Assembly (NCBI RefSeq): GCF_000613445.1
Contig: NZ_BAIZ01000013.1
Coordinates: 1 to 64,000 of the forward strand
Direction of reading: 5' to 3'
DNA length: 64,000 nucleotides
Source: Hoylesella shahii DSM 15611 = JCM 12083
GTDB taxonomy: Bacteria; Bacteroidota; Bacteroidia; Bacteroidales; Bacteroidaceae
Shown: positions 1-64,000 of the stretch, piece by piece
Layout of the letters: each line of letters opens with the position of its first letter
How positions within the stretch are numbered: the stretch's first letter is position 1
The notes under the pieces: generated by a model
What the model was told of the DNA's origin: nothing
What the model saw: only the letters and a program-made list of their open reading frames with translations
The model's database searches: none
Made by a program: the position numbers and the translations under genes

Positions 1-69
1 TTTTATGTATTATTTATTTGAATAAAGCTACACCATCTTGGAAGTTCTGCCTAGCACACGCCAAAAAAC

Positions 70-104
70 GAAAAAAGAGAAACCATCTTGCGATAGCTTC
101 TCTT
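70..104 (-). terminator. Rho-independent terminator downstream of the tRNA
   Basis: On the minus strand an AAGAGAA / TTCTCTT stem (75-81 pairing with 98-104) is followed by a T-rich run (complement of the A run at 71-76). It lies about 40 nt beyond the 3' end of the minus-strand tRNA at 147-220, so it probably ends that transcript. The rest of 1-69 shows no gene. Confidence 0.55.
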
Positions 105-146
105 CTATACTTTAAACATTGATTGTCACTCGTTGTGACATGTTTG

Positions 147-220
147 TGGGCCATCTTGGGCTTGAACCAAGGACCTCCAGATTATGAGTCTGTTGCTCTA
201 ACCAACTGAGCTAAAAGCCC
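147..220 (-). tRNA. tRNA with CAT anticodon (elongator Met or lysidine-type Ile)
   Basis: The reverse complement folds as a 74-nt cloverleaf: acceptor beginning GGGCTTT, D-arm GCTC...GAGC, anticodon loop CTCATAA with anticodon CAT, and T-arm CTTGG TTCAAGC CCAAG. The acceptor ends GGCCC plus discriminator A. The CCA tail is not encoded. A G1-C72 pair and the lack of three consecutive G-C pairs at the base of the anticodon stem argue against an initiator tRNA. Elongator Met and the Ile2 species whose C34 becomes lysidine cannot be told apart here by eye. A promoter lies just upstream (252-283). Confidence 0.9.
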
Positions 221-251
221 GAACCACCCGCTTTGGGGTTGTTTGCAGGTG

Positions 252-283
252 CAAAGGTAGTTGTTTTAAAGGAAATCTCCAAA
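252..283 (-). promoter_or_regulatory. Bacteroidetes promoter for the CAT tRNA
   Basis: On the minus strand TTTG (280-283) is followed after 20 nt by TACCTTTG (252-259). This fits the Bacteroidetes primary sigma consensus TTTG / TAnnTTTG and would start transcription about 25 nt before the tRNA. Confidence 0.65.
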
Positions 284-343
284 CAAATAAGACAAAAAGA
301 CGTAAAAATGAAAGGACCAACACCAAATTTGGGGGCTTTTATG

Positions 344-351
344 TAACTTTG
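344..351 (+). promoter_or_regulatory. Candidate -7 box for the P-type ATPase
   Basis: TAACTTTG at 344-351 matches the Bacteroidetes -7 box (TAnnTTTG), 48 nt before the chosen ATG. No well-placed TTTG -33 box is visible, so the promoter is only partly supported. Confidence 0.4.
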
Positions 352-398
352 CATACTTGGGGAAATATATCCCAACACACTATTATACATACGCATCA

Positions 399-3020
399 AT
401 GAGTATTGAGACTACATTAGAGAAATTCGACAAGGCTGGATTGACAGACGAACAAGTGGTATTGAGCCGCAACGAACATGGCGCGAACATACTTACACCT
501 CCCAAACGCGTCTCGCTTTGGGCTTTGTACATCGACAAATACCGCGACCCCATCATCCAAATTCTTATCGTGGCTGCTGCCGTCTCACTGATTTTCTCGT
601 TTATCAACGGCGAGTTTCTTGAAACGTTGGGCATATTTTTGGCTATTATCTTGGCCACTACCATCGGCTTTTACTTTGAAAGAGACGCCGCTAGAAAGTT
701 TGATGTGCTTACAACCTTGGGCGAGGAACAACTCGTAAAGGTAAGAAGAAACGGTGATACTACCACCGTTGCACGTAAAGATGTGGTGGTGGGCGACCTC
801 ATTGTTATCGAAGTGGGCGACGAAATTCCTGCCGATGCCACACTTCTTCAATCGGCCGACCTGCAAATTGATGAATCTACGCTTACTGGCGAACCCATTA
901 TCAACAAACATGCTTCGCCCAATGTGCACGAAGAAGAGGCCACCTACCCCACCAATATGGTGCTGCGCTCTACCATGGTGATGAATGGAAGTGGCCTAGC
1001 TAGAGTGGTGGCAGTGGGCGATGGCACGGAGATTGGAAAAGTGGCACGCAAGGCTACCGAACTAACAGCTGTGAAAACTCCTCTCAATCAGCAACTCGAC
1101 CGTCTGGCAAAACTTATCAGCAAGGTGGGATTTAGCGTGGCAATAACGGCGTTTTCGGTGTTTTTAGTGCACGACATACTGACCAATGAGCTTTGGCAAA
1201 GCAATAATTATATAGGTATGGCCGAGGTGGTACTACATTATTTTATGATGGCAGTAACGCTTTTGGTTATGGCTGTTCCCGAAGGTTTGCCTATGGCCGT
1301 TACACTAAGTCTGGCTTTGAACATGCGACGAATGCTAAAAAGCAATAACCTTGTGCGTAAATTGCATGCCTGCGAAACAATGGGAGCAGTGACAGTGATA
1401 TGTACCGACAAGACAGGAACGCTTACAGAAAACAAAATGCAAGTGGCTGAGATGCGCGTTTTAACGCCAGATACACCTCTTACCAACGCCATCGCACTGA
1501 ACTCTACAGCTAATTTGGAAACAAAAAATGGTGCAACGACGGGCATTGGAAACCCCACCGAGGTGGCTTTGTTACTATGGTTGCAGGCAAACAACCACAA
1601 TTATCGCGAACTGAGAAAGACCGAATGCATGGAAAATCAGTTACCTTTCTCTACCGAACGCAAATATATGGCCACCATCGCTCGTGTTAATGGCCAACGA
1701 CTGCTCTTTATAAAGGGTGCGCCCGAAACGGTTATGGCACTCTGCAACCTAAGCAACGAGGAACAAGAGGCCAACGCACAATTGCTACGCGGCTATCAAA
1801 ACAAGGCCATGCGCACACTGGCTTTCGCCTATAAGCCACTAAACAACAACGAAGGAAAAGCCTTTAGCGAACCCAACTTGATGCAGGGCTTCACCCTTCA
1901 GGCCTTGGCTGCCATCAGCGACCCTATTAGAAAAGATGTTCCCACTGCCGTTAAAGAGTGTCTTAACGCTGGTATCGAGGTGAAAATCGTAACGGGCGAC
2001 ACCGCTGCAACGGCTATCGAGATTGCCCGACAGATTGGTATCTGGCAGAAAGAGACACCATTGGAGGCGCAAATTACGGGTCCCGACTTTGCCGAACTGA
2101 GCGATGACACAGCCTACGAACGCGTGAAAGTGCTCCGCGTGATGTCGCGTGCTCGTCCCACGGATAAACAAAGACTGGTTAACCTGCTGCAACAACGTGG
2201 CGAAGTGGTGGCCGTTACAGGCGATGGAACCAACGATGCACCTGCTCTTAACCATGCCCACGTGGGACTATCATTGGGCAGTGGCACCAATGTTGCCAAG
2301 GAAGCATCAGATATGACTTTGCTAGACGACTCGTTTGGTTCTATCGAACGTGCGGTGATGTGGGGGCGTTCGCTCTACAACAACATCCGTCGTTTCCTCT
2401 TCTTCCAACTTGTTGTCAACCTCACGGCATTGCTCTTGGTGCTTGGTGGCGCAATTATTGGCACACAAATGCCACTAACTGTTACGCAAATACTTTGGGT
2501 TAACCTCATTATGGACACCTTTGCTGCTATGGCTTTGGCCTCGTTGCCACCAACACGCGAGGTAATGAGCGAACGCCCCCGCAAACAATCAGAACCCATC
2601 ATATCGCCTTCGATGGCTAAGGGCATCATATTTTGCGGTCTGGTGTTCTTCGCGATACTGTTTGCGATGCTTATTTACTTCAGCAACGAGCGTGGAGGAG
2701 ACGTGGATACACATCAGCTCACCATCTTCTTCACCACCTTTGTGATGCTGCAATTCTGGAATTTGTTTAATGCCAAGACGCTAAACTCGCACCATAGCAC
2801 CTTCCGCCGTCTCTATGCCGACCGCGGTTTGTTGCTCGTTCTCTTGCTCATCGTGGCTGGACAATGGCTCATTGTCACCTTTGGTGGGCGTATGTTCCGC
2901 ACCGTTCCGCTGTCGCTTGCCGAGTGGGGATGCATCATTGGCGCAACATCTGTGGTGATGTGGGCGGGCGAAGTGTGGCGATGGTTTAAACCCAAACCTC
3001 AATCACAGCCATCCGTCTAA
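399..3020 (+). CDS. Calcium-translocating P-type ATPase, PMCA-type
   Basis: An 873-residue P2-type cation ATPase of the inner membrane, expected to export Ca2+ using ATP. The phosphorylation motif DKTGT has its aspartate at residue 337. The PEGLP motif of the ion-binding transmembrane helix is at about 294-298, the actuator loop reads STLTGEP, and the hinge motif GDGTNDAP begins near residue 608. Hydrophobic helices lie in two pairs before the P domain and a C-terminal bundle after it, the usual P2 order. The reading frame stays open 14 codons further upstream, but ATG at 399 (MSIETT) fits the family start. ribF begins 4 nt after the stop, so the two are probably cotranscribed. Substrate is inferred from family resemblance; Mn2+ or another divalent cation is possible. 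Confidence 0.93.
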   Translation: MSIETTLEKFDKAGLTDEQVVLSRNEHGANILTPPKRVSLWALYIDKYRDPIIQILIVAAAVSLIFSFINGEFLETLGIFLAIILATTIGFYFERDAARKFDVLTTLGEEQLVKVRRNGDTTTVARKDVVVGDLIVIEVGDEIPADATLLQSADLQIDESTLTGEPIINKHASPNVHEEEATYPTNMVLRSTMVMNGSGLARVVAVGDGTEIGKVARKATELTAVKTPLNQQLDRLAKLISKVGFSVAITAFSVFLVHDILTNELWQSNNYIGMAEVVLHYFMMAVTLLVMAVPEGLPMAVTLSLALNMRRMLKSNNLVRKLHACETMGAVTVICTDKTGTLTENKMQVAEMRVLTPDTPLTNAIALNSTANLETKNGATTGIGNPTEVALLLWLQANNHNYRELRKTECMENQLPFSTERKYMATIARVNGQRLLFIKGAPETVMALCNLSNEEQEANAQLLRGYQNKAMRTLAFAYKPLNNNEGKAFSEPNLMQGFTLQALAAISDPIRKDVPTAVKECLNAGIEVKIVTGDTAATAIEIARQIGIWQKETPLEAQITGPDFAELSDDTAYERVKVLRVMSRARPTDKQRLVNLLQQRGEVVAVTGDGTNDAPALNHAHVGLSLGSGTNVAKEASDMTLLDDSFGSIERAVMWGRSLYNNIRRFLFFQLVVNLTALLLVLGGAIIGTQMPLTVTQILWVNLIMDTFAAMALASLPPTREVMSERPRKQSEPIISPSMAKGIIFCGLVFFAILFAMLIYFSNERGGDVDTHQLTIFFTTFVMLQFWNLFNAKTLNSHHSTFRRLYADRGLLLVLLLIVAGQWLIVTFGGRMFRTVPLSLAEWGCIIGATSVVMWAGEVWRWFKPKPQSQPSV

Positions 3021-3024
3021 CGTT

Positions 3025-3947
3025 ATGCACAATCCCAACACCCCTCCCTGTGTGGCCACAATCGGCTTTTTCGATGGTGTGCACCGTGGTCATCGCTACC
3101 TCATAGACTATGTTAGGCAGCTGGCTAAGGCAAATGGCATGCCCTCGATGGTGGTTACTTTCGGCACACATCCACGCCAAGTGGTGCAACAGGCTTTACG
3201 CCGCAACTGCTTTCTACACCCGAAGAGAAGCTAAAACTGCTGCGACAAACGGGCACGTGCCACACCATGGTGCTGAATTTCGATGAGAATATGGCGGCGC
3301 TTACAGCCCGCGAGTTTATGCAACGGATACTGAAAGAACGACTAAACGTAGCCCAACTGGTGATTGGCTACGACAATAAGTTTGGGCATAACCGCGAAGA
3401 AGGTTTTGAAGACTATCAAAGGTATGGAAAGCAAATGGGTATCAACGTGACTGAAGCACCGCAGTTTGCTCCTGATGGCGAACATATCAGCTCGTCGGCC
3501 ATACGCAGCCACTTGCAAGAAGGGCGCATTACCCAGGCTAATGCACTGCTGGGTTACGACTATTCTATTGCGGGGCAGGTGGTGCCAGGCTTTCAAGAGG
3601 GCCGAAAAATGGGCTTCCCCACGGCCAACCTCCTTGTAGACAATGCGCAAAAACTGCTCCCTCAAAACGGCGTTTACGCCACCTTGGTAGAGCTAGACGG
3701 CTTTGAACAACCGCTGAAGGGCATGACCAATATCGGCAATAGACCCACTTTCAACGGCAAGGGTATAACCATCGAAACCAATATCCTCGATTTCTCGGCC
3801 GATATTTATGGACAAAACATGCGCGTTTCGTTCGTAGAACGCATTCGCCCCGAAGTGCGTTTTAACTCGATTGACGAACTGAAAACAAAGATGAAAGCCG
3901 ACGAGCAATCGGCGAGAAGCATGCTTGCGCACGTGGCGAAACGCTAA
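3025..3947 (+). CDS. ribF: RibF: riboflavin kinase / FAD synthetase, interrupted by a -1 frameshift
   Basis: A bifunctional enzyme making FMN from riboflavin and FAD from FMN. The N-terminal nucleotidyltransferase motif GFFDGVHRGH lies near residues 14-23. The C-terminal flavokinase part contains GFPTANL and GNRPTF. The first frame runs from 3025 and leaves the family sequence after VVQQ at 3190-3192. The second frame resumes with FTPQLLSTPEEKLKLL from 3195. Only two bases lie between those codons, so one base is missing; adding one gives 307 residues, the normal RibF length. ribF is usually the only source of FMN and FAD, so a real inactivation would be surprising. Transcription probably comes from the ATPase gene 4 nt upstream. 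Confidence 0.88.
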
Positions 3948-4069
3948 CCACGCAACAGCCCTGCGCCATACAGCCACTCGTTAACCTCATATGCTATTAC
4001 ACAACAATATTTATGGCAGGCCATTGGCCCAGCTAATGCGCTAGCAACAAAGTCAAAACATTATTAACA

Positions 4070-4876
4070 ATGAAAAAAAATAACAGTCTTATTCTTAGTG
4101 TGATGTGTTATATCGTGGTTTTTATCATGATACAGTTTGGCATTTCGCTCGTGGCTTTGTACCTCGACGATTCAATCAAACACCCCGCTTCGGCCAGTCC
4201 AACAGCCCTTTCGCTGAGCAGCGCAGTGGCTAGCATCGTCATTATCGGCCTGTTTCTATGGCGAAAGTGGTCGCCCATATCACGCCACTACCTGCAACAG
4301 CACCCTTGGGGCGTGCTGGTATGGACCATCTTAGCTGCCCTTGGCGCCATACTTCCGCTACAATGGATATACGAACAGCTCAACATCACCGTTGCCGACA
4401 ACGTAAAACAACTGTTCGACAGCATCTTGGGGAGTCGTTGGGGCTACCTTGCGCTGGGCATCTTAGCACCAGTGGCCGAAGAATTGGTATTCCGTGGAGC
4501 CATCTTACGGTGTCTGTTGGCCTACTTCAACAACCGTTTGCCCTGGATTCCCATTGTTGTTTCGGCTCTGCTTTTTGGGGCCGTGCACGCCAATTTGGCC
4601 CAATTTGTTAATGCCTCTACAATGGGTTTGCTTTTGGGATGGCTTTATTATCGCACGCATAGCGTAGTTCCAGGCGTGATTTTCCATTGGGCTAACAACA
4701 CAGTGGCCTACGCAATGTATGTGCTTATGCCCGACTTAAACGATGGACAGCTTATCGACTTGTTCCATGGCGACAACAAACTGATGTACATGGGCTTGTT
4801 ATGCTCGCTCCTTGTGCTGTTGCCCTCGCTGTTTCAGCTTAATAAACGGATGGGGAACGAAGGCAGAACGCATTAA
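4070..4876 (+). CDS. CPBP family intramembrane metalloprotease
   Basis: A 268-residue polytopic membrane protein with the three CPBP (CAAX protease and bacteriocin-processing, ABI) motifs: EELVFRG near residue 140, a FGAVHANL segment with the second ligand histidine, and FHWANN near the C terminus. The first helix follows MKKNNS. Family members are glutamate-type metal proteases cutting within the membrane; the substrate here is unknown. It is 123 nt after ribF, so it may have its own start of transcription. A strong hairpin at 4984-5015 follows. Confidence 0.88.
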   Translation: MKKNNSLILSVMCYIVVFIMIQFGISLVALYLDDSIKHPASASPTALSLSSAVASIVIIGLFLWRKWSPISRHYLQQHPWGVLVWTILAALGAILPLQWIYEQLNITVADNVKQLFDSILGSRWGYLALGILAPVAEELVFRGAILRCLLAYFNNRLPWIPIVVSALLFGAVHANLAQFVNASTMGLLLGWLYYRTHSVVPGVIFHWANNTVAYAMYVLMPDLNDGQLIDLFHGDNKLMYMGLLCSLLVLLPSLFQLNKRMGNEGRTH

Positions 4877-5317
4877 CCAAAGCTGCAAACTAAGACGCGA
4901 AGCTGGCATTTGGCGAAGACGAAGTGTGCTGTTGACAGTGCAAAAAACTACGCGCAATGCTCCAAGTAGGCATAAAAAACATGGTCCCGTATGTTGCTCA
5001 CGCAATATACGGGACGTTTCTTGTAGTGAAAAAGATTTTTATGAATGGGCGATTAACCTTGTTTGCACACATCTCTCAGCTTGCCTTAGGATAGAAGAAG
5101 TGAGAAAATGGCGCACGGTGTAACGCCAAATATGAAGTTTGTAATTCTATTCACAAAAATACATAATATAACCGAATGTGCCAAATTTTAATTGCACTAT
5201 TTTAAATTACTTGAAAAGAAAGTCTCTTTTTTAGGCAATTCTGTAAAAGCTTTAAAATATATATCGCTCACAAGATGTTTAATTAACATATCTAGCCACC
5301 TATAATCCTACAAGTTT
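4877..5317. other. Intergenic region between convergent genes
   Basis: A 441-bp gap between the CPBP protease and rnhB, whose transcripts converge. It holds the hairpin described separately and an AT-rich stretch (5120-5290). An open frame of 103 codons on the plus strand (4812-5123) overlaps the end of the protease gene and has no family look, so I do not call it. Confidence 0.6.
4984..5015. terminator. Bidirectional terminator hairpin
   Basis: GTCCCGTAT (4984-4992) pairs with ATACGGGAC (5007-5015), and TTGC / GCAA extends the stem inside with one mismatch. The plus-strand tail is GTTTCTTG. The minus-strand tail is CATGTTTTTTATG. It can therefore end both the CPBP protease transcript and the rnhB transcript. 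Confidence 0.75.
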
Positions 5318-5926
5318 TTAGGAATTTTCTTCCTTTTCATCCAACATTTCTTTCACGCCCTTGAAGGTTTTGCGATGAAAAGGCGACACGCCATGCTCCA
5401 CAATGGCCGCACGATGTGCCTTTGTGGGATAGCCTTTGTTCACTTCCCACTGATAAAATGGGTACTGCTTGGCCAGATTATCCATGTAATCATCGCGATA
5501 GGTTTTGGCTAAAACACTAGCAGCAGCTATCGAAAGATACTTGCCATCGCCCTTAACAATGGTTTCGTGAGGTAACGTGCCATAGGGTTTAAAGCGGTTT
5601 CCATCAACAATAATCGCCTGTGGTCGCACCTTTAACCCATCGAGTGCACGGTGCATGGCCAGAATACTGGCGTTAAGGATGTTGATTTCGTCGATTTCAT
5701 CGGCTGTAACTTCGCCCACAGCCCATGCCACAGCATCGTTTTCTATCTGCTTGCGTAGGGCATAACGCTGCTTCTCGGTTAGCTTTTTAGAGTCGTTAAG
5801 CAGCGCATTGGTATAGTCAACAGGCAGAATTACGGCCGCAGCAAACACGCTTCCGGCTAGGCATCCCCTACCTGCTTCGTCGCAACCGGCCTCGATTAGG
5901 TCGGCAAAAAAATGAGATTCTAACAT
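5318..5926 (-). CDS. rnhB: Ribonuclease HII
   Basis: A 202-residue RNase HII, which cuts RNA in RNA-DNA hybrids and removes single ribonucleotides. The catalytic motif CDEAGRG has D16 and E17; VDGN and a [17 protein letters not shown] segment supply the other conserved acidic and lysine residues. The frame is open 56 codons further upstream, but that extension is AT-rich and hydrophobic without family match, so ATG at 5926 (MLESHF) is preferred. A -7 box lies about 110 nt upstream (6038-6045). The gene is divergent from the small protein gene at 6076 and convergent with the CPBP protease. Confidence 0.93.
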
Positions 5927-6037
5927 ATATCTATATAATATGGTGTTGCGTTTAAACTCGTTTGATTTACTAATTATTAACAAACTTATTTTATTTGTGA
6001 AATGATACTTCTTTATTTTGCTGCAATTTTGCAACCA

Positions 6038-6045
6038 CAAAGTTA
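6038..6045 (-). promoter_or_regulatory. -7 box for rnhB
   Basis: On the minus strand TAACTTTG (complement of 6038-6045) matches TAnnTTTG. A weak TTG-containing -33 region lies near 6062-6067. It implies an untranslated leader of about 105 nt for rnhB and places the promoter in the 149-bp divergent spacer. Confidence 0.5.
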
Positions 6046-6075
6046 AGCAAATAATAACATTCAACACATAGAACA

Positions 6076-6378
6076 ATGAAAAAGGAAATGACATTATCAG
6101 TAAATTCGGCGCGTGAAGTACGAGTAAGCAACATCTTCGCTAGTGTTAAAGCCGCCCTTATGCTCCCAATAGTTTGGTTAAGCTTGTATTATTCGGCCGT
6201 GTTGAAGATGGAGATTAACACCCGTAGCACTCTACATCTGCTCAATGTGCAGGTGGCGTTGTTGCTAGCTGTGTTGCCAGCCAACGCTCCGTTTGTGGCA
6301 CGATTGATATGTACGGCATGGTTTGCGCTGGCTCTTAGAGGATGCAAACGCAATCTTAGTTCTTGCAAACGCAAGTGA
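6076..6378 (+). CDS. Small putative membrane protein of unknown function
   Basis: A 100-residue frame beginning [10 protein letters not shown]. It has two hydrophobic segments, around residues 28-45 and 56-85, separated by a short polar stretch, and a basic cysteine-containing tail ([13 protein letters not shown]). This pattern suggests a two-helix inner-membrane protein. I do not recognise a family. It is divergent from rnhB and about 390 nt upstream of a strong plus-strand terminator (6765-6809), which supports transcription in this direction. It could still be a chance frame. Confidence 0.5.
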
Positions 6379-6864
6379 TGCGGTAGGGAACGCATGGAAA
6401 GCGTCGATGAAATCGGCTATTTCGTAAAAACCGAGGTAAATAAATGCACCGAAAATGTGCAGGTTTCGTCTATCCCATCATCGCTATTAACACGGTACGA
6501 GCCTCCAACCGCCTTGCCAATGGCATATCCTCCTAATGGCTAGTGGCACCAGGAGTGCTCGCATAAAGGGTGGTGAGCAAGCAAACTAACGCTTAATTTT
6601 ACCCCATTCCATCGCTCGCATTAATCTTTCCACGAACATTCGCCCCACAAATTCACACTCTGCAATGGCCAATAGATAAATGGAAGGCCAACTTAAAATC
6701 ATCAAATGCGATTCGCTCACCATGCAGTTCAAAGCTTTTCGCTACTATCTCCTTCGAAAACAGTAACGCATCGAAGAGCTACAAAGAAACTCATTCGATG
6801 CGTTTTTTTATATTAAAGGATGGCCTTAGCAAAAACAGTCTTACCATTCCGAAGCAAATAGTGC
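6379..6864. other. Gene-free stretch ending in a terminator
   Basis: There is no convincing coding frame in these 486 bp on either strand. Base composition resembles coding DNA more than the AT-rich gaps elsewhere, so it may be a decayed gene or a long 3' untranslated region of the small protein gene. It ends with a perfect hairpin (6765-6804). Confidence 0.5.
6765..6809 (+). terminator. Rho-independent terminator
   Basis: AACGCATCGAA (6765-6775) pairs perfectly over 11 bp with TTCGATGCGTT (6794-6804), and the T run continues to 6809. The tail fits plus-strand transcription from the small membrane protein gene. The minus-strand tail (ACTGTTTTCG) is weaker but might also serve the suf operon. 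Confidence 0.75.
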
Positions 6865-8079
6865 CTAAAACATGGCAGACACCCTGCGCACGCCGGCAAC
6901 AAAGGCGTCTACTTCTTCGCGTGTGTTGTATAAACCAAACGAGGCGCGCACTGTTCCAGATATACCTAGCCGAGCCATGAGCGGCTGAGCACAATGGTGA
7001 CCGGTACGAACGGCGATACCAAGACGGTCGAGCAGTGTGCCCATGTCCAGGTGATGAATATCGCCAACAAGAAAACTTATCACCGCATCTTTATCGATGG
7101 AATGGCCAAAAATACGCATCCCATCGATGGTTTTAAGCTGTTCTGTGGCATAACGAGTAAGTTCTTGTTCGTGGCGTTGAATATTATCCATACCTAAAGA
7201 CGAGAGGAAATCAAGCGCCGTAGCCAGTCCGTGTGTGGCCACATAATCAGGTGTGCCGGCCTCAAACTTAAAAGGGAGTTCGGCAAAAGTGGTTTTTTCG
7301 AAACTCACAGTGGCAATCATCTCGCCTCCGCCTTGATAGGGAGGAAGTTTTTCGAGCCATTCTTCTTTACCATATACCACACCCACACCTGTAGGTCCGT
7401 ATGCTTTATGTCCTGAAAAGGTGAAGAAGTCGCAATCCAAATCTTGAACATCCACCTTAAAATGTGGTACGCTCTGCGCTCCATCCACCAACACTGGCAC
7501 ACCATGAAGATGCGCACGCCGTACAATTTCCTTTATCGGGTTAACCGTTCCGAGCACATTGCTCACCTGCATAACGCTAACAAGTTTGGTGCGAGAAGTG
7601 AACAATTGGTCCATTTCATCGAGAATAAGCTCTCCGTTGTCGTCCATTGGAATCACCCTAATGGCTATACCGTGACGAGCAGCCATCAATTGCCAAGGCA
7701 CAATATTGCTATGATGTTCCATTGTGGATATAATCACCTCATCGCCAGGCTGCATAAAACCTTCGCAAAAAGACGAAGCGATGAGATTAATGCCCTCGGT
7801 TGTGCCACGCGTAAAAATAATTTCGTTGTCGCTTTGCGCGTTAATAAACTTGCGTACGGTGGTTCGGGCAGCCTCATGCAGGTCGGTTGCCTTTTGCGAA
7901 AGATAATGAACGCCACGATGCACGTTAGCATTGGCGTTGAGATACTCGTGCCTCATGGCATCAAGAACGCAAAGTGGCTTCTGTGTTGTGGCCCCATTAT
8001 CAAGGTAAATCAACGGCTTGCCATATACTTGGCGCGATAAAATGGGGAATTCTGAACGAATGGAGGTGATGTTGTACAT
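6865..8079 (-). CDS. sufS: Cysteine desulfurase SufS
   Basis: A 404-residue PLP enzyme that removes sulfur from cysteine and passes it as persulfide to the Suf scaffold. The PLP lysine is K225 in the motif FSGHKAYGP. The active-site cysteine is C363 in RTGHHCAQP, the group II (SufS/CsdA) arrangement. NGATTQKP near residue 28 is also typical. ATG at 8079 follows a purine-rich CTCCTCAAAAGAT leader; the frame stays open 32 codons upstream, but that part has no family match. It is the last gene of the suf cluster, 181 nt after sufD, with a GC-rich palindromic repeat in the gap. Confidence 0.95.
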   Translation of the reverse strand: MYNITSIRSEFPILSRQVYGKPLIYLDNGATTQKPLCVLDAMRHEYLNANANVHRGVHYLSQKATDLHEAARTTVRKFINAQSDNEIIFTRGTTEGINLIASSFCEGFMQPGDEVIISTMEHHSNIVPWQLMAARHGIAIRVIPMDDNGELILDEMDQLFTSRTKLVSVMQVSNVLGTVNPIKEIVRRAHLHGVPVLVDGAQSVPHFKVDVQDLDCDFFTFSGHKAYGPTGVGVVYGKEEWLEKLPPYQGGGEMIATVSFEKTTFAELPFKFEAGTPDYVATHGLATALDFLSSLGMDNIQRHEQELTRYATEQLKTIDGMRIFGHSIDKDAVISFLVGDIHHLDMGTLLDRLGIAVRTGHHCAQPLMARLGISGTVRASFGLYNTREEVDAFVAGVRRVSAMF

Positions 8080-8220
8080 ATCTTTTGAGGAGTTATGGGG
8101 GAATGAGGAGTTAAGCCAAATGCCTTGTTGCAGAGTGGCAAACATCCTTGTAAACTCATTAACCCGTCTACTCATTAACTTACCTACTTGTTAACTTGTT
8201 AACTAACTACACATACCACG

Positions 8221-8260
8221 CCCCTCTCCCCTTGGAGAGGGGAAGGGGGTGAGGCTTTTT
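8221..8260. repeat. GC-rich palindromic repeat, copy 1
   Basis: CCCCTCTCC (8221-8229) and GGAGAGGGG (8234-8242) form a 9-bp stem with loop CCTT, followed by AAGGGGGTGAGGC and a T run. The same palindrome and GGGGGTGAGGC arm recur at 31100-31140 and 31301-31341. On the plus strand it looks like a terminator, but it sits inside the minus-strand suf cluster between sufD and sufS. Confidence 0.75.
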
Positions 8261-9604
8261 TTACTGCACTTTTCTACATCCTTCGCAGCGGTCGAACTCA
8301 CCACGGAAGCGTTTTTCAACGAGATGATGTAGGCGTTCGCGTAGCGGTTCGAGATGCATTTGATCGATGACTTCGTTGATAAATGCAAATTCGAGCAGCA
8401 GCTTAGCTTCTTTTTCGCTCACGCCCCGTTGGCGCATGTAGAACAAAGCTTCACTGTTAAGCTGCCCTACGGTAGAGCCGTGCGAACATTTCACATCGTC
8501 GGCATAGATTTCTAGCATGGGTTGGGTAAACATATGCGCCTTTTTGGTAGCACAAATGTTTTGGTTTCGCATTTCCGAATCTGTGTGTTGTGCATCCTTC
8601 CGCACCAAAACAAGTCCGGCGAAAGCGCCAACCGCCTCATCGTCGAGCACATATTTGTAGAGTTCATGACTGTGACAGTTGGGCACAGCATGGTCTATCA
8701 CAGTGTTATTGTCAACATGTTGTTTCTTATCGGCAATAACACAACCCGACAAATTACACTCGGCATCCTCTCCACGGAACGATAACAACACGTTATTGCG
8801 CGTTACACCATTGTGCAACGTAATAACATTGTGGTTTACCCTGCTGTTAGCTTGCTGCTCAATATAAACATTGCTCACACGAACATTCTTCTCATGGGTT
8901 TCTTCCATGCAATAAAGGTCGAGCTTAGCGTTATCGTCAACAAAGGCTTCTATAACCTGTGTGGCAAGAAAACGTTGATCGTCGAAGGTGTGATCGCAGA
9001 AAAGGAACTTGACTTCTGCAAGGGGTTCGACGACAATGAGCACGCGACGATTAACCATTAAGTCTACCTGGGTATGCAGAATGTTTATCACTTGTATGGT
9101 GTTTTCGAGTTTAACGCCACGCGGAACATACACCAACAATCCGTCTTGTGCAAGCATGGTGTTGAGTGCCGTCACCGCATCGTCTTCGGTTTTGGCCAGC
9201 TTACCATAATATCTTGCGATGAAATCAGGATTTTTTGCAGCATAATCGCAAATCGAAGTAATAACCACGCCCTCGGGTAGTTGCTTATTAGGTGTCGTAG
9301 GATACAACAAAGCATCGTTCACCACAAAATGATTGGCTGTGCTAAGGCGTGGAACATCGCAGCTAAACACCTCGTAAGGGTTGATAGGCATAGGCAAGCG
9401 TTGAAGATTTAGCCCGTAATCGGGTTCAAAAAGCTTGCTGATGTCGGTGTATTTATATTTTTCGGTCTTGCGCGTTGGGAAGCCTTGGCGCTTGAAATCC
9501 TCGAAAGCTTTTTCTCTCAGAGCATTCATTACCGCGGTGGAATGGGCGGAAATAACCTCGCGATTGGCTTCGAAGAGGTCTATATATTGTTTCTCGCTAT
9601 TCAT
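8261..9604 (-). CDS. sufD: Fe-S cluster assembly protein SufD
   Basis: A 447-residue member of the SufB/SufD family, partner of SufB and SufC in the cytoplasmic scaffold that builds Fe-S clusters. The N-terminal region contains the typical FPTRKTEKYKYTD segment, and the C-terminal half is the right-handed beta-helix with SHGSTVGQL and FINEVIDQM near the end. The start codon lies 12 nt after the sufC stop, so the pair is translationally close. Length is normal for Bacteroidetes SufD. Confidence 0.94.
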   Translation of the reverse strand: MNSEKQYIDLFEANREVISAHSTAVMNALREKAFEDFKRQGFPTRKTEKYKYTDISKLFEPDYGLNLQRLPMPINPYEVFSCDVPRLSTANHFVVNDALLYPTTPNKQLPEGVVITSICDYAAKNPDFIARYYGKLAKTEDDAVTALNTMLAQDGLLVYVPRGVKLENTIQVINILHTQVDLMVNRRVLIVVEPLAEVKFLFCDHTFDDQRFLATQVIEAFVDDNAKLDLYCMEETHEKNVRVSNVYIEQQANSRVNHNVITLHNGVTRNNVLLSFRGEDAECNLSGCVIADKKQHVDNNTVIDHAVPNCHSHELYKYVLDDEAVGAFAGLVLVRKDAQHTDSEMRNQNICATKKAHMFTQPMLEIYADDVKCSHGSTVGQLNSEALFYMRQRGVSEKEAKLLLEFAFINEVIDQMHLEPLRERLHHLVEKRFRGEFDRCEGCRKVQ

Positions 9605-9616
9605 TATTACAGGGTT

Positions 9617-10372
9617 TTACTTCTCTCCTATTTCCTCTTTAATCCAATCGTAACCGCGTGCTTCAATCTCTTTAGCCAAATCAGGACCAGCAGTTTTCAC
9701 TATTCTACCTTTATAAAGCACGTGAATAACATCTGGACGGATGATGTCTAGCAATCGGTCGTAGTGTGTAATAACGATGGTGCTATTGTGTGGCGACTTG
9801 AGTTTATTAACACCTTCGGCCACGATGCGCAGGGCATCAACATCCAAACCCGAGTCTGTTTCGTCAAGAATAGCCAGTTTAGGTTCGAGCATTGCCATCT
9901 GAAAAATTTCGTTACGTTTTTTTTCGCCACCGCTAAACCCTTCGTTTACCGAGCGTTGCGATAGTCTAGCGTCTAGTTCTACCACCTGTCTTTTCTCCTT
10001 CATCAGCTTAATAAAGTCGGCAGCCGACATCGGTTCAAGACCTTGATACTTGCGTTTCTCGTTGATTGCAGTGCGCATAAAGTTGGTCATCGATACGCCA
10101 GGAATTTCAACGGGGTACTGAAACGAAAGGAAGATGCCTTCGTTGGCTCGGTCTTCTGGTTTCATCTCGAGTAGGTCTTTGCCGTTAAAAATGGCCGTTC
10201 CATCGGTAACTTCGAACATTGGATTGCCCACTAGCACAGCCGAGAGCGTGCTTTTTCCCGAGCCATTGGGGCCCATGATGGCGTGGGTTTCGCCTTCTTT
10301 GATGGTAAGGTCGATGCCTTTTAATATCTCTTTATCGCCAATTTTGGCGTGTAAGTTTCTTACTTCTAACAT
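9617..10372 (-). CDS. sufC: Fe-S cluster assembly ATPase SufC
   Basis: A 251-residue ABC-type ATPase that drives the SufBCD scaffold. Walker A is GPNGSGKST (34-42), the signature is SGGEKKR (from 147), and Walker B with the catalytic glutamate is LAILDETDSGLD (166-177). The SGGEKKRNEI variant is characteristic of SufC. The gene lies between the barrel protein gene at 10392 and sufD. Confidence 0.96.
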   Translation of the reverse strand: MLEVRNLHAKIGDKEILKGIDLTIKEGETHAIMGPNGSGKSTLSAVLVGNPMFEVTDGTAIFNGKDLLEMKPEDRANEGIFLSFQYPVEIPGVSMTNFMRTAINEKRKYQGLEPMSAADFIKLMKEKRQVVELDARLSQRSVNEGFSGGEKKRNEIFQMAMLEPKLAILDETDSGLDVDALRIVAEGVNKLKSPHNSTIVITHYDRLLDIIRPDVIHVLYKGRIVKTAGPDLAKEIEARGYDWIKEEIGEK

Positions 10373-10391
10373 ATATCTATTGTTTTATTAT

Positions 10392-11153
10392 TTACCTATA
10401 GTATCTATAATTGTCATTGGTCTTATTTAGCAGTATATCGAGAATACCTTGTACCAAATTAACACCATCTCCTGCGGTGAAATGGAACGGAAAAACGATT
10501 TTCAGTCCAACATTAAAGCCATGTCTTATTGGGCGCATACGGAGCTCGAAGGGTTCTGGTTGGTGATTGTATTGTGCCTGAAACACCGACGCCCTACTCA
10601 ATCCCAGTCGGCAGCTATATTCTAATTGAAGGGCTATACAACTGAAAAGATAAAGGTCGACACCTGCTATTGGGGCTACACTGACATGCGGAATATGCAC
10701 CATTCCATCGTATCGAACCCTACCAAAGCGGTCGCTTGCCACATCTCTGCTGTATGCATAACTCCCCCCGCTAAAGTTATAAAGCGCATCTAGTCCGATG
10801 TATGGCTGTACACCCCACAACTTTCTTCCAGGATAACATCGCACGCCGAGTGATACACCCTCCATATCATTGCCCAAATTAGTGTCAAGGAAGTTCCATT
10901 CTTCGTGTTCGTAACCAGCCTTCAGCGATATAGGCGTGTAAGGTAGATAGTATTCTACACGCAGTTTAGACAACATGCCATAGCCCGAGCCCACTTTTTC
11001 GGGGATAAGATATTGCCCTTTGGTTAGGGTTTTGACGTGCGGAGAAGTGGTACCACCTATCTGCCCCTCGATGGCGAACGTGCGAACGGGGGCATCTTGC
11101 GCCATAACTGTTGGGCCAAGCAGTAGCATAAGGACAAACAACAATAGTTTCAT
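10392..11153 (-). CDS. Putative outer-membrane beta-barrel protein inside the suf operon
   Basis: A 253-residue protein with a signal peptide (MKLLLFVLMLLLGPTVMA, cut before QDAP). The mature part is rich in alternating aromatic and polar residues typical of a small beta-barrel: KLRVEYYLPYTPISLKAGYE, GVQPYIGLDALYNF and GFNVGLKIVFPFHF. I do not recognise a named family. It lies on the same strand between sufB (36 nt) and sufC (19 nt), so it should be cotranscribed with cytoplasmic Fe-S assembly genes. That is unusual for an envelope protein. A link to iron or oxidative stress is inference from position only. Confidence 0.8.
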   Translation of the reverse strand: MKLLLFVLMLLLGPTVMAQDAPVRTFAIEGQIGGTTSPHVKTLTKGQYLIPEKVGSGYGMLSKLRVEYYLPYTPISLKAGYEHEEWNFLDTNLGNDMEGVSLGVRCYPGRKLWGVQPYIGLDALYNFSGGSYAYSRDVASDRFGRVRYDGMVHIPHVSVAPIAGVDLYLFSCIALQLEYSCRLGLSRASVFQAQYNHQPEPFELRMRPIRHGFNVGLKIVFPFHFTAGDGVNLVQGILDILLNKTNDNYRYYR

Positions 11154-11189
11154 GCGTGGTCGTTTCTATAAAGTGTGATTTATATTACC

Positions 11190-12641
11190 CTATCCCACGG
11201 TACCTTCTAGCGACACGCTAAGCAACTTTTGTGCTTCAACGGCAAACTCCATGGGCAACTTATTGAGTACTTCCTTGGCGTATCCGTTAACGATAAGCCC
11301 CACTGCCTGCTCGGTTGGGATGCCACGCTGATTGCAATAAAATAGCTGTGCCTCACTAATCTTACTGGTTGTGGCCTCGTGTTCGATAATAGCCGAGTCG
11401 TTGTGTATGTCCATATAGGGGAAAGTATGCGCACCGCACTTGTCGCCGAGCAGCAAACTGTCGCACGAACTATAGTTGCGAGCATTGTCGGCGTTGGCCG
11501 TTGCGCGTACCAATCCACGATAAGAGTTCTGACTACGGCCTGCACTGATGCCCTTAGAGATGATGGTGCTCTTGGTGTTTTTGCCCATGTGAATCATCTT
11601 TGTACCCGTATCGGCCTGCTGATAGTGGTTGGTTACGGCCACAGAATAAAATTCGGCTTGCGAATTATCGCCGCGCAAGATGCACGAAGGATATTTCCAA
11701 GTGATAGCCGAGCCTGTTTCTACCTGTGTCCACGACAGTTTTGAGTTCACCCCACGCAAGTCGCCACGCTTAGTAACGAGGTTAAACACGCCACCTTTTC
11801 CATTTTCATCGCCTGGATACCAGTTCTGCACGGTGGAGTATTTCACCTCCGCATTATCCTTAACAATAATCTCCACGATGGCAGCATGCAACTGATTTTC
11901 ATCGCGCATGGGCGCTGTGCATCCCTCAAGATAACTCACATAAGTGTCGTCTTCGGCCACAATGAGGGTTCGTTCAAACTGTCCTGTGTTGCGTGCATTA
12001 ATTCTAAAGTACGAACTAAGTTCCATTGGGCAGCGCACTCCCTTGGGGATATAGACAAAAGAGCCATCTGAGAACACGGCACTATTAAGTGCTGCGAAGA
12101 AATTATCAGCATAAGGCACCACCGAACCAAGGTATTGGCGCACCAAGTCGGGATGTTCTTGCACGGCTTCGCCGATGGAACAGAATATCACGCCCTTCTC
12201 TGCCAGTTTCTCTTTAAAGGTTGTCTTCACCGAAACAGAGTCCATAATGGCATCAACAGCCACGCCTCCAAGCACCAAACGCTCTTCAAGTGGGATACCA
12301 AGCTTGTCGAATGTCTTCTCCAGTTCGGGGTCTAGTTCCTTGTTCGCTGGTTTTTTGGCCAGTGGGTCGGCATAATAAGAGATAGCTTGATAATCTATCT
12401 CGGGCAGATTTACATGCGCCCAATTGGGCTGCTTCATTGTTTTCCAATGATTAAAGGCCTTCAACCGAAACGCCAGCAACCATTCGGGCTCGTTTTTTTT
12501 GCTCGAAATAAGTCGCACAACGTCTTCGTTAAGGCCTTTATCTATGATGTCTGTTTCCACGTCTGTTGTGAAGCCGAACTCGTATTTTTGTTCGGCTACA
12601 CTTCGCACAAACGCGTTTTTCTCGTTTTTTACTTCTTCCAT
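11190..12641 (-). CDS. sufB: Fe-S cluster assembly protein SufB
   Basis: A 483-residue SufB, the scaffold subunit on which the Suf system assembles clusters. It has the family segment [16 protein letters not shown]-like region near residue 95, [35 protein letters not shown], and the C-terminal [17 protein letters not shown] stretch. It is the first gene of the minus-strand cluster sufB - barrel protein - sufC - sufD - sufS. The upstream region (12642-13006) shows no clear promoter, only hairpins and low-complexity repeats. Confidence 0.96.
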
Positions 12642-13006
12642 ATATACTAATTTGCATTAAGCGATGAATAGGGGCTGCCCCTATGGAGCGCCCCTATCGT
12701 ATTGTTCAGCAAACATTGTACCGCGAAACAGCGCGGTAACAAATGTTACTGTTAGCTTTTTGAGGTGGTGAGTTTGTGAGCTTTTAAGTCTTTGAGTTTT
12801 GAGTTTTGAGGTTGTGAGTTTATGAGTTATTGCGTTCATCAGTTGATTTGTTGATGCTAAGCATGGCCTAACCCTAACATATCTGCAACTCAAAACCTCA
12901 TAAACTCAAAACCTCAAAAACTCAAAAACTCACAACCTTAAAATCTCAAAAACACAAAGCCTTAAAAACTCAAAAACTCAAAAACTCAAAGACTCAAAAC
13001 CTCACC
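12642..13006. other. Spacer between infB and sufB with two hairpins and low-complexity repeats
   Basis: From left to right it contains GATAGGGGC / GCCCCTATC (a 9-bp inverted repeat near 12668-12698), a TACCGCG / CGCGGTA hairpin (12719-12738), and the repeat tract described separately (12762-13005). One hairpin probably ends the rimP-nusA-infB transcript, though neither has a good T tail on the minus strand. No gene is visible. Confidence 0.55.
12762..13005. repeat. Inverted low-complexity tract (TGAGTTTT / CTCAAAAA repeats)
   Basis: The left part (12762-12826) is built of units such as TTTGAGTTTTGAG and GTTGTGAG. The right part (12886-13005) is built of 8-nt CTCAAAAA units with variants CTCAAAAC and CTCACAAC. 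The two are roughly complementary, so they can fold into a long imperfect hairpin around a 59-bp core (12827-12885). The tract abuts the infB stop codon. Confidence 0.75.
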
Positions 13007-15994
13007 TTACAATTTCTGTTCCACTTCGATAACGGTGAACGTTTCGATGATGTCGCCCACCTGAATATCGTTGAAGTTGACGATGCTAATACCACATTCA
13101 AAGCCTGTGGGTACTTCTTTAACGTCGTCTTTATAGCGCTTAAGGGCATTGATGTCGCCAGTATGCACCACGATACCATCGCGCACGAGTCGTGCTTTGT
13201 CCACGCGGTGAACTTTTCCTTCGGTAACAATGGCACCGGCCACCGTTCCAACCTTCGAAATTTTGTATACTTCGCGAACCTCTACTTGTCCAGTTACCAC
13301 TTCTTTCTTCACCTTATCGAGCATACCTTCCATAGCAGAGTGCACGTCGTCTATGGCGTCGTAGATAACCGAATAAGTGTTTATCTCCACACCCTCTTGG
13401 TCGGCTAGCTTGCGAGCGGCCGACGATGGGCGTACTTGGAAGCCCACAATCAGTGCATCAGAAGCATCGGCAAGGGTTACATCATTTTCAGAAATCTGAC
13501 CCACTGCCTTATGGATAACGTTCACTTTAATCTTCTCTGTAGAAAGTTTGATGAACGAGTCGCTCAGTGCCTCGATAGAACCGTCGGTGTCTCCCTTAAC
13601 AATGATGTTGAGCTCTTTAAACGAACCCAGTGCGATACGGTGCGAAATATCGCTGAGTGTAAGACGTTTTTGTGTGCGCAAGCCTTGTTCGCGTTGCAGT
13701 TGCAAACGCTTATTAGCGATGTCGCGAGCCTCTTGTTCGGTTTCAAGCACGTGGAAAGCGTCGCCAGCTGTTGGCGCTCCGTTCAGGCCAAGGATGATGG
13801 CTGGTTCTGAAGGTCCAGCACTTTCGATGCGTTGATTACGTTCGTTAAACATCGCTTTGATACGTCCCCAGCTTGTTCCTGCAATAACATTATCACCAAT
13901 ACGCAGTGTTCCGTTGCTTACAAGCAAGGTAGATACATATCCGCGACCCTTATCGAGCGAACTTTCGATGATGCTACCCGTACCTTTGCGGTTGGGGTTG
14001 GCCTTGAGGTCGAGCATTTCGGCCTCCAACAGCACCTTCTCAAGCAGTTCGTTAATACCAATTCCTTTCTTAGCACTAATCTCTTGGCACTGGTATTTAC
14101 CGCCCCACTCTTCAACGAGGAGGTTCATTTGCGAAAGGTCTTCGCGTATCTTGTCGGGGTTTGCTCCTGGTTTATCAATCTTATTGATGGCAAACACCAT
14201 GGGTACATTGGCTGCTTGGGCATGGGCGATGGCCTCTTTGGTGGTGGGCATCACACTGTCGTCGGCCGAGATAATGATAATGGCGATGTCGGTTACCTGT
14301 GCACCGCGAGCACGCATGGCTGTAAACGCCTCGTGACCTGGTGTATCCAGGAAAGTGATGTGTCGGCCATTCTCCAACTTCACGTTGTAAGCACCGATGT
14401 GCTGAGTGATACCTCCTGCCTCACCAGCAATCACATTGGTGTTGCGAATATAGTCGAGCAACGAGGTCTTACCGTGGTCTACGTGTCCCATTACTGTTAC
14501 GATGGGCGAGCGTGGCACGAGGTCGGCCTCGTCATCGGCCTCTTCGGTCACAGCTTCAGACACTTCAGCACTCACATATTCAGTCTTAAAGCCAAATTCT
14601 TCGGCCACGAGATTGATGGTTTCGGCATCTAAACGCTGGTTGATTGACACCATTATACCCACGCTCATGAGCGTTCCGATAACCTGGTTCACCGAGATAT
14701 TCATCATCGATGCCAGTTCGCTTACGGTGACAAACTCGGTTATTTTCAGCGTTTTGCTCTCTTTGCGTTCCTCTGCACGTTCCTCGTTTAGGCGTTCTTG
14801 TGCAGCATCGCGTTTCTCTTTACGATATTTCGCACCCTTCTTATTTTGGTTACGGTTGGTAAGACGTGCCAATGTTTCTTTTACCTGGCGTGCTACGTCT
14901 TCCTCGTTCACCTCTAAAGGTTTCTGGTTGCGATTGTTTTTCTTGCCTTTCTTATTAGCGTTGCGCCCTGCACCAGCATTATTATTGTTATTGCCACCAT
15001 TGTTACCGCCCTTATTTTTGTTGCCATTGGGCTGGTTGGCAGCAGCATTAATGTCCACCCTTTCGGTGTTAATGCGGTTGCGTTTGCGACGTTCGCCTCC
15101 CTGTTGACCTTTGTTTTCGCGTTCCTTGCGTTTCTCTTCCTTCGATTTTTTCTTAGGACGGGTGTTTTGGTTGATGGTAGAAAGGTCAATTTTTCCCATC
15201 ACTTTAATACCAGGACCGCTATTTTGTTCGCTCTTCAGGGTGAAGATAGCCGGTTTAGAAACAGCTGCATCGCCTTCGGCATCAGCTTTCGGGGTTGTTG
15301 TTTCCACCTTGTCTGCCACGTTCTTAGCAGCGTTTTCGGCCGTTTTATGTTGCTTGTGTTCAGCCTCTTTGGGCTTATCAGCATGCTTGATAGCATCAGC
15401 CTTGTGCGTTTGCTCGGGCTTATGTTTGTGTTCGTGCTTAACTTCCACCTTATTTTTATGTGGTTCAGTCTGCTTATCAGCTAACTTTTCGGGTTTCGCA
15501 TCCTGTGTAGGAGCAGAATTTTTCACTGTCTCAACAGGTGTTGCTTTATCCTGTTTGTCAACCGCAACAGTTTGATTTTTCTGAGCAGCTTCGCCCACGG
15601 CAGCAGGCTTAGCGTCTTCTTTTTTATCGTCTTTGGCGTTTTTCACATCAGAATTCTTTACGGTTTTCTTCCCGTTAAGGCTGTCGAGGTCTAGTTTACC
15701 CAGCGGAGTAAACTTTTGTTTTCCCTCGTTAAGCACCGTTTCGGCACGATGGTCGTTGTTTTCGTTGGTGCGTTTTTTCTCTTTAGTTTTCTTTGGGAAG
15801 AGTTTATCGGCTTGGTTGCGCACTTCCTTGTCCTTATGAAAAGCTTTCACAAGGGCATCATATTGCGCATCGTTTAGTTTGAACGAGGGTTCGGCTTTCA
15901 CCTCTCCCAGTTCGGTTTTCTTTTCTAAGAACTCCACTGCCGTTTGGAGTCCGATATTCAATTCACTTATTGCTTTGCCTAATCTGATGTTCAT
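13007..15994 (-). CDS. infB: Translation initiation factor IF-2
   Basis: A 995-residue long-form IF-2, the GTPase that brings initiator tRNA to the ribosome. Residues 1-60 resemble the IF2 N-terminal domain. Residues about 60-400 are a Lys/Ala/Asn/Glu-rich linker with poly-Asn-Gly stretches. The G domain starts near residue 500 with GHVDHGKT, followed by DTPGHEAF and NKID. Domains II and IV follow. It is the third gene of rimP-nusA-infB, 71 nt after nusA. The linker is long but of a kind common in Bacteroidetes. Confidence 0.97.
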
Positions 15995-16065
15995 TCTGTT
16001 GTTTTGTTTTTGTTTTTGTTGTGGCGTGCGCCATGTTTGCCTGCTTAGGGATGGTGTTGTTATCC

Positions 16066-17328
16066 TTATTCAAATTCAGCCCTCAGCACACGCAACAAGC
16101 TATCAACGGTTTCTTCCTCTAAGTCGGCCTTCTCTACGAGCATTTCGCGGGGTGCGTTTAGCACTGCTTTTGCGGTATCTAAGCCGATGCTCTTAATGGC
16201 ATCGATAACCCACTGGTCTACTTCGTCTGAGAATTCGTCCAAATAGATATCCTCGTCGGCTTCACCTTCGGCCACCTCGCGGAACACGTCGATGGTGTAC
16301 TCGGTAAGCATTGAAGCCAACTTGATGTTCAATCCGCCACGGCCAATGGCCAGCGACACTTCTTCAGGATGCAAGAACACTTCGGCCTTGCGATTTTCTT
16401 CATCTAGATTGATGCTGCTCACTTGTGCCGGACTAAGTGCGCGCTGGATAAAGAGTTTGGTGTTTGCGGTGTAATTTATCACGTCGATGTTTTCGTTGCA
16501 CAGTTCGCGAACGATGCCATGCACACGGCTACCTCTTACACCTACGCATGCGCCAACGGGGTCGATGCGTTCGTCGTAGCTCTCAACTGCAATCTTAGCG
16601 CGTTCTCCGGGCATGCGGGCAATACGTTTAATAGAAATCAAGCCGTCGTTAATTTCAGGCACTTCGGCCTCCAACAGACGTTCGAGGAACATCGGACTGG
16701 TACGACTAAGGATGATTTTGGGGTTATTGTTTTCGTTGTCTACTCGAAGGATAACGGCCCTTACAGTTTCGCCCTTGCGATATTGGTCGGCTGGTATTTG
16801 TTCTGCTTTGGGCAAGATAAGTTCGTTATTCTCATCGTCAACGATAAGCACTTCGCGCTTCCACACCTGATAAACCTCGCCTGCAATAACCTGTCCCACG
16901 CGGTCTTTATATTTATTATATAATGAGTCGTGTTCGAGTTCGAGAATTTTCGACGCCAATGTTTGACGCAGCGTAAGGATAGCACGACGACCAAACTTAG
17001 CGAAGTCTACTCTTTCGGTTACTTCTTCGCCCACTTCATAGTCGGGTTCAATCTTTTGCGCCTCGGCCAAGGCAATCTGTTTGTTTTCGTCTTCCACTTC
17101 TCCATTGGCCACAACCATGCGGTTGCGATAGATTTCGAAGTCGCCTTTGTCGGGGTTTACGATAACGTCGAAGTTTTCATCGCTACCGAAGATGCGTGCA
17201 AGCACGTTGCGAAAGCTTTCTTCCAACACGCTCACTAGGGTCATGCGGTCGATGTTCTTGGTGTCTTTAAACTCCTTGAACGTGTCGACCATGCTCAAGA
17301 TATTCTCATCTTTTTTTCTTGCTACCAT
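16066..17328 (-). CDS. nusA: Transcription termination/antitermination protein NusA
   Basis: A 420-residue NusA that binds RNA polymerase and nascent RNA. An N-terminal polymerase-binding domain (about 1-125) is followed by an S1 domain, two KH domains (including the segment [15 protein letters not shown]) and a short acidic C-terminal part ending [19 protein letters not shown] at 17328 ([12 protein letters not shown]) fits the family; the frame extends 18 codons upstream without match. It is separated from rimP by 351 bp of repeats, an unusually wide gap. Confidence 0.95.
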
Positions 17329-17679
17329 AGGGTTTATTATCGTTTGATGTGGTCTTGCCCCAATATTGCAAACTGTTTGCACGCGTTAATGGTGTTTCCA
17401 CGTTTCAACAGCATGAGGCTAGCCTATTAATTTCTCCTTTTAATGATTAATTTATGCGCTGATAAGTTAACGAGGGAGCGAAAGGATTTTAAAGGTGAAA
17501 GAGTGAAAGGGCCAAAGGAATTTTAAAGGTGAAAGGGATTTTAAAGGTGAAAAGTGGCTAACGAAGCCTATCTATTCGGATTAATTCCTACTTACTACTT
17601 ACTACTTACTCCTTTACTACTTACTCCTTTACTCCTTACTACTTACTCCTTACTCCTTACTCCTTACTCCACAGAAACA
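17329..17679. repeat. Two short-period repeat tracts between rimP and nusA
   Basis: At 17481-17552 the unit GGATTTTAAAGGTGAAAG recurs with variations. At 17586-17670 a TTACTCC / TTACTAC heptamer, sometimes octamer, is repeated about eleven times. Neither has a coding look. The tracts separate two genes that are normally adjacent in one operon and would sit inside the transcript. Confidence 0.8.
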
Positions 17680-18144
17680 TTAAAACTGAATAAGATATTT
17701 GGTATATTTCACACCATCCATCTTAAAATTATGGTCAACATCCTGCAGCACAGGGCGTTTCTTTCCCTCCACCTTCACTTTTTCGTTAACCGTAACCACG
17801 AAGTCGTTTCCGTCTACGCTCTTCAACGTTCCCTTATATTTCTTGCCTTCTTTATCGAGCACCTCAACCTCTTTTCCGATGAAGTTAATGTATTGTTGTG
17901 GCACTTTAAAGGGCTGACCCAATCCAGCCGACCCCACTTCGAGTTCATAATCCTCCTCATCGCGGTTTAAATGCTCCTCGATAAATCGGCTTAATTCCAC
18001 ACAATCCTCAATCCAAACCCCGTCGGCATGGTCTATTTCAACCACGATGCGACTGTCTGGACTCGTCTCCACATCGACAAGGAAATACTCTTTGTCGGCA
18101 AGCCATTGTTCAACAAGTTGTTTTACGACGCTTTTGTCAATCAT
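17680..18144 (-). CDS. rimP: Ribosome maturation factor RimP
   Basis: A 154-residue RimP, needed for 30S subunit maturation. The N-terminal domain has VDVETSPDSRIVVEID and CVELSRFIEE; the middle holds the conserved YELEVGSAGLGQPFK segment; the C-terminal SH3-like domain includes YKGTLKSVDGNDFVV. Length and order are typical. It is the first gene of rimP-nusA-infB and has a clear promoter (18211-18242). The leader of about 60 nt can form a GAGG...CCTC hairpin. Confidence 0.93.
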   Translation of the reverse strand: MIDKSVVKQLVEQWLADKEYFLVDVETSPDSRIVVEIDHADGVWIEDCVELSRFIEEHLNRDEEDYELEVGSAGLGQPFKVPQQYINFIGKEVEVLDKEGKKYKGTLKSVDGNDFVVTVNEKVKVEGKKRPVLQDVDHNFKMDGVKYTKYLIQF

Positions 18145-18580
18145 ATTTTGATGTTACTGATAATGAAAATGAGGAACTCTCTTCGGAGCCCCTCATTCCA
18201 CTGAATGCTGCAAAGTTACGAAAAAATAACGAAACACGCAAAACATTTTGGCGCTTTAAGCGTTATCTGCTCGTATTTTTTTATTCACTTTTGCTATTTG
18301 GGGCATCCGATGTATGTTTTAACTGTTATTTAACACGGATTACAAGCACGGTGTGGCGTTTTTCTCTTTATTCTTTGCACACCGCCAGTGATGTAAAGCG
18401 CATACCCAAAACATATTGGGGATAACAAGCAGCAACCCTAACCATGCCACTTGTCATCCCCAAACATAGCGCCTTGAACACAACAACGACTTCGGCGCTC
18501 GGCATAAAGCCACCGGAACAAACACAAACCGGCCAGACTAAAACCTTCCACCCTTAAGGTATAGGCTGCACGTAAAGTCA
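18145..18580. other. Intergenic region with one strong hairpin
   Basis: Apart from the rimP promoter, this 436-bp gap contains a long stem: TTGGGGAT-a-ACAAG (18416-18429) pairs with CTTGT-c-ATCCCCAA (18450-18463), 13 of 14 positions. Its minus-strand tail TATGTTTTGGG makes it a possible terminator of the lipoprotein gene at 18581. No coding frame is apparent. Confidence 0.55.
18211..18242 (-). promoter_or_regulatory. Promoter of rimP-nusA-infB
   Basis: On the minus strand TTTG (18239-18242), a 20-nt spacer and TAACTTTG (18211-18218) match the Bacteroidetes consensus. Transcription would begin near 18204. Confidence 0.75.
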
Positions 18581-19132
18581 CTATTCCACCGTAAACCCTT
18601 GTGGAGTGCGCCTTAACACGATTTTAAAACAACCATAGCGCTTATAAGGATTGATGGTTTGGCCTTGATATTCTAACGTTTGGAGCGCGATGGTAGACCC
18701 ACCTCGCATCAATTCGGCCCTGGGAAGAGCACTAAACGCGTAATAAAAACGCAGGTGTATATGAGCGCCTTGCACAGTAATCTCAGAATCGGCATAGCCT
18801 TCGCCTCGCCTTCCCTCATCGGTATCCCAAAGTTCCATCAATGTGCGGTCGGGCAAATCGGCTCTAAAACTGAGTACTTCTTTACCTTCCAACACTGAAA
18901 CTTTAACAGGCAAACTCTTTTCGCTCTCTATTCCAAACACCGAGAACACACTATCGCGCAACAAGGTGGTGGGCGAAAGAGCGCGAGTGCCGTTAATCAC
19001 TTCAACCAAAACCTCGTTTTCGATGTTAGATGCCAACATGGGCAGGTATCTCCGCTTCTCTTCGTCGTTGCTGCAGGCCGCTAATAGCGCCAACAGGGCC
19101 ACGATGATAAATCCTGATTTAATTTGTCTCAT
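18581..19132 (-). CDS. Putative lipoprotein, paralogue 1
   Basis: A 183-residue protein with a lipoprotein signal peptide: MRQIKSGFIIVALLALLAACS, cysteine at residue 20. The mature part is about 160 residues. It aligns with the protein at 20496-21041 through LSFRADLPDR...WDTDEGRRGEGY...LRFYYAF and GGSTIALQTLEYQG, so the two are paralogues. No known family is recognised. A Bacteroidetes promoter lies at 19257-19287. The pair is separated by 1.36 kb containing an array of 22-nt repeats and a MITE-like element. Confidence 0.85.
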   Translation of the reverse strand: MRQIKSGFIIVALLALLAACSNDEEKRRYLPMLASNIENEVLVEVINGTRALSPTTLLRDSVFSVFGIESEKSLPVKVSVLEGKEVLSFRADLPDRTLMELWDTDEGRRGEGYADSEITVQGAHIHLRFYYAFSALPRAELMRGGSTIALQTLEYQGQTINPYKRYGCFKIVLRRTPQGFTVE

Positions 19133-19256
19133 TATTTTATGTTTTTACTAGCGACCTTTCTTGGCGTGCATTGCTTACGCTAACAATATGCCGCTTGGGT
19201 TAAACGATTGAGGCTTACGCCTCTCTGTTCTTTCTGATTATTATGGTTATTTTCTG

Positions 19257-19287
19257 CAAATATACAGCTATTGTTTTAATCTGCAAA
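19257..19287 (-). promoter_or_regulatory. Promoter of lipoprotein paralogue 1
   Basis: On the minus strand TTTG (19284-19287), a 19-nt spacer and TATATTTG (19257-19264) match the Bacteroidetes consensus exactly. Predicted start near 19250 gives a leader of about 118 nt. Confidence 0.75.
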
Positions 19288-19510
19288 GAAAAACGAAGGT
19301 TAATTTTGATAAACTAGCCTTAATTTTAAAATTTAACGGTATGTGTTGGTTGGGCGTTTTTACTAAAATTGGCCTGAAAGCCTTTAAAACTGGGGTACCA
19401 TCGTTGATGTTTGGTACTACAGGGACAAAGAAATAACCTCCCCACAAGTGCATTTGGCCTACTACATGGTGCATTTTGAGCAAATGCTGCTACTGAGCAA
19501 GACGCAAAAT

Positions 19511-19547
19511 GTAAATTTTTTGCACCAAAATTTAACATTAAGAGTGC
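19511..19547 (+). repeat. Conserved AT-rich block associated with 22-nt array A
   Basis: The block contains TTTGCACCAAAATTTAACA followed by TTAAGAGTGC. It matches the reverse complement of 33238-33276 at 31 of 37 positions. In both places it stands roughly 240-260 bp on the same side of a six-unit array when the arrays are put in the same orientation. Confidence 0.65.
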
Positions 19548-19785
19548 GGCCTCTGCAAAATTACTGGATGTTGGCTGTATTTAAGCGCGTATTTTTAAAG
19601 TTTATAACATCCTGATTTACACATAATTACCATAAACAAAGCCCAAAATACCACTTTTCACCCCCGCAAAAACGAATATAAATGCATCGAAAGCGCATCG
19701 CGGCATTAGCTCATCATAAGGGCATTATTTATGAGGAAAGTGTGCTTTTTGATGGTTTTTGCGCTCCATTTTTACGTTTTAGATA

Positions 19786-19917
19786 GTGTTTTGCACCAAA
19801 TAGCTGTGTTATCTCTATCACTTTACCTTGTTATCTCTATGAGTTAGCATGGCTATTTGCTGCAGTTAGCAATGCTATCTCTATGAGTTAGCAAGCTTAT
19901 TTGCTATAAATAGCAAC
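19786..19917 (+). repeat. 22-nt tandem array A, six units
   Basis: Six contiguous 22-nt units start at 19786, 19808, 19830, 19852, 19874 and 19896. The better conserved units read GCTATCTCTATGAGTTAGCA or GCTATTTGCTGCAGTTAGCA plus two bases. The 16-mer TTTGCTGCAGTTAGCA also occurs, reversed, in array B. Units differ from one another but the period never slips. Confidence 0.85.
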
Positions 19918-20220
19918 TGCGATTGTGTGTTTTTATTCTCAGGAATATGCAATTTGGGGTGTGAAGTTTTGTATTTTTGAATACAACTGCGTGGTGTTTT
20001 TGGGAAAGGGAAACGCAAAAACATAGTAAATTGCAATAAATGGGACAAAGAACGAAGCGATGCTGATGGTTAAAATTGTCTTTTGGGGGCATTTTTCGTT
20101 CCTTTTGAGGGGTGTTACTGTCTAGAATGCATGGCGAAAAGGTTGACATTTGTAAAGTTTTATCACTGCATTAACATTGTCTTAATGCCTCTCTTAACCC
20201 AAAGCCCCCCAAAAAACAAA

Positions 20221-20298
20221 ACTAGGGATGTGCTTTCGCCATGTTTTTGCGCTTTGACCAAATGGCAAAAGCAAGCCTGCGAAAAGCCTATCCCTAGT
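20221..20298. repeat. Interrupted inverted repeat (ACTAGGGAT / ATCCCTAGT)
   Basis: ACTAGGGAT (20221-20229) is the exact reverse complement of ATCCCTAGT (20290-20298). Inside, GCTTTCGCCAT pairs with ATGGCAAAAGC with one mismatch. It could be the end structure of a small mobile element or a structured RNA; it directly precedes the MITE-like element. Confidence 0.6.
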
Positions 20299-20309
20299 TC
20301 TGGTTTAAA

Positions 20310-20464
20310 CCCAAATCGGGTTATTAGACCACAATGTTACCAGAATTCTTGTTTTGGTGTTGTTTCCTAACATCTTTTATATGCTTGTCGGCATCTTCTC
20401 TGCCTTTGCAAATTGACGTAGCCCGCTACGCCTGCGTTACAAAGTCTGGCAATTTGCAGACAAG
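20310..20464 (-). mobile_element. MITE-like inverted-repeat element, copy 1 (one end degraded)
   Basis: Reading 20310-20390 in reverse gives GACAAG...GATGTTAGGAAACAAC...AAGAATTCTGG...GTGGTCTAATAACCCGATTTGGG, closely matching 63423-63501. The core is a stem, CTTGTCGGCA (20384-20393) with TGCAGACAAG (20455-20464), around CGTAGCCCGCTACG. The terminal repeat CCCAAATCGGGTTATTAGACC (20310-20330) is present on one side only. No transposase is encoded. Confidence 0.7.
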
Positions 20465-20495
20465 TGCCTAATATAGCCTTGCTGCGAGGAGGGAG

Positions 20496-21041
20496 TTAGG
20501 GGCGAAGTTCGTAACCGTTGGCCGTTTTCTTCATCGTGATGATAAAGAATTGTGTATGGTCTTGTACACTTATTTTCTTGCCATTACACTCAACGGCTTT
20601 TAGAATAATGCTTGAACCACCCAACAGTTTTTCGGCATTTAATGCTTCGGCATAGTCATAATGAAATCGAAGTTTCATTGTTACGCCATCAATTGTGAGT
20701 TCTGCTTCCGAATAGCCAGTGCCGCGTTTGCCTTCTTTACTATCCCAAAAACGCATTACTTCGCGGTGGGGTAAATCGGGCGAGAAACTCAAAAACTTAA
20801 CATCGCCAATCGCTGTGCTAGTGATGTGTAGTGGCTTTCTGCTTTCGCATCCGCGCACCTGCACCCTTGCGTCTTTCAACAGCTGATCTTGGCCTATCAC
20901 TTCACCCTTTTCGTCTTGAACAGACAGATACACGCTGTTAATGATGGCTGATGCAATGGTTGGTTCGTAGGTTTTATCCGAACTACTTGAGCATGAAAAA
21001 AGCAGCGCTAACGCGACTAGAAAAAATAATTGTTTCGTCAT
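20496..21041 (-). CDS. Putative lipoprotein, paralogue 2
   Basis: A 181-residue protein with a lipoprotein signal, MTKQLFFLVALALLFSC followed by a run of serines; the acylated cysteine is residue 17. It shares with the protein at 18581-19132 the pattern LSF..DLP.R..M..WD..EG.RG.GY and GGS.I.L...E..G, so they arose by duplication. Function is unknown. The serine-rich segment after the lipobox resembles export linkers of surface lipoproteins. No clear promoter is seen in the 222 bp upstream, which contain a 12-bp hairpin (21192-21235). Confidence 0.85.
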   Translation of the reverse strand: MTKQLFFLVALALLFSCSSSSDKTYEPTIASAIINSVYLSVQDEKGEVIGQDQLLKDARVQVRGCESRKPLHITSTAIGDVKFLSFSPDLPHREVMRFWDSKEGKRGTGYSEAELTIDGVTMKLRFHYDYAEALNAEKLLGGSSIILKAVECNGKKISVQDHTQFFIITMKKTANGYELRP

Positions 21042-21191
21042 GTAATTAAGTTAATTATGTTTGTTATATATATCATACATATATGGTTTTGGCCTCTAAG
21101 CTCATCCCTACCTAAAGCACTTTCACCATGAAGGGTTAAAATTAAAGTCCACCTGCCAACTGAGTTTGAGCAAATTAATTGTCGATGATGG

Positions 21192-21235
21192 GCGAACGAA
21201 GACCGTTGGCTATGAAACGAGCAGTCTTCGTTCGC
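21192..21235. terminator. Hairpin between pncB and lipoprotein 2
   Basis: GCGAACGAAGAC (21192-21203) pairs perfectly with GTCTTCGTTCGC (21224-21235). The plus-strand tail TAATCTTTTGC is T-rich, while the minus-strand side lacks a T run, although the gene it should terminate (pncB) is on the minus strand. It may be a terminator or a processing structure. Confidence 0.5.
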
Positions 21236-21263
21236 TAATCTTTTGCTTTCACATCCCTTTGGC

Positions 21264-22483
21264 CTATCCTATTTGCTTTAGGAGGTAGGCACATTTCTCG
21301 GGATTGCCCAGTGTTTTACCTTTATCGCACGAGAGTTTAACGCAGTCGTGCCACTCGCGTTTTTCGGTGATACGGCACTTAGTGAGTTTCACCACGATGT
21401 TCATAGGTTTGCATCCCACCACATCGCACGTGAGGAATGTGCCCATGCCGTAGCTATCTTGCACTCTTCCGTCAACAAAACGATGAATTTCCAAAGCGCG
21501 TTCGATGTTCAGGCCGTTACTAAAAATCACCTTTTTGGTGGCAGGATTAATACCCAGCTGTTTGTATTTCTCGATAATTTTCTCGGTTTGTTCTTCCTCA
21601 ACACCACTATCAACGCGCAAACCTGTAAACATAAGCGCCATACGTTTAGAGAGATTATTGAAGAAAACCTTATCGCCAAAGCAGTCGTAAAGATAAATGC
21701 CATTGTCGCCATCGTAAACATCGCTGAACTTACGCATCACATTAAAGTTGCATTCGAAGATGCCGCTAACGTTTTCTTCAAATTCTATAATCTGATGGCT
21801 CATCGTTCCCATGGGCACTAAGTTATATTTCATGGCCAAATACACGTTGCTGGTGCCCACAATGCGACCCTTCCAGGGGTGGAACACGCCGTCTACGGTT
21901 TCGCCACCCGCCTCGGCGGTGGCTTTCATTGCACGCAACACATTGTCGTGGTGTGCAAAAGAGAGTCGGCGACGCGTGCCCATGTCGCCCAAAACCAGTC
22001 CACCACGCAGTATTTGTCTTGCTTTTTCGGCTGCACGTTCGTACTCTAGTGCCTCGTCGTAGCGTTCGATGTCGCCGCGATGTTGGTGCATCAGTTCAGA
22101 AATAATAGAGAGTACGGGCATTTCCCACATAATAGTGGAATACCATTTACCACGAATGGAGATGGCCAGTTGTCCTTCGGCACTTTGCTCGATGTGCACT
22201 TCGCTGGGATTAAACTTATATCCGCGCAAGAAAGTGAAGTACCATTGGGGCAGATAATACATGCGTTGCTGCATAAATGCAATCTCTTCTTCGGTTATTC
22301 GCACGTTCTGCATCAAGTTAATTTGTTCTCTCACCTTGTCGGCAAAGCTTCTGGGTAGGCAGTATGGTTACGGTCGAAGAAGGTATATTCAACTTCGGCA
22401 CGGGGATAGGTCTGCAAAACGTAATACTGGCAACTGAAGGTATAAGCATCGTTGTCGGTAAAATGATTAAGAATGGGCTGCAT
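21264..22483 (-). CDS. pncB: Nicotinate phosphoribosyltransferase, interrupted by a -1 frameshift
   Basis: PncB converts nicotinate and PRPP to nicotinate mononucleotide in NAD salvage. The first frame starts at ATG 22483 with MQPILNHFTDNDAYTFSCQ, matching the family start FTDNDLYKF, and runs to FFDRNHTAYPE. The family sequence then continues in another frame as FADKVREQINLM to the stop at 21264. One base is missing at about 22347-22351; with it the protein has 406 residues, the usual length. Motifs in the second part include HPWKGRIVGTSNV and the phosphate-binding region FSNGLNI. The gene stands alone between a HAD phosphatase and lipoprotein 2. Confidence 0.88.
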
Positions 22484-22707
22484 AGCTATTGCTTTTATGG
22501 GGTTATCGTTTATTAATTAGTGGTGAGCGCGGTGTGATTTGCTATTTTTCTTAGTGATGTAGGGATTTTATAGCGCCTACATTTGTTGCGCCCGAGAAGA
22601 TTGTTTCGGTTCGACGCATCGACAATGGCCAGACTTAGGGCTAAGCCGCGATGTGTTTGATGTGATGGTTTGGCTTGGTTTGTAAGCCTTTGTTTGGGTG
22701 CAGCGCA

Positions 22708-23355
22708 CTAGAACACAATGTTAAGCAACTGCGCAAAGTCGTCGATCACCCAATTGGCACCAGCCTCTTCCAATTCGTTCACCGAGCCATTGCCATAGCT
22801 AACACCACAAGTAAAGGTGTTGGCACGCCGTCCCATCTCTATGTCGAAAGCCATATCGCCCACCACGAGCGTTTCTTGGGGTTTGGCATCGAGATGTTCT
22901 AAGGTTCTGAGTACAGGCTCGGGATGTGGTTTAGCGTTAACAACATCCTCGGCACTAACGATGTAACTGATGTACTGGCCAATGCCGATGCTTTGCACAA
23001 GATGAGGAAGCGAATCGCGTCCACGACTGCTAGCGATGGTGAGTGTTAGTCCTGCGGCATACATTTGTTTGATGGTATCCACCACATTAGCAAAAGGTTT
23101 CACCGCACCAGTAACGTTGTTTACATCGAAAATGCTACGATAGGTGTTAACACACTTCATTGCTATGTCTTCATCTACGTTTGCCAGCATCACAAAAGCA
23201 TCTTTAAGAGGCAGTCCGATGGTGGCTGCGCATTGTTCTTCGGTGCTAACAGGCAAGTTGTGTTGCCTGAGTGTCTCTCTTAATGTGTCGACAATGATAC
23301 GGCGCGAGTCGCCAAGCGTCCCATCAAAGTCGAGTATCACAGTTGCAATTCTCAT
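22708..23355 (-). CDS. HAD-superfamily phosphatase (phosphoglycolate phosphatase-like)
   Basis: A 215-residue HAD hydrolase with catalytic aspartates D9 and D11 in LDFDGTLGDS, motif II serine in TIASSRGRD, a motif III lysine near ISAEDVVNAKPHPEP, and motif IV VVGDMAFDIEMG. The helical cap lies between motifs I and II (subfamily IA). It resembles Gph and PpaX-type enzymes; the substrate cannot be told from sequence. ATG at 23355 (MRIATVILDF) directly precedes motif I; longer upstream frame is non-conserved. A promoter overlaps the region just upstream. Confidence 0.88.
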   Translation of the reverse strand: MRIATVILDFDGTLGDSRRIIVDTLRETLRQHNLPVSTEEQCAATIGLPLKDAFVMLANVDEDIAMKCVNTYRSIFDVNNVTGAVKPFANVVDTIKQMYAAGLTLTIASSRGRDSLPHLVQSIGIGQYISYIVSAEDVVNAKPHPEPVLRTLEHLDAKPQETLVVGDMAFDIEMGRRANTFTCGVSYGNGSVNELEEAGANWVIDDFAQLLNIVF

Positions 23356-23365
23356 CTTTTTGGTG

Positions 23366-23395
23366 CAAAGGTATGAAAACTTTGTCAGTAACAAA
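23366..23395 (-). promoter_or_regulatory. Promoter of the HAD phosphatase gene
   Basis: On the minus strand TTTG (23392-23395), an 18-nt spacer and TACCTTTG (23366-23373) match the Bacteroidetes consensus. The predicted start is only a few bases before the ATG, so the message is nearly leaderless. Confidence 0.65.
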
Positions 23396-23430
23396 GAAAT
23401 TATTGAGGAAAAGTGATGGTATAAAACGCA

Positions 23431-23472
23431 ATGTGAGAACGCCCCATGGAAAGCCACAGAACGTTCTCACAT
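23431..23472 (-). terminator. Terminator of the fumarate reductase operon
   Basis: ATGTGAGAACG (23431-23441) pairs with CGTTCTCACAT (23462-23472) over 11 bp. The minus-strand tail TGCGTTTTATA is T-rich. It lies about 90 nt after the frdB stop and before the next promoter. Confidence 0.7.
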
Positions 23473-23564
23473 AATGATATTAGCACGCATAGGTGCGCTC
23501 GTGGCAAGACACAAGCCAACAAGCAATGTATTCGAGCCAGGCGTAAGGCGTTAAGCCTCGGTGT

Positions 23565-24320
23565 TTAGTCGGCCAACTTAGCCGAAATAAACTCGCGGTT
23601 AAGGCGTGCGATGTTGGCGATAGACTCGTTTTTGGGGCATTCGGCCTCGCAAGCACGAGTATTGGTGCAGTTACCAAAGCCCAGTTCTTCCATTGTCATC
23701 ACCATCGCTTTAGCGCGTTTAGCTGCTTCGGGGCGTCCTTGAGGCAGCAGTGCGAGCTGACTAACCTTCGAACTAACGAAGAGCATAGCCGAACCATTCT
23801 TGCAAGCTGCAACGCAAGCGCCGCAACCGATGCATGTGGCGCAGTCCATTGCCTCGTCGGCGTCTTCCTTAGGAATAAGGATTGCATTGGCATCTTGTGG
23901 TTGTCCGGTGCGAACGGTGGTATAACCACCTGCTTGGATAATCTTATCAAACGCGCCACGGTCTACCATACAGTCCTTAATAACAGGGAATGCAGCCGAA
24001 CGCCATGGTTCAACGGTGATAACATCGCCATCTTTGAAGCGGCGCATGTACAGCTGACAGGTGGTAGCACCTGTTGCGGGGCCGTGGGGATGTCCGTTAA
24101 TGTAAAGCGAACACATACCGCAGATGCCTTCTCGACAATCGTGATCGAACACGAATGGTTCTTGACGAGCCTCAATTAGTTGTTCGTTAAGGATGTCAAG
24201 CATCTCTAGGAACGATGTGTCGCCAGGTATATCCTTCATTTCGAATGTATCAAAATGTCCCTTGGCAGTGGGTCCATTCTGACGCCACACTTTGAGTGTG
24301 AAACTTATATTTTTGTCCAT
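23565..24320 (-). CDS. frdB: Fumarate reductase / succinate dehydrogenase iron-sulfur subunit
   Basis: A 251-residue electron-transfer subunit linking the flavoprotein to the membrane cytochrome b. The 2Fe-2S cysteines are in CREGICGMC (62, 67, 70) plus C89. The 4Fe-4S and 3Fe-4S cysteines are in [10 protein letters not shown] (161-170) and [12 protein letters not shown]. It is third in the operon frdC-frdA-frdB, 61 nt after frdA. In anaerobic Bacteroidales the complex normally runs as fumarate reductase for succinate production. Direction is inferred from lineage; the sequence alone does not decide it. Confidence 0.95.
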
Positions 24321-24381
24321 GTGATTTAGTTTTGTTTAAGTTGGCGTGTTAATTCGTCAACTTGTCAACTCGTCAACTTAA

Positions 24382-26363
24382 TTATTGCTTATAGTTACGT
24401 GTTTGAACCTTTATCGCTTCGTACTCCAGAGGCTCTTTAATGAGTTCGGGCTCGGTGGTATCGTTACCTTGATACTTCCAGCAACCTACGTAGAAGAAGT
24501 TTTCGTCATCACGTTTGGCCTCGCCTTCTTCTGTTTGGTATTCCTCGCGGAAGTGTCCACCGCAGCTTTCGTTACGCGAAAGTGCATCGTAAGCTTCGAG
24601 TTCGCCCATGATAATAAAGTCGCGCAAGTGGATTGCTTTATCAAGTTCTACGTTCAAACCTTCCTTCGAACCAGGGATGAAGAGGTTGGTGTCAAACTCC
24701 TTACGCAGCTCTTTCATCTTCTTAATACCCTCGCGAAGACCTTCGGCAGTGCGACCCATACCCACGTGTTCCCACATGATGTGGCCCAATTCCTTATGGA
24801 TAGAGTCTACCGAGCGTTGTCCTTGGATACCCATCAGTCTGTCTATCTCGTCTTGAACACCCTTTTCGGCCTCAGCAAATTCGGGCAGGTCGGTAGAAAG
24901 ACGTGGCCAAATAGCTTGGTCGGCCAAATAGTTTTGGATGGTGTAAGGCAGAACAAAGTAGCCATCTGCAAGACCTTGCATCAGTGCCGACGCACCCAAG
25001 CGGTTAGCTCCGTGGTCAGAGAAGTTGCATTCGCCAATAGCGAAGAGGCCTTTGATAGAGGTCATCAGTTCGTAGTCAACCCAAATACCGCCCATCGTGT
25101 AGTGGATGGCGGGGTAAATCATCATGGGGTTGTAATATTTCACGCCGTTAATCTCGTTGGCTAACTCGCCAGGATTAACGTCGGTAATCTCTTCGTACAT
25201 ATCGAAGAGGTTGCCATAGCGCTGTTGAATGGCGTCGATGCTAGGCGTTCGATACTTTCAGAGAAGTCGAGGAAAACTGCAAGACCCGTGTTGTTTACGC
25301 CAAAACCTTTGTCGCAACGCTCTTTGGCTGCACGCGAAGCCACGTCGCGAGGAACCAAGTTACCGAAAGCGGGATAACGACGCTCCAAATAATAGTCGCG
25401 ATCTTCTTCGGGTATATCCGAACCACGCTTCTGACCGGCCTGCAATGCCTTAGCATCTTCAATCTTCTTGGGCACCCAGATACGACCGTCGTTACGCAAC
25501 GACTCAGACATCAGTGTAAGTTTAGACTGCTTGTCGCCGTGAACGGGAATACAAGTGGGGTGAATTTGCACATAAGAGGGATTTGCAAAGTATGCGCCTT
25601 TACGATAACACTGAATGGCAGCCGTACAGTTACAGCCCATAGCGTTGGTAGAAAGGAAGTAAGCATTGCCATATCCGCCAGTTGCAATAACCACTGCGTT
25701 GGCCGAGAAGCGCTCTAGCTTACCCGTAACGAGGTTCTTTGCGATGATACCACGTGCACGGTCGTCAACAATTACCACGTCTTCCATTTCATAACGGGTG
25801 TAAAGTTTCACCTTTCCCGCCTTCACCTGGCAGCTAAGAGCAGAGTAAGCGCCCAGCAAAAGCTGCTGACCGGTTTGACCTTTGGCGTAGAACGTACGAC
25901 TTACCTGTGCACCACCGAACGAGCGATTGGCCAACATACCGCCATATTCACGTGCGAAGGGCACACCTTGAGCCACACACTGGTCGATAATGCTGTTACT
26001 AACCTCGGCCAAGCGGTAAACGTTAGCTTCACGCGCACGATAGTCGCCACCTTTTACGGTGTCGTAGAAAAGGCGATACACCGAGTCGCCATCGTTTTGA
26101 TAGTTTTTGGCGGCATTGATACCACCCTGAGCAGCGATAGAGTGTGCTCTACGAGGTGAGTCTTGTATGCAGAAGTTCAGCACATTGAAACCCATTTCGC
26201 CAAGCGAAGCGGCTGCGCTGGCACCAGCAAGACCAGTTCCCACAACGATAACATCGAGTTTCAGTTTGTTCTTGGGGTTAACCAGTCGCTGATGAGCCTT
26301 ATAGTTGGTCCATTTCTCTGCAACGGGTCCTTCGGGTATTCTCGAATCTATTTTAATAGCCAT
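24382..26363 (-). CDS. frdA: Fumarate reductase / succinate dehydrogenase flavoprotein subunit, interrupted by a -1 frameshift
   Basis: The catalytic subunit interconverting fumarate and succinate. The dinucleotide-binding motif [10 protein letters not shown] is at 41-50, and the FAD-linking histidine is H74 in [11 protein letters not shown]. The N-terminal frame reads to [10 protein letters not shown], then the family sequence continues in another frame as [25 protein letters not shown]. One base is missing at about 25239-25243 (CTAG-C-ATC, where a GGC codon would fit). With it the protein has 660 residues, normal for the Bacteroides type. Substrate-binding HPT and R residues are intact. It is flanked by frdC and frdB on the same strand. 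Confidence 0.93.
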
Positions 26364-26390
26364 AATTTTATCTTTTTATTGGTATCATGA

Positions 26391-27080
26391 TTAAGCGCAG
26401 TAGGCGCACAAGCTAGGCGCACAACCGAAAGCGAAGGCCAACACTACAATGAGGAAGCCCAACATAAGCAGGGTGGTGTAAGCCAAACCGATGGCCTTCC
26501 AACGGTTAAACCACACCTTGCCACTAACGCCAAGGCTTTGCATAGCACTCCAAAAGCCATGCGACAGGTGGAACCAAATGGCCACAAGCCACACAATGTA
26601 GAGCACTACATAAACGGGATTAGAGAATGTTTCCCTGATGTAAGCAAACCCGTCGGCTGGATGGAACTGCATTTCCACACCAATAAGCTCTGCAAACATC
26701 ATGTTGTACCAGAAGTTGTAAAGGTGTAACAACAAGCCTAGGGCGATGATAATACCCAGAACAAGCATGTTTTGCGATGCCCATTCCACCTTCTCGTGCC
26801 TGCTAGTAACGGCATAACGCTCGTTTCCGCGGGCCCTACGGTTTTGTGCCGTGAGGATAAAGGCATACACAATGTGCGCCACAGTCAAGGCTCCAAGGCC
26901 AAGCGTGGCAACTACGGCATACCAGTTGGCACCCAAAAACTCGCAGATCATGTTGTATCCCTTTTCCGAGAACAGCGCAACGATGTTCATTGACATATGG
27001 AATGTCAAGAACAGAACGAGCGCCACGCCGGTTACAGACATGACAACCTTTCTACCGATAGAAGAATTGATTAACCACAT
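26391..27080 (-). CDS. frdC: Fumarate reductase / succinate dehydrogenase cytochrome b subunit
   Basis: A 229-residue membrane anchor of the b558 type, with five hydrophobic helices and histidines such as those in FHMSMN, AHIVY, LHLYNF and FHLSHGFW that can bind the two haems. It takes electrons from or gives them to menaquinone. It is the first gene of frdCAB and is followed by frdA after 27 nt. The start MWLINSSIGRK fits the family. A promoter 300 nt upstream (27388-27418) leaves a long leader. Confidence 0.93.
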   Translation of the reverse strand: MWLINSSIGRKVVMSVTGVALVLFLTFHMSMNIVALFSEKGYNMICEFLGANWYAVVATLGLGALTVAHIVYAFILTAQNRRARGNERYAVTSRHEKVEWASQNMLVLGIIIALGLLLHLYNFWYNMMFAELIGVEMQFHPADGFAYIRETFSNPVYVVLYIVWLVAIWFHLSHGFWSAMQSLGVSGKVWFNRWKAIGLAYTTLLMLGFLIVVLAFAFGCAPSLCAYCA

Positions 27081-27387
27081 AAATGATTGAATTTAATTAT
27101 TTAATTATGTTTGTATTTTTTCAGTTATTGTTGGTTTGCCCAATTGCATGTTCCTGCAGTATCCTCTGCCACAAAAGCTGCCTATTCTGCACACAAGCCA
27201 TTGCGTACTTTCATTGCATCGTGATTGCAGACGGGCATTTTCGCTATGCCCCGAAGTGTTTACAGCGTGTTTTTTGCACAATTTTACACCCTACTCCCGC
27301 TGAAGTCGTGGCCAAAACAGCACAAAAAACAGACTTAACCTTGCCTGCAATACCTTGATTTAGGTATGCCACATATGTAACACGCTG

Positions 27388-27418
27388 CAAAAATACTATA
27401 TTTTAGTGATTTTCCAAA
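27388..27418 (-). promoter_or_regulatory. Promoter of frdCAB
   Basis: On the minus strand TTTG (27415-27418), a 19-nt spacer and TATTTTTG (27388-27395) match the consensus exactly. The start near 27381 gives a leader of about 300 nt. Confidence 0.7.
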
Positions 27419-27703
27419 GTATTTTTCACGCTTTATTATACCTTTATATACCTTCCGCGAGAATACTTCTCACCGTTCTATTATTAACAAACGATAATAA
27501 AAAGCCTTCTTTCTCAGACAAGATGACACAAATACTCCACCCTCACAACACATCTAGACACAGCAAATCCACTCTTAATGGCGGTCTGTAAACAGCAATC
27601 CTCCTTTTCCTTGTTCATATTTTTTACGCTGAACATACTTACTTCTCTATCTCACCGCTTATCTATTCCGCTTCAAGGTTGCAAATTTTTCTCTACTAAC
27701 CCC

Positions 27704-27734
27704 TTTGCCGTCTCGCGAATATTCAATAAATTTG
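27704..27734 (+). promoter_or_regulatory. Promoter of the tricorn-like protease
   Basis: TTTG (27704-27707), 19 nt, then TAAATTTG (27727-27734): an exact match to the Bacteroidetes consensus. The start near 27741 gives a leader of about 110 nt. Confidence 0.75.
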
Positions 27735-27852
27735 CAGCCAAGAAAAAAGAATTTCTACCAGCTGGGGGCTCGCTCTGATGTGCTTTTATCTCTCATGCCC
27801 CACCAATAGCTTCCTAACAATCACGTTAACAATAAAGACATTCCATTATATA

Positions 27853-30800
27853 ATGATGAAAACTACCCTCACTATCATGGCCCTTGCCTTAGCTACTACG
27901 GCATCGGCACAAGAAAATCCATTATGGTTGCGCCATTGTGCTATTTCGCCCGATGGCTCTACCGTGGCTTTTGCTACAAAGGCGACATCTACACCGTACC
28001 TGCTACGGGCGGTAACGCTAGGCAACTAACAACTAACTCCGCCCACGACTCCTATCCCGTGTGGAGCCCAGACAGCAAACAGCTGGCCTTCTGCTCTAAT
28101 CGAGAGGGAAGTATGGACGTGTATGTAATGAACAGAGAAGGCGGTGCACCGCGTAGACTCACCACCAACAGCGGAACCGAAACACCCATCGCCTTTAAAG
28201 ACAACAACACTGTGCTCTATGTAAGCAGCATCATCCCCACTGCTCAGAGCATTTTGTTTGCTAATGGCTCGCTTCCTCAGGTCTACGAGGTGGGCACTAA
28301 CGCCTCGCGCCCTCGCCTTTTCTCGGCTTTGCCCATGATGGATATCAGCATCCGGCCTAATGGCGACTTGCTTTATCACGACCAAAAAGGCTACGAAGAC
28401 CCACTGAGAAAGCACCACCGCTCGCCCATCACTCGAGATATTTGGTTGAGAAGAGCAGGCAAATACACCAAACTCACCAACTTTAATGGCGAAGACCGCA
28501 CGCCTGTTTGGGCCGCTCAAGGCGACTCGTTTTATTATCTGAGCGAAGAAGATGGCACATTCAACGTGTACAAACGAAATATTGACGGCACTGATAAACA
28601 ACAACTTACCCGACACACCACCAACCCCGTACGCTTTCTTACTGCTGCTACCAATGGCACTTTGTGCTATGGATACGACGGGGAGATTTACACACTCAAG
28701 CAAGGTGCTCAACCTCAAAAGCTAAAGGTGAACATCGTGACCGACAAAACGGATAAAGACCTTGACCGACAGACGCTCTTCTCGGGCGCAACTGAGATTT
28801 CTCTCTCGCCTGATGGCAAGGAGTTGGCCTTCGTTTTGCACGGCGATGTGTACGTCACATCGATAGACTACCGCACCACAAAGCAGATTACAGACACCCC
28901 CGAACAAGAACGCGAAATTCAATTTGCACCCGACGGACGAAGCATTGTCTATGCTTCGGAACGCAACGGACTGTGGCAAATCTATCGCACAAAACTGAAA
29001 TTAGACAAGGAAAAGAGCTTTGCCTATGCCACTCAGCTTGAAGAAGAACAACTGGTAAAAAGCAATCGCACATCGCAACAACCGCGCTTTAGCCCCGATG
29101 GCAAGTGTATTGCCTTCTACGAAGACCGCTCTACACTGCGCGTTCTCGACATTAAGAGCAAGGAAGTACGCACAGTGATGGACGGAAAGTTTGTGTATTC
29201 GTACTCGGATGGCGATATCGGCTTCACTTGGAGCCCCGATAGCCGTTGGCTACTCGCTTCTTATATCGGCATTGGCGGATGGAACAACCCCGATATCGCA
29301 CTGGTTAAGGCCGATGGAAAGGGCGAAATTCATAACCTCACACAAAGCGGATACAGCGACGGCGGACCTCGTTGGGTGCTTGGTGGAAAAGCCATGATCT
29401 TCAGTAGCGACCGAGCTGGATATAGAAGTCATGGCTCATGGGGCGCCGAACGCGATGTATATATCATGTTCTTCGACCTCGACGCTTACGAAAAGTTCAG
29501 ACGCAACAAGGAAGAACGCGAACTGGCTAAAAACGAAGAACAAGAACAACAAAAGGATAAAAAAGATAAAAAGGATAAAGAGGAAGATAAAATAAAAGTT
29601 GGTTCGGCTAATAAGAAAAAGAAAGACGAACCTAAAGGGCTGGTTTTCGACCTCGAAAACTGTAGCGACCGCGTTATTCGGCTCACCGACCACTCTTCGC
29701 ACTTGGGCGATTACGTGCTAAGCAATGGCGGAGATACGCTCTATTATCAAGCGTCGTTCGAAGGCGGATACGACCTATGGAAAAGACAAATTAGCGAAGA
29801 CCGCACCTCTATTGTAATGAAAAATGTGGGAAGTGGAGAGTTCTTGCCTGATAAAGACTTCCGCCACCTCTACCTCTGCGACTACAACGCCATCAAGAAA
29901 ATTGACCTAAGCAGCAATTCTAGCAAAAATATTGAGTTCGAAGCTCGCTTCAACTTCAAACCTTATGCAGAAAGACAATACATGTTTAACCATGTTTGGC
30001 AACAGGTGAAGGATAAATTCTACGAACCTACACTACACGGCGTAGACTGGGCCAACTATAAAAAGGTGTACGAAAAATTCCTCCCCTACATCAACAACAA
30101 CTTCGACTTTAGCGAAATGCTTAGCGAAATGCTGGGCGAACTTAACGCCTCGCACACTGGCGCACGCTACTGGGGCACTGCGCCACGCTTGCAAACAGCG
30201 CATCTAGGACTTTTCTTCGATAACGATTACACTGGCAACGGCCTGCGCGTGCAAGAAGTGATTAAACGCGGACCTTTTGCTGTGCGCAACACTAAGGTTA
30301 CTGCAGGTTGCATCATCGAAAAAATCGACGGCGACAGCATCGTGCAAGGACAAGACTATTTCCCTCTGCTCGATGGCAAAGCTGGTAAACCGGTGCGCGT
30401 GTCGGTATTCGACCCTAAAACAAAAAAACGCTTCGACGTGGTAATCCGCCCCATATCGGCTAGCGAACAACAGGAACTGCTCTACAAACGATGGGTAGAC
30501 CGCAACAGACACTTGGTTGACAGCCTCTCGGGTGGCCGACTTGCATACGTGCATGTAAAGGCGATGAACAGCCCTAGCTACCGACAAGTGTACCTCGAAC
30601 TGCTGAGCGATACCAATAGAAATAGAGACGCCGTTATTGTTGACGAAAGACACAACGGCGGCGGATGGCTACACGACGACCTTTGCACGCTGCTTAATGG
30701 TAAAGAATACCAGCAGTTTGTGCCTAATGGACGCTATGTGGGCAGCGACCCCTTTAACAAATGGAACAAACCCTCGTGCGTAATGATATGCGAAGACGAC

Positions 30801-31094
30801 TACAGCAACGGACATGGATTCCCCTGGGTGTACAAAGAACTGGGCATCGGCAAACTCATCGGTACACCTGTGGCTGGTACAATGACCGCCGTTTGGTGGG
30901 AAAGCATGCTCGACCCCTCCATCGTCTTTGGTATTCCACAAGTGGGATGTCGCGACTTGCGCGGTAACTACGGCGAAAACACGCAGCTCAACCCCGACAT
31001 CGAAGTGTATAACACACCTGAAGACTATATCAATGGTTACGACCGACAACTGATTAAGGCCGTGGAAGAAATGATGAAGGTGGTGAAGAAATAA
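27853..31094 (+). CDS. Tricorn-like S41 family secreted protease, interrupted by a -1 frameshift
   Basis: A large exported peptidase of the tricorn type. Signal peptide MMKTTLTIMALALATTASA is followed by QENPLWLRH. Two beta-propeller regions made of TolB/WD-like repeats (SPDGS, SPDSK, APDGR) come first. They are joined by a Lys/Asp/Glu-rich linker near residue 570. A tricorn core, a PDZ-like segment (about 790-860) and the S41 domain follow, with NGGGW, YSNGHGF (likely nucleophile serine) and GTMTAVWW. The first frame breaks at 27966-27972 (VAF, then CYKGDIYTV in the next frame). One base is missing, and 1080 residues are restored by adding it. Members are thought to degrade peptides in the periplasm or envelope. 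A promoter lies at 27704-27734 and a palindrome follows the stop. Confidence 0.88.
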
Positions 31095-31099
31095 AAAAA

Positions 31100-31140
31100 G
31101 CCTCACCCCCAGCCCCTCTCCAAGGGAGAGGGGAGTGATT
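31100..31140 (-). repeat. GC-rich palindromic repeat, copy 2
   Basis: GCCTCACCCCCAGCCCCTCT followed by the CCCCTCTCC / GGAGAGGGG palindrome and AGTGATT. It is the reverse complement of 31301-31341 apart from one G. It begins 5 nt after the protease stop codon and may act as its terminator. Confidence 0.8.
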
Positions 31141-31300
31141 AGCCAGGCTGCTTTATCGTGATTTGGATAGTAATGGCAATTAATGTATAGTCCCTCTCAC
31201 CCCACTTGCCTATTAGTCCCTATCTATTTCATCAACCCTATTAGCCCCTATCTGTTCCAACAGCACCAATACGGTTAATTACCCAATAAAAACAAAGCAT

Positions 31301-31341
31301 ATCACTCCCCTCTCCCCTTGGAGAGGGGCTGGGGGTGAGGC
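31301..31341 (+). repeat. GC-rich palindromic repeat, copy 3
   Basis: ATCACTCCCCTCTCCCCTTG continuing to GAGAGGGGCTGGGGGTGAGGC. It forms an inverted pair with copy 2, enclosing 160 bp of AT-rich sequence, and ends 24 nt before the WYL regulator gene. Copy 1 is at 8221-8260. Confidence 0.8.
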
Positions 31342-31364
31342 TCATTTATTAACATAAAGTCCCA

Positions 31365-32270
31365 ATGAACAACCTTAGACGAGAACTGGAACTTCTGCTT
31401 TTATTAACCGAAAACAAAGACTATTCTGTGCAGATGCTGGCCGATAGACTAGACATCACACGCCGACAACTTTATTACGACCTCGAAAACCTGCGTGCTT
31501 GCGGGTTTAAACTCGTAAAAACCAACACAAAATATAGACTTGACAGGCATTCGCCTTTCTTTAAACGACTGCACGAAAACATCGCACTCACCGAAGAAGA
31601 GGCCATGATGGTGTACCGGCTGCTCGACAGATTGCCACACACCGACTACCTCTCCAAAAGCATACAATCAAAACTGGAACGTTTCTTCAACCTGGAATTG
31701 CTCACCGATGTGGGACAACGACGACAGGCTGAAAGCAACGCTGCCGTGCTGCGAGAGGCCATACAACTGCGCCGTGTGGTTATACTCAAAAACTATTCGT
31801 CGCCTCATAGTAGAACGGTGAGCGACAGAATGGTGGAACCATTCTTGTTTCTTAATGCCGAAATGGATATTAGATGCTTCGAAATTAACAGTCATACCAA
31901 CAAAACGTTCAAAACCTCGCGCGCTGCTTCGGTGGAAATGACCGATGTGGAATGGCTCAACGAACAGAGTCATAAATCTATCTTCACCGACTTGTTTATG
32001 TTTAGCGGTGAAGAACGCCTGCCTGTTGAACTAAAACTAGGTAGGTTGGCACACAGCATCCTATTGGAAGAATACCCCGCTGCCGAAGCTTATATCACTC
32101 CAGCCAACACACCCAACCACTGGATTTTTGCCTCCGAGGTGGCCAGTTACTTGGGTATCGGGCGTTTCGTGCTGGGTCTTTACCACGACATCGACGTGCT
32201 TGGTAGTGCCCAATTTGCCGCCTATATCAACGAGAAGGTGAAGGCCATGAACCAGAAAGTAACCCTATAA
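31365..32270 (+). CDS. WYL-domain transcriptional regulator
   Basis: A 301-residue regulator. The N-terminal helix-turn-helix of the DeoR/HTH_11 type covers about residues 8-60 (DYSVQMLADRLDITRRQLYY). A WYL domain occupies about 135-215, including RRVVILKNYSS and MVEPFLFLNAEMDIRCFE. A C-terminal WCX-like region follows. WYL proteins sense nucleic acids or nucleotides and control phage defence, DNA damage and other functions. No defence genes are next to it. It follows the tricorn-like protease on the same strand, across an inverted pair of GC-rich repeats. A strong terminator ends it. Confidence 0.88.
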   Translation: MNNLRRELELLLLLTENKDYSVQMLADRLDITRRQLYYDLENLRACGFKLVKTNTKYRLDRHSPFFKRLHENIALTEEEAMMVYRLLDRLPHTDYLSKSIQSKLERFFNLELLTDVGQRRQAESNAAVLREAIQLRRVVILKNYSSPHSRTVSDRMVEPFLFLNAEMDIRCFEINSHTNKTFKTSRAASVEMTDVEWLNEQSHKSIFTDLFMFSGEERLPVELKLGRLAHSILLEEYPAAEAYITPANTPNHWIFASEVASYLGIGRFVLGLYHDIDVLGSAQFAAYINEKVKAMNQKVTL

Positions 32271-32278
32271 ACACCCAT

Positions 32279-32306
32279 GCCGAATAGCCTTTTTCTGCTA
32301 TTCGGC
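32279..32306 (+). terminator. Terminator of the WYL regulator gene
   Basis: GCCGAATAG (32279-32287) pairs with CTATTCGGC (32298-32306) and is followed by TTATCTTT. It begins 8 nt after the stop codon. Confidence 0.85.
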
Positions 32307-32841
32307 TTATCTTTAACCACACGCTAGCGGTTTTCTTTCCCTCACTCTTTTGGGATTAACAATGCCTTTGCCACCTTATTTCGGCTAAAGCATTAACCCA
32401 AATCTCGGTCGTTAGACTGCTTATCACAAACTGTATATTGTTTTCATGGCGTCCATTCTCTCTTTCGTTTGCTTGTTTGCCTCATGCCTCGTTCATGCTT
32501 TTGGTGTATTGCCCTACTTATTCTTCTACAACAAAGGCAATGCACTCAACAATACACAAACGTCAAAACACGCTAACCACTAATTTACCATTATATACCG
32601 TCTGTTAAATTGGTAAATATATTTTACAAAACACACCCTTCCAAACCCACCCTTCTAGAGAAAATTGACCGCTAAAAACCATCTAAAACGCCATTTTTTG
32701 ATTAAAAAAGGAAACCATCGCCACCATTTTTCGCCCCACTATTTGCAATTTACTATGACTTTAGCCTTCTATTTCAAGAAAAATTGCGCTATATTCGCAG
32801 CCAACTTTGCAAAAAAATACGCAGATTTTAGGTACAATTAG

Positions 32842-32973
32842 CACTGCAAAATGCAGCAAAACGCACTGCTAACTGCAGCAAAACACATGGCTATCTCCTA
32901 CAAAACGCAAGGTTAAATGCAGCAAAACGCACTGCTAAATGCAGCAAAATGCGAGACAGAATGTCACAAAACA
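32842..32973 (-). repeat. 22-nt tandem array B, six units
   Basis: Six contiguous units start at 32842, 32864, 32886, 32908, 32930 and 32952. On the plus strand they read CACTGCTAACTGCAGCAAAA plus two bases and variants. The reverse complement of the second unit contains TTTGCTGCAGTTAGCA, identical to a 16-mer in array A. A seventh, weaker unit may follow. Confidence 0.85.
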
Positions 32974-33237
32974 CACCGCTCAAAAGAAGAAATCAGAAGA
33001 TAACAGCACGAAAATAAGCATACGAAAGACAATTAATTAACAAAATGTAAACTTGCAACAAATATCAGCTTCGCAGCCATTACACGGGCGATTAAATATG
33101 CTAAGCACCTGTATATACAAGCAAACAATGGCGTTTTTCCAGTTAAAACCTCATAAGCAAATGAAATTCAGTACCTTACAAACTCTCGGAATACGCCCAA
33201 ATTTCCGCCTCGCGCCCGAAAATTTCTCACAGAAGGC

Positions 33238-33276
33238 ACTCACAATGTTAAAATTTGGTACAAATATTTTACACGC
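33238..33276 (-). repeat. Conserved AT-rich block associated with array B
   Basis: In reverse complement it reads GTAAAATATTTGTACCAAAT followed by TTTAACATTGTGAGTGC, matching 19511-19547 at 31 of 37 positions. It lies about 260 bp from array B on the side equivalent to that in array A. Confidence 0.65.
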
Positions 33277-33589
33277 TTAAATATAAATCTCGATAAACAA
33301 CACAGCGAAAAAAGAGAAATAGCCCCACATTAACAGCATCGTTCTCTACAAGTCTACTACACAAACACTCAGTTAAAGACTGGCAAATATACGCCACAAA
33401 TTAGATAATAATCCATGATTTACCTATCTTTTTCATGATGGCCAAGAAAACAAAACCAGTACAAAAACCAAATATCCATTAGATTGCCATCAAGTTTAAC
33501 ATCGCCATACAAAACAGCTATCACAGTTATAACCCCGATAGAACAAAGAAAAAATTGGGTTAAAAGCCACTTAAGATATAAAACAAGAA

Positions 33590-33611
33590 GAGGGACGCAA
33601 GAGCGTCCCTC
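33590..33611 (-). terminator. Minus-strand terminator in a gene-free region
   Basis: GAGGGACGC (33590-33598) and GCGTCCCTC (33603-33611) form a perfect 9-bp stem with loop AAGA. The minus-strand tail is TTCTTGTTTTATA. The nearest minus-strand gene upstream is the AraC regulator, 965 nt away, so either that transcript has a very long tail or an uncalled RNA ends here. Confidence 0.75.
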
Positions 33612-34575
33612 CCTATTAAAACCAATAAAATATGCTCCCACGCGCATTTAACGCACGATAAGGAGGAGTTAGTCGATGAGAGAAGGTTCTCGCGCCCTTC
33701 GTAGGGATGGCGTCTGGCAAGTTCAGGTGCGAAATACACCTCACCCAACGAATGGCAATGCCCCAAAGACATTTGAACGTCTATTTATTTTGGTGTTAAT
33801 GAACTACTGGGGATAATGCCCATGGAGAACAGCCAGCGCGAGAAACCAATGTTTAAATACGCGTTGCAACAGCCAAATCGTGCCAAGCACGTTAGGCCGA
33901 AAGCATGTAAGCAGCAGCTTAGCCTTACTTCATCGCTAAAGGAGAGGTTGAGCTTCTCGCCATGCGCCAATGCAAATAGAATTGTCGGGGGCGTTTAGGT
34001 GTGTTGAAAGCGTTCTGTTAGCGATAGATGTTGCTTGATGCAGGGAGGATAAATCAATACACAGCCCAGCACTTCAATATGTAGCCATGCACGGTTTGCA
34101 ATAAGTCTTAGCACGCTTGAGCCAGAAAAGGCGCCACAGTGTGCCAAACATAGCAATGTATACCATCATAATGGTTGGTTGTAGGCATTACCCAGCCATA
34201 TACTAAGATGTGGCACGGCATTATATGCGAGGCAAAAAGCAACTATTGGGAGATTGAAGAAGCTGTCACTACGGCAGACATCACATTGAGATAAGAATGA
34301 GGAGATAGGTATATTGCATCGAAAGGGTTGCAATATAATCAGCATTCACCCTCATATTCCCTTTGTTTCTTTTCTATTTAATTTTATCTATGTGGTTTAT
34401 TTAATTATTTAATATAGGCTCTAACTCAAAATTCTCTGCTCCTAAAACATTTTCTAATTACTCTAACTCTATTTCCTTGCCAGCTCGTTGGTGCATGTGC
34501 CAAAGCCCAATCTGCGATGAGGTACTCAATATTGGGGCGACATTGCAGAAAGGAAACCATGCACCTGAGGGCGGT

Positions 34576-35454
34576 TTACCGTTTGCGGTACTGTGAGGGT
34601 GATAGTCCCACTTGTTCTTTAAAGAACTTTCCTAAGAAGCTTTGGTTGGGGAAATTGAGTTCTTTAGCAATTTCTTTCACGCTCTTAGTGGTGTTTTTAA
34701 GTTGCACGCGCAGTTCCAAGGTGATATATTTATCAATCCATTGGTTGGGTGTTCGCTTACTAACGTTTCTCACTGTTTCGGAAAGATATTTGGGAGTGAT
34801 GCCCAATTGCTCGCCATACCAGCTTACTCGTCTTTCTTTTCTAAAGTTTTGTTCTACCATTTTAATGAACTTGGCGAAGATGGCTTCGGCTCGTGTCTTC
34901 TTCAAGTCCGTTGTTTGTTGAACCCGATAGATAGCGTCTGAAGCATTGTATATCATCGACGTAATCATCGAGCGTACTGTATCTTTGCGATACCTATGGC
35001 CAGCCTGCTGCATTTTCTTTTCAATGAGCGAGAGGTGGAGCAGCATTTCGCCTCCTTCTTCTGCATTGAGTGTGAATACAGGGTTGGTTCTTGAGAAGAG
35101 AATCAAGGACGAAAGTTCATGGATTCCCATGATAATCTCGTTCATGAAGTCCTTAGACAACAGTATGGCAACACCCTTACAGTTGGTGCTCAGCTCACCA
35201 CTATTAAGTATGGGACCAGCAGGTACCACCAGAATGTGGTTGGGTTGAAGCTCATACGTGATTGTGTCTACTGTGTACTGGGCACTGCCTTGAGCACAGA
35301 TGGCAAGCACCAAGCACTGCATTTTGTACGGACCTGATAGGTCCGACAGCTTGTTGAGGTCGTCGACGAATATTAAATCGTCGTCCATACTCACAACGTC
35401 GCAGCTTTCTTTGACAATAGGAATTGTCAAGTCGTTCAATTGTAGTTTCCGCAT
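34576..35454 (-). CDS. AraC-family transcriptional regulator
   Basis: A 292-residue regulator with an N-terminal cupin-like sensing domain (about 20-130, including QYTVDTITYELQPNHILVVP) and a C-terminal AraC DNA-binding domain (about 190-292). The latter has two helix-turn-helix motifs: WYGEQLGITPKYLSETVR and SVKEIAKELNFPNQSFLGKF, ending GLSPSQYRKR. Start ATG 35454 (MRKLQLND) has AAGGAAATGC upstream. Its closest neighbour is the rhamnosidase-like secreted protein on the same strand, so sugar sensing is possible but unproved. A -7 box lies at 35474-35481. Confidence 0.9.
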   Translation of the reverse strand: MRKLQLNDLTIPIVKESCDVVSMDDDLIFVDDLNKLSDLSGPYKMQCLVLAICAQGSAQYTVDTITYELQPNHILVVPAGPILNSGELSTNCKGVAILLSKDFMNEIIMGIHELSSLILFSRTNPVFTLNAEEGGEMLLHLSLIEKKMQQAGHRYRKDTVRSMITSMIYNASDAIYRVQQTTDLKKTRAEAIFAKFIKMVEQNFRKERRVSWYGEQLGITPKYLSETVRNVSKRTPNQWIDKYITLELRVQLKNTTKSVKEIAKELNFPNQSFLGKFFKEQVGLSPSQYRKR

Positions 35455-35473
35455 TTCCTTACCTTTTACTTCG

Positions 35474-35481
35474 CAAATATA
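35474..35481 (-). promoter_or_regulatory. -7 box of the AraC regulator gene
   Basis: TATATTTG on the minus strand matches the consensus; a partial -33 box (CTTG) lies 20 nt upstream near 35502. The start would be close to the ATG. Confidence 0.5.
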
Positions 35482-35549
35482 GGAAATTAATACCATAAAT
35501 GCAAGCAATAAAGAATAAAAAAGTACGAAAATGCGAAATAAGTTATTTA

Positions 35550-36637
35550 TTAAAAAAGAAATTTCCTATATAGAACAATCCGTATTTCTAAGGCTTCTAC
35601 ATTTTGGACACTTTTTAAACGAAAGTGCTTGTCGCCGTGGATGATAAGGTTAAAGCTATCGGTAAGGGTGAATTTGCTAAATGCCTGCTCGTCTGTAGCC
35701 CCATTGCAAATATATCGAAGGTGATTGATGTAAATATTTTCCCCTCTTCTAGTTCCTCTAAAAGTAATACGCACAATGCCCTGGAAATGACGAGGAAAGC
35801 GGTAGATAAGTGTATCGGATTTGGTGTTTTGCACTTCTGGAGAAAACACTTTTATCACACGGGGGGCTGGTATGAGTTGTAAGGGTTGGGCTAATGGTGC
35901 TACATGGATGGCGTTGTAACGCGAAGCTGAAAGCAAGGTATGCTGTCGGCTAGGTTGATTTGCCAGGGAGTGGCATTGTCGGTGGCGTTATGCCATTCGG
36001 CTAAAGGGAAAAGCATTCCTGACGAAGGGTATTGCTGGCCTGATGAAGAGACTTGCCGGTCTGATGAAACGTCTTGTTGGTGTGATAAGGGGTTTTGTTG
36101 GTATGCTGAAGCCCATTGCATGCCGCGATTGGCTCGTCTACAAGCCCATGTTTCGTCGCTATTGTAGGCAAAGGGTGTGCCATCGGCCAGTTCGCCCCAA
36201 TAGCTAATGGCCACTTGTTTGCGCCCTGCATGGGGCATGGTGGGGCAATACCAAAGGGAGATGGTGTTGTTACGAGCAAGAAAGGGTGTAATGTCGTAGC
36301 GTATATTCACTTCTGTGGTGTCGGCATAGCTGCGAAAGGGTTCGTAAAGGTTGCGGCTTACGTTCATGCCGTTAACAAGTAGCTGTATTTTTCCGGTTGT
36401 AGCCACGCTCACAAAGGCTTTACGAGGGCGCGACGTTTGTTTATAGATGCGCGTAAACCACAGCATGGACGTCGAGTCGGTTTGCGGTGCGCTTATCCAA
36501 GGTGTTTGAAAGGCGTTAAAGGTACTGGTTAAGAGGTTTTGACCTGTGCCTTTTTCTGCGTGTAGAGGCATGGTGCTGGAGCTCAGCGCAAGGGCAAGAG
36601 CCATACAGAGGTTACACATCCATATACGAAATATCAT
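35550..36637 (-). CDS. Secreted rhamnosidase-N-like protein with heptapeptide repeats, interrupted by a -1 frameshift
   Basis: A 362-residue exported protein once one missing base at about 35936-35939 is restored. The signal sequence covers about 1-27. Residues 40-170 (WISAP, LWFTRIYK, KIQLLVNGMNVSRNLYEPFRSYADTTEVN) resemble the beta-sandwich N-terminal domain of bacterial alpha-L-rhamnosidases; no catalytic domain follows. A Gln/Ser-rich heptapeptide repeat (about 178-207) separates it from a C-terminal part (from SASRYNAIHVAPLAQP) with a second beta-rich segment. It may bind sugars. The domain match is by eye and uncertain. Confidence 0.6.
36017..36121. repeat. Five 21-nt in-frame repeats encoding heptapeptides
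   Basis: Units start at 36017, 36038, 36059, 36080 and 36101, each close to GTCTGATGAAACGTCTTGTTG on the plus strand. On the coding (minus) strand they give QQ-x-x-x-S-S/x heptapeptides such as QQNPLSH, QQDVSSD, RQVSSSG and QQYPSSG. Confidence 0.75.
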
Positions 36638-37346
36638 TTTAGCACGGCCTCCTCGTCCGCTTTGAGGTTAAGTTTTTTGTTTTGTCGTTATCGTAAACAA
36701 CAGTTTGTTTGTCTACTTTTCTCTTTAAGCGAGTATCAAGTCGCGTTTGTTGCGTAAAGAGCAGTAAACTTCGAAACCATCGCGTGCACATAGTCTGCAA
36801 ACACTGCCCTAAATTCCATGATAAGGCATTGCAGGCAGCTGTCTAATTTCGTGTGTGCGTTGTACCATTTTTTAGCAAACGTCCGCTGTTCTACCGAGGT
36901 TTCCATCTATTTAGAAGGATGAATGAGCGCTGAAAATACAGCACTGCATGAGTGGCATTATTAATAAGGAGCGTTGAATTGTGTGTTGAGATAACGCCAT
37001 CTACTAATATCACTTGCAGCAGAATGCAAATCCGTGCTTTGCTTGCCATCGCCCACGACATGTGCTATGAGCTAACAACATTTACATCAGCGTGCAACTG
37101 ATGGTTATGGATAAACGTTAATGCCAGCTTGGGGTTAAAACAAGAGAGAGACCGCACCAATGAGGGGCGATCTCTCCTTATATATACGTGAGCCTGTGGT
37201 ATGGTTTGCGAATGGTTAGCAGGCCATTGCGCCCGCCATTCAGATTAATGCCCTTAGACCCAACCTAGATAAGCCAGGGATAGCCAAGCAAATAGCGCTA
37301 CCCCACGCCCCATAAGCCTGCAAATATTAGTACATATACAGTTGCC
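36638..37346. other. Gene-free region downstream of gyrB
   Basis: 709 bp with no coding frame I can support. A hairpin GAGAGACCGC (37146-37155) / GCGATCTCTC (37167-37176), nine of ten paired, with minus-strand tail ending TTGTTTTAA, may end the gyrB transcript about 170 nt after its stop. Confidence 0.55.
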
Positions 37347-39319
<1,973 letters not shown>

Positions 39320-39729
39320 TGTCTTGATTAAGAATTTTAATATGCAAAGATACTAAAAATCAATGAGAAACAGAAATCTTTTTCCACGAATTAATGTTTG
39401 TCGCAACAGGTATTTAAGCCTGTTCCACAGCCTTTGCCCAGCAAAGCGCTAAGAAGACAAAATACGAAACACAAACATGCACAAAAGCTAAACAAAAAGA
39501 AGAACGGCGACAAACATAAAGAGGAGGAGAAACCAGACACAAACAAGAGCTGAGTAATACATAAAGACGAGAAACGGGAAGACCAAAACGAACCTAAAAG
39601 CAAACCTAAGACAACCCCAAGCACCAGCGCGAGCCCCTACCAGGTGCATACAATGCAGGGGTATAAAAACAACAATCCGCAGCTCTTTTTAAGAACCGCG
39701 GATTGGTATTTGTCAACTCTAACCGAGTA
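39320..39729. other. Spacer between rpsT and gyrB
   Basis: Contains the gyrB -7 box (39345-39352), a low-complexity A/G/C-rich stretch (39450-39620) with no convincing gene, and the rpsT terminator (39673-39705). Confidence 0.6.
39673..39705 (-). terminator. Terminator of rpsT
   Basis: CAATCCGC (39673-39680) pairs with GCGGATTG (39698-39705), with an inner AAGAGC/GGTTCTT stem. The minus-strand tail is TTGTTTTTATA. Confidence 0.85.
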
Positions 39730-39984
39730 TTAACCCAGTTTGTTGATATGAAGCGCCAAGCTTGATTTCAAGTTAGCAGCTTTGTTCTTATGTATGATGT
39801 TGGTCTTTGCAAGTTTGTCCAGCATCTTCTGAACAGTGGGATAAAGCTTTACAGCCTCATCTTTATCGGTAAGAGCGCGCAGCTTACGAACGGCATTACG
39901 CATTGTCTTCGCATAATACTTGTTATGCAGAGTCCGCACCTTTGTCTGGCGTATTCTCTTTAATGATGATTTGTGATTTGCCAT
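39730..39984 (-). CDS. rpsT: 30S ribosomal protein S20
   Basis: An 84-residue basic protein that binds 16S rRNA early in 30S assembly. [24 protein letters not shown] at the start and [22 protein letters not shown] at the end are typical of S20. It is 23 nt downstream of tRNA-Glu on the same strand, with one promoter upstream of the tRNA and a terminator after the gene, so the two appear to be one transcript. Confidence 0.96.
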
Positions 39985-40007
39985 CTCTTATTTCTTTTTA
40001 TTTTTAG

Positions 40008-40079
40008 TAGTCCCTAGGAGAGTCGAACTCCTCTTTAGAGAATGAAAATCTCTCGTCCTAACCGATAGACGAAGGGACC
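40008..40079 (-). tRNA. tRNA-Glu (TTC)
   Basis: The reverse complement forms a 72-nt cloverleaf: acceptor GGTCCCT / AGGGACT, D-arm GTC...GAC, anticodon loop ATTTTCATT with anticodon TTC, T-arm GAGGA GTTCGAC TCTCC with discriminator A. CCA is not encoded. It lies just before rpsT. Confidence 0.95.
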
Positions 40080-40097
40080 AGTGCTGAATTGCGGTTG

Positions 40098-40129
40098 CAA
40101 AGGTACGCATTTTTATTATTCCCACCAAA
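40098..40129 (-). promoter_or_regulatory. Promoter of tRNA-Glu and rpsT
   Basis: On the minus strand TTTG (40126-40129), 20 nt, TACCTTTG (40098-40105). The start near 40091 is about 12 nt before the tRNA. Confidence 0.7.
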
Positions 40130-40240
40130 CTTTTCGAGAATATTTTTCGCTAAAACCTTGATTTTTCGTATTTTTGCAGTAGAAGAAAGGCTAAGATAGC
40201 CATTTTCTCAGCTTATTCATCGTTTCTCAAACATTTGTTC

Positions 40241-40969
40241 ATGCTTGTTAAAACCAACGCTATTGTGCTGCGCACGATTAAATATGGCGATGCTAAAATC
40301 ATTGTCGACTTGCTCACTGAGCATTTCGGTCGACTGTCTTTCGCTTGCAACATGCCTCGCACTAATAGGGCTAAGATTAAACGACAATTGTTTCAACCGC
40401 TCACTCTTCTAGAGATTGAGTTCGACCATCGCCCCAATATCCAACTGCAACGGTTGCGTGATGCGCGCATGCCTTTTCCGTTTGCGTCTATCCCCTACAA
40501 CGAAACGAAATTGGCTATTGCGCTTTTCGTGGCCGAGTTTCTTTGTTATGCCACGCGCGACGAGCAACAAAACGATCCTTTATATAAATATGTGGAGGCC
40601 AGTGTGCGATGGCTCGACGGTGCTCAACAGGCATTTGTCAACTTCCATCTTGCGTTTATGATTAGGCTTTCGCGTTTCTTGGGCTTCTTTCCCAACTTAG
40701 AAAATTTCTCGCGCGGTTGTCTTTTCGACCTTCGTAGTGGCTGTTTTGTCACCGCTATCCCTATGCACAACGACTATTTGCAGTCTGCCGACGCCGAACA
40801 ATTGGCCAACATCATGCGCATTACGCCGCAAAACATGCACCTCTTTGCGTTATCGCACAACGAAAGAAACCGCTGCACGCAGTTGGCTATTAACTTTTAT
40901 CGACTGCATATCCCTAGTTTTCCCGAACTAAAATCGTTTGATGTGCTTCGCGCGGTATATGGCGACTAA
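40241..40969 (+). CDS. recO: DNA repair protein RecO
   Basis: A 242-residue RecO, which helps RecR load RecA onto SSB-coated single-stranded DNA. The N-terminal OB fold carries MLVKTNAIVLRTIKYGDAKI and LLTEHFGRLSFACN; the helical C-terminal region is of the Bacteroidetes type, without an obvious zinc-binding cysteine set. ATG at 40241 is preferred to the TTG two codons upstream. A -7 box TATTTTTG lies at 40169-40176. It is divergent from the tRNA-Glu promoter. Confidence 0.88.
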   Translation: MLVKTNAIVLRTIKYGDAKIIVDLLTEHFGRLSFACNMPRTNRAKIKRQLFQPLTLLEIEFDHRPNIQLQRLRDARMPFPFASIPYNETKLAIALFVAEFLCYATRDEQQNDPLYKYVEASVRWLDGAQQAFVNFHLAFMIRLSRFLGFFPNLENFSRGCLFDLRSGCFVTAIPMHNDYLQSADAEQLANIMRITPQNMHLFALSHNERNRCTQLAINFYRLHIPSFPELKSFDVLRAVYGD

Positions 40970-41157
40970 AGGTTTTCTGTAGTGGTTTGCTCTATGTTTT
41001 TCTTTTTCTTTGCTGTGATTTTGTTTACATAGAAATTCAAACAACACGCGCCTGGCGTTGTTTTTCATCAAGCTATTTTTTGTGCGCGCATAATATAAGG
41101 TGCTAGCCTCAACTAAGACTCCCCATTTCAGCAACAAACAACACACCAGCAAAAACA

Positions 41158-41239
41158 AAAGGGCAAGAACATTACGGTTTGTGCTCGTCGGTCTTTTTAC
41201 AACGACGCAGCTTTTTCACCTTATATATTCTTGCCCTTT
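41158..41239 (-). terminator. Terminator between recO and the S41 peptidase
   Basis: GGGCAAGAA (41161-41169) pairs with TTCTTGCCC (41228-41236), extended by AA/TT, with inner CGTCG / CGACG pairing. The minus-strand tail TTTTGTTTTTGC fits termination of the peptidase gene at 41269. Confidence 0.75.
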
Positions 41240-41268
41240 CAATGCTTTTATTGCCCTAAGCCACAAAT

Positions 41269-42846
41269 CTAGTTACCCTTACCCAGTAGCACCAATGCCT
41301 TTTGCACCACATGATTACTCTCATTCATCACTTGGAAGTATTCAGACATATGCCATAAGTCGCGCGCAACAAGTGCTTTTAGTTGCGTTTTGATGCTAGC
41401 GATGGTGCTGTTAAGTTCGGTTTGGTTCTTTGCCTTTATCTTTTGCTTCTCACCTTCGGCCACAATTTCATTGATAAGTGTTTGTGGCACCTGGTACTTC
41501 TTGTTAAATTCGGCAAACGTAGGATATTTCTTTTTCAGTTCCTTGCGATGCTTATCCACATATTGAATATTGGCATTGATAATAATACTCTTAGCAGCCA
41601 ACTGGCGATGATAATGCGTAAACTGGGTAGAATCTAAGGGAACGAAGTAGTCGGGCATAATTCCGCCACCGCCATACACGGTGCGTTTGCGTCTCAATGT
41701 TTGATATTTCAGCGAGTCGTTCAGGTGAATGCTGTCCGCACTGTAAAACTCTCCCTTCTTAAAGCGGTTATCCAAATCCTTCTCGTAGTTGGCATTGTCG
41801 CCTTTAACATAAGGTTTTTGAATGCAACGACCCGATGGAGTGTAATAATGTGCAATAGTTAGGCGCATCATACTGCCATCGGCAAACTCGATAGGACGTT
41901 GCACAAGTCCCTTTCCAAACGAGCGTCTACCCACCACAATGCCACGGTCTTGGTCTTGAATTGCTCCTGTTACGATTTCGGCAGCCGATGCCGAGTATTC
42001 GTTTATCAGCACAAACACTTTTCCAGTGAGCATTCCGCCATTGCCATGCGCACGAAACTCCTGCCTGCTGGCATTTCTTCCTTGGGTGTAAACAATAAGG
42101 TCGTTGCGCTGCAAAAACTCGTTAACGATGCTAACTGCAGCCTGTAGATAACCACCGCCATTGTCTTGCAGGTCGAGAATTAGGTCGGTTGCCCCCTTCA
42201 CTTGCAGTTTCATCAGTGCTTGCATAAACTCTTCGTAGGTTGTTGCGCCAAAGCTTCCGATGCGAATATAGGCCACTCCTGGCCGGATAAGATAGTAAGC
42301 ATCGACAGTTTCGATAGGTATCTTATCGCGTTTGATGCGAAAGGTGAGCACATCTTTTATTCCAGGGCGCACCACTCCCACCTTTACGAGTGTGCCTTTA
42401 GGTCCACGCAGGCGGCGAACTATATCCTCTCTCGACATCTTTACCCCCGAGATAGCCGAATCGTTCACGCTAACGATGCGGTCGCCAGCCATAATTCCCA
42501 CCTTTTCAGACGGTCCATTTACAATGGTTTGGATAATCAGCAGCGTGTCTTTAACAATGTTAAACTGCACGCCAATACCTTCGAACGAGCCTTGAAGCGA
42601 TTCGTTCATGGCCTTTGTTTCCTTTGCCGACGAGTAAGAAGAGTGTGGATCGAGTTGTTCGAGCATGCCTTTAATGGCATCTTCCACTAGTTTATTCTCG
42701 TTTACCGAGTCTACATACAGGTTTTTAATGGCCATTTCGGCAACCTGCATCTTTTGCAAAGGACTTCCTTTTCCTAGGTTAAATTGCAATTGTGCTTGTA
42801 GGGTTAGTGTGGCGAAACAAGCTACAATGGTTAAGAATTTCTTCAT
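41269..42846 (-). CDS. C-terminal processing peptidase (S41 family)
   Basis: A 525-residue exported protease of the CtpA/Prc group. The signal peptide MKKFLTIVACFATLTLQA is cut before QLQF. The PDZ domain (about 85-165) includes GIGVQF, VNGPSEKVGIMAGDRIVSVN. The S41 domain has DLQDNGGGYLQ, the nucleophile region EYSASAAEIVTGA (around residue 285) and the lysine in RRSFGKGLVQ. ATG at 42846 starts the signal peptide; the longer upstream frame lacks a match. It probably trims or degrades periplasmic proteins. Downstream of parE on the same strand across 233 bp. Confidence 0.93.
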   Translation of the reverse strand: MKKFLTIVACFATLTLQAQLQFNLGKGSPLQKMQVAEMAIKNLYVDSVNENKLVEDAIKGMLEQLDPHSSYSSAKETKAMNESLQGSFEGIGVQFNIVKDTLLIIQTIVNGPSEKVGIMAGDRIVSVNDSAISGVKMSREDIVRRLRGPKGTLVKVGVVRPGIKDVLTFRIKRDKIPIETVDAYYLIRPGVAYIRIGSFGATTYEEFMQALMKLQVKGATDLILDLQDNGGGYLQAAVSIVNEFLQRNDLIVYTQGRNASRQEFRAHGNGGMLTGKVFVLINEYSASAAEIVTGAIQDQDRGIVVGRRSFGKGLVQRPIEFADGSMMRLTIAHYYTPSGRCIQKPYVKGDNANYEKDLDNRFKKGEFYSADSIHLNDSLKYQTLRRKRTVYGGGGIMPDYFVPLDSTQFTHYHRQLAAKSIIINANIQYVDKHRKELKKKYPTFAEFNKKYQVPQTLINEIVAEGEKQKIKAKNQTELNSTIASIKTQLKALVARDLWHMSEYFQVMNESNHVVQKALVLLGKGN

Positions 42847-43079
42847 TTTAGGTATGTATTTGCTATATTGGGTTGGGCTATTTGTGCCATTTCCTGGCGG
42901 CCACATACAGCTTTGGGCGCATTGCGTTATGTTTTTGCAAGCCCATTGGGCGCAGATGGTGGTTGCCACTACATAGTCCTTCCATTCGTTTTAATCTATT
43001 TCGTTCTCTCTTTCACAGTCGTTCTCCCCAATCTCATTGTCTTTTTTCGGTTTATGATTGCTCCTTTCTTTATGAATTA

Positions 43080-45124
43080 TTATTCTTCAACGTCGGTTTC
43101 CACTTCGGTTGCGCCATCCGTTTCCACCACCAGGTTGTCGATAATAAAGTTTTGGCGCTCCATGGTGTTCTTTCCCATGTAGTATTCCAGCAGTTTATGC
43201 ACCTGGTCGGTTTTGTGAAGCGTAACCTGTTCGAGACGCATTTCGGGCCCAATAAAGTGTTTAAACTCTTCGGGTGAAATTTCTCCCAACCTTTAAAGCG
43301 AGTAATTTCGGGGTCGGGTCCCAGTTCGGCGATAGCTTTTTGCCGTTCGTCTTCGTTATAACAATAGCGGGTAATGAAGTCGTTTTTACGTTCGCCCTTC
43401 ATCAAACGCGCATCGGCATCGGCAATCACCTTCTTATTTTTTATCTTTGTGCGTTTGTTTCGCACGCGAAATAAGGGCGTTTGCAGCACATACACGTGTC
43501 CTTTCTTCACCAGTTCGGGGAAGAATTGCAAGAAGAATGTGATGATAAGCAAGCGAATATGCATGCCATCAACGTCGGCATCGGTGGCCACAATCACCTT
43601 ATTATATCTTAATGTGTCGAGTCCTTCTTCGATATCGAGTGCTGCTTGCAGCAAGTTAAACTCTTCGTTTTCGTACACCACCTTCTTGGTTAGTCCATAC
43701 GAGTTAAGCGGTTTGCCACGAAGCGAGAACACGGCTTGTGTGTTTACGTCGCGACTTTTAGTGATACTTCCACTCGCAGAGTCGCCTTCGGTGATAAAGA
43801 TAGAGCTTTCTTCCTTGCGTTCGTTCTTTGCATCGCTAAAATGCGCGCGACAATCGCGCAGTTTTCTATTATGCAAGTTGGCCTTTTTGGCTCTTTCGCG
43901 AGCCATTTTGGTAACGCCTGCCATGGCTTTTCGTTCGCGTTCGCTTTCGTCAATCTTGCGTTTCAGTTCTTCGGCTACGTCGGCATGGATGTGCAAAAAA
44001 TTGTCTACCTCTCGTTTAATGAAGTCGCCCACGTATTTATTAACGCTTTCTCCGCCGGGGCTCATCGTTAACGAGCCCAGTTTAATTTTTGTTTGACTTT
44101 CAAACATGGGCTCTTGCACGTTGATTGCGATAGCTGCCACCATGCCATTTCGTATGTCAACATACTCGTAGTTCTTAGAGAAGAACTCTTTGATTGTTTT
44201 GGCAATATGCTCTTTAAAGGCACTTTGGTGGGTTCCGCCTTGTGTGGTATGCTGTCCGTTTACAAACGAATAATACTCTTCTCCGTATTGATTAGCGTGT
44301 GTAAAGGCTATTTCTATATCTTCGCCCTGAATATGAATAATGGGGTAAAGCCCATCGTTGGTCATGCGGTCGTTCAGCAAGTCGGCCAGTCCGTTACGAC
44401 TAATGATGCGCCTACCGTTGTTCATAATGGCCAAGCCCGCATTAAGATAGGTGTAGTTGCGTAGCATTGTTTCTACGAACTCATTTTTAAAGCGATAGTT
44501 AAGAAAGAGTGTGCTGTCGGGTTCGAAGAACACGAACGTGCCGTTTTCTTCTTCTGTGGTGTCGGTTTTGTCGCTAACCAGTTCTCCTCGTTCGAACACC
44601 ACCGTGCGAACCACCCCTTCTCTATACGATCTAGCTTCGAAACGAGCACTCAATGCGTTAACAGCCTTGAGGCCCACACCATTCAGTCCCACGCTTTTCT
44701 GAAACGCTTTCGAGTCGTATTTACCGCCAGTGTTAAGCATACTAACGGCCTCAACCAGTTTTCCTTGAGGTATTCCGCGTCCATAGTCGCGCACCGACAC
44801 GCGCAAATTCTCTTCGATGTCCACCTCGATACGCTTGCCGGCCTGCATCTTAAATTCGTCAATCGAGTTATCGATCACCTCTTTAAGCAAAACATAAATA
44901 CCGTCTTCGGCCTGCGTTCCGTCGCCCAATCTTCCGATATACATACCTGGCCGTGTGCGAACATGTTCCATGTCCGACAGATGTCGTATATTATCGTCGT
45001 TATATTCGGGTTGTTGATTATTTGGTTCAGTAGATTTGGGCGTGTTGTTAGCTTCCGAACCTGCCTCGTTAGCAGGGTCGAACGCCATTCCTTTTTGATT
45101 ATCAGGTGTCTCTTTCTTATTCAT
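43080..45124 (-). CDS. parE: DNA topoisomerase IV subunit B (gyrB-like), interrupted by a -1 frameshift
   Basis: A 681-residue type IIA topoisomerase ATPase subunit, second to gyrB in this window. An acidic, Asn-rich tail (about 1-45) precedes [31 protein letters not shown] and [22 protein letters not shown] motifs are [16 protein letters not shown] and [10 protein letters not shown]. The frame breaks at about 43288-43292: ITRFKG continues in the next frame as [22 protein letters not shown] to the stop at 43080. One base is missing. The split gyrB / parE assignment follows the [16 protein letters not shown] and [13 protein letters not shown] variants of topoisomerase IV. Confidence 0.9.
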
Positions 45125-45172
45125 CTTAATAGTGGTGTCTGTTTGTTTTGCCTGTTATTTATAGCCCAAGCG

Positions 45173-46318
45173 TTAGAAAGTTTTGATGTAGCACTTTCTT
45201 CTCTTATGTATGCAGGCATCCAACCATTCCCATTGGCTTTGCACTTTCGAATTGGTTTCCATCTCCACTTGTGTCTCTCCCCACTCAAAACCATATTTTT
45301 GGTATCGTGGGATAAGGTCGGCAAAGAGCAGCGAGTTAACTCCTTTCATGCGATATTCGGGCAAGACACCAATGAGCAGCAGGTCTACCACCTTTGTTTT
45401 GTGAAATTTCAATGCCCTTAGCACATGCCACCAGCCAAAGGGAGTGAGCCTTCCGCGGCGACATTTCTGCAAGGCGCGTGTGAGCGAAGGGATAGAAATA
45501 CCCAATCCCACAAGCTTATTATCGGCTGCTTCGTCTTCGATAAGGGTGATAAGGTCGAGGTCGGCCAGGGGGAAATACTGCTTTACATATTGGTCCATCT
45601 GCCTTTCGGTAAGGTCGGAGTAACCATATAAATGGCCATAGGTTTTGTTTATCACGTCGAATATCTTCCTACCGTAACCTCTCTCAAACACATCCTCGCG
45701 CGTTAGCTTCTTAATCTTAAGCTGATAACGCTTTTGTATCATGTCTGCTATCTTTGCAAACTTCTCTGGTACTTCGTCGGGAACCATCAATTTGTACTCC
45801 ACATAATGGTTGTCCACCTCGTATCCTTCCAAGCTTTCCATCAGTTGGGGATAGTACTCGTAGTTATAGATGGTGGGCATTGTACCCAATTGGTCGAAAC
45901 CTGTGGTAAGCATACCCTCGGGGTCCATATCGGTAAAGCCCAACGGACCAACGATTGAGCGCATTCCCTTTGAGCGTCCGTATTCTTCAACGGCGTTAAG
46001 CAGAGCTTTCAACACTTCTCTATCATTAATAAAGTCTATCCAACCGAAGCGCACACTCTTTCTGTCCCACTTCTTATTGGCACGATGATTAATGATGGCA
46101 GCTACTCTTCCCACCAACTTATCGTTTTTGTATGCGAGGAAATATTCGGCTTCACAGAAGTCGAAAGCTGCGTTTTTGTCTTTGCTCAACGTGTTCATCT
46201 CGTCACTGAACAGGTTTGGCGCATCGTATTCGTTACCTTCGTACAGGTCGTAATGCAAGTCGATGAACGCCTTTAAGTCGCTTTTAGTGCTGACTTTCTT
46301 TATTATCACTGCAGACAT
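45173..46318 (-). CDS. GNAT-fold N-acetyltransferase-like protein
   Basis: A 381-residue conserved protein of Bacteroidetes. The N-terminal half has a GNAT-like segment, EAEYFLAYKNDKLVGRVAAI; the C-terminal half has VVDLLLIGVLPEYRMKGVNSLLFADL, matching the acetyl-CoA binding beta4-alpha3 region, though the usual Q/RxxGxG/A is altered. A two-domain GNAT arrangement is likely. The substrate is unknown. It precedes parE by 48 nt on the same strand, so the two are probably cotranscribed from the promoter at 46458-46488. Confidence 0.8.
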   Translation of the reverse strand: MSAVIIKKVSTKSDLKAFIDLHYDLYEGNEYDAPNLFSDEMNTLSKDKNAAFDFCEAEYFLAYKNDKLVGRVAAIINHRANKKWDRKSVRFGWIDFINDREVLKALLNAVEEYGRSKGMRSIVGPLGFTDMDPEGMLTTGFDQLGTMPTIYNYEYYPQLMESLEGYEVDNHYVEYKLMVPDEVPEKFAKIADMIQKRYQLKIKKLTREDVFERGYGRKIFDVINKTYGHLYGYSDLTERQMDQYVKQYFPLADLDLITLIEDEAADNKLVGLGISIPSLTRALQKCRRGRLTPFGWWHVLRALKFHKTKVVDLLLIGVLPEYRMKGVNSLLFADLIPRYQKYGFEWGETQVEMETNSKVQSQWEWLDACIHKRRKCYIKTF

Positions 46319-46782
46319 TTGCTATGTTTATAATTTGCTGTTCTTGTTATTTTTAACCTTTTCTCAATGCCTTTGCCATAGGGTTTGGGGCATGTTTGCG
46401 CGTATTCAAAACTAGAAAAAAGGAGGCCTAAGCCCAACGTGTTTGTGCTTTAACTTGCAAATGTACAATAAAATGCGCATACTTCAAAGAAGTTTTTTTA
46501 AAAATGCACCTTTTATCTCGCATCTTTTTTGTTACTTTGCGCTAACGATGGTAGTGGCAAGCATAAAAAGCATCACTAAACAATCTTTTTTACTTGCCCA
46601 ACAACACCTTCCTGGAGGATATTCTGCCGCTTGTTTTGCTGCCAATGGGGCCTAAGAGCGTTTTGTTTTACAACGCCCCACCCCAATTTAATATCCCCTT
46701 GACCCAACAGCACAGACACATTTCGCCTGCCAACTGGGTTATATCACACATTAAAATAACACGCCATAAACAACAGCCAACT
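46319..46782. other. Divergent spacer between the GNAT gene and rnr
   Basis: 464 bp holding the GNAT promoter and, on the plus strand, a near-match -7 box (TTACTTTG, 46532-46539). The rnr frame is open through 46594-46782, but that part has no family match, so I treat it as leader. Confidence 0.55.
46458..46488 (-). promoter_or_regulatory. Promoter of the GNAT gene and parE
   Basis: On the minus strand TTTG (46485-46488), 19 nt, TACATTTG (46458-46465): an exact consensus match. The leader would be about 130 nt. Confidence 0.75.
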
Positions 46783-48996
46783 ATGGGAAAAGGAAAGAAA
46801 GGGGGCAAACGCCTCACTAAAAAACAGGTAGCCGAAAAACTACAACAGTTTTTTGAGCAACAACCAGGGAAGACTTTCAGCTTTAAAGAGATTTTCAAAA
46901 GTCTGAAACTCGACACGCATCCGCTGAAGATGCTGGCAATCGATGTGATGGAAGAGATGGCTTGGGACGATTTCTTGACTAAAGTAACCGACAGTTCTTA
47001 TCGCCTTAACCAGGCTGGGCAGGTGCTCGAAGGGCGTTTCGTGCGCAAAACCAATGGCAAAAACTCGTTCGTGCCCGATGATGGCTCTACACCTATCTTC
47101 GTTAGCGAACGCAATTCGATGGCGGCACTTAACGGCGACAGCGTGCGCGTGCAGCTCATGGCTCGACGCAAACGACATATTAAAGAGGCTATCGTTATCC
47201 AAATATTAAAGCGCGCCAAAGACCAAGTAGTGGGTAAACTGCGTGTCGAACGGGATATGGCTTTCCTTGTAACGCCCGAAAACTTATATGTGCACGACAT
47301 CTTTATCCCTAAACGCAAACTCAAAGGGGGCAAAACGGGCGATAAGGCTGTGGTAAAAATCACCCAATGGCCTGATGCCGACCACAAAAATATCATGGGC
47401 GAGGTGGTGGATGTGCTTGGGGCTTCGGGCGAAAACGATGTCGAGATGCATGCCATCCTTGCTCAATATGGACTTCCCTACACTTATCCTAAGGCGGCCG
47501 AAGAGGCTGCCGAGCGCATATCGGCCGAGATTACGCAAAAGGATTACGACGAACGCGAGGATTTTCGCGACGTGTTTACCTGCACCATCGACCCTCGAGA
47601 CGCCAAAGACTTCGACGATGCGCTCTCTATCCGCCGGCTCGATAAGGGGCTTTGGCAAGTGGGTGTGCACATTGCCGACGTGAGTCACTATGTCACCGAA
47701 GGCAGTATCATTGATAAAGAGGCGGTGAAACGCGCCACTAGCGTGTATCTTGTTGACCGCACTATTCCTATGTTGCCCGAACGTTTGTGCAACTTTATTT
47801 GCTCGCTTCGTCCTGATGAGGAGAAATTGGCTTATAGCGTTATCTTCAATATGGACGAAAACGCCGACATCAAAGCTTATCGCATCGTGCATACCGTGAT
47901 TAAAAGCAATCGCAGATATGCTTACGAAGAGGTGCAACAGCTTTTAGAAGACAATGGCGTTGTCGACGGAACGGGCAATCCTGCACCGCCTGCTCCTAAG
48001 GGGGGCTATATTGGCGAGAATGCCGATAACCTCATTATGCTCGACAGACTGGCAAAAAAACTGCGCGAAAAACGTTTTAAAAACGGAGCCGTGAAGTTCG
48101 ATCGCGAGGAACTGCATTTCGATATCGACGAACAAGGCAAACCCACACGCGCTTATTTCAAACGCTCTAAGGATGCCAATAAGCTCATCGAAGAGTTTAT
48201 GCTCTTGGCTAACAAAACCGTGGCCGAAAGTGTTGGCAAACCTAAGGCGGGCCGAACTCCCAAAACTTTGCCTTATCGCGTGCACGATAATCCCGACCCG
48301 CAGAAGCTTGAAAACTTGCGCGAATTTATCGTTAAGTTTGGCTATAAACTCAAAACCACTAGCACTAAGGGCGAAACTTCGCGCGCATTAAACAAGCTAA
48401 TGAGCGAAGTGGAGGGCAAACGCGAACAAAACCTCATCGAAACTGTGGCCCTACGTGCTATGATGAAGGCGAAATATAGCATTCACAACATCGGACACTT
48501 TGGTCTGGCCTTCGAATACTACACGCATTTCACTAGTCCTATTCGTCGCTACCCCGATACAATGGTGCATCGTTTGCTTACGCGTTATGCTGCTGGAGGC
48601 CGTAGTGCGAACAAAGAGCATTACGAAGAATTGTGCGAACATTCGTCGGAAATGGAGCAGATTGCACAGAATGCCGAACGCGACTCTATCAAATATAAGA
48701 TGGTGGAGTTTATGGCAGACAAACTTGGCGAGGAATACGATGCACACATCAGTGGCATTGCTAGCTATGGTATATACTGCGAGATTGACGAAAACCACTG
48801 CGAGGGCATGGTGCCTATGCGCGACCTCGACGACGATTATTACGATTTCGACGAACGAAATTATTGCCTTATTGGCAGACGACGCCACCGCAAGTACCAA
48901 CTTGGCGACCCTATTCGCATTCAAGTGGCACGAGTAGACCAAGAGAAACGTCAGCTCGACTTCACCGTTGTAGAGAAAACTAAGGCGAAGAAATAG
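46783..48996 (+). CDS. rnr: Ribonuclease R
   Basis: A 737-residue 3'-5' exoribonuclease able to degrade structured RNA. The basic N terminus (MGKGKKGGKRLTKKQVAEK) leads into a winged-helix segment and two cold-shock domains. The RNB domain has the catalytic aspartates in DPRDAKDFDDALSI. HFTSPIRRYPD follows later. A C-terminal S1 domain ends in DFTVVEKTKAKK. Start ATG 46783 is chosen over upstream frame positions because of that basic start. It is divergent from the GNAT-parE transcript. Confidence 0.95.
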   Translation: MGKGKKGGKRLTKKQVAEKLQQFFEQQPGKTFSFKEIFKSLKLDTHPLKMLAIDVMEEMAWDDFLTKVTDSSYRLNQAGQVLEGRFVRKTNGKNSFVPDDGSTPIFVSERNSMAALNGDSVRVQLMARRKRHIKEAIVIQILKRAKDQVVGKLRVERDMAFLVTPENLYVHDIFIPKRKLKGGKTGDKAVVKITQWPDADHKNIMGEVVDVLGASGENDVEMHAILAQYGLPYTYPKAAEEAAERISAEITQKDYDEREDFRDVFTCTIDPRDAKDFDDALSIRRLDKGLWQVGVHIADVSHYVTEGSIIDKEAVKRATSVYLVDRTIPMLPERLCNFICSLRPDEEKLAYSVIFNMDENADIKAYRIVHTVIKSNRRYAYEEVQQLLEDNGVVDGTGNPAPPAPKGGYIGENADNLIMLDRLAKKLREKRFKNGAVKFDREELHFDIDEQGKPTRAYFKRSKDANKLIEEFMLLANKTVAESVGKPKAGRTPKTLPYRVHDNPDPQKLENLREFIVKFGYKLKTTSTKGETSRALNKLMSEVEGKREQNLIETVALRAMMKAKYSIHNIGHFGLAFEYYTHFTSPIRRYPDTMVHRLLTRYAAGGRSANKEHYEELCEHSSEMEQIAQNAERDSIKYKMVEFMADKLGEEYDAHISGIASYGIYCEIDENHCEGMVPMRDLDDDYYDFDERNYCLIGRRRHRKYQLGDPIRIQVARVDQEKRQLDFTVVEKTKAKK

Positions 48997-49004
48997 AGCA
49001 TACC

Positions 49005-49055
49005 CACTCCCTCCCCAAACAACTATCCTCCTCTCTAAAGAGCGAGGAAGGGGGA
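49005..49055. repeat. Degenerate GC-rich palindrome after rnr
   Basis: ACTCCCTCCCC ... CCTCCTCTCTAAAGAGCGAGG ... AAGGGGGAGT forms an imperfect hairpin 8 nt after the rnr stop. It resembles the CCCCTCTCC palindrome family at 8221 and 31100 but is less conserved. It may serve as a terminator. Confidence 0.45.
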
Positions 49056-49167
49056 GTAGGATATGTGGATTGACGAGTTTATGGGTTTAGAGGTTAGCAT
49101 GCCTTAAAAACGAAAAGACTGCACAAAGCATGTTTACCCTGCTAGGCTAATTTAAATTCAGACTAAT

Positions 49168-49707
49168 ATGAATATCGCATTTTTTTGTTCGGCAAATGCC
49201 GACATCGACCCACGTTTTTTCACAGCAACCGAGGCCTTAGGTCGATGGTGTGCTGAGCATGGACACACCGTTATCTTTGGTGGAACCAACCAGGGCCTAA
49301 TGCAATGTGTTGCGAAAGCGGCACACGAGGCTGGTGCGCGCGTTGTGGGCGTGGTACCAAAATTCGTTGAAGAGGGTGGCATGGAGTCGGCTTATATGCA
49401 CCAGGTGTATCACACCGAGAACCTCACCGACCGCAAAGAGCTGCTTAACTCGCTTTGCGATGTGGCCATTGCACTGCCTGGGGGCGTGGGAACACTCGAC
49501 GAGGTGTTTACGCTTGTGGCTGCTAACACTATTGGCTATCAGCATAAGCATGTTTTTATCTTTAACATGGAGGGCTTTTGGAATGCGCTCGAACTGCTGC
49601 TCCACAACCTGCAGCAGCAGGGTATGATACGTGGCGACTACCGCCAGTATGTTTCTGTGGTGAATAGCCTCGACGAATTGCAACGCCAACTCGAGGATTA
49701 TGCCTAA
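49168..49707 (+). CDS. LOG family protein (cytokinin riboside 5'-monophosphate phosphoribohydrolase type)
   Basis: A 179-residue Rossmann-fold protein of the LOG / former lysine decarboxylase family. The nucleotide-binding motif PGGVGTLDE is at 104-112, and GGTNQGLMQ near 38-46. Such enzymes hydrolyse nucleoside monophosphates to free base and ribose phosphate. Length and motif order are typical. It stands alone, 171 nt after rnr on the same strand. Confidence 0.9.
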   Translation: MNIAFFCSANADIDPRFFTATEALGRWCAEHGHTVIFGGTNQGLMQCVAKAAHEAGARVVGVVPKFVEEGGMESAYMHQVYHTENLTDRKELLNSLCDVAIALPGGVGTLDEVFTLVAANTIGYQHKHVFIFNMEGFWNALELLLHNLQQQGMIRGDYRQYVSVVNSLDELQRQLEDYA

Positions 49708-50784
49708 GGGCTTGGTCTTCTTTGCCACTCCCCCCCCGCCTCTGCATGGCCTTTCTACCGATTTTTGCCCGCTTATGTGGCGCAAAAGCTGCTCCCAAGG
49801 GGTCTTTAATCCTTCATCTAGTAAGGTTGTTTTCTTAGCTTTACTAGATGTACAGTCTGCTGTTTTGTAAAAATTTTTAACCAAATAACTCGTTAAAAAC
49901 AGCCTATAAAAGCTTCCAAGCTCACTATCGCCTGCATTTTTGGGCGTATTTCTTAAGTTTATAAACACCTGTGACACTGCAACTTACGTCAAAAACAATA
50001 CAAAACACTATGTTTTAGACCCAATTTAGCAGTCAAACAGCAAAAGAAAGAAAAGCCCAAGCCCACTTTGCGCAGAGTGTGAATGTGTCTGGGTTTTCTT
50101 CTTTATGCCTCCTACCTAACATTTTATTGCCTAAACCTTGTTATTCTTGTTAAATAGAAAGACATATAACCATGACTAGAAGCAAAACGAAAACAAATAG
50201 CTATAAACTACAACATTTTGATATTTTAAAACGTGCATTTTACTCTGCTAACTCGTGCATTTTGCACTGCTAACTCATGCATTTTGCACTGCTAACTCGT
50301 GCATTTAGCAAGGCTAACTCATGCATTTTGCAAGTCGTTTTGCTGCATTTTGCAAAAAAGCAGGAGCGTTTTGAGTGTTCAAAAACATCACTTCGGGCGA
50401 AAATCATGAACAGGAAATGAGGTTTTGAACCAATTTTGGGCGACGAAAAAATCCACTTGGCGAAGCTTTGGCAAACGCAAAATGCTGCATTTTGCAAAAA
50501 ATAAGGGGCAAAATCGTGCTGAACCACACGCCAAATGTTCGCCAAAAAGGCCAAAACCTATGTTTTTGGCGCGTTATTTTTTCTAGAATTACTCGGATTG
50601 AAATGTTAATATGTAAAACATTTTTATCAAACACGATATTCCATCAGCCACTCCCCAACCCAATTAAACACATGGTTGACCCACGCATAAAGAAAAGCGC
50701 ACCAGCTTAGACCAAAGTCTTTGCCGGTGCGCCAGGGTTAAATAATGGTGGGTCTTAAGGTTAAATGCCCGTGTTGTACCTCAC
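49708..50784. other. Gene-free region with the third 22-nt array
   Basis: 1077 bp between the LOG gene and the SusD remnant. No coding frame is supported. Besides array C (50224-50355), it has a weaker version of the conserved block (50591-50635, sharing TTAACATT in reverse) about 235 bp from the array. It also has a segment of GCG/CCAAA-rich sequence (50500-50570) that resembles part of the array B spacer in reverse. Confidence 0.65.
50224..50355 (-). repeat. 22-nt tandem array C, six units
   Basis: Six contiguous units start at 50224, 50246, 50268, 50290, 50312 and 50334. The four central units read TGCTAACTCGTGCATTTTGC or TGCTAACTCATGCATTTTGC plus two bases. In reverse they share ATGAGTTAGCA with array A. 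The outer two units keep TGCATTTT but lose the TAACTC part. Confidence 0.88.
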
Positions 50785-51256
50785 TTAGTACAGCGGGTTT
50801 TGTTGGATTTCAGAGTTACCATTAATCTCGTCGATAGGTATCAACGGTAATTGTTTTGTGTAAGTCCAAGTATTATAGCTTTGCATATCGGTATTTAATA
50901 TTTCGTGCCATCCGCGATTAGCCTCCGAAGTGTATCGAGTGATGGTTTCGCCACGACGCAATGCATCGAAATAACGATGGCCTTCGCCCACCAATTCTTT
51001 GCGCCGTTCCATGTAGATGCGTGCCAGTGATAGCTTTGAAGTCGATGTATAGAACGGTGTGCGGTCGTTTCCTCCCCAACATATTAGCCTGATAGTTTTG
51101 GTGCGCGCCCGTTAGGAAGAGCAATTTCTTCCAGTTGGTCCATCCCGTTGCAGGCTCAGCAGCATAGTTATCAATTTTATTTGCAGCACTTTGAGCAGCC
51201 TGCTCTTCGATTAGTCGGCCATCATAAATATAGTAATTCTTCAAGCCTTCGAGCAA
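50785..51256 (-). pseudogene. SusD/RagB family remnant (C-terminal part, frameshifted)
   Basis: The C-terminal third of a SusD-like starch- or glycan-binding lipoprotein. LLEGLKNYYIYDGRL is followed in another frame by GGNDRTPFYTSTSKLSLARIYMERRKEL, VGEGHRYFDALRRG and the family ending EINGNSEIQQNPLY. The two frames join near 51080 with one base extra or two missing. The N-terminal two thirds of SusD are absent; within 40 bp upstream lies a truncated SusC start. So a deletion appears to have fused the two ends of a susC-susD pair. No function is expected. Confidence 0.8.
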
Positions 51257-51296
51257 AACAACCCTTCTCTCGGGTCAGCTAAGCTGCGTTCGATAG

Positions 51297-51644
51297 TCAA
51301 CAGCCATATTCGATAAAGTTTCCATAACCCATAACCCCCACTTCTTCGAGCACTTTGCTATTGGGTTCGAGCTTAATGTTCATCTGTTTAGCAGCCTTGA
51401 GCGTCTTAGAAGTCATGCCCACGTAGCTAATTTCTAACTTTGCGCCATCAGGAGCATCAATAAAAAACTTACCATCAAGGTCGGTAACTGTGCCCAGAGT
51501 GGTTCCAACCACTTTCACAGTGGCACCAACGATGGGTTCTCCGGTGTCGCTTGCAGTCACAACACCACTAAATCGGTCGTCGGCTAGTGCAGTTCCGATA
51601 ACGAGGAACAATCCAGCCAGAAGCATTGTTAATCTTTTTGCCAT
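51297..51644 (-). pseudogene. SusC/RagA family TonB-dependent receptor remnant (N-terminal part)
   Basis: The first 115 codons of a SusC-like outer-membrane receptor. The signal peptide MAKRLTMLLAGLFLVIGTALA is followed by a carboxypeptidase-regulatory-like beta-sandwich (DRFSGVVTASDTGEPIVGAT, TVTDLDGKFFIDAP, ISYVGM). It stops after LEEVGVMGYGN, exactly where the plug domain normally begins. The roughly 900-residue remainder is missing. The promoter (51888-51918) and leader are intact, so a short secreted domain might still be made. Confidence 0.82.
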
Positions 51645-51887
51645 AAAAATCCTTTCAATGTAATTTATCCTTTGTCTATCTTTGTATTGACTTTGTAGGC
51701 CCATTGTAGTTTGTTCAACATACAATGGGCACTTGCAGACATGTGCCGACGGTTGGCTTGTCGAGTCACAATTTACTTGCTTCGCAAAAATCTAACTTCA
51801 AAAAGACGCCCACACGAGCGTATATATATTAAAATAGCATATTATGTACAGGTACTATAACAGTTACCTTTAATTTCTAAAGCAATG

Positions 51888-51918
51888 CAAAAGTATAATT
51901 TATAATCGTATTAACAAA
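51888..51918 (-). promoter_or_regulatory. Promoter of the susC remnant
   Basis: On the minus strand TTTG (51915-51918), 19 nt, TACTTTTG (51888-51895): an exact consensus match. The leader to ATG 51644 would be about 237 nt. Confidence 0.7.
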
Positions 51919-52082
51919 GTAAATCGTTATAAAAAACGCGATTTATCTTGCTTTTTATAGTTTATGCAGGTTTTATGTAATTCAATACGTGTTTATTAAT
52001 ATGCATTTCGCATATGCAAGTATATGCAACCACTTAATCGTTAGCAGCATCAAGCCACGCACTGGAGAGGCTATGGCGAAAC

Positions 52083-52214
52083 GTTGTTGAGCGTTTACAC
52101 AAGGTTGGCGAGGAGTTTGTATAAAGTTGGCATATTGATGGTTTAAGATTGGCGTATTGATGGTTTAAGATTGGCTAACTATCGGCCCGAGGTTGGCACG
52201 CTACTGGTTTACTA
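52083..52214 (+). repeat. 22-nt tandem array D, six units, different unit sequence
   Basis: Six contiguous 22-nt units start at 52083, 52105, 52127, 52149, 52171 and 52193. Two are nearly identical: TTGGCATATTGATGGTTTAA and TTGGCGTATTGATGGTTTAA plus GA. The others keep TTGGC at the start, except the first (GTTGTTGAG). The period equals that of arrays A-C but the unit sequence does not obviously match theirs. Confidence 0.8.
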
Positions 52215-52496
52215 TCCGCGCCACATAGGTTCACAAAAAAAACGTTGTTCGCCTAAAAATAAACTCTGTTGTGATGGGTTTCGGTATAGGTGGCCTTACA
52301 AAACGCTTTTCATGTAAGTGCTAACCATGAGCAAAACACTGCTAGAATAGTCGCTTTTACTAAAAGATGTTAAAGCCTTTATATATAATAAGGTGTATGC
52401 AAAAGTTTTATTTACTTTTGCGCGGCAAATGGTATGCAACAATCTCAATACGCAAACCAATGCAACATGCACAGAACGAAATAACAATAGAGCACC

Positions 52497-54850
52497 ATGC
52501 AACAAAATTTAGTGATCGTAGAGAGCCCCGCAAAGGCTAAAACCATTGAAAAATTCCTTGGAAAAGATTTCAAGGTAATGTCCAGTTATGGACATATACG
52601 AGACCTGAAAAAAACTGGATTGAGTGTAGACCTTAACTCTTTCGAACCTCATTACGAAATCTCTGACGACAAAAAGAAGGTGGTGGCCGAACTACAAAAG
52701 GCCGCTAAGGCAGCCCAACGTGTGTGGTTGGCAAGTGATGAAGACCGCGAGGGAGAGGCTATTTCATGGCATTTGTGCGAAGTTCTGGGACTTGACGAAG
52801 AGAAAACCAACCGAATTGTTTTCCACGAGATAACTAAACCTGCTATTCTGCGAGCCATCGAACAACCTAGGCACGTGGATATGAACCTGGTGGATGCGCA
52901 GCAAGCGCGCCGTGTGCTCGACCGTATGGTGGGCTTTATGCTCTCGCCCATCCTTTGGCGCAAGGTTAAACCGTCGCTTTCGGCTGGTAGAGTGCAGAGC
53001 GTTGCCGTTAGATTGGTGGTTGACCGCGAACGAGAACTGCACGCTTTCAAGGCCGAACCCTTCTATCGCGTTACGGCTATCTTCGCCATCACCAACGAAG
53101 AGGGTGGCATTACCGAAGTGGATGCCGAACTGGATACGCGTTTTAAAACGCACGAAGAGGCTTTGGCCTTCCTTGAGAAATGCAAAAACGCTAGCTTTAG
53201 CGTGGAAAGCGTGGCCAAAAAGCCATCGAAACGCTCGCCGGCTCCACCCTTTACCACTTCTACGTTGCAACAAGAGGCTGCTAGAAAACTGGGCTTTAGC
53301 GTGTCGCAAACCATGATGGTGGCGCAAAGATTGTACGAAAGCGGACGCATTACCTACATGCGTACCGACAGCGTTAACCTCTCGGGTCTTTGTATTAACG
53401 CCACTAAAGAGGAGGTTATACAGCAATGGGGCGAACAATATAGTGCTCCACGCAACTTCCATACCCATGCCAAAGGGGCGCAAGAGGCGCACGAGGCCAT
53501 CCGCCCCACCTACATGAACGTAACCAAGATTGAGGGTACACAACAAGAAAAGAAACTGTACGACCTGATTTGGAAACGAACTACCGCCTCGCAAATGGCC
53601 GAAGCGCAGGTTGAAAAAACACGCGTAACGATTAACATCACTGGCGCAAGCGAACATTTCGTTGCAACGGGCGAGGTGATTGTGTTCGATGGTTTCCTCA
53701 AAGTGTATCGCGAATCTACCGACGATGAGGATGAAGCACAGCAAGATGCTTCGAGAATGTTGCCCCCAATGAAAGAAGGCGACAAACTCGAACGCAGAGA
53801 AATTACGGCTATCGAACGCTTTAGCCAAGGTCCATCGCGTTATACCGAAGCTAGCTTGGTGCACAAAATGGAAGAATTGGGCATCGGCCGACCATCTACT
53901 TATGCGCCCACCATCAGCACCATTCAACAAAGACAATACGTAACACGTGGCGACAGCAAAGGCAAAGAGCGACAATATGTGGTGGATACGCTTAAAGGAC
54001 TGGTGATAACCACCAAGAATAAAAAAGAGAATGTTGGCGGAGACAAGGGTAAACTGCTACCCACCGATGTGGGTATCGTGGTGAACGACTTCCTTATGGA
54101 GAGCTTCCCCAGCATCATGGACTATAATTTCACGGCACGAGTGGAAGAAGATTTCGACCGCATTGCTGAAGGACAAGAGCAATGGAAGGAAATGATGAAG
54201 AACTTCTATGCTGGATTTGGGCCTACGGTAGACACCGTGATGAACGCTCGCTCGGAACATAAAGCTGGCGAAAGGGTACTGGGCGAAGACCCCGCAACGG
54301 GCAAACCTGTGCTCGTGAAGATTGGAAGATTTGGACCCGTGGCACAAATTGGTATCGCTAGCGACGACGAAAAACCGCGCTTCTCTAATCTCACCGCCGG
54401 ACTAAGTATCGAAACTATCACACTTGAGGAGGCGCTCGAACTCTTTAAACTGCCTCGAACTATCGGAGAATTTGAAGGAAAACCTGTGGTAATTGGCACT
54501 GGAAGATTTGGACCCTACATCTTACATGATAAGAAATACACCTCGCTGCCTAGCACAGAAGACCCACATTCGGTGACGCTTGAAACATCGGTGGCCCTTA
54601 TCGAACAAAAAAGGATGCAAGAGAAACAAAAGCATCTGAAATCGTTTAGCGAGGACGAGAAACTCGAAGTAATAAACGGAAAGTATGGTCCGTACCTGGC
54701 TTACGATGCAAAAACTATAAACTGCCCAAAGAACTGCACGAAAAAGCGGCCGAACTTACCTACGAACAATGCATGGAACTGGTGAACGCTGCGCCCGCAA
54801 AGCCTAAAAAGACTACGCGAAAAACTGCTACCAGCAAGGCTAAGAAATAA
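52497..54850 (+). CDS. topA: DNA topoisomerase I, interrupted by a -1 frameshift near the 3' end
   Basis: A 784-residue type IA topoisomerase that relaxes negative supercoils. The TOPRIM domain opens with LVIVESPAKAKTIEKFLG and contains SDEDREGEAISWHL. The active-site tyrosine is in GRITYMRTDSVNLS. The C-terminal region has Bacteroidetes-type repeats (KPVLVKIGRFGPVAQIG, KPVVIGTGRFGPYI, NGKYGPYLAYD). The frame breaks at 54708-54709: after GKYGPYLAYD the family continues in the next frame with KNYKLPKELHEKAAELTYEQ to a Lys-rich end (TTRKTATSKAKK) at 54850. One base is missing. aroK follows after 45 nt. Confidence 0.94.
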
Positions 54851-54895
54851 AAACCACATGCTTAAAGTGGCCCATAAGCACAACAACAAACAGGG

Positions 54896-55474
54896 ATGAA
54901 CAACAAAACGCAAAGCGCCATTACCCCCAGCAGCACACAAAGACACTGCCATCGCATCATCCTTATTGGCTATATGGGGGCAGGCAAAACCACTGTGGGC
55001 AAGGCTTTGGCGGCCGAACTGGGCTTGCGCTTCTACGATTTAGACTGGTATATCGAATCGCGAATGCGCAAAACGGTGGCTCAACTGTTTGCCGAACAGG
55101 GCGAAGAGGGCTTCAGGCGCATTGAAAGAAACATGCTTCACGAGGTGGCCGAGTTCGAAGGGGTACTCATTAGCTGCGGTGGGGGCACGCCTTGTTTCTA
55201 CGATAACATGCAATATATCAATCAACAGGGGCTTACACTCTATCTAAAAGCATCGCCCGAAGTGCTCTACAAACATCTCAAAATGGGAAAATCGGTGCGC
55301 CCACTGTTGCTCAACAAAACGCCCGAAGAGGTGCAACGCTTTATCAGCGAACAACTAAAGGCTCGCGAACAATTCTATACACGCGCACAATTCACGCTAG
55401 ATGTGAACTTGATGGATAATTTCGACAAGATAAAAATATCTGTGGCACAGGCCCGACAATTACTGAATGTATAA
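54896..55474 (+). CDS. aroK: Shikimate kinase
   Basis: A 192-residue kinase phosphorylating shikimate in aromatic amino acid synthesis. Walker A is GYMGAGKT (25-32), the substrate-binding DLD is at 48-50, the arginine-rich RIERNML segment follows, and the GGG motif is at 95-97 (SCGGGTP). The N-terminal 20 residues are polar and non-conserved; a later start is possible but no better ATG is seen. It is probably cotranscribed with topA. Confidence 0.93.
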   Translation: MNNKTQSAITPSSTQRHCHRIILIGYMGAGKTTVGKALAAELGLRFYDLDWYIESRMRKTVAQLFAEQGEEGFRRIERNMLHEVAEFEGVLISCGGGTPCFYDNMQYINQQGLTLYLKASPEVLYKHLKMGKSVRPLLLNKTPEEVQRFISEQLKAREQFYTRAQFTLDVNLMDNFDKIKISVAQARQLLNV

Positions 55475-55702
55475 CAGAGAGGTGGAGTGTTAAACGATAG
55501 GTACGCAATAGGCTTAGGCTAATGCCTGCTTTATCTGGTAACAAATAGGCTTAACCGCTTCTCCTCCACCACACATCACAATGGCAAACTCGCCAAAGCG
55601 CAACACGAAATGCGCACTTATACTCTGCCACTGGCAAGCATCTGCTGCCCTAGGCCCACATAATAAAAATCATTCATATAAAAGAACCCACAAAAAACAG
55701 AA

Positions 55703-57595
55703 ATGAAGAAATGGACGATTGAAGATTCGAAGGAACTATACAACATCAACGGTTGGGGCACTTCGTTTTTTGGCGTTAACGAAAGCGGTGATGTTTACGT
55801 GTCACCTTGTAAGGACAACACCGAGATTCACTTGCGCGAAGTGATGGACGAGCTGGCTTTGCGAGACGTTACACCACCCGTGCTGTTGCGTTTTCCCGAT
55901 ATCCTCGACAGTCGCATCGAGAAAACGGCCAGTTGTTTCAGACAAGCAGCCAAGGAATACGACTATAAAGGCGAAAACTTTGTTATCTATCCCATCAAGG
56001 TTAACCAGATGCAACCCGTGGTTGAAGAGATTATCTCGCACGGAAAAAAGTTTAATCTGGGACTAGAAGCTGGTTCTAAACCCGAACTTCACGCCGTTAT
56101 CGCCGTGCAATGCCAAAGCGATTCACTCATCGTTTGCAATGGCTATAAAGACCAAAGCTACATCGAACTGGCTTTGCTCGCACAGAAAATGGGCAAAAGA
56201 ATTTTCCTTGTTATCGAAAAACTAAACGAACTGGAACTCATTGCTCGCGCTGCTAAAAAACTCAACGTTAGACCAAACCTTGGTATTCGCATCAAATTGG
56301 CCTCGTCGGGCTCGGGTAAATGGGAAGAAAGTGGTGGCGATGCCAGTAAGTTTGGACTCACTAGCAGCGAACTACTCGAGGCTCTTGCTCTGCTCGACCA
56401 AAAGGGTTTACACGATTGTCTTAAGCTTATTCACTTCCATATCGGTTCGCAAATCACCAAAATACGACGCATCCAAACAGCTCTTCGCGAGGCTTCGCAA
56501 TTCTATGTGCAGCTGCATAAGATGGGTTACGACGTGAATTTCGTGGATTGTGGCGGTGGTTTGGGCGTTGACTACGATGGAACGCGCTCGCCTAGCAGCG
56601 AAAGCTCGGTGAACTATTCTATACAAGAATACGTTAACGACTGTATTTACACCTTTGTGGATGCGGCTAATAAAAACGGCATTCAACATCCTAACATCAT
56701 TACCGAAAGCGGTAGGTCGCTCACTGCGCACCATAGCGTGCTGGTTATTGATGTGCTCGAAACGGCTTCACTGCCCGAGATGAAGGAAGAGTTTGAGCCT
56801 TCAGAGAACGAACACCAACTGGTGAAAGACCTTTACGACATCTGGGACAATATCAACTCGCGCTCGATGCTCGAAGATTGGCACGACGCCGAACAGATTA
56901 GAGAAGAGTCGCTCGACCTTTTTGCACATGGTTTGGTTGACCTTCGCACGCGTGCCGAAATCGAAAGCATGTACTGGAGCGTGTGCAGAGAGATTAACAC
57001 CATCGCTAAAGGCTTGAAACATGTGCCCGAAGAACTGAGAAACATGGACAAACTGCTTGCCGATAAATACTTCTGCAACTTCTCGCTCTTCCAATCGCTA
57101 CCCGATAGCTGGGCCATCGACCAACTTTTCCCCATCGTTCCCATTCAACGACTAGACGAACGACCCACTCGTAACGCCACCTTACAAGACATTACGTGCG
57201 ACAGCGATGGCAAAATTGCTAACTTTGTTACCAATAGACATATCTCGCATGTGCTCCCTCTACACACGCTTCGCAAAAACGAACCTTACTATCTGGGCGT
57301 GTTCCTCGTGGGTGCTTACCAAGAAATACTCGGAGATATGCACAATCTCTTTGGCGATACCAATGCCGTACACGTCTCGGTGAAGGATGGTAAATATCAT
57401 ATCGACCAGATTTTCGACGGCGAAACGGTTGAAGAGGTGCTTGCTTACGTGCAGTATAACCCCAAGAAACTGGTTAGACAATTGGAAATTTGGGTAACAA
57501 AGAGCGTTAAACATGGTAAAATTTCGCTCGAAGAGGGTAAGGAGTTCCTCTCTAACTACCGCTCTGGTCTCTATGGTTACACTTATCTTGAATAA
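55703..57595 (+). CDS. speA: Biosynthetic arginine decarboxylase
   Basis: A 630-residue PLP-dependent decarboxylase of the fold III type, converting arginine to agmatine for polyamine synthesis. The PLP lysine is K99 in YPIKVNQ. Other family segments are GLEAGSKPELHAV, CNGYKD, FHIGSQITKI, DCGGGLGVDYDGT and ITESGRSLTAHHSV. The length is typical of SpeA rather than of ornithine decarboxylases. It starts 229 nt after aroK and ends at a strong terminator. Confidence 0.95.
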   Translation: MKKWTIEDSKELYNINGWGTSFFGVNESGDVYVSPCKDNTEIHLREVMDELALRDVTPPVLLRFPDILDSRIEKTASCFRQAAKEYDYKGENFVIYPIKVNQMQPVVEEIISHGKKFNLGLEAGSKPELHAVIAVQCQSDSLIVCNGYKDQSYIELALLAQKMGKRIFLVIEKLNELELIARAAKKLNVRPNLGIRIKLASSGSGKWEESGGDASKFGLTSSELLEALALLDQKGLHDCLKLIHFHIGSQITKIRRIQTALREASQFYVQLHKMGYDVNFVDCGGGLGVDYDGTRSPSSESSVNYSIQEYVNDCIYTFVDAANKNGIQHPNIITESGRSLTAHHSVLVIDVLETASLPEMKEEFEPSENEHQLVKDLYDIWDNINSRSMLEDWHDAEQIREESLDLFAHGLVDLRTRAEIESMYWSVCREINTIAKGLKHVPEELRNMDKLLADKYFCNFSLFQSLPDSWAIDQLFPIVPIQRLDERPTRNATLQDITCDSDGKIANFVTNRHISHVLPLHTLRKNEPYYLGVFLVGAYQEILGDMHNLFGDTNAVHVSVKDGKYHIDQIFDGETVEEVLAYVQYNPKKLVRQLEIWVTKSVKHGKISLEEGKEFLSNYRSGLYGYTYLE

Positions 57596-57620
57596 GATTT
57601 ACGTGTTTCTCAACTTTGTT

Positions 57621-57666
57621 TTCATGGGTTGGCCGCGCAATAAGCAGCCAACCCATGAACTTTTTT
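57621..57666 (+). terminator. Terminator of speA
   Basis: TTCATGGGTTGGC (57621-57633) pairs perfectly over 13 bp with GCCAACCCATGAA (57647-57659), followed by CTTTTTT. Confidence 0.92.
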
Positions 57667-57682
57667 AGCACTATTAAGCCCC

Positions 57683-57753
57683 AAAAAAAGCCTTTAATGG
57701 TTACTTCGCCATGCACCGAGTCGTGCATATGCCACGAAACAACCATTAAAGGC
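57683..57753 (-). terminator. Terminator of the Nudix gene
   Basis: GCCTTTAATGGTT (57690-57702) pairs perfectly with AACCATTAAAGGC (57741-57753), with an inner TGCAC / GTGCA stem. On the minus strand it is followed by seven T residues (57683-57689). It lies about 90 nt after the Nudix gene's stop codon. Confidence 0.9.
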
Positions 57754-57845
57754 CTTATTATATAAGGTGTACACAGCCTTCGTTAGCGCCACATAAAGAG
57801 CCTCAACACACAACCTTGCACACTCATGTTAATTGCATTTTGCAC

Positions 57846-58445
57846 CTATTCCTTCACCTCTTGCTTCTTAAAAGGCAACCAACTTTTGGGTTTTGGTGTC
57901 TCTTCTTGCTTTTGTTTCTTTTTCGCTTCCATGTATTTCAGATATTCGTAAAGCCCCTGTCGCACAGAACGAAGCCCAAATTGCTCGGTGTGAATGTCTT
58001 CGGGAGCAAGCCAAAAACACTCTGCAGCATCGTCCATGGCCTGCACAACGCTGTCGTCTTCAACCTCGCAATGGAAAAACAAATCAAGCGTGTGCACGTT
58101 CATTCCCGAATAAAGGTAAACGTTGGGCTGACTAAAAAGATAGGTACATTTAGTAACCGTAAGTCCTGTTTCTTCTTTCACCTCGCGTCTAACGCCCTCT
58201 TCAGCCGTCTCAGTGATGTCGGCAAAGCCTCCAGGTAGGTCCAAAGTACCCTTCCCTGGGTTTTGTTTTCTGCGTTCAACAAGCAATTCGCCCTTGGCAT
58301 TTACAATAAAAGCCACGTTGGCACTGCTGGGATTGAGAAAGTATTCGAAACCACAATTCTTACATAGCTTACTCTTCTCACTGTTCTCTTCAAAGCGCGA
58401 ATTGCCACAACTGGGGCAATACTTGAACTTATCTAATGGGTGCAT
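57846..58445 (-). CDS. Nudix hydrolase with N-terminal zinc ribbon
   Basis: A 199-residue Nudix enzyme. Cysteines 10, 13, 28 and 31 (CPSCG, CKNCG) form a zinc ribbon like that of NudC-type NADH pyrophosphatases. The Nudix box GGFADITETAEEGVRREVKE continues with ETG to residue 94. The C-terminal tail is Lys/Gln-rich. The substrate cannot be told; NAD(H) or ADP-ribose type compounds are usual for zinc-ribbon members. It converges with speA, each with its own terminator. Confidence 0.88.
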   Translation of the reverse strand: MHPLDKFKYCPSCGNSRFEENSEKSKLCKNCGFEYFLNPSSANVAFIVNAKGELLVERRKQNPGKGTLDLPGGFADITETAEEGVRREVKEETGLTVTKCTYLFSQPNVYLYSGMNVHTLDLFFHCEVEDDSVVQAMDDAAECFWLAPEDIHTEQFGLRSVRQGLYEYLKYMEAKKKQKQEETPKPKSWLPFKKQEVKE

Positions 58446-58577
58446 ATCCTTCTAACATTTGTTATTCGTTTGCAATATTACAAAAAAATCACGAGCTTAG
58501 CAAGCCTTCAAGTAATTTTTGACTTACAACAAGTGTTTAAAGCCCTGCAACGCAAAGGCCATTTCAACTTTTATTGT

Positions 58578-58585
58578 TATCTTTG
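58578..58585 (+). promoter_or_regulatory. -7 box of the esterase gene
   Basis: TATCTTTG matches the consensus; the -33 box is not clear. It would start transcription about 110 nt before ATG 58703. Confidence 0.45.
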
Positions 58586-58702
58586 CAGTGTAGGCGCATG
58601 CCCCAATAATGGCAAACATGATAAACACGCGGTGCTTACACACACCGCAACAAAATGTTTTCAGGGCCTGCACGCTCAAACAATATATCATAAACTAAAG
58701 AG

Positions 58703-59530
58703 ATGAGAACCAAAACTTTACTTTTTGCTGCAGCCTTGATAATGGCTTCGGCAACTTCGGCCTTTGCACAACGCCCCATAACCATCAACTTATGGCCTTC
58801 AGAACCTGCTGTGGCCAGTACTGACGATAAAGACACAGCGCAGGTGCAGGTGTTCTTGCCACGCGAAAAAATGGCAACAGGTAGGGCTGTGGTTATTTGT
58901 CCTGGTGGCGGATACCAAACATTGGCCATGGATAGCGAAGGGCGCGACTGGGCTACTTTCTTTAATAACATGGGCATTGCTGCCATTGTGCTCAAATATC
59001 GCATGCCAAACGGCAATAAAATGGTGCCTATTTCGGATGCTGAAGAGGCCATGAAACTGGTTAGACGCAAAGCGGCCGAATGGCATATCAAACCCAACGA
59101 GGTGGGAATTATGGGCGCTTCGGCTGGCGGTCACCTCGCTTCGGTGCTGGCAACGAAAGCTACGGGCGACGCACGACCCGACTTCCAAATATTGCTCTAC
59201 CCTGTTATCACCATGCAACCTGGTCTTACTCACCGCGGTTCGCGCGACCGCTTCCTGGGCACTAAGCCCTCTAAGGCCGAAGAACGCGAATATAGCACCG
59301 ACCAACAGGTTACGCGTTCCACCCCTAGGGCATGGATTGCACTGAGCGACGACGACCGTACGGTGATGCCCATTAATGGCGTTAACTATTATGCGGAGCT
59401 TTATCGACACGATGTTCCTGCATCGTTGCACGTCTATCCTGGTGGACGCCACGGCTGGGGACGTAAGCAAACGTTTAAATATAACCTTGAGATGGAACTC
59501 GACCTTAGGGCTTGGCTGCAATCGTTCTAA
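58703..59530 (+). CDS. Secreted alpha/beta hydrolase (esterase/lipase family)
   Basis: A 275-residue exported hydrolase. The signal peptide MRTKTLLFAAALIMASATS ends near AFA-QRP. The oxyanion region is VVICPGGGYQTL, the nucleophile serine is in MGASAGGHL, the acid is probably in the SDDDRTV segment, and the histidine is in PGGRHGWG. It resembles BD-FAE and acetyl xylan esterase-like enzymes of Bacteroidetes that remove acyl groups from plant glycans. Substrate is inference. The gene is divergent from the Nudix gene. Confidence 0.88.
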   Translation: MRTKTLLFAAALIMASATSAFAQRPITINLWPSEPAVASTDDKDTAQVQVFLPREKMATGRAVVICPGGGYQTLAMDSEGRDWATFFNNMGIAAIVLKYRMPNGNKMVPISDAEEAMKLVRRKAAEWHIKPNEVGIMGASAGGHLASVLATKATGDARPDFQILLYPVITMQPGLTHRGSRDRFLGTKPSKAEEREYSTDQQVTRSTPRAWIALSDDDRTVMPINGVNYYAELYRHDVPASLHVYPGGRHGWGRKQTFKYNLEMELDLRAWLQSF

Positions 59531-59987
59531 TTGCTTCTACGCACCGTTTTCGGGGGGGGTATTCTCAATGGGCCATTAATACCTGTACTGTTTTTGCCTA
59601 ACTGTAGGCTGCAAGCAACCAAATAACAAATTGGAAGCTATTACACCCACGCCAAAAACGAGCTAAGTAATGGCATAACGCATCAATATTTCATTACATT
59701 TAACGCCTTTTTCGTGCTGTTCACCACATCCTGTGCACGCAAAAAGGCGTTTTTCTTTGCGCTGGTCTTGGCTAAAAGGCTGCTCGCTGCTTGCCATAGG
59801 CACTACCATGGGTTTGTATTATTTGCCTGAATACCTTGAACAGATGCTCGCAATCGCATCTACAAGCAACCTAAATACCTGCTGCCCTTTACTCTACACC
59901 AGCAAACACAAATAGCCTTCCCAACCTTTGGATTAGCCAAATGCTAAGCACAAAGATTGGGAAGGCAACAAATAAGGTGTTTGAATA
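59531..59987. other. Gap between convergent esterase and EEP genes
   Basis: 457 bp with the terminator at 59915-59966 and a short inverted repeat around AAAAAGGCGTTTTT (59739-59755). A 60-codon plus-strand frame (59733-59915) is not convincing. Confidence 0.55.
59915..59966 (-). terminator. Terminator of the EEP-family gene
   Basis: GCCTTCCCAA (59915-59924) pairs with TTGGGAAGGC (59957-59966); CCTTTG / CAAAG extends it imperfectly. The minus-strand tail is TATTTGTGTTTGC. It lies 22 nt after the gene's stop codon. Confidence 0.7.
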
Positions 59988-61040
59988 CTATTTCACAGAG
60001 AACTTAACAAGCAATCCGCGGTGGTCGGTGGGCCATGTTCCGCCCTTTGGAAGCAAAATGGGGTCGTCCCATTTGTCTTGAACAGGCTGCGAACGACAAA
60101 CACAAACATTGGGTCCAAATATCTGTGCTTGTTCCACCTGCATGCCTCTACCCTTGAAATAGATAAGGTCTATACGCTCACGCTCATCGGCTTTGGGCGC
60201 CCAAGTAAGCTTTGAGATGTCGGCTGCAATGTTAAAGCAGGGGTAAGTAAAGCCGGGATGGGTTACTGGATTAGGATAAAGTTCGCGATAACTATCTTTA
60301 AAGCCGGCACGGGCTAGCATACTCGACACCGTCCAATGAATGGCCATCCCGTTATGGTCGAACATATTGGCCGTGGCGTGTATCCAATCGAGGTGCGAAG
60401 GTTCGTTGAAATCGCCTCCAAACACCACGCAACGCCCAGCGGCAATATCGTGACGAGCCTCGTTAATGAATATCTGCACAGCATTGTCGCGCCAGGATAG
60501 GTCGTTCAGTCGCAACACTTCGTCGATGGTTTCGGGTTTGGTGGTTTCCTTAAAGGTGTTACCATCGTAGCCACGCACGTTGTAATAGGCACAATCTAGA
60601 TAGTCAAGATGCCCCGTATACACAGCCACTTCCACGCCTTGAACCTTTGCCAGCAACTTATAAATGCTGCCATGGTCGCGATTTTCGGGGAAAATGGGCG
60701 TCCAATCCATTATGGAGTGCTTGCTTAGTAAGCCCGAATCCTTACTGCGAAACGAATAATAAGTAAGGCCTTTTTCTTTTAATGCCTTGCAAAGCTTATT
60801 GGTAAAATCCACATCATCGTAGTTGCGTACCTCACTCAGCGTAACAAAGTCGGGTTGGAGGTTAGCCAATTCGTTTACGATGGCTTCGAAACCACCCGGG
60901 ATAAGTGTTCCTTCTTGCCAGATGTTCCACTGCAAAACAGTGAACTGCACGGGGCGTCGTGCAGCGCCTTGGGTTGTTTTTTGGGCTGTTGCCGTGCAGG
61001 CTAAGACGGCCAACAGTAGCGAAATCATTAGTTTTTTCAT
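59988..61040 (-). CDS. Exported endonuclease/exonuclease/phosphatase family protein
   Basis: A 350-residue secreted protein. The signal peptide MKKLMISLLLAVLACTATA precedes QKTTQ. EEP-fold motifs are LQWNIWQEG near residue 36, TLSEVRN, YTGHLDY, the GGDFNEPSHLDW metal and catalytic loop near residue 208, and the final TDHRGLLV. The fold covers nucleases, phosphodiesterases and sphingomyelinases; the substrate is unknown. It sits downstream of the FAD oxidoreductase on the same strand. Confidence 0.88.
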   Translation of the reverse strand: MKKLMISLLLAVLACTATAQKTTQGAARRPVQFTVLQWNIWQEGTLIPGGFEAIVNELANLQPDFVTLSEVRNYDDVDFTNKLCKALKEKGLTYYSFRSKDSGLLSKHSIMDWTPIFPENRDHGSIYKLLAKVQGVEVAVYTGHLDYLDCAYYNVRGYDGNTFKETTKPETIDEVLRLNDLSWRDNAVQIFINEARHDIAAGRCVVFGGDFNEPSHLDWIHATANMFDHNGMAIHWTVSSMLARAGFKDSYRELYPNPVTHPGFTYPCFNIAADISKLTWAPKADERERIDLIYFKGRGMQVEQAQIFGPNVCVCRSQPVQDKWDDPILLPKGGTWPTDHRGLLVKFSVK

Positions 61041-61132
61041 TGGATTATATTTTTTATATTAAGCTCTTTTACAGAAACAAAAACTCTTTCGAAGACTGCG
61101 CGCAGAGCGAGATGACATAACGAGGTGTGACC

Positions 61133-63165
61133 TTATTCATCCTGTTCTTGGTCTACATGCTTGCTGTCTAGGCGTGGTGGCTGTTCCAACACCCATCCTT
61201 CGTTGTAATTTTGGTTGTTAGGCAAATCGGCATTACCCACACCTTGCAGCATAAGGGCTTGCAAATGGGGCAGAAAATGGGTATAAACCTGGCGCGGATT
61301 GGCCTTATGCTCTTTACAAACAGCGGCAGCCATACCCACCACTTCGCCCATCATACCCGTTGTTCGCATCACGCGCACCGACCAAGTGCCACATGGGTAA
61401 CACTAATGTTGCGCCCAGCCATAAACAAATTGCTAACATTGCGCGAGTAAAGGCAACGATAGGGCACGGCATAGGGATAGATAACGCGCTGTCGCGACAC
61501 GGCTTTAAAGGCGCCTGTGGGGAAGTTTTGCGCGTTGATGGTGTCGGGATAATGCAGGTCGATGCTCCATGTGGTGGTGAAAGTGGCATCTTCGTGGGGC
61601 ATATTCTTCACAATGTCTTGTTCGCTCAGCACGTAATCGCCCAGCAATCGGCGCGACTCGCGTTTGCCAGCCACATATGCCAGCCACTCCAATTGTTGCC
61701 GTTCGTAGCGCTGACGGTCTTTACTGCGGTTTTTAAGAAAGCTCCAATTAGAATAAACCACCAGCATACCATAGTCGCGCACACGCTCCAAATTATCTAC
61801 AATGCAGCTATTCAGTCCTGTTTCCCAAGTCCATTCGCCCTTCAAACGTTTCTCGGCGGTTTGCTCGTTAAAGCTAACGCCATATTCGAAGAGGGGGAAT
61901 TTGCAGGCCTTATCTTTCTTTTTGGCATACCATTGCATCGAAACGCCCATCGTCATATGGTCTGCTTGCTGTGGCGCAAGGTCTTCATCATAGTCGGTTT
62001 TTGCTTCTCGGCCCATGGCATACCTTGCTCCGGCCAACACGCCCAGCGTGGCGTCGCCAGTGCAATCGGCAAAGAGTGGTGCCTCAAAACTTATTTCTTC
62101 GCCTGTTAGTACGTTCATCGCCACCACGGCTTCAATGGTGTTATCGTGGTTAATGGCGATGTTTGAGGTGGTGCAAGCAGCATTTTGGGTGTTCGAACAG
62201 CATATTTTTTTGTTCGACGCCCCACCATTCGCATCGCCATTCGCCTCACAGCATCCAGCATTCGAAGTCTTATTGCCCTTTAATCTCACGCCACATACAT
62301 GATGATTGAGAAAGAGCGACACGTTGGGTTGGGCCTTAACAAACTGCAATTTGCGGTCGTCGGCATAATTCTCGGCTGGCATAGCGTTTCCTTCTAGCGT
62401 GGGCGCAAACTCTTTTTGCAGGTCGCCCAAGCGCGGATACTTACCCGTGTTGATGCGTCCGCCAAGATGTACGCGCACTTCCGAACTGTTGTTGCCGCCC
62501 AATACGGGCCGATTTTGCACCAAAGCCACCTTTAAGCCCAGGCGTGCAGCAGCTACGGCGGCACTAATACCAGCCACTCCGCCACCCACAACCACGAGGT
62601 CGAATACCCCAGCCGACCGCCTTTGCGCCCCTCTTCGCAACATTTTGTCGCGATATTGCTTCAGTTCGTCAAGGTTATCGGGTGGTGCAACTTCGGCTGT
62701 TGTTAGGCAAATGGCGTCGCAACGCCCATCAAAGCCAGTGAGGTCGCACAGCGTTAGTTTAGCCATACCCTGCTTAAGATTCACAGTTCCAGCCTTTTGC
62801 CATTGCCAGCTATCACCCGTTTGCCCCACAATGTGTGGCAGGCGCTTGCCGTTAATGGCCACCTTAAACCCGCCTGGACCTGCTGCGGCATACCAAGGAG
62901 CGGTCCAATTATAGGTACGAACATACACGTTATAGATAGCCGTCGTGTCTATTCTCACATTTGTTTGGGCATCTTTAACAGGCGTTCCCAGTCCATGAGC
63001 GATGAGATAAGGCGAACCCATCCCTTCAATCATTTGTTGGTCTACCTGCCATCCGCCTTTATGCTGAAAGCTTTCGGCCTCTATCCACACATTGGCAGCA
63101 GCAATCGGCTTGGCCAACCATGCTATTGAGAGCAGTGCAAGGGCTATTATTCGAGTTGTTCGCAT
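61133..63165 (-). CDS. Exported FAD-dependent oxidoreductase, interrupted by a -1 frameshift
   Basis: A 677-residue protein with signal peptide MRTTRIIALALLSIAWLAKP-IAA. An N-terminal beta-sandwich (about 25-150, VWIEAESF...YNVYVRTYNW) resembles carbohydrate-binding modules. An FAD-binding domain starts at GGGVAGISAA (194-203) with RPVLGGNNSSE, and CTGDATLGVLAGARYAMG later. Residues about 297-342 form an odd Cys/Asn/Gly-rich insertion. The frame breaks near 61379-61384: RNISVTHVALG continues in the next frame as VRVMRTTGMMGEVVGMA. One base is missing. Such proteins are common beside SusCD loci and glycoside hydrolases; the substrate is unknown. Confidence 0.87.
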
Positions 63166-63502
63166 GTTATTTAAATTGATAAGTTGATGAGTTGGAGAGT
63201 TATTGTGCTTTTGAATGGGCAAGTGATTGAATTTGATAGTTTGAAACACAGTTAAGCGCCAGCATCAAACTCAACAACTTACCCACTTAAAAACGAAGAA
63301 CTCCCTTTAACCAAATCGGTTATTAGAGCCTAAACATATTTTGTTTTCTTGTCGGCATCTTGCCTGTCTTTGTCACGCAGGCGCAGCGGGCTACGTCAAG
63401 TTGCAAAGACAGGCAATCTGCCGACAAGAAAATAAAGGATGTTAGGAAACAACACAATAACCAGAATTCTGGAAACAGTTTGGTCTAATTACCGATTTAG
63501 GT
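63166..63502. other. Gap upstream of the FAD oxidoreductase, mostly the MITE-like element
   Basis: 337 bp between the SusD gene and the oxidoreductase. Positions 63311-63501 are the second copy of the inverted-repeat element; the remainder (63166-63310) shows no promoter I can support. Confidence 0.6.
63311..63501 (+). mobile_element. MITE-like inverted-repeat element, copy 2 (both ends present)
   Basis: A 191-bp element with terminal inverted repeats CCAAATCGGTTATTAGAGCC (63311-63330) and GGTCTAATTACCGATTTAGG (63482-63501). Nested stems are CTTGTCGGCA (63348-63357) with TGCCGACAAG (63419-63428) and TGCCTGTCTTTG (63361-63372) with CAAAGACAGGCA (63404-63415). The loop holds GCGGGCTACG. It ends one base before the SusD stop codon complement. 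Copy 1 is at 20310-20464. No protein is encoded. Confidence 0.78.
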
Positions 63503-64000
63503 TTAATATCCAGGGTTTTGTGCAACCTTTCCAACCTTCACTTCTTTTTCGGGAAGTGGCCAAAGATACTGTCGGTTGTCCCATTTGCGTTCCGAAAGCA
63601 CGCGTATTAAGCCCGTGGCTTCCATCTCAGCAAAGTCGGGCAGGCCATATTGGTCAATCTTAGGCGTAGTGGGCCAGAACCATTTGTTAGCATGTACCAG
63701 TTTTTCTAAGCATTCTTTGGCGGGGTCGAGTATGCCGTATTGCTTTCGGTTGAGTGCCACCTCGGCCAGTCTCCAGCGCACAAGGTCGGCAAATCTCAAG
63801 TCTTCGCCTGCCAGTTCCATACGCCTTTCGGTGCGCAAGTCTAGTCGCATGTCGGCTTGTGCCTTGATGGTAAAGGCAGGATATTTGTCTGTTTGGGCAG
63901 CACTTACGCCATAGGCGCGAGCCCTAACAGCGTTCATCGCGTCTACAACACTTTGGTCTATCTCACCTAACTCAATTTTTGCTTCGGCGTACATCAACAA
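63503..64000 (-). CDS. SusD/RagB family nutrient-binding lipoprotein, C-terminal part (runs off the window)
   Basis: The last 165 residues of a SusD-like protein, open at the window edge. LMYAEAKIELGEID, MNAVRARAYG, DLRTERRMELAGEDLRFADLVRW and the ending LWPLPEKEVKVGKVAQNPGY are the classic SusD C-terminal pattern. SusD binds glycans at the cell surface and caps a SusC porin, so a susC gene is expected upstream outside the window. It probably heads the segment containing the FAD oxidoreductase and EEP-family genes, a possible polysaccharide utilisation locus. The stop codon lies next to a MITE-like element. Confidence 0.92.
   Translation of the reverse strand: MLMYAEAKIELGEIDQSVVDAMNAVRARAYGVSAAQTDKYPAFTIKAQADMRLDLRTERRMELAGEDLRFADLVRWRLAEVALNRKQYGILDPAKECLEKLVHANKWFWPTTPKIDQYGLPDFAEMEATGLIRVLSERKWDNRQYLWPLPEKEVKVGKVAQNPGY

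Follow-up and report, generated by a model that had tools for sequence, protein, structure and literature searches.

The window, that is, the whole 64,000-nt stretch of DNA analysed here, contains three copies (A, B and C) of an oriented, noncoding element of roughly 640 bp that bears the same ~30-bp motif (TTTTGTAAA-N12-TTTAACA) at both ends (Table 1). Elements A and B belong to type 1, and element C represents a second, diverged type (type 2) to which most other copies belong; the two types have the ends and the array in common and differ in the intervening blocks. Re-reading of the sequence agreed with the original prediction on the array of element A, which has six 22-nt units without slippage, on the 239-bp gap between block and array, and on the unit core TTTGCTGCAGTTAGCA common to arrays A and B, with ATGAGTTAGCA in array C, and a re-count gave 31 of 37 identities between the block of element A (19511-19547) and that of element B. 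Element A extends to about 20176, where it closes with a second copy of the first 30 bp of this block. Tandem Repeats Finder reported period 22 in all three arrays and also period 44 in A and C, and the outer array units are degenerate.

Table 1. Positions of elements A, B and C and of the parts of element A in the window.
Feature	Position	Strand	Basis
Element A (type 1), whole	19510..20176	+	profile T1 match 19499-20182, E 1e-114; ends read
Left end repeat TGTAAA..TTTAACA	19510..19540	+	in all 17 aligned copies
Left conserved block	19510..19634	+	79% mean column identity, 19 aligned copies; model R1
Array, six 22-nt units	19786..19917	+	Tandem Repeats Finder and sequence reading
Tail block GAAA..GCAAAAACATAGTAAA	19998..20040	+	alignment columns 521-560
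CTAGAA motif, ahead of right end repeat	20122..20127	+	two alignments of copies
Right end repeat, direct copy of left	20149..20176	+	model R2, from 39 right ends
Element B (type 1), whole; array about 32842-32973	32603..33273	-	T1 match 32598-33276, E 2e-137; ends read
Whole element C (diverged type 2), with array at about 50224-50355	49864..50640	+	T2 match 49928-50630, E 4e-60; outer limits approximate, end-like motif at 49864

Other repeats are present in the window and beside elements elsewhere. A ~50-nt sequence occurs as two inverted copies between two genes (31088-31139 and 31290-31342); it has dozens of copies, mostly at 90-98% identity, in the related genome G392, which is very probably Prevotella conceptionensis 9403948, and constitutes a separate short REP-like family. 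An 8-nt-unit minisatellite (AACTCAAA / TTTGTGAG) lies between two genes at 12757-13004, and similar AACTCATCAACTC tracts are found beside an element in G392. The CTTACTC minisatellite at 17591-17670 shows a 22-nt higher-order period and has matches in G392 contigs C3 and C8. CRISPR-like repeats (GTCTTAATCCTTGTTTTAATGGAAGATGCACTAG..) occupy about 600-830 of L003 on the minus strand, a few hundred bases from an element, and a 66-nt tandem array of 5.5 copies (L046 1737-2100) adjoins an element of another genome, G016. The topoisomerase I gene at 52497-54785 of the window, about 1.9 kb beyond element C, is probably there by coincidence.

Copies, architecture and length steps

Positions 19511-19917, queried against their own genome (G000), gave 44 matches on many contigs, and the end-motif pattern gave 54 matches versus 1 for a reversed control, so the repeats occur far beyond chance. 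Model R1 (left block, 125 positions) found at least 58 matches in this genome and model R2, which covers 80 positions of the right end and derives from 39 such ends of both types, at least 133; merging of the two, with element C added by eye, resulted in at least 139 elements on 65 contigs, the located copies being mostly of 0.56-0.7 kb. The claim of a defined repeated element rather than microsatellite decay was borne out by this search, as the elements share flanks and, where both ends could be placed, their lengths cluster in steps of 22; by the criterion set beforehand, the claim would have failed had no additional copies turned up, or had the arrays lacked common flanking sequence. Solo end motifs as footprints were rejected, since 19 of 20 end motifs fetched outside the known copies belong to an array-bearing element and the remaining one (L106) sits at a contig start. 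By a hand estimate (139 copies of about 0.65 kb in 3.49 Mb), the elements make up ~2-3% of the chromosome.

The alignment of 17 copies begins sharply at the left end (TGTAAAATATTTG.ACCAAATTTTAACATTATGAGTGCC) with a conserved left block of ~120 bp; a spacer of poor conservation leads to the array, after which come a tail block, CTAGAA and the right end (TTTTGTAAAATATATTTACC..TTTAACA). The end motifs are direct copies of each other, and only their outermost 6-7 nt (TGTAAA / TTTAACA) are inverted. Scored in bins of 20 columns, the pairwise identity of the copies amounts to 0.79-0.84 at the left end, falls to 0.37-0.41 within the spacer (columns 161-280) and is 0.62-0.71 over the array; the tail block (columns 521-560) reaches 73-75%, compared with 34-52% for the preceding 60 columns and 40-46% for the following 40. 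The copies mostly differ from one another by 20-35%, with only 3 of 913 full-length pairs at 85% identity or above; two pairs are 93-94% identical, and the surroundings of the one pair checked are unrelated. The copies also contain 33 exact shared stretches, many in or near the array, which were not used as evidence.

Lengths were read in the 32 of 133 rows (31 of type 2, one element being present twice as L119 and L122) in which strict end patterns lie 560-720 bp apart, the start nearest 650 being taken where several left starts fitted. The length is 634-637 bp in 19 rows, 612-615 in 3 and 655-658 in 5, and the remaining five measure 640, 641, 679, 685 and 691 bp, so that besides the 19 another 9 of the 32 rows lie one or two 22-nt units away from 634-637 bp. 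A second measure, the start-to-start distance, was taken in 20 copies from the first search, among them C: 6 copies fall at 617-620, 8 at 640-644, and one each at 598 and 705, and 4 lack the end motif that it requires. Element length varies mainly by whole 22-nt units, although the spacers resemble each other poorly. As the steps are of 22, the arrays differ by whole units, and the predicted number of six is not a strict rule.

Each unit of the array can be read as two half-words. At least three units fitting TG[CT]-N15-[AG]CA in register were found in 71 of 127 elements, whose 520 half-words comprise 40 different ones, the top ten accounting for 91% and TGCGTTTTG, TGCATTTAG and TGCTAACTC leading. 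Units with two identical halves number 10 of 260, against about 39 expected (a hand estimate from half-word frequencies), and perfect palindromes seem to be avoided. In the right spacer of type 2, identity was only 46% in register; it was 41% at an offset of 1 nt, and 29% both at an offset of 3 nt and after shuffling. For five sets of elements taken from four genomes, lag 22 gives the strongest repeat signal of all lags from 8 to 69, and 44 and 66 come next.

Several known classes were considered. A CRISPR array was rejected, in agreement with the original prediction, since the units are contiguous and unlike each other, with no unique spacers; no Rfam family matched. A coding repeat was also rejected on account of short frames and of substitutions that are not coding-like: the longest stop-free stretches in 30 type-2 rows are 53-102 aa, and one minus-strand frame open over 52 codon columns at no more than 10% stops shrinks to a run of 19 once a duplicate row is removed, which is stop-free in 22 of 29 rows, starts with ATG in 1 of 29 and shows no third-position excess of change (0.55, 0.48, 0.51).

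Spacing between copies

Neighbouring copies avoid each other. In G000, the 74 neighbour intervals among the located copies (at least 139; weak copies may be missing) are never shorter than 8.94 kb, their median being 19.8 kb and their CV 0.42, and on the 34 contigs longer than 25 kb none of 73 intervals is below 8 kb, against 25 expected (2000 uniform simulations, minimum 14). The 700 kb of G392, scanned in full with profiles as was the 64-kb window, hold 42 full-size copies and three fragments. The full copies give 40 intervals with a minimum of 8.08 kb, none below 8 kb against 15.5 expected (5000 simulations, minimum 6), and a CV of 0.37 against 0.95, the fragments of 65 and 145 bp and a 368-bp half copy being left out. 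This half copy is inverted and lies about 0.4 kb from a full element (C4:343464-344842), forming the only close pair in the 700 kb; the 1,378-bp cluster of the two entered the spacing as one element, ~0.7 kb off, with no interval falling below 8 kb.

The complete genome G016 has 4 of 133 intervals below 5 kb, or 1 of 130 with three doubtful matches dropped, against 24 expected (minimum 9). On rechecking, the dropped matches proved to be the opposite strand of a counted element, a 51-bp fragment and the second of two partial copies, which is 0.8 kb from the first and better kept than dropped; the true close pairs are these two partial copies and two full copies 4.8 kb apart. The overall spacing in G016 is irregular (CV 1.13). 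For G024, also complete, the smallest interval is 17.2 kb among 35 listed copies (P 0.0014), these being the places taken from the best 40 of 93 candidates with short partial ones left out, and in an 800-kb scan, 13 full-size copies with no interval below 25.6 kb were accompanied by a weak match of 426 bp and 8 weak fragments of smaller size. Gaps of more than 100 kb between elements occur in both G016 and G024.

The exclusion is independent of relative orientation, 10 of the closest 25 neighbour pairs in G000 and 20 of the closest 40 in G016 being direct. Deletion between close direct copies was rejected as the cause of the spacing, as inverted close pairs are equally scarce. Copies are thus scarce near copies, as target immunity would have it, in four genomes with few exceptions; since these exceptions are few against the 15-25 expected, the odds of the readings weighed below are left unchanged.

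Occurrence and turnover in related genomes

Among 398 genomes of the genus, model R1 matched 12, the own genome included, and model R3, built from 21 elements of G016, matched 94; G000 is not among these, and since R3 misses the G000 form, its absence elsewhere leaves room for other forms. In an order-level sample, R3 matched 1 of 295 genomes, marginally. An autocorrelation scan for 22-nt arrays was uninformative in G392, which has many other minisatellites, and too strict for G016. The choice of G024 rested on its being complete and having one weak R3 match. Self-comparison of 400 kb of it resulted in seven noncoding copies of about 830 bp, six of which match the first at 71-80% identity, and Tandem Repeats Finder detected a 22-nt repeat in 5 of the seven, one of these outside the array; the G000 profiles gave a single match in 800 kb of G024, located in one array. 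The elements of G016 and G024 are diverged or largely unrelated in sequence, also with a central 22-nt array and also mutually avoiding with few exceptions. In the G024 elements (e.g. G024:C1:126517-127344), an inverted repeat AAGTGTCGAAGTGTC flanks the array; a 7-nt core of both halves was detected in 7 of the 13 copies, at a distance of 353-355 bp in 6 of them and of 317 bp in the seventh.

Positions are partly kept between G000 and G392. Where a flank of a G000 element has an orthologue in the 700 kb of G392, an element lies within 1.5 kb on the element side in 15 of 30 cases and on the far side in 2 of 29 (16 of 32 and 2 of 31 before two duplicate window rows were removed by hand), a distance that does not always mean the same gap, the G392 counterpart of element A being one gene away. 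Of the 15 shared positions, 9 have the elements in matching and 6 in opposite orientation; in 8, a type 1 copy in G000 corresponds to a type 2 copy in G392, and one is the 145-bp fragment. The mean identity of type 2 is 0.774 within G392, 0.718 within G000 and 0.708 between them. Pairs at orthologous positions were rejected as closest relatives, being not consistently more alike than random pairs, in a comparison where the gapped aligner compressed the scores and the L107 prefix fitted five elements, which makes those rows uninformative. A precise comparison of empty sites between the two genomes was likewise given up, as the intergenic DNA is too diverged.

In G392 the window corresponds to rearranged blocks of contig C4, with elements at several breaks and other breaks without an element (e.g. 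window 23391/23550). In G392, the left gene of element B is found next to an element oriented like B, and the right gene of B lies elsewhere, beside the 145-bp fragment. Window positions 58576 and 58692 are separated by 116 bp; in G392, an element lies next to each of them. Of 861 pairs in G392, these two elements have the longest stretch in common, 106 nt with at most 2 differences, which suggests an exchange between them.

Candidate roles of the element

The reading preferred here, tentatively and at somewhat less than an even chance, is that the element is a protein-binding platform, nearly constant in size, by which the chromosome is marked at intervals. About six putative 22-bp sites, each of two inverted ~9-nt half-sites (TGC......), would lie on one face of the helix between the two end motifs TGTAAA..TTTAACA. 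Platforms of this kind would occur in large number, seldom within ~5-9 kb of each other (at least 17 kb for full copies in one genome), as marks on the chromosome with a probable part in its organisation, anchoring or insulation; selection would keep each copy whole and nearly constant in length, and ectopic recombination or replacement may turn over the sequence faster than the position. Copies that are 20-35% different, yet mostly whole, clustered in size and apart from each other, point to selection on each copy or to a process that tolerates only whole copies. Plasmid-origin iteron arrays provide a familiar likeness, with several ~22-bp units in helical register beside AT-rich DNA, as here. 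The present elements differ from iterons in having more than 100 chromosomal copies and inverted pairs of half-words from a small vocabulary, with no single repeated site. The long gaps in G016 and G024, together with the irregularity of G016, speak against a chromosome-wide structural role. The close pairs in G392 and G016, which make the exclusion not absolute, also count against the platform, as do the half of the testable positions unshared with G392 and the occurrence of the R3 form in just 94 of 398 genus genomes, although R3 misses the G000 form.

Close behind comes a MITE-like non-autonomous mobile element, quite possible if given less credence than the platform, whose putative recombinase or transposase would show target immunity and bind the 22-bp sites. 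Transposition immunity of Mu and Tn7 extends over several kb and involves 22-bp protein sites, so that both the exclusion over several kb and the unit size of the present element have a parallel there; in the present element, by contrast, the sites are mid-element rather than terminal and no target duplication was found. Short-range exclusion whatever the orientation fits a mobile element, as do the two 93-94% identical pairs, one of them in unrelated surroundings, the lineage-specific families with long empty stretches in G016 and G024, and the outer ends TGTAAA..TTTAACA, which look like an inverted pair. The end motif as a whole, however, is a direct repeat, and no target-site duplication was detected in the 32 rows with both ends (k 3-10, best z 2.7 of 288 combinations versus shuffled pairs). 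Further points against mobility are that no longer, gene-carrying version is among the located copies, that only 3 fragments occur in 700 kb of G392 despite the mostly 20-35% divergence (G024 has 8 in 800 kb), and that half of the testable positions are common to both species.

It is unlikely that the copies are functionless dispersed repeats, homogenised and moved by mutual homologous recombination, with the spacing resulting from the loss of close copies. Several breaks of gene order between G000 and G392 do fall at elements, for instance on both sides of 58576/58692, and the near-identical 106-nt stretch there would fit such recombination. Other breaks lack an element, however, deletion would remove direct pairs only, yet inverted close pairs are equally scarce, and neutral repeats would not hold their length in steps of 22. 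REP/REPIN and other dispersed repeats likewise have many intergenic copies; the present elements differ from them in a size of about 640 bp, a central array and copies spaced apart. A structured noncoding RNA or a transcribed regulatory element of neighbouring genes is very improbable: the elements are intergenic and oriented with conserved blocks, convergent or divergent genes flank 19 of 41 G392 elements versus 65 of 221 other intergenic gaps, and BrickBuilt segments of Porphyromonas gingivalis contain promoter elements according to the accessible text of PMC4596501, but neither an Rfam match nor a conserved fold was found (consensus energy -4.1 kcal/mol over 755 columns, both-sided change in 4 of 27 pairs), and the 41 G392 elements show no direction preference relative to neighbouring genes (9, 9, 10, 13).

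BrickBuilt, a minisatellite MITE of P. gingivalis, is the nearest description found in the literature; as the accessible text has it, 23-nt tandem units, 1 to 22.8 per locus, stand between a leader and a tail, parts of both of which are present in 11 of 19 loci, and the inverted ends GAGACC are IS5-like (PMC4596501). Both families belong to the same order and are intergenic, multicopy and noncoding with short tandem units in the centre; judged by that text, the present elements differ in the period of 22, the clustering of length by one-unit steps, the mostly whole copies, the direct-repeat ends TGTAAA and the mutual avoidance of copies (PMC4596501). The accessible text of the MITE review PMC10969869 held no match to the terms sought. 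In a literature search with most subscription papers outside its scope, no earlier description of these Prevotella elements was found, nor was any report of position kept and sequence replaced at dispersed bacterial sites.

In eukaryotic centromere satellites, the sequence turns over and the position is kept. The copies, their architecture, length steps and spacing, period 22 in four genomes and shared positions with changed type are observed here, and the platform reading can be carried a step further, with a little less confidence than the platform itself: Prevotella chromosomes may be punctuated by fast-evolving, centromere-like or insulator-like platforms whose spacing, and partly position, is kept and whose sequence is replaced between species, with lineage-specific word sets and presumably a co-evolving binding protein. 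More than 100 spaced, mostly intact noncoding elements in one chromosome, which recur elsewhere in the genus as other sequence, would represent either a hitherto unknown layer of chromosome organisation or a strongly self-avoiding mobile family.
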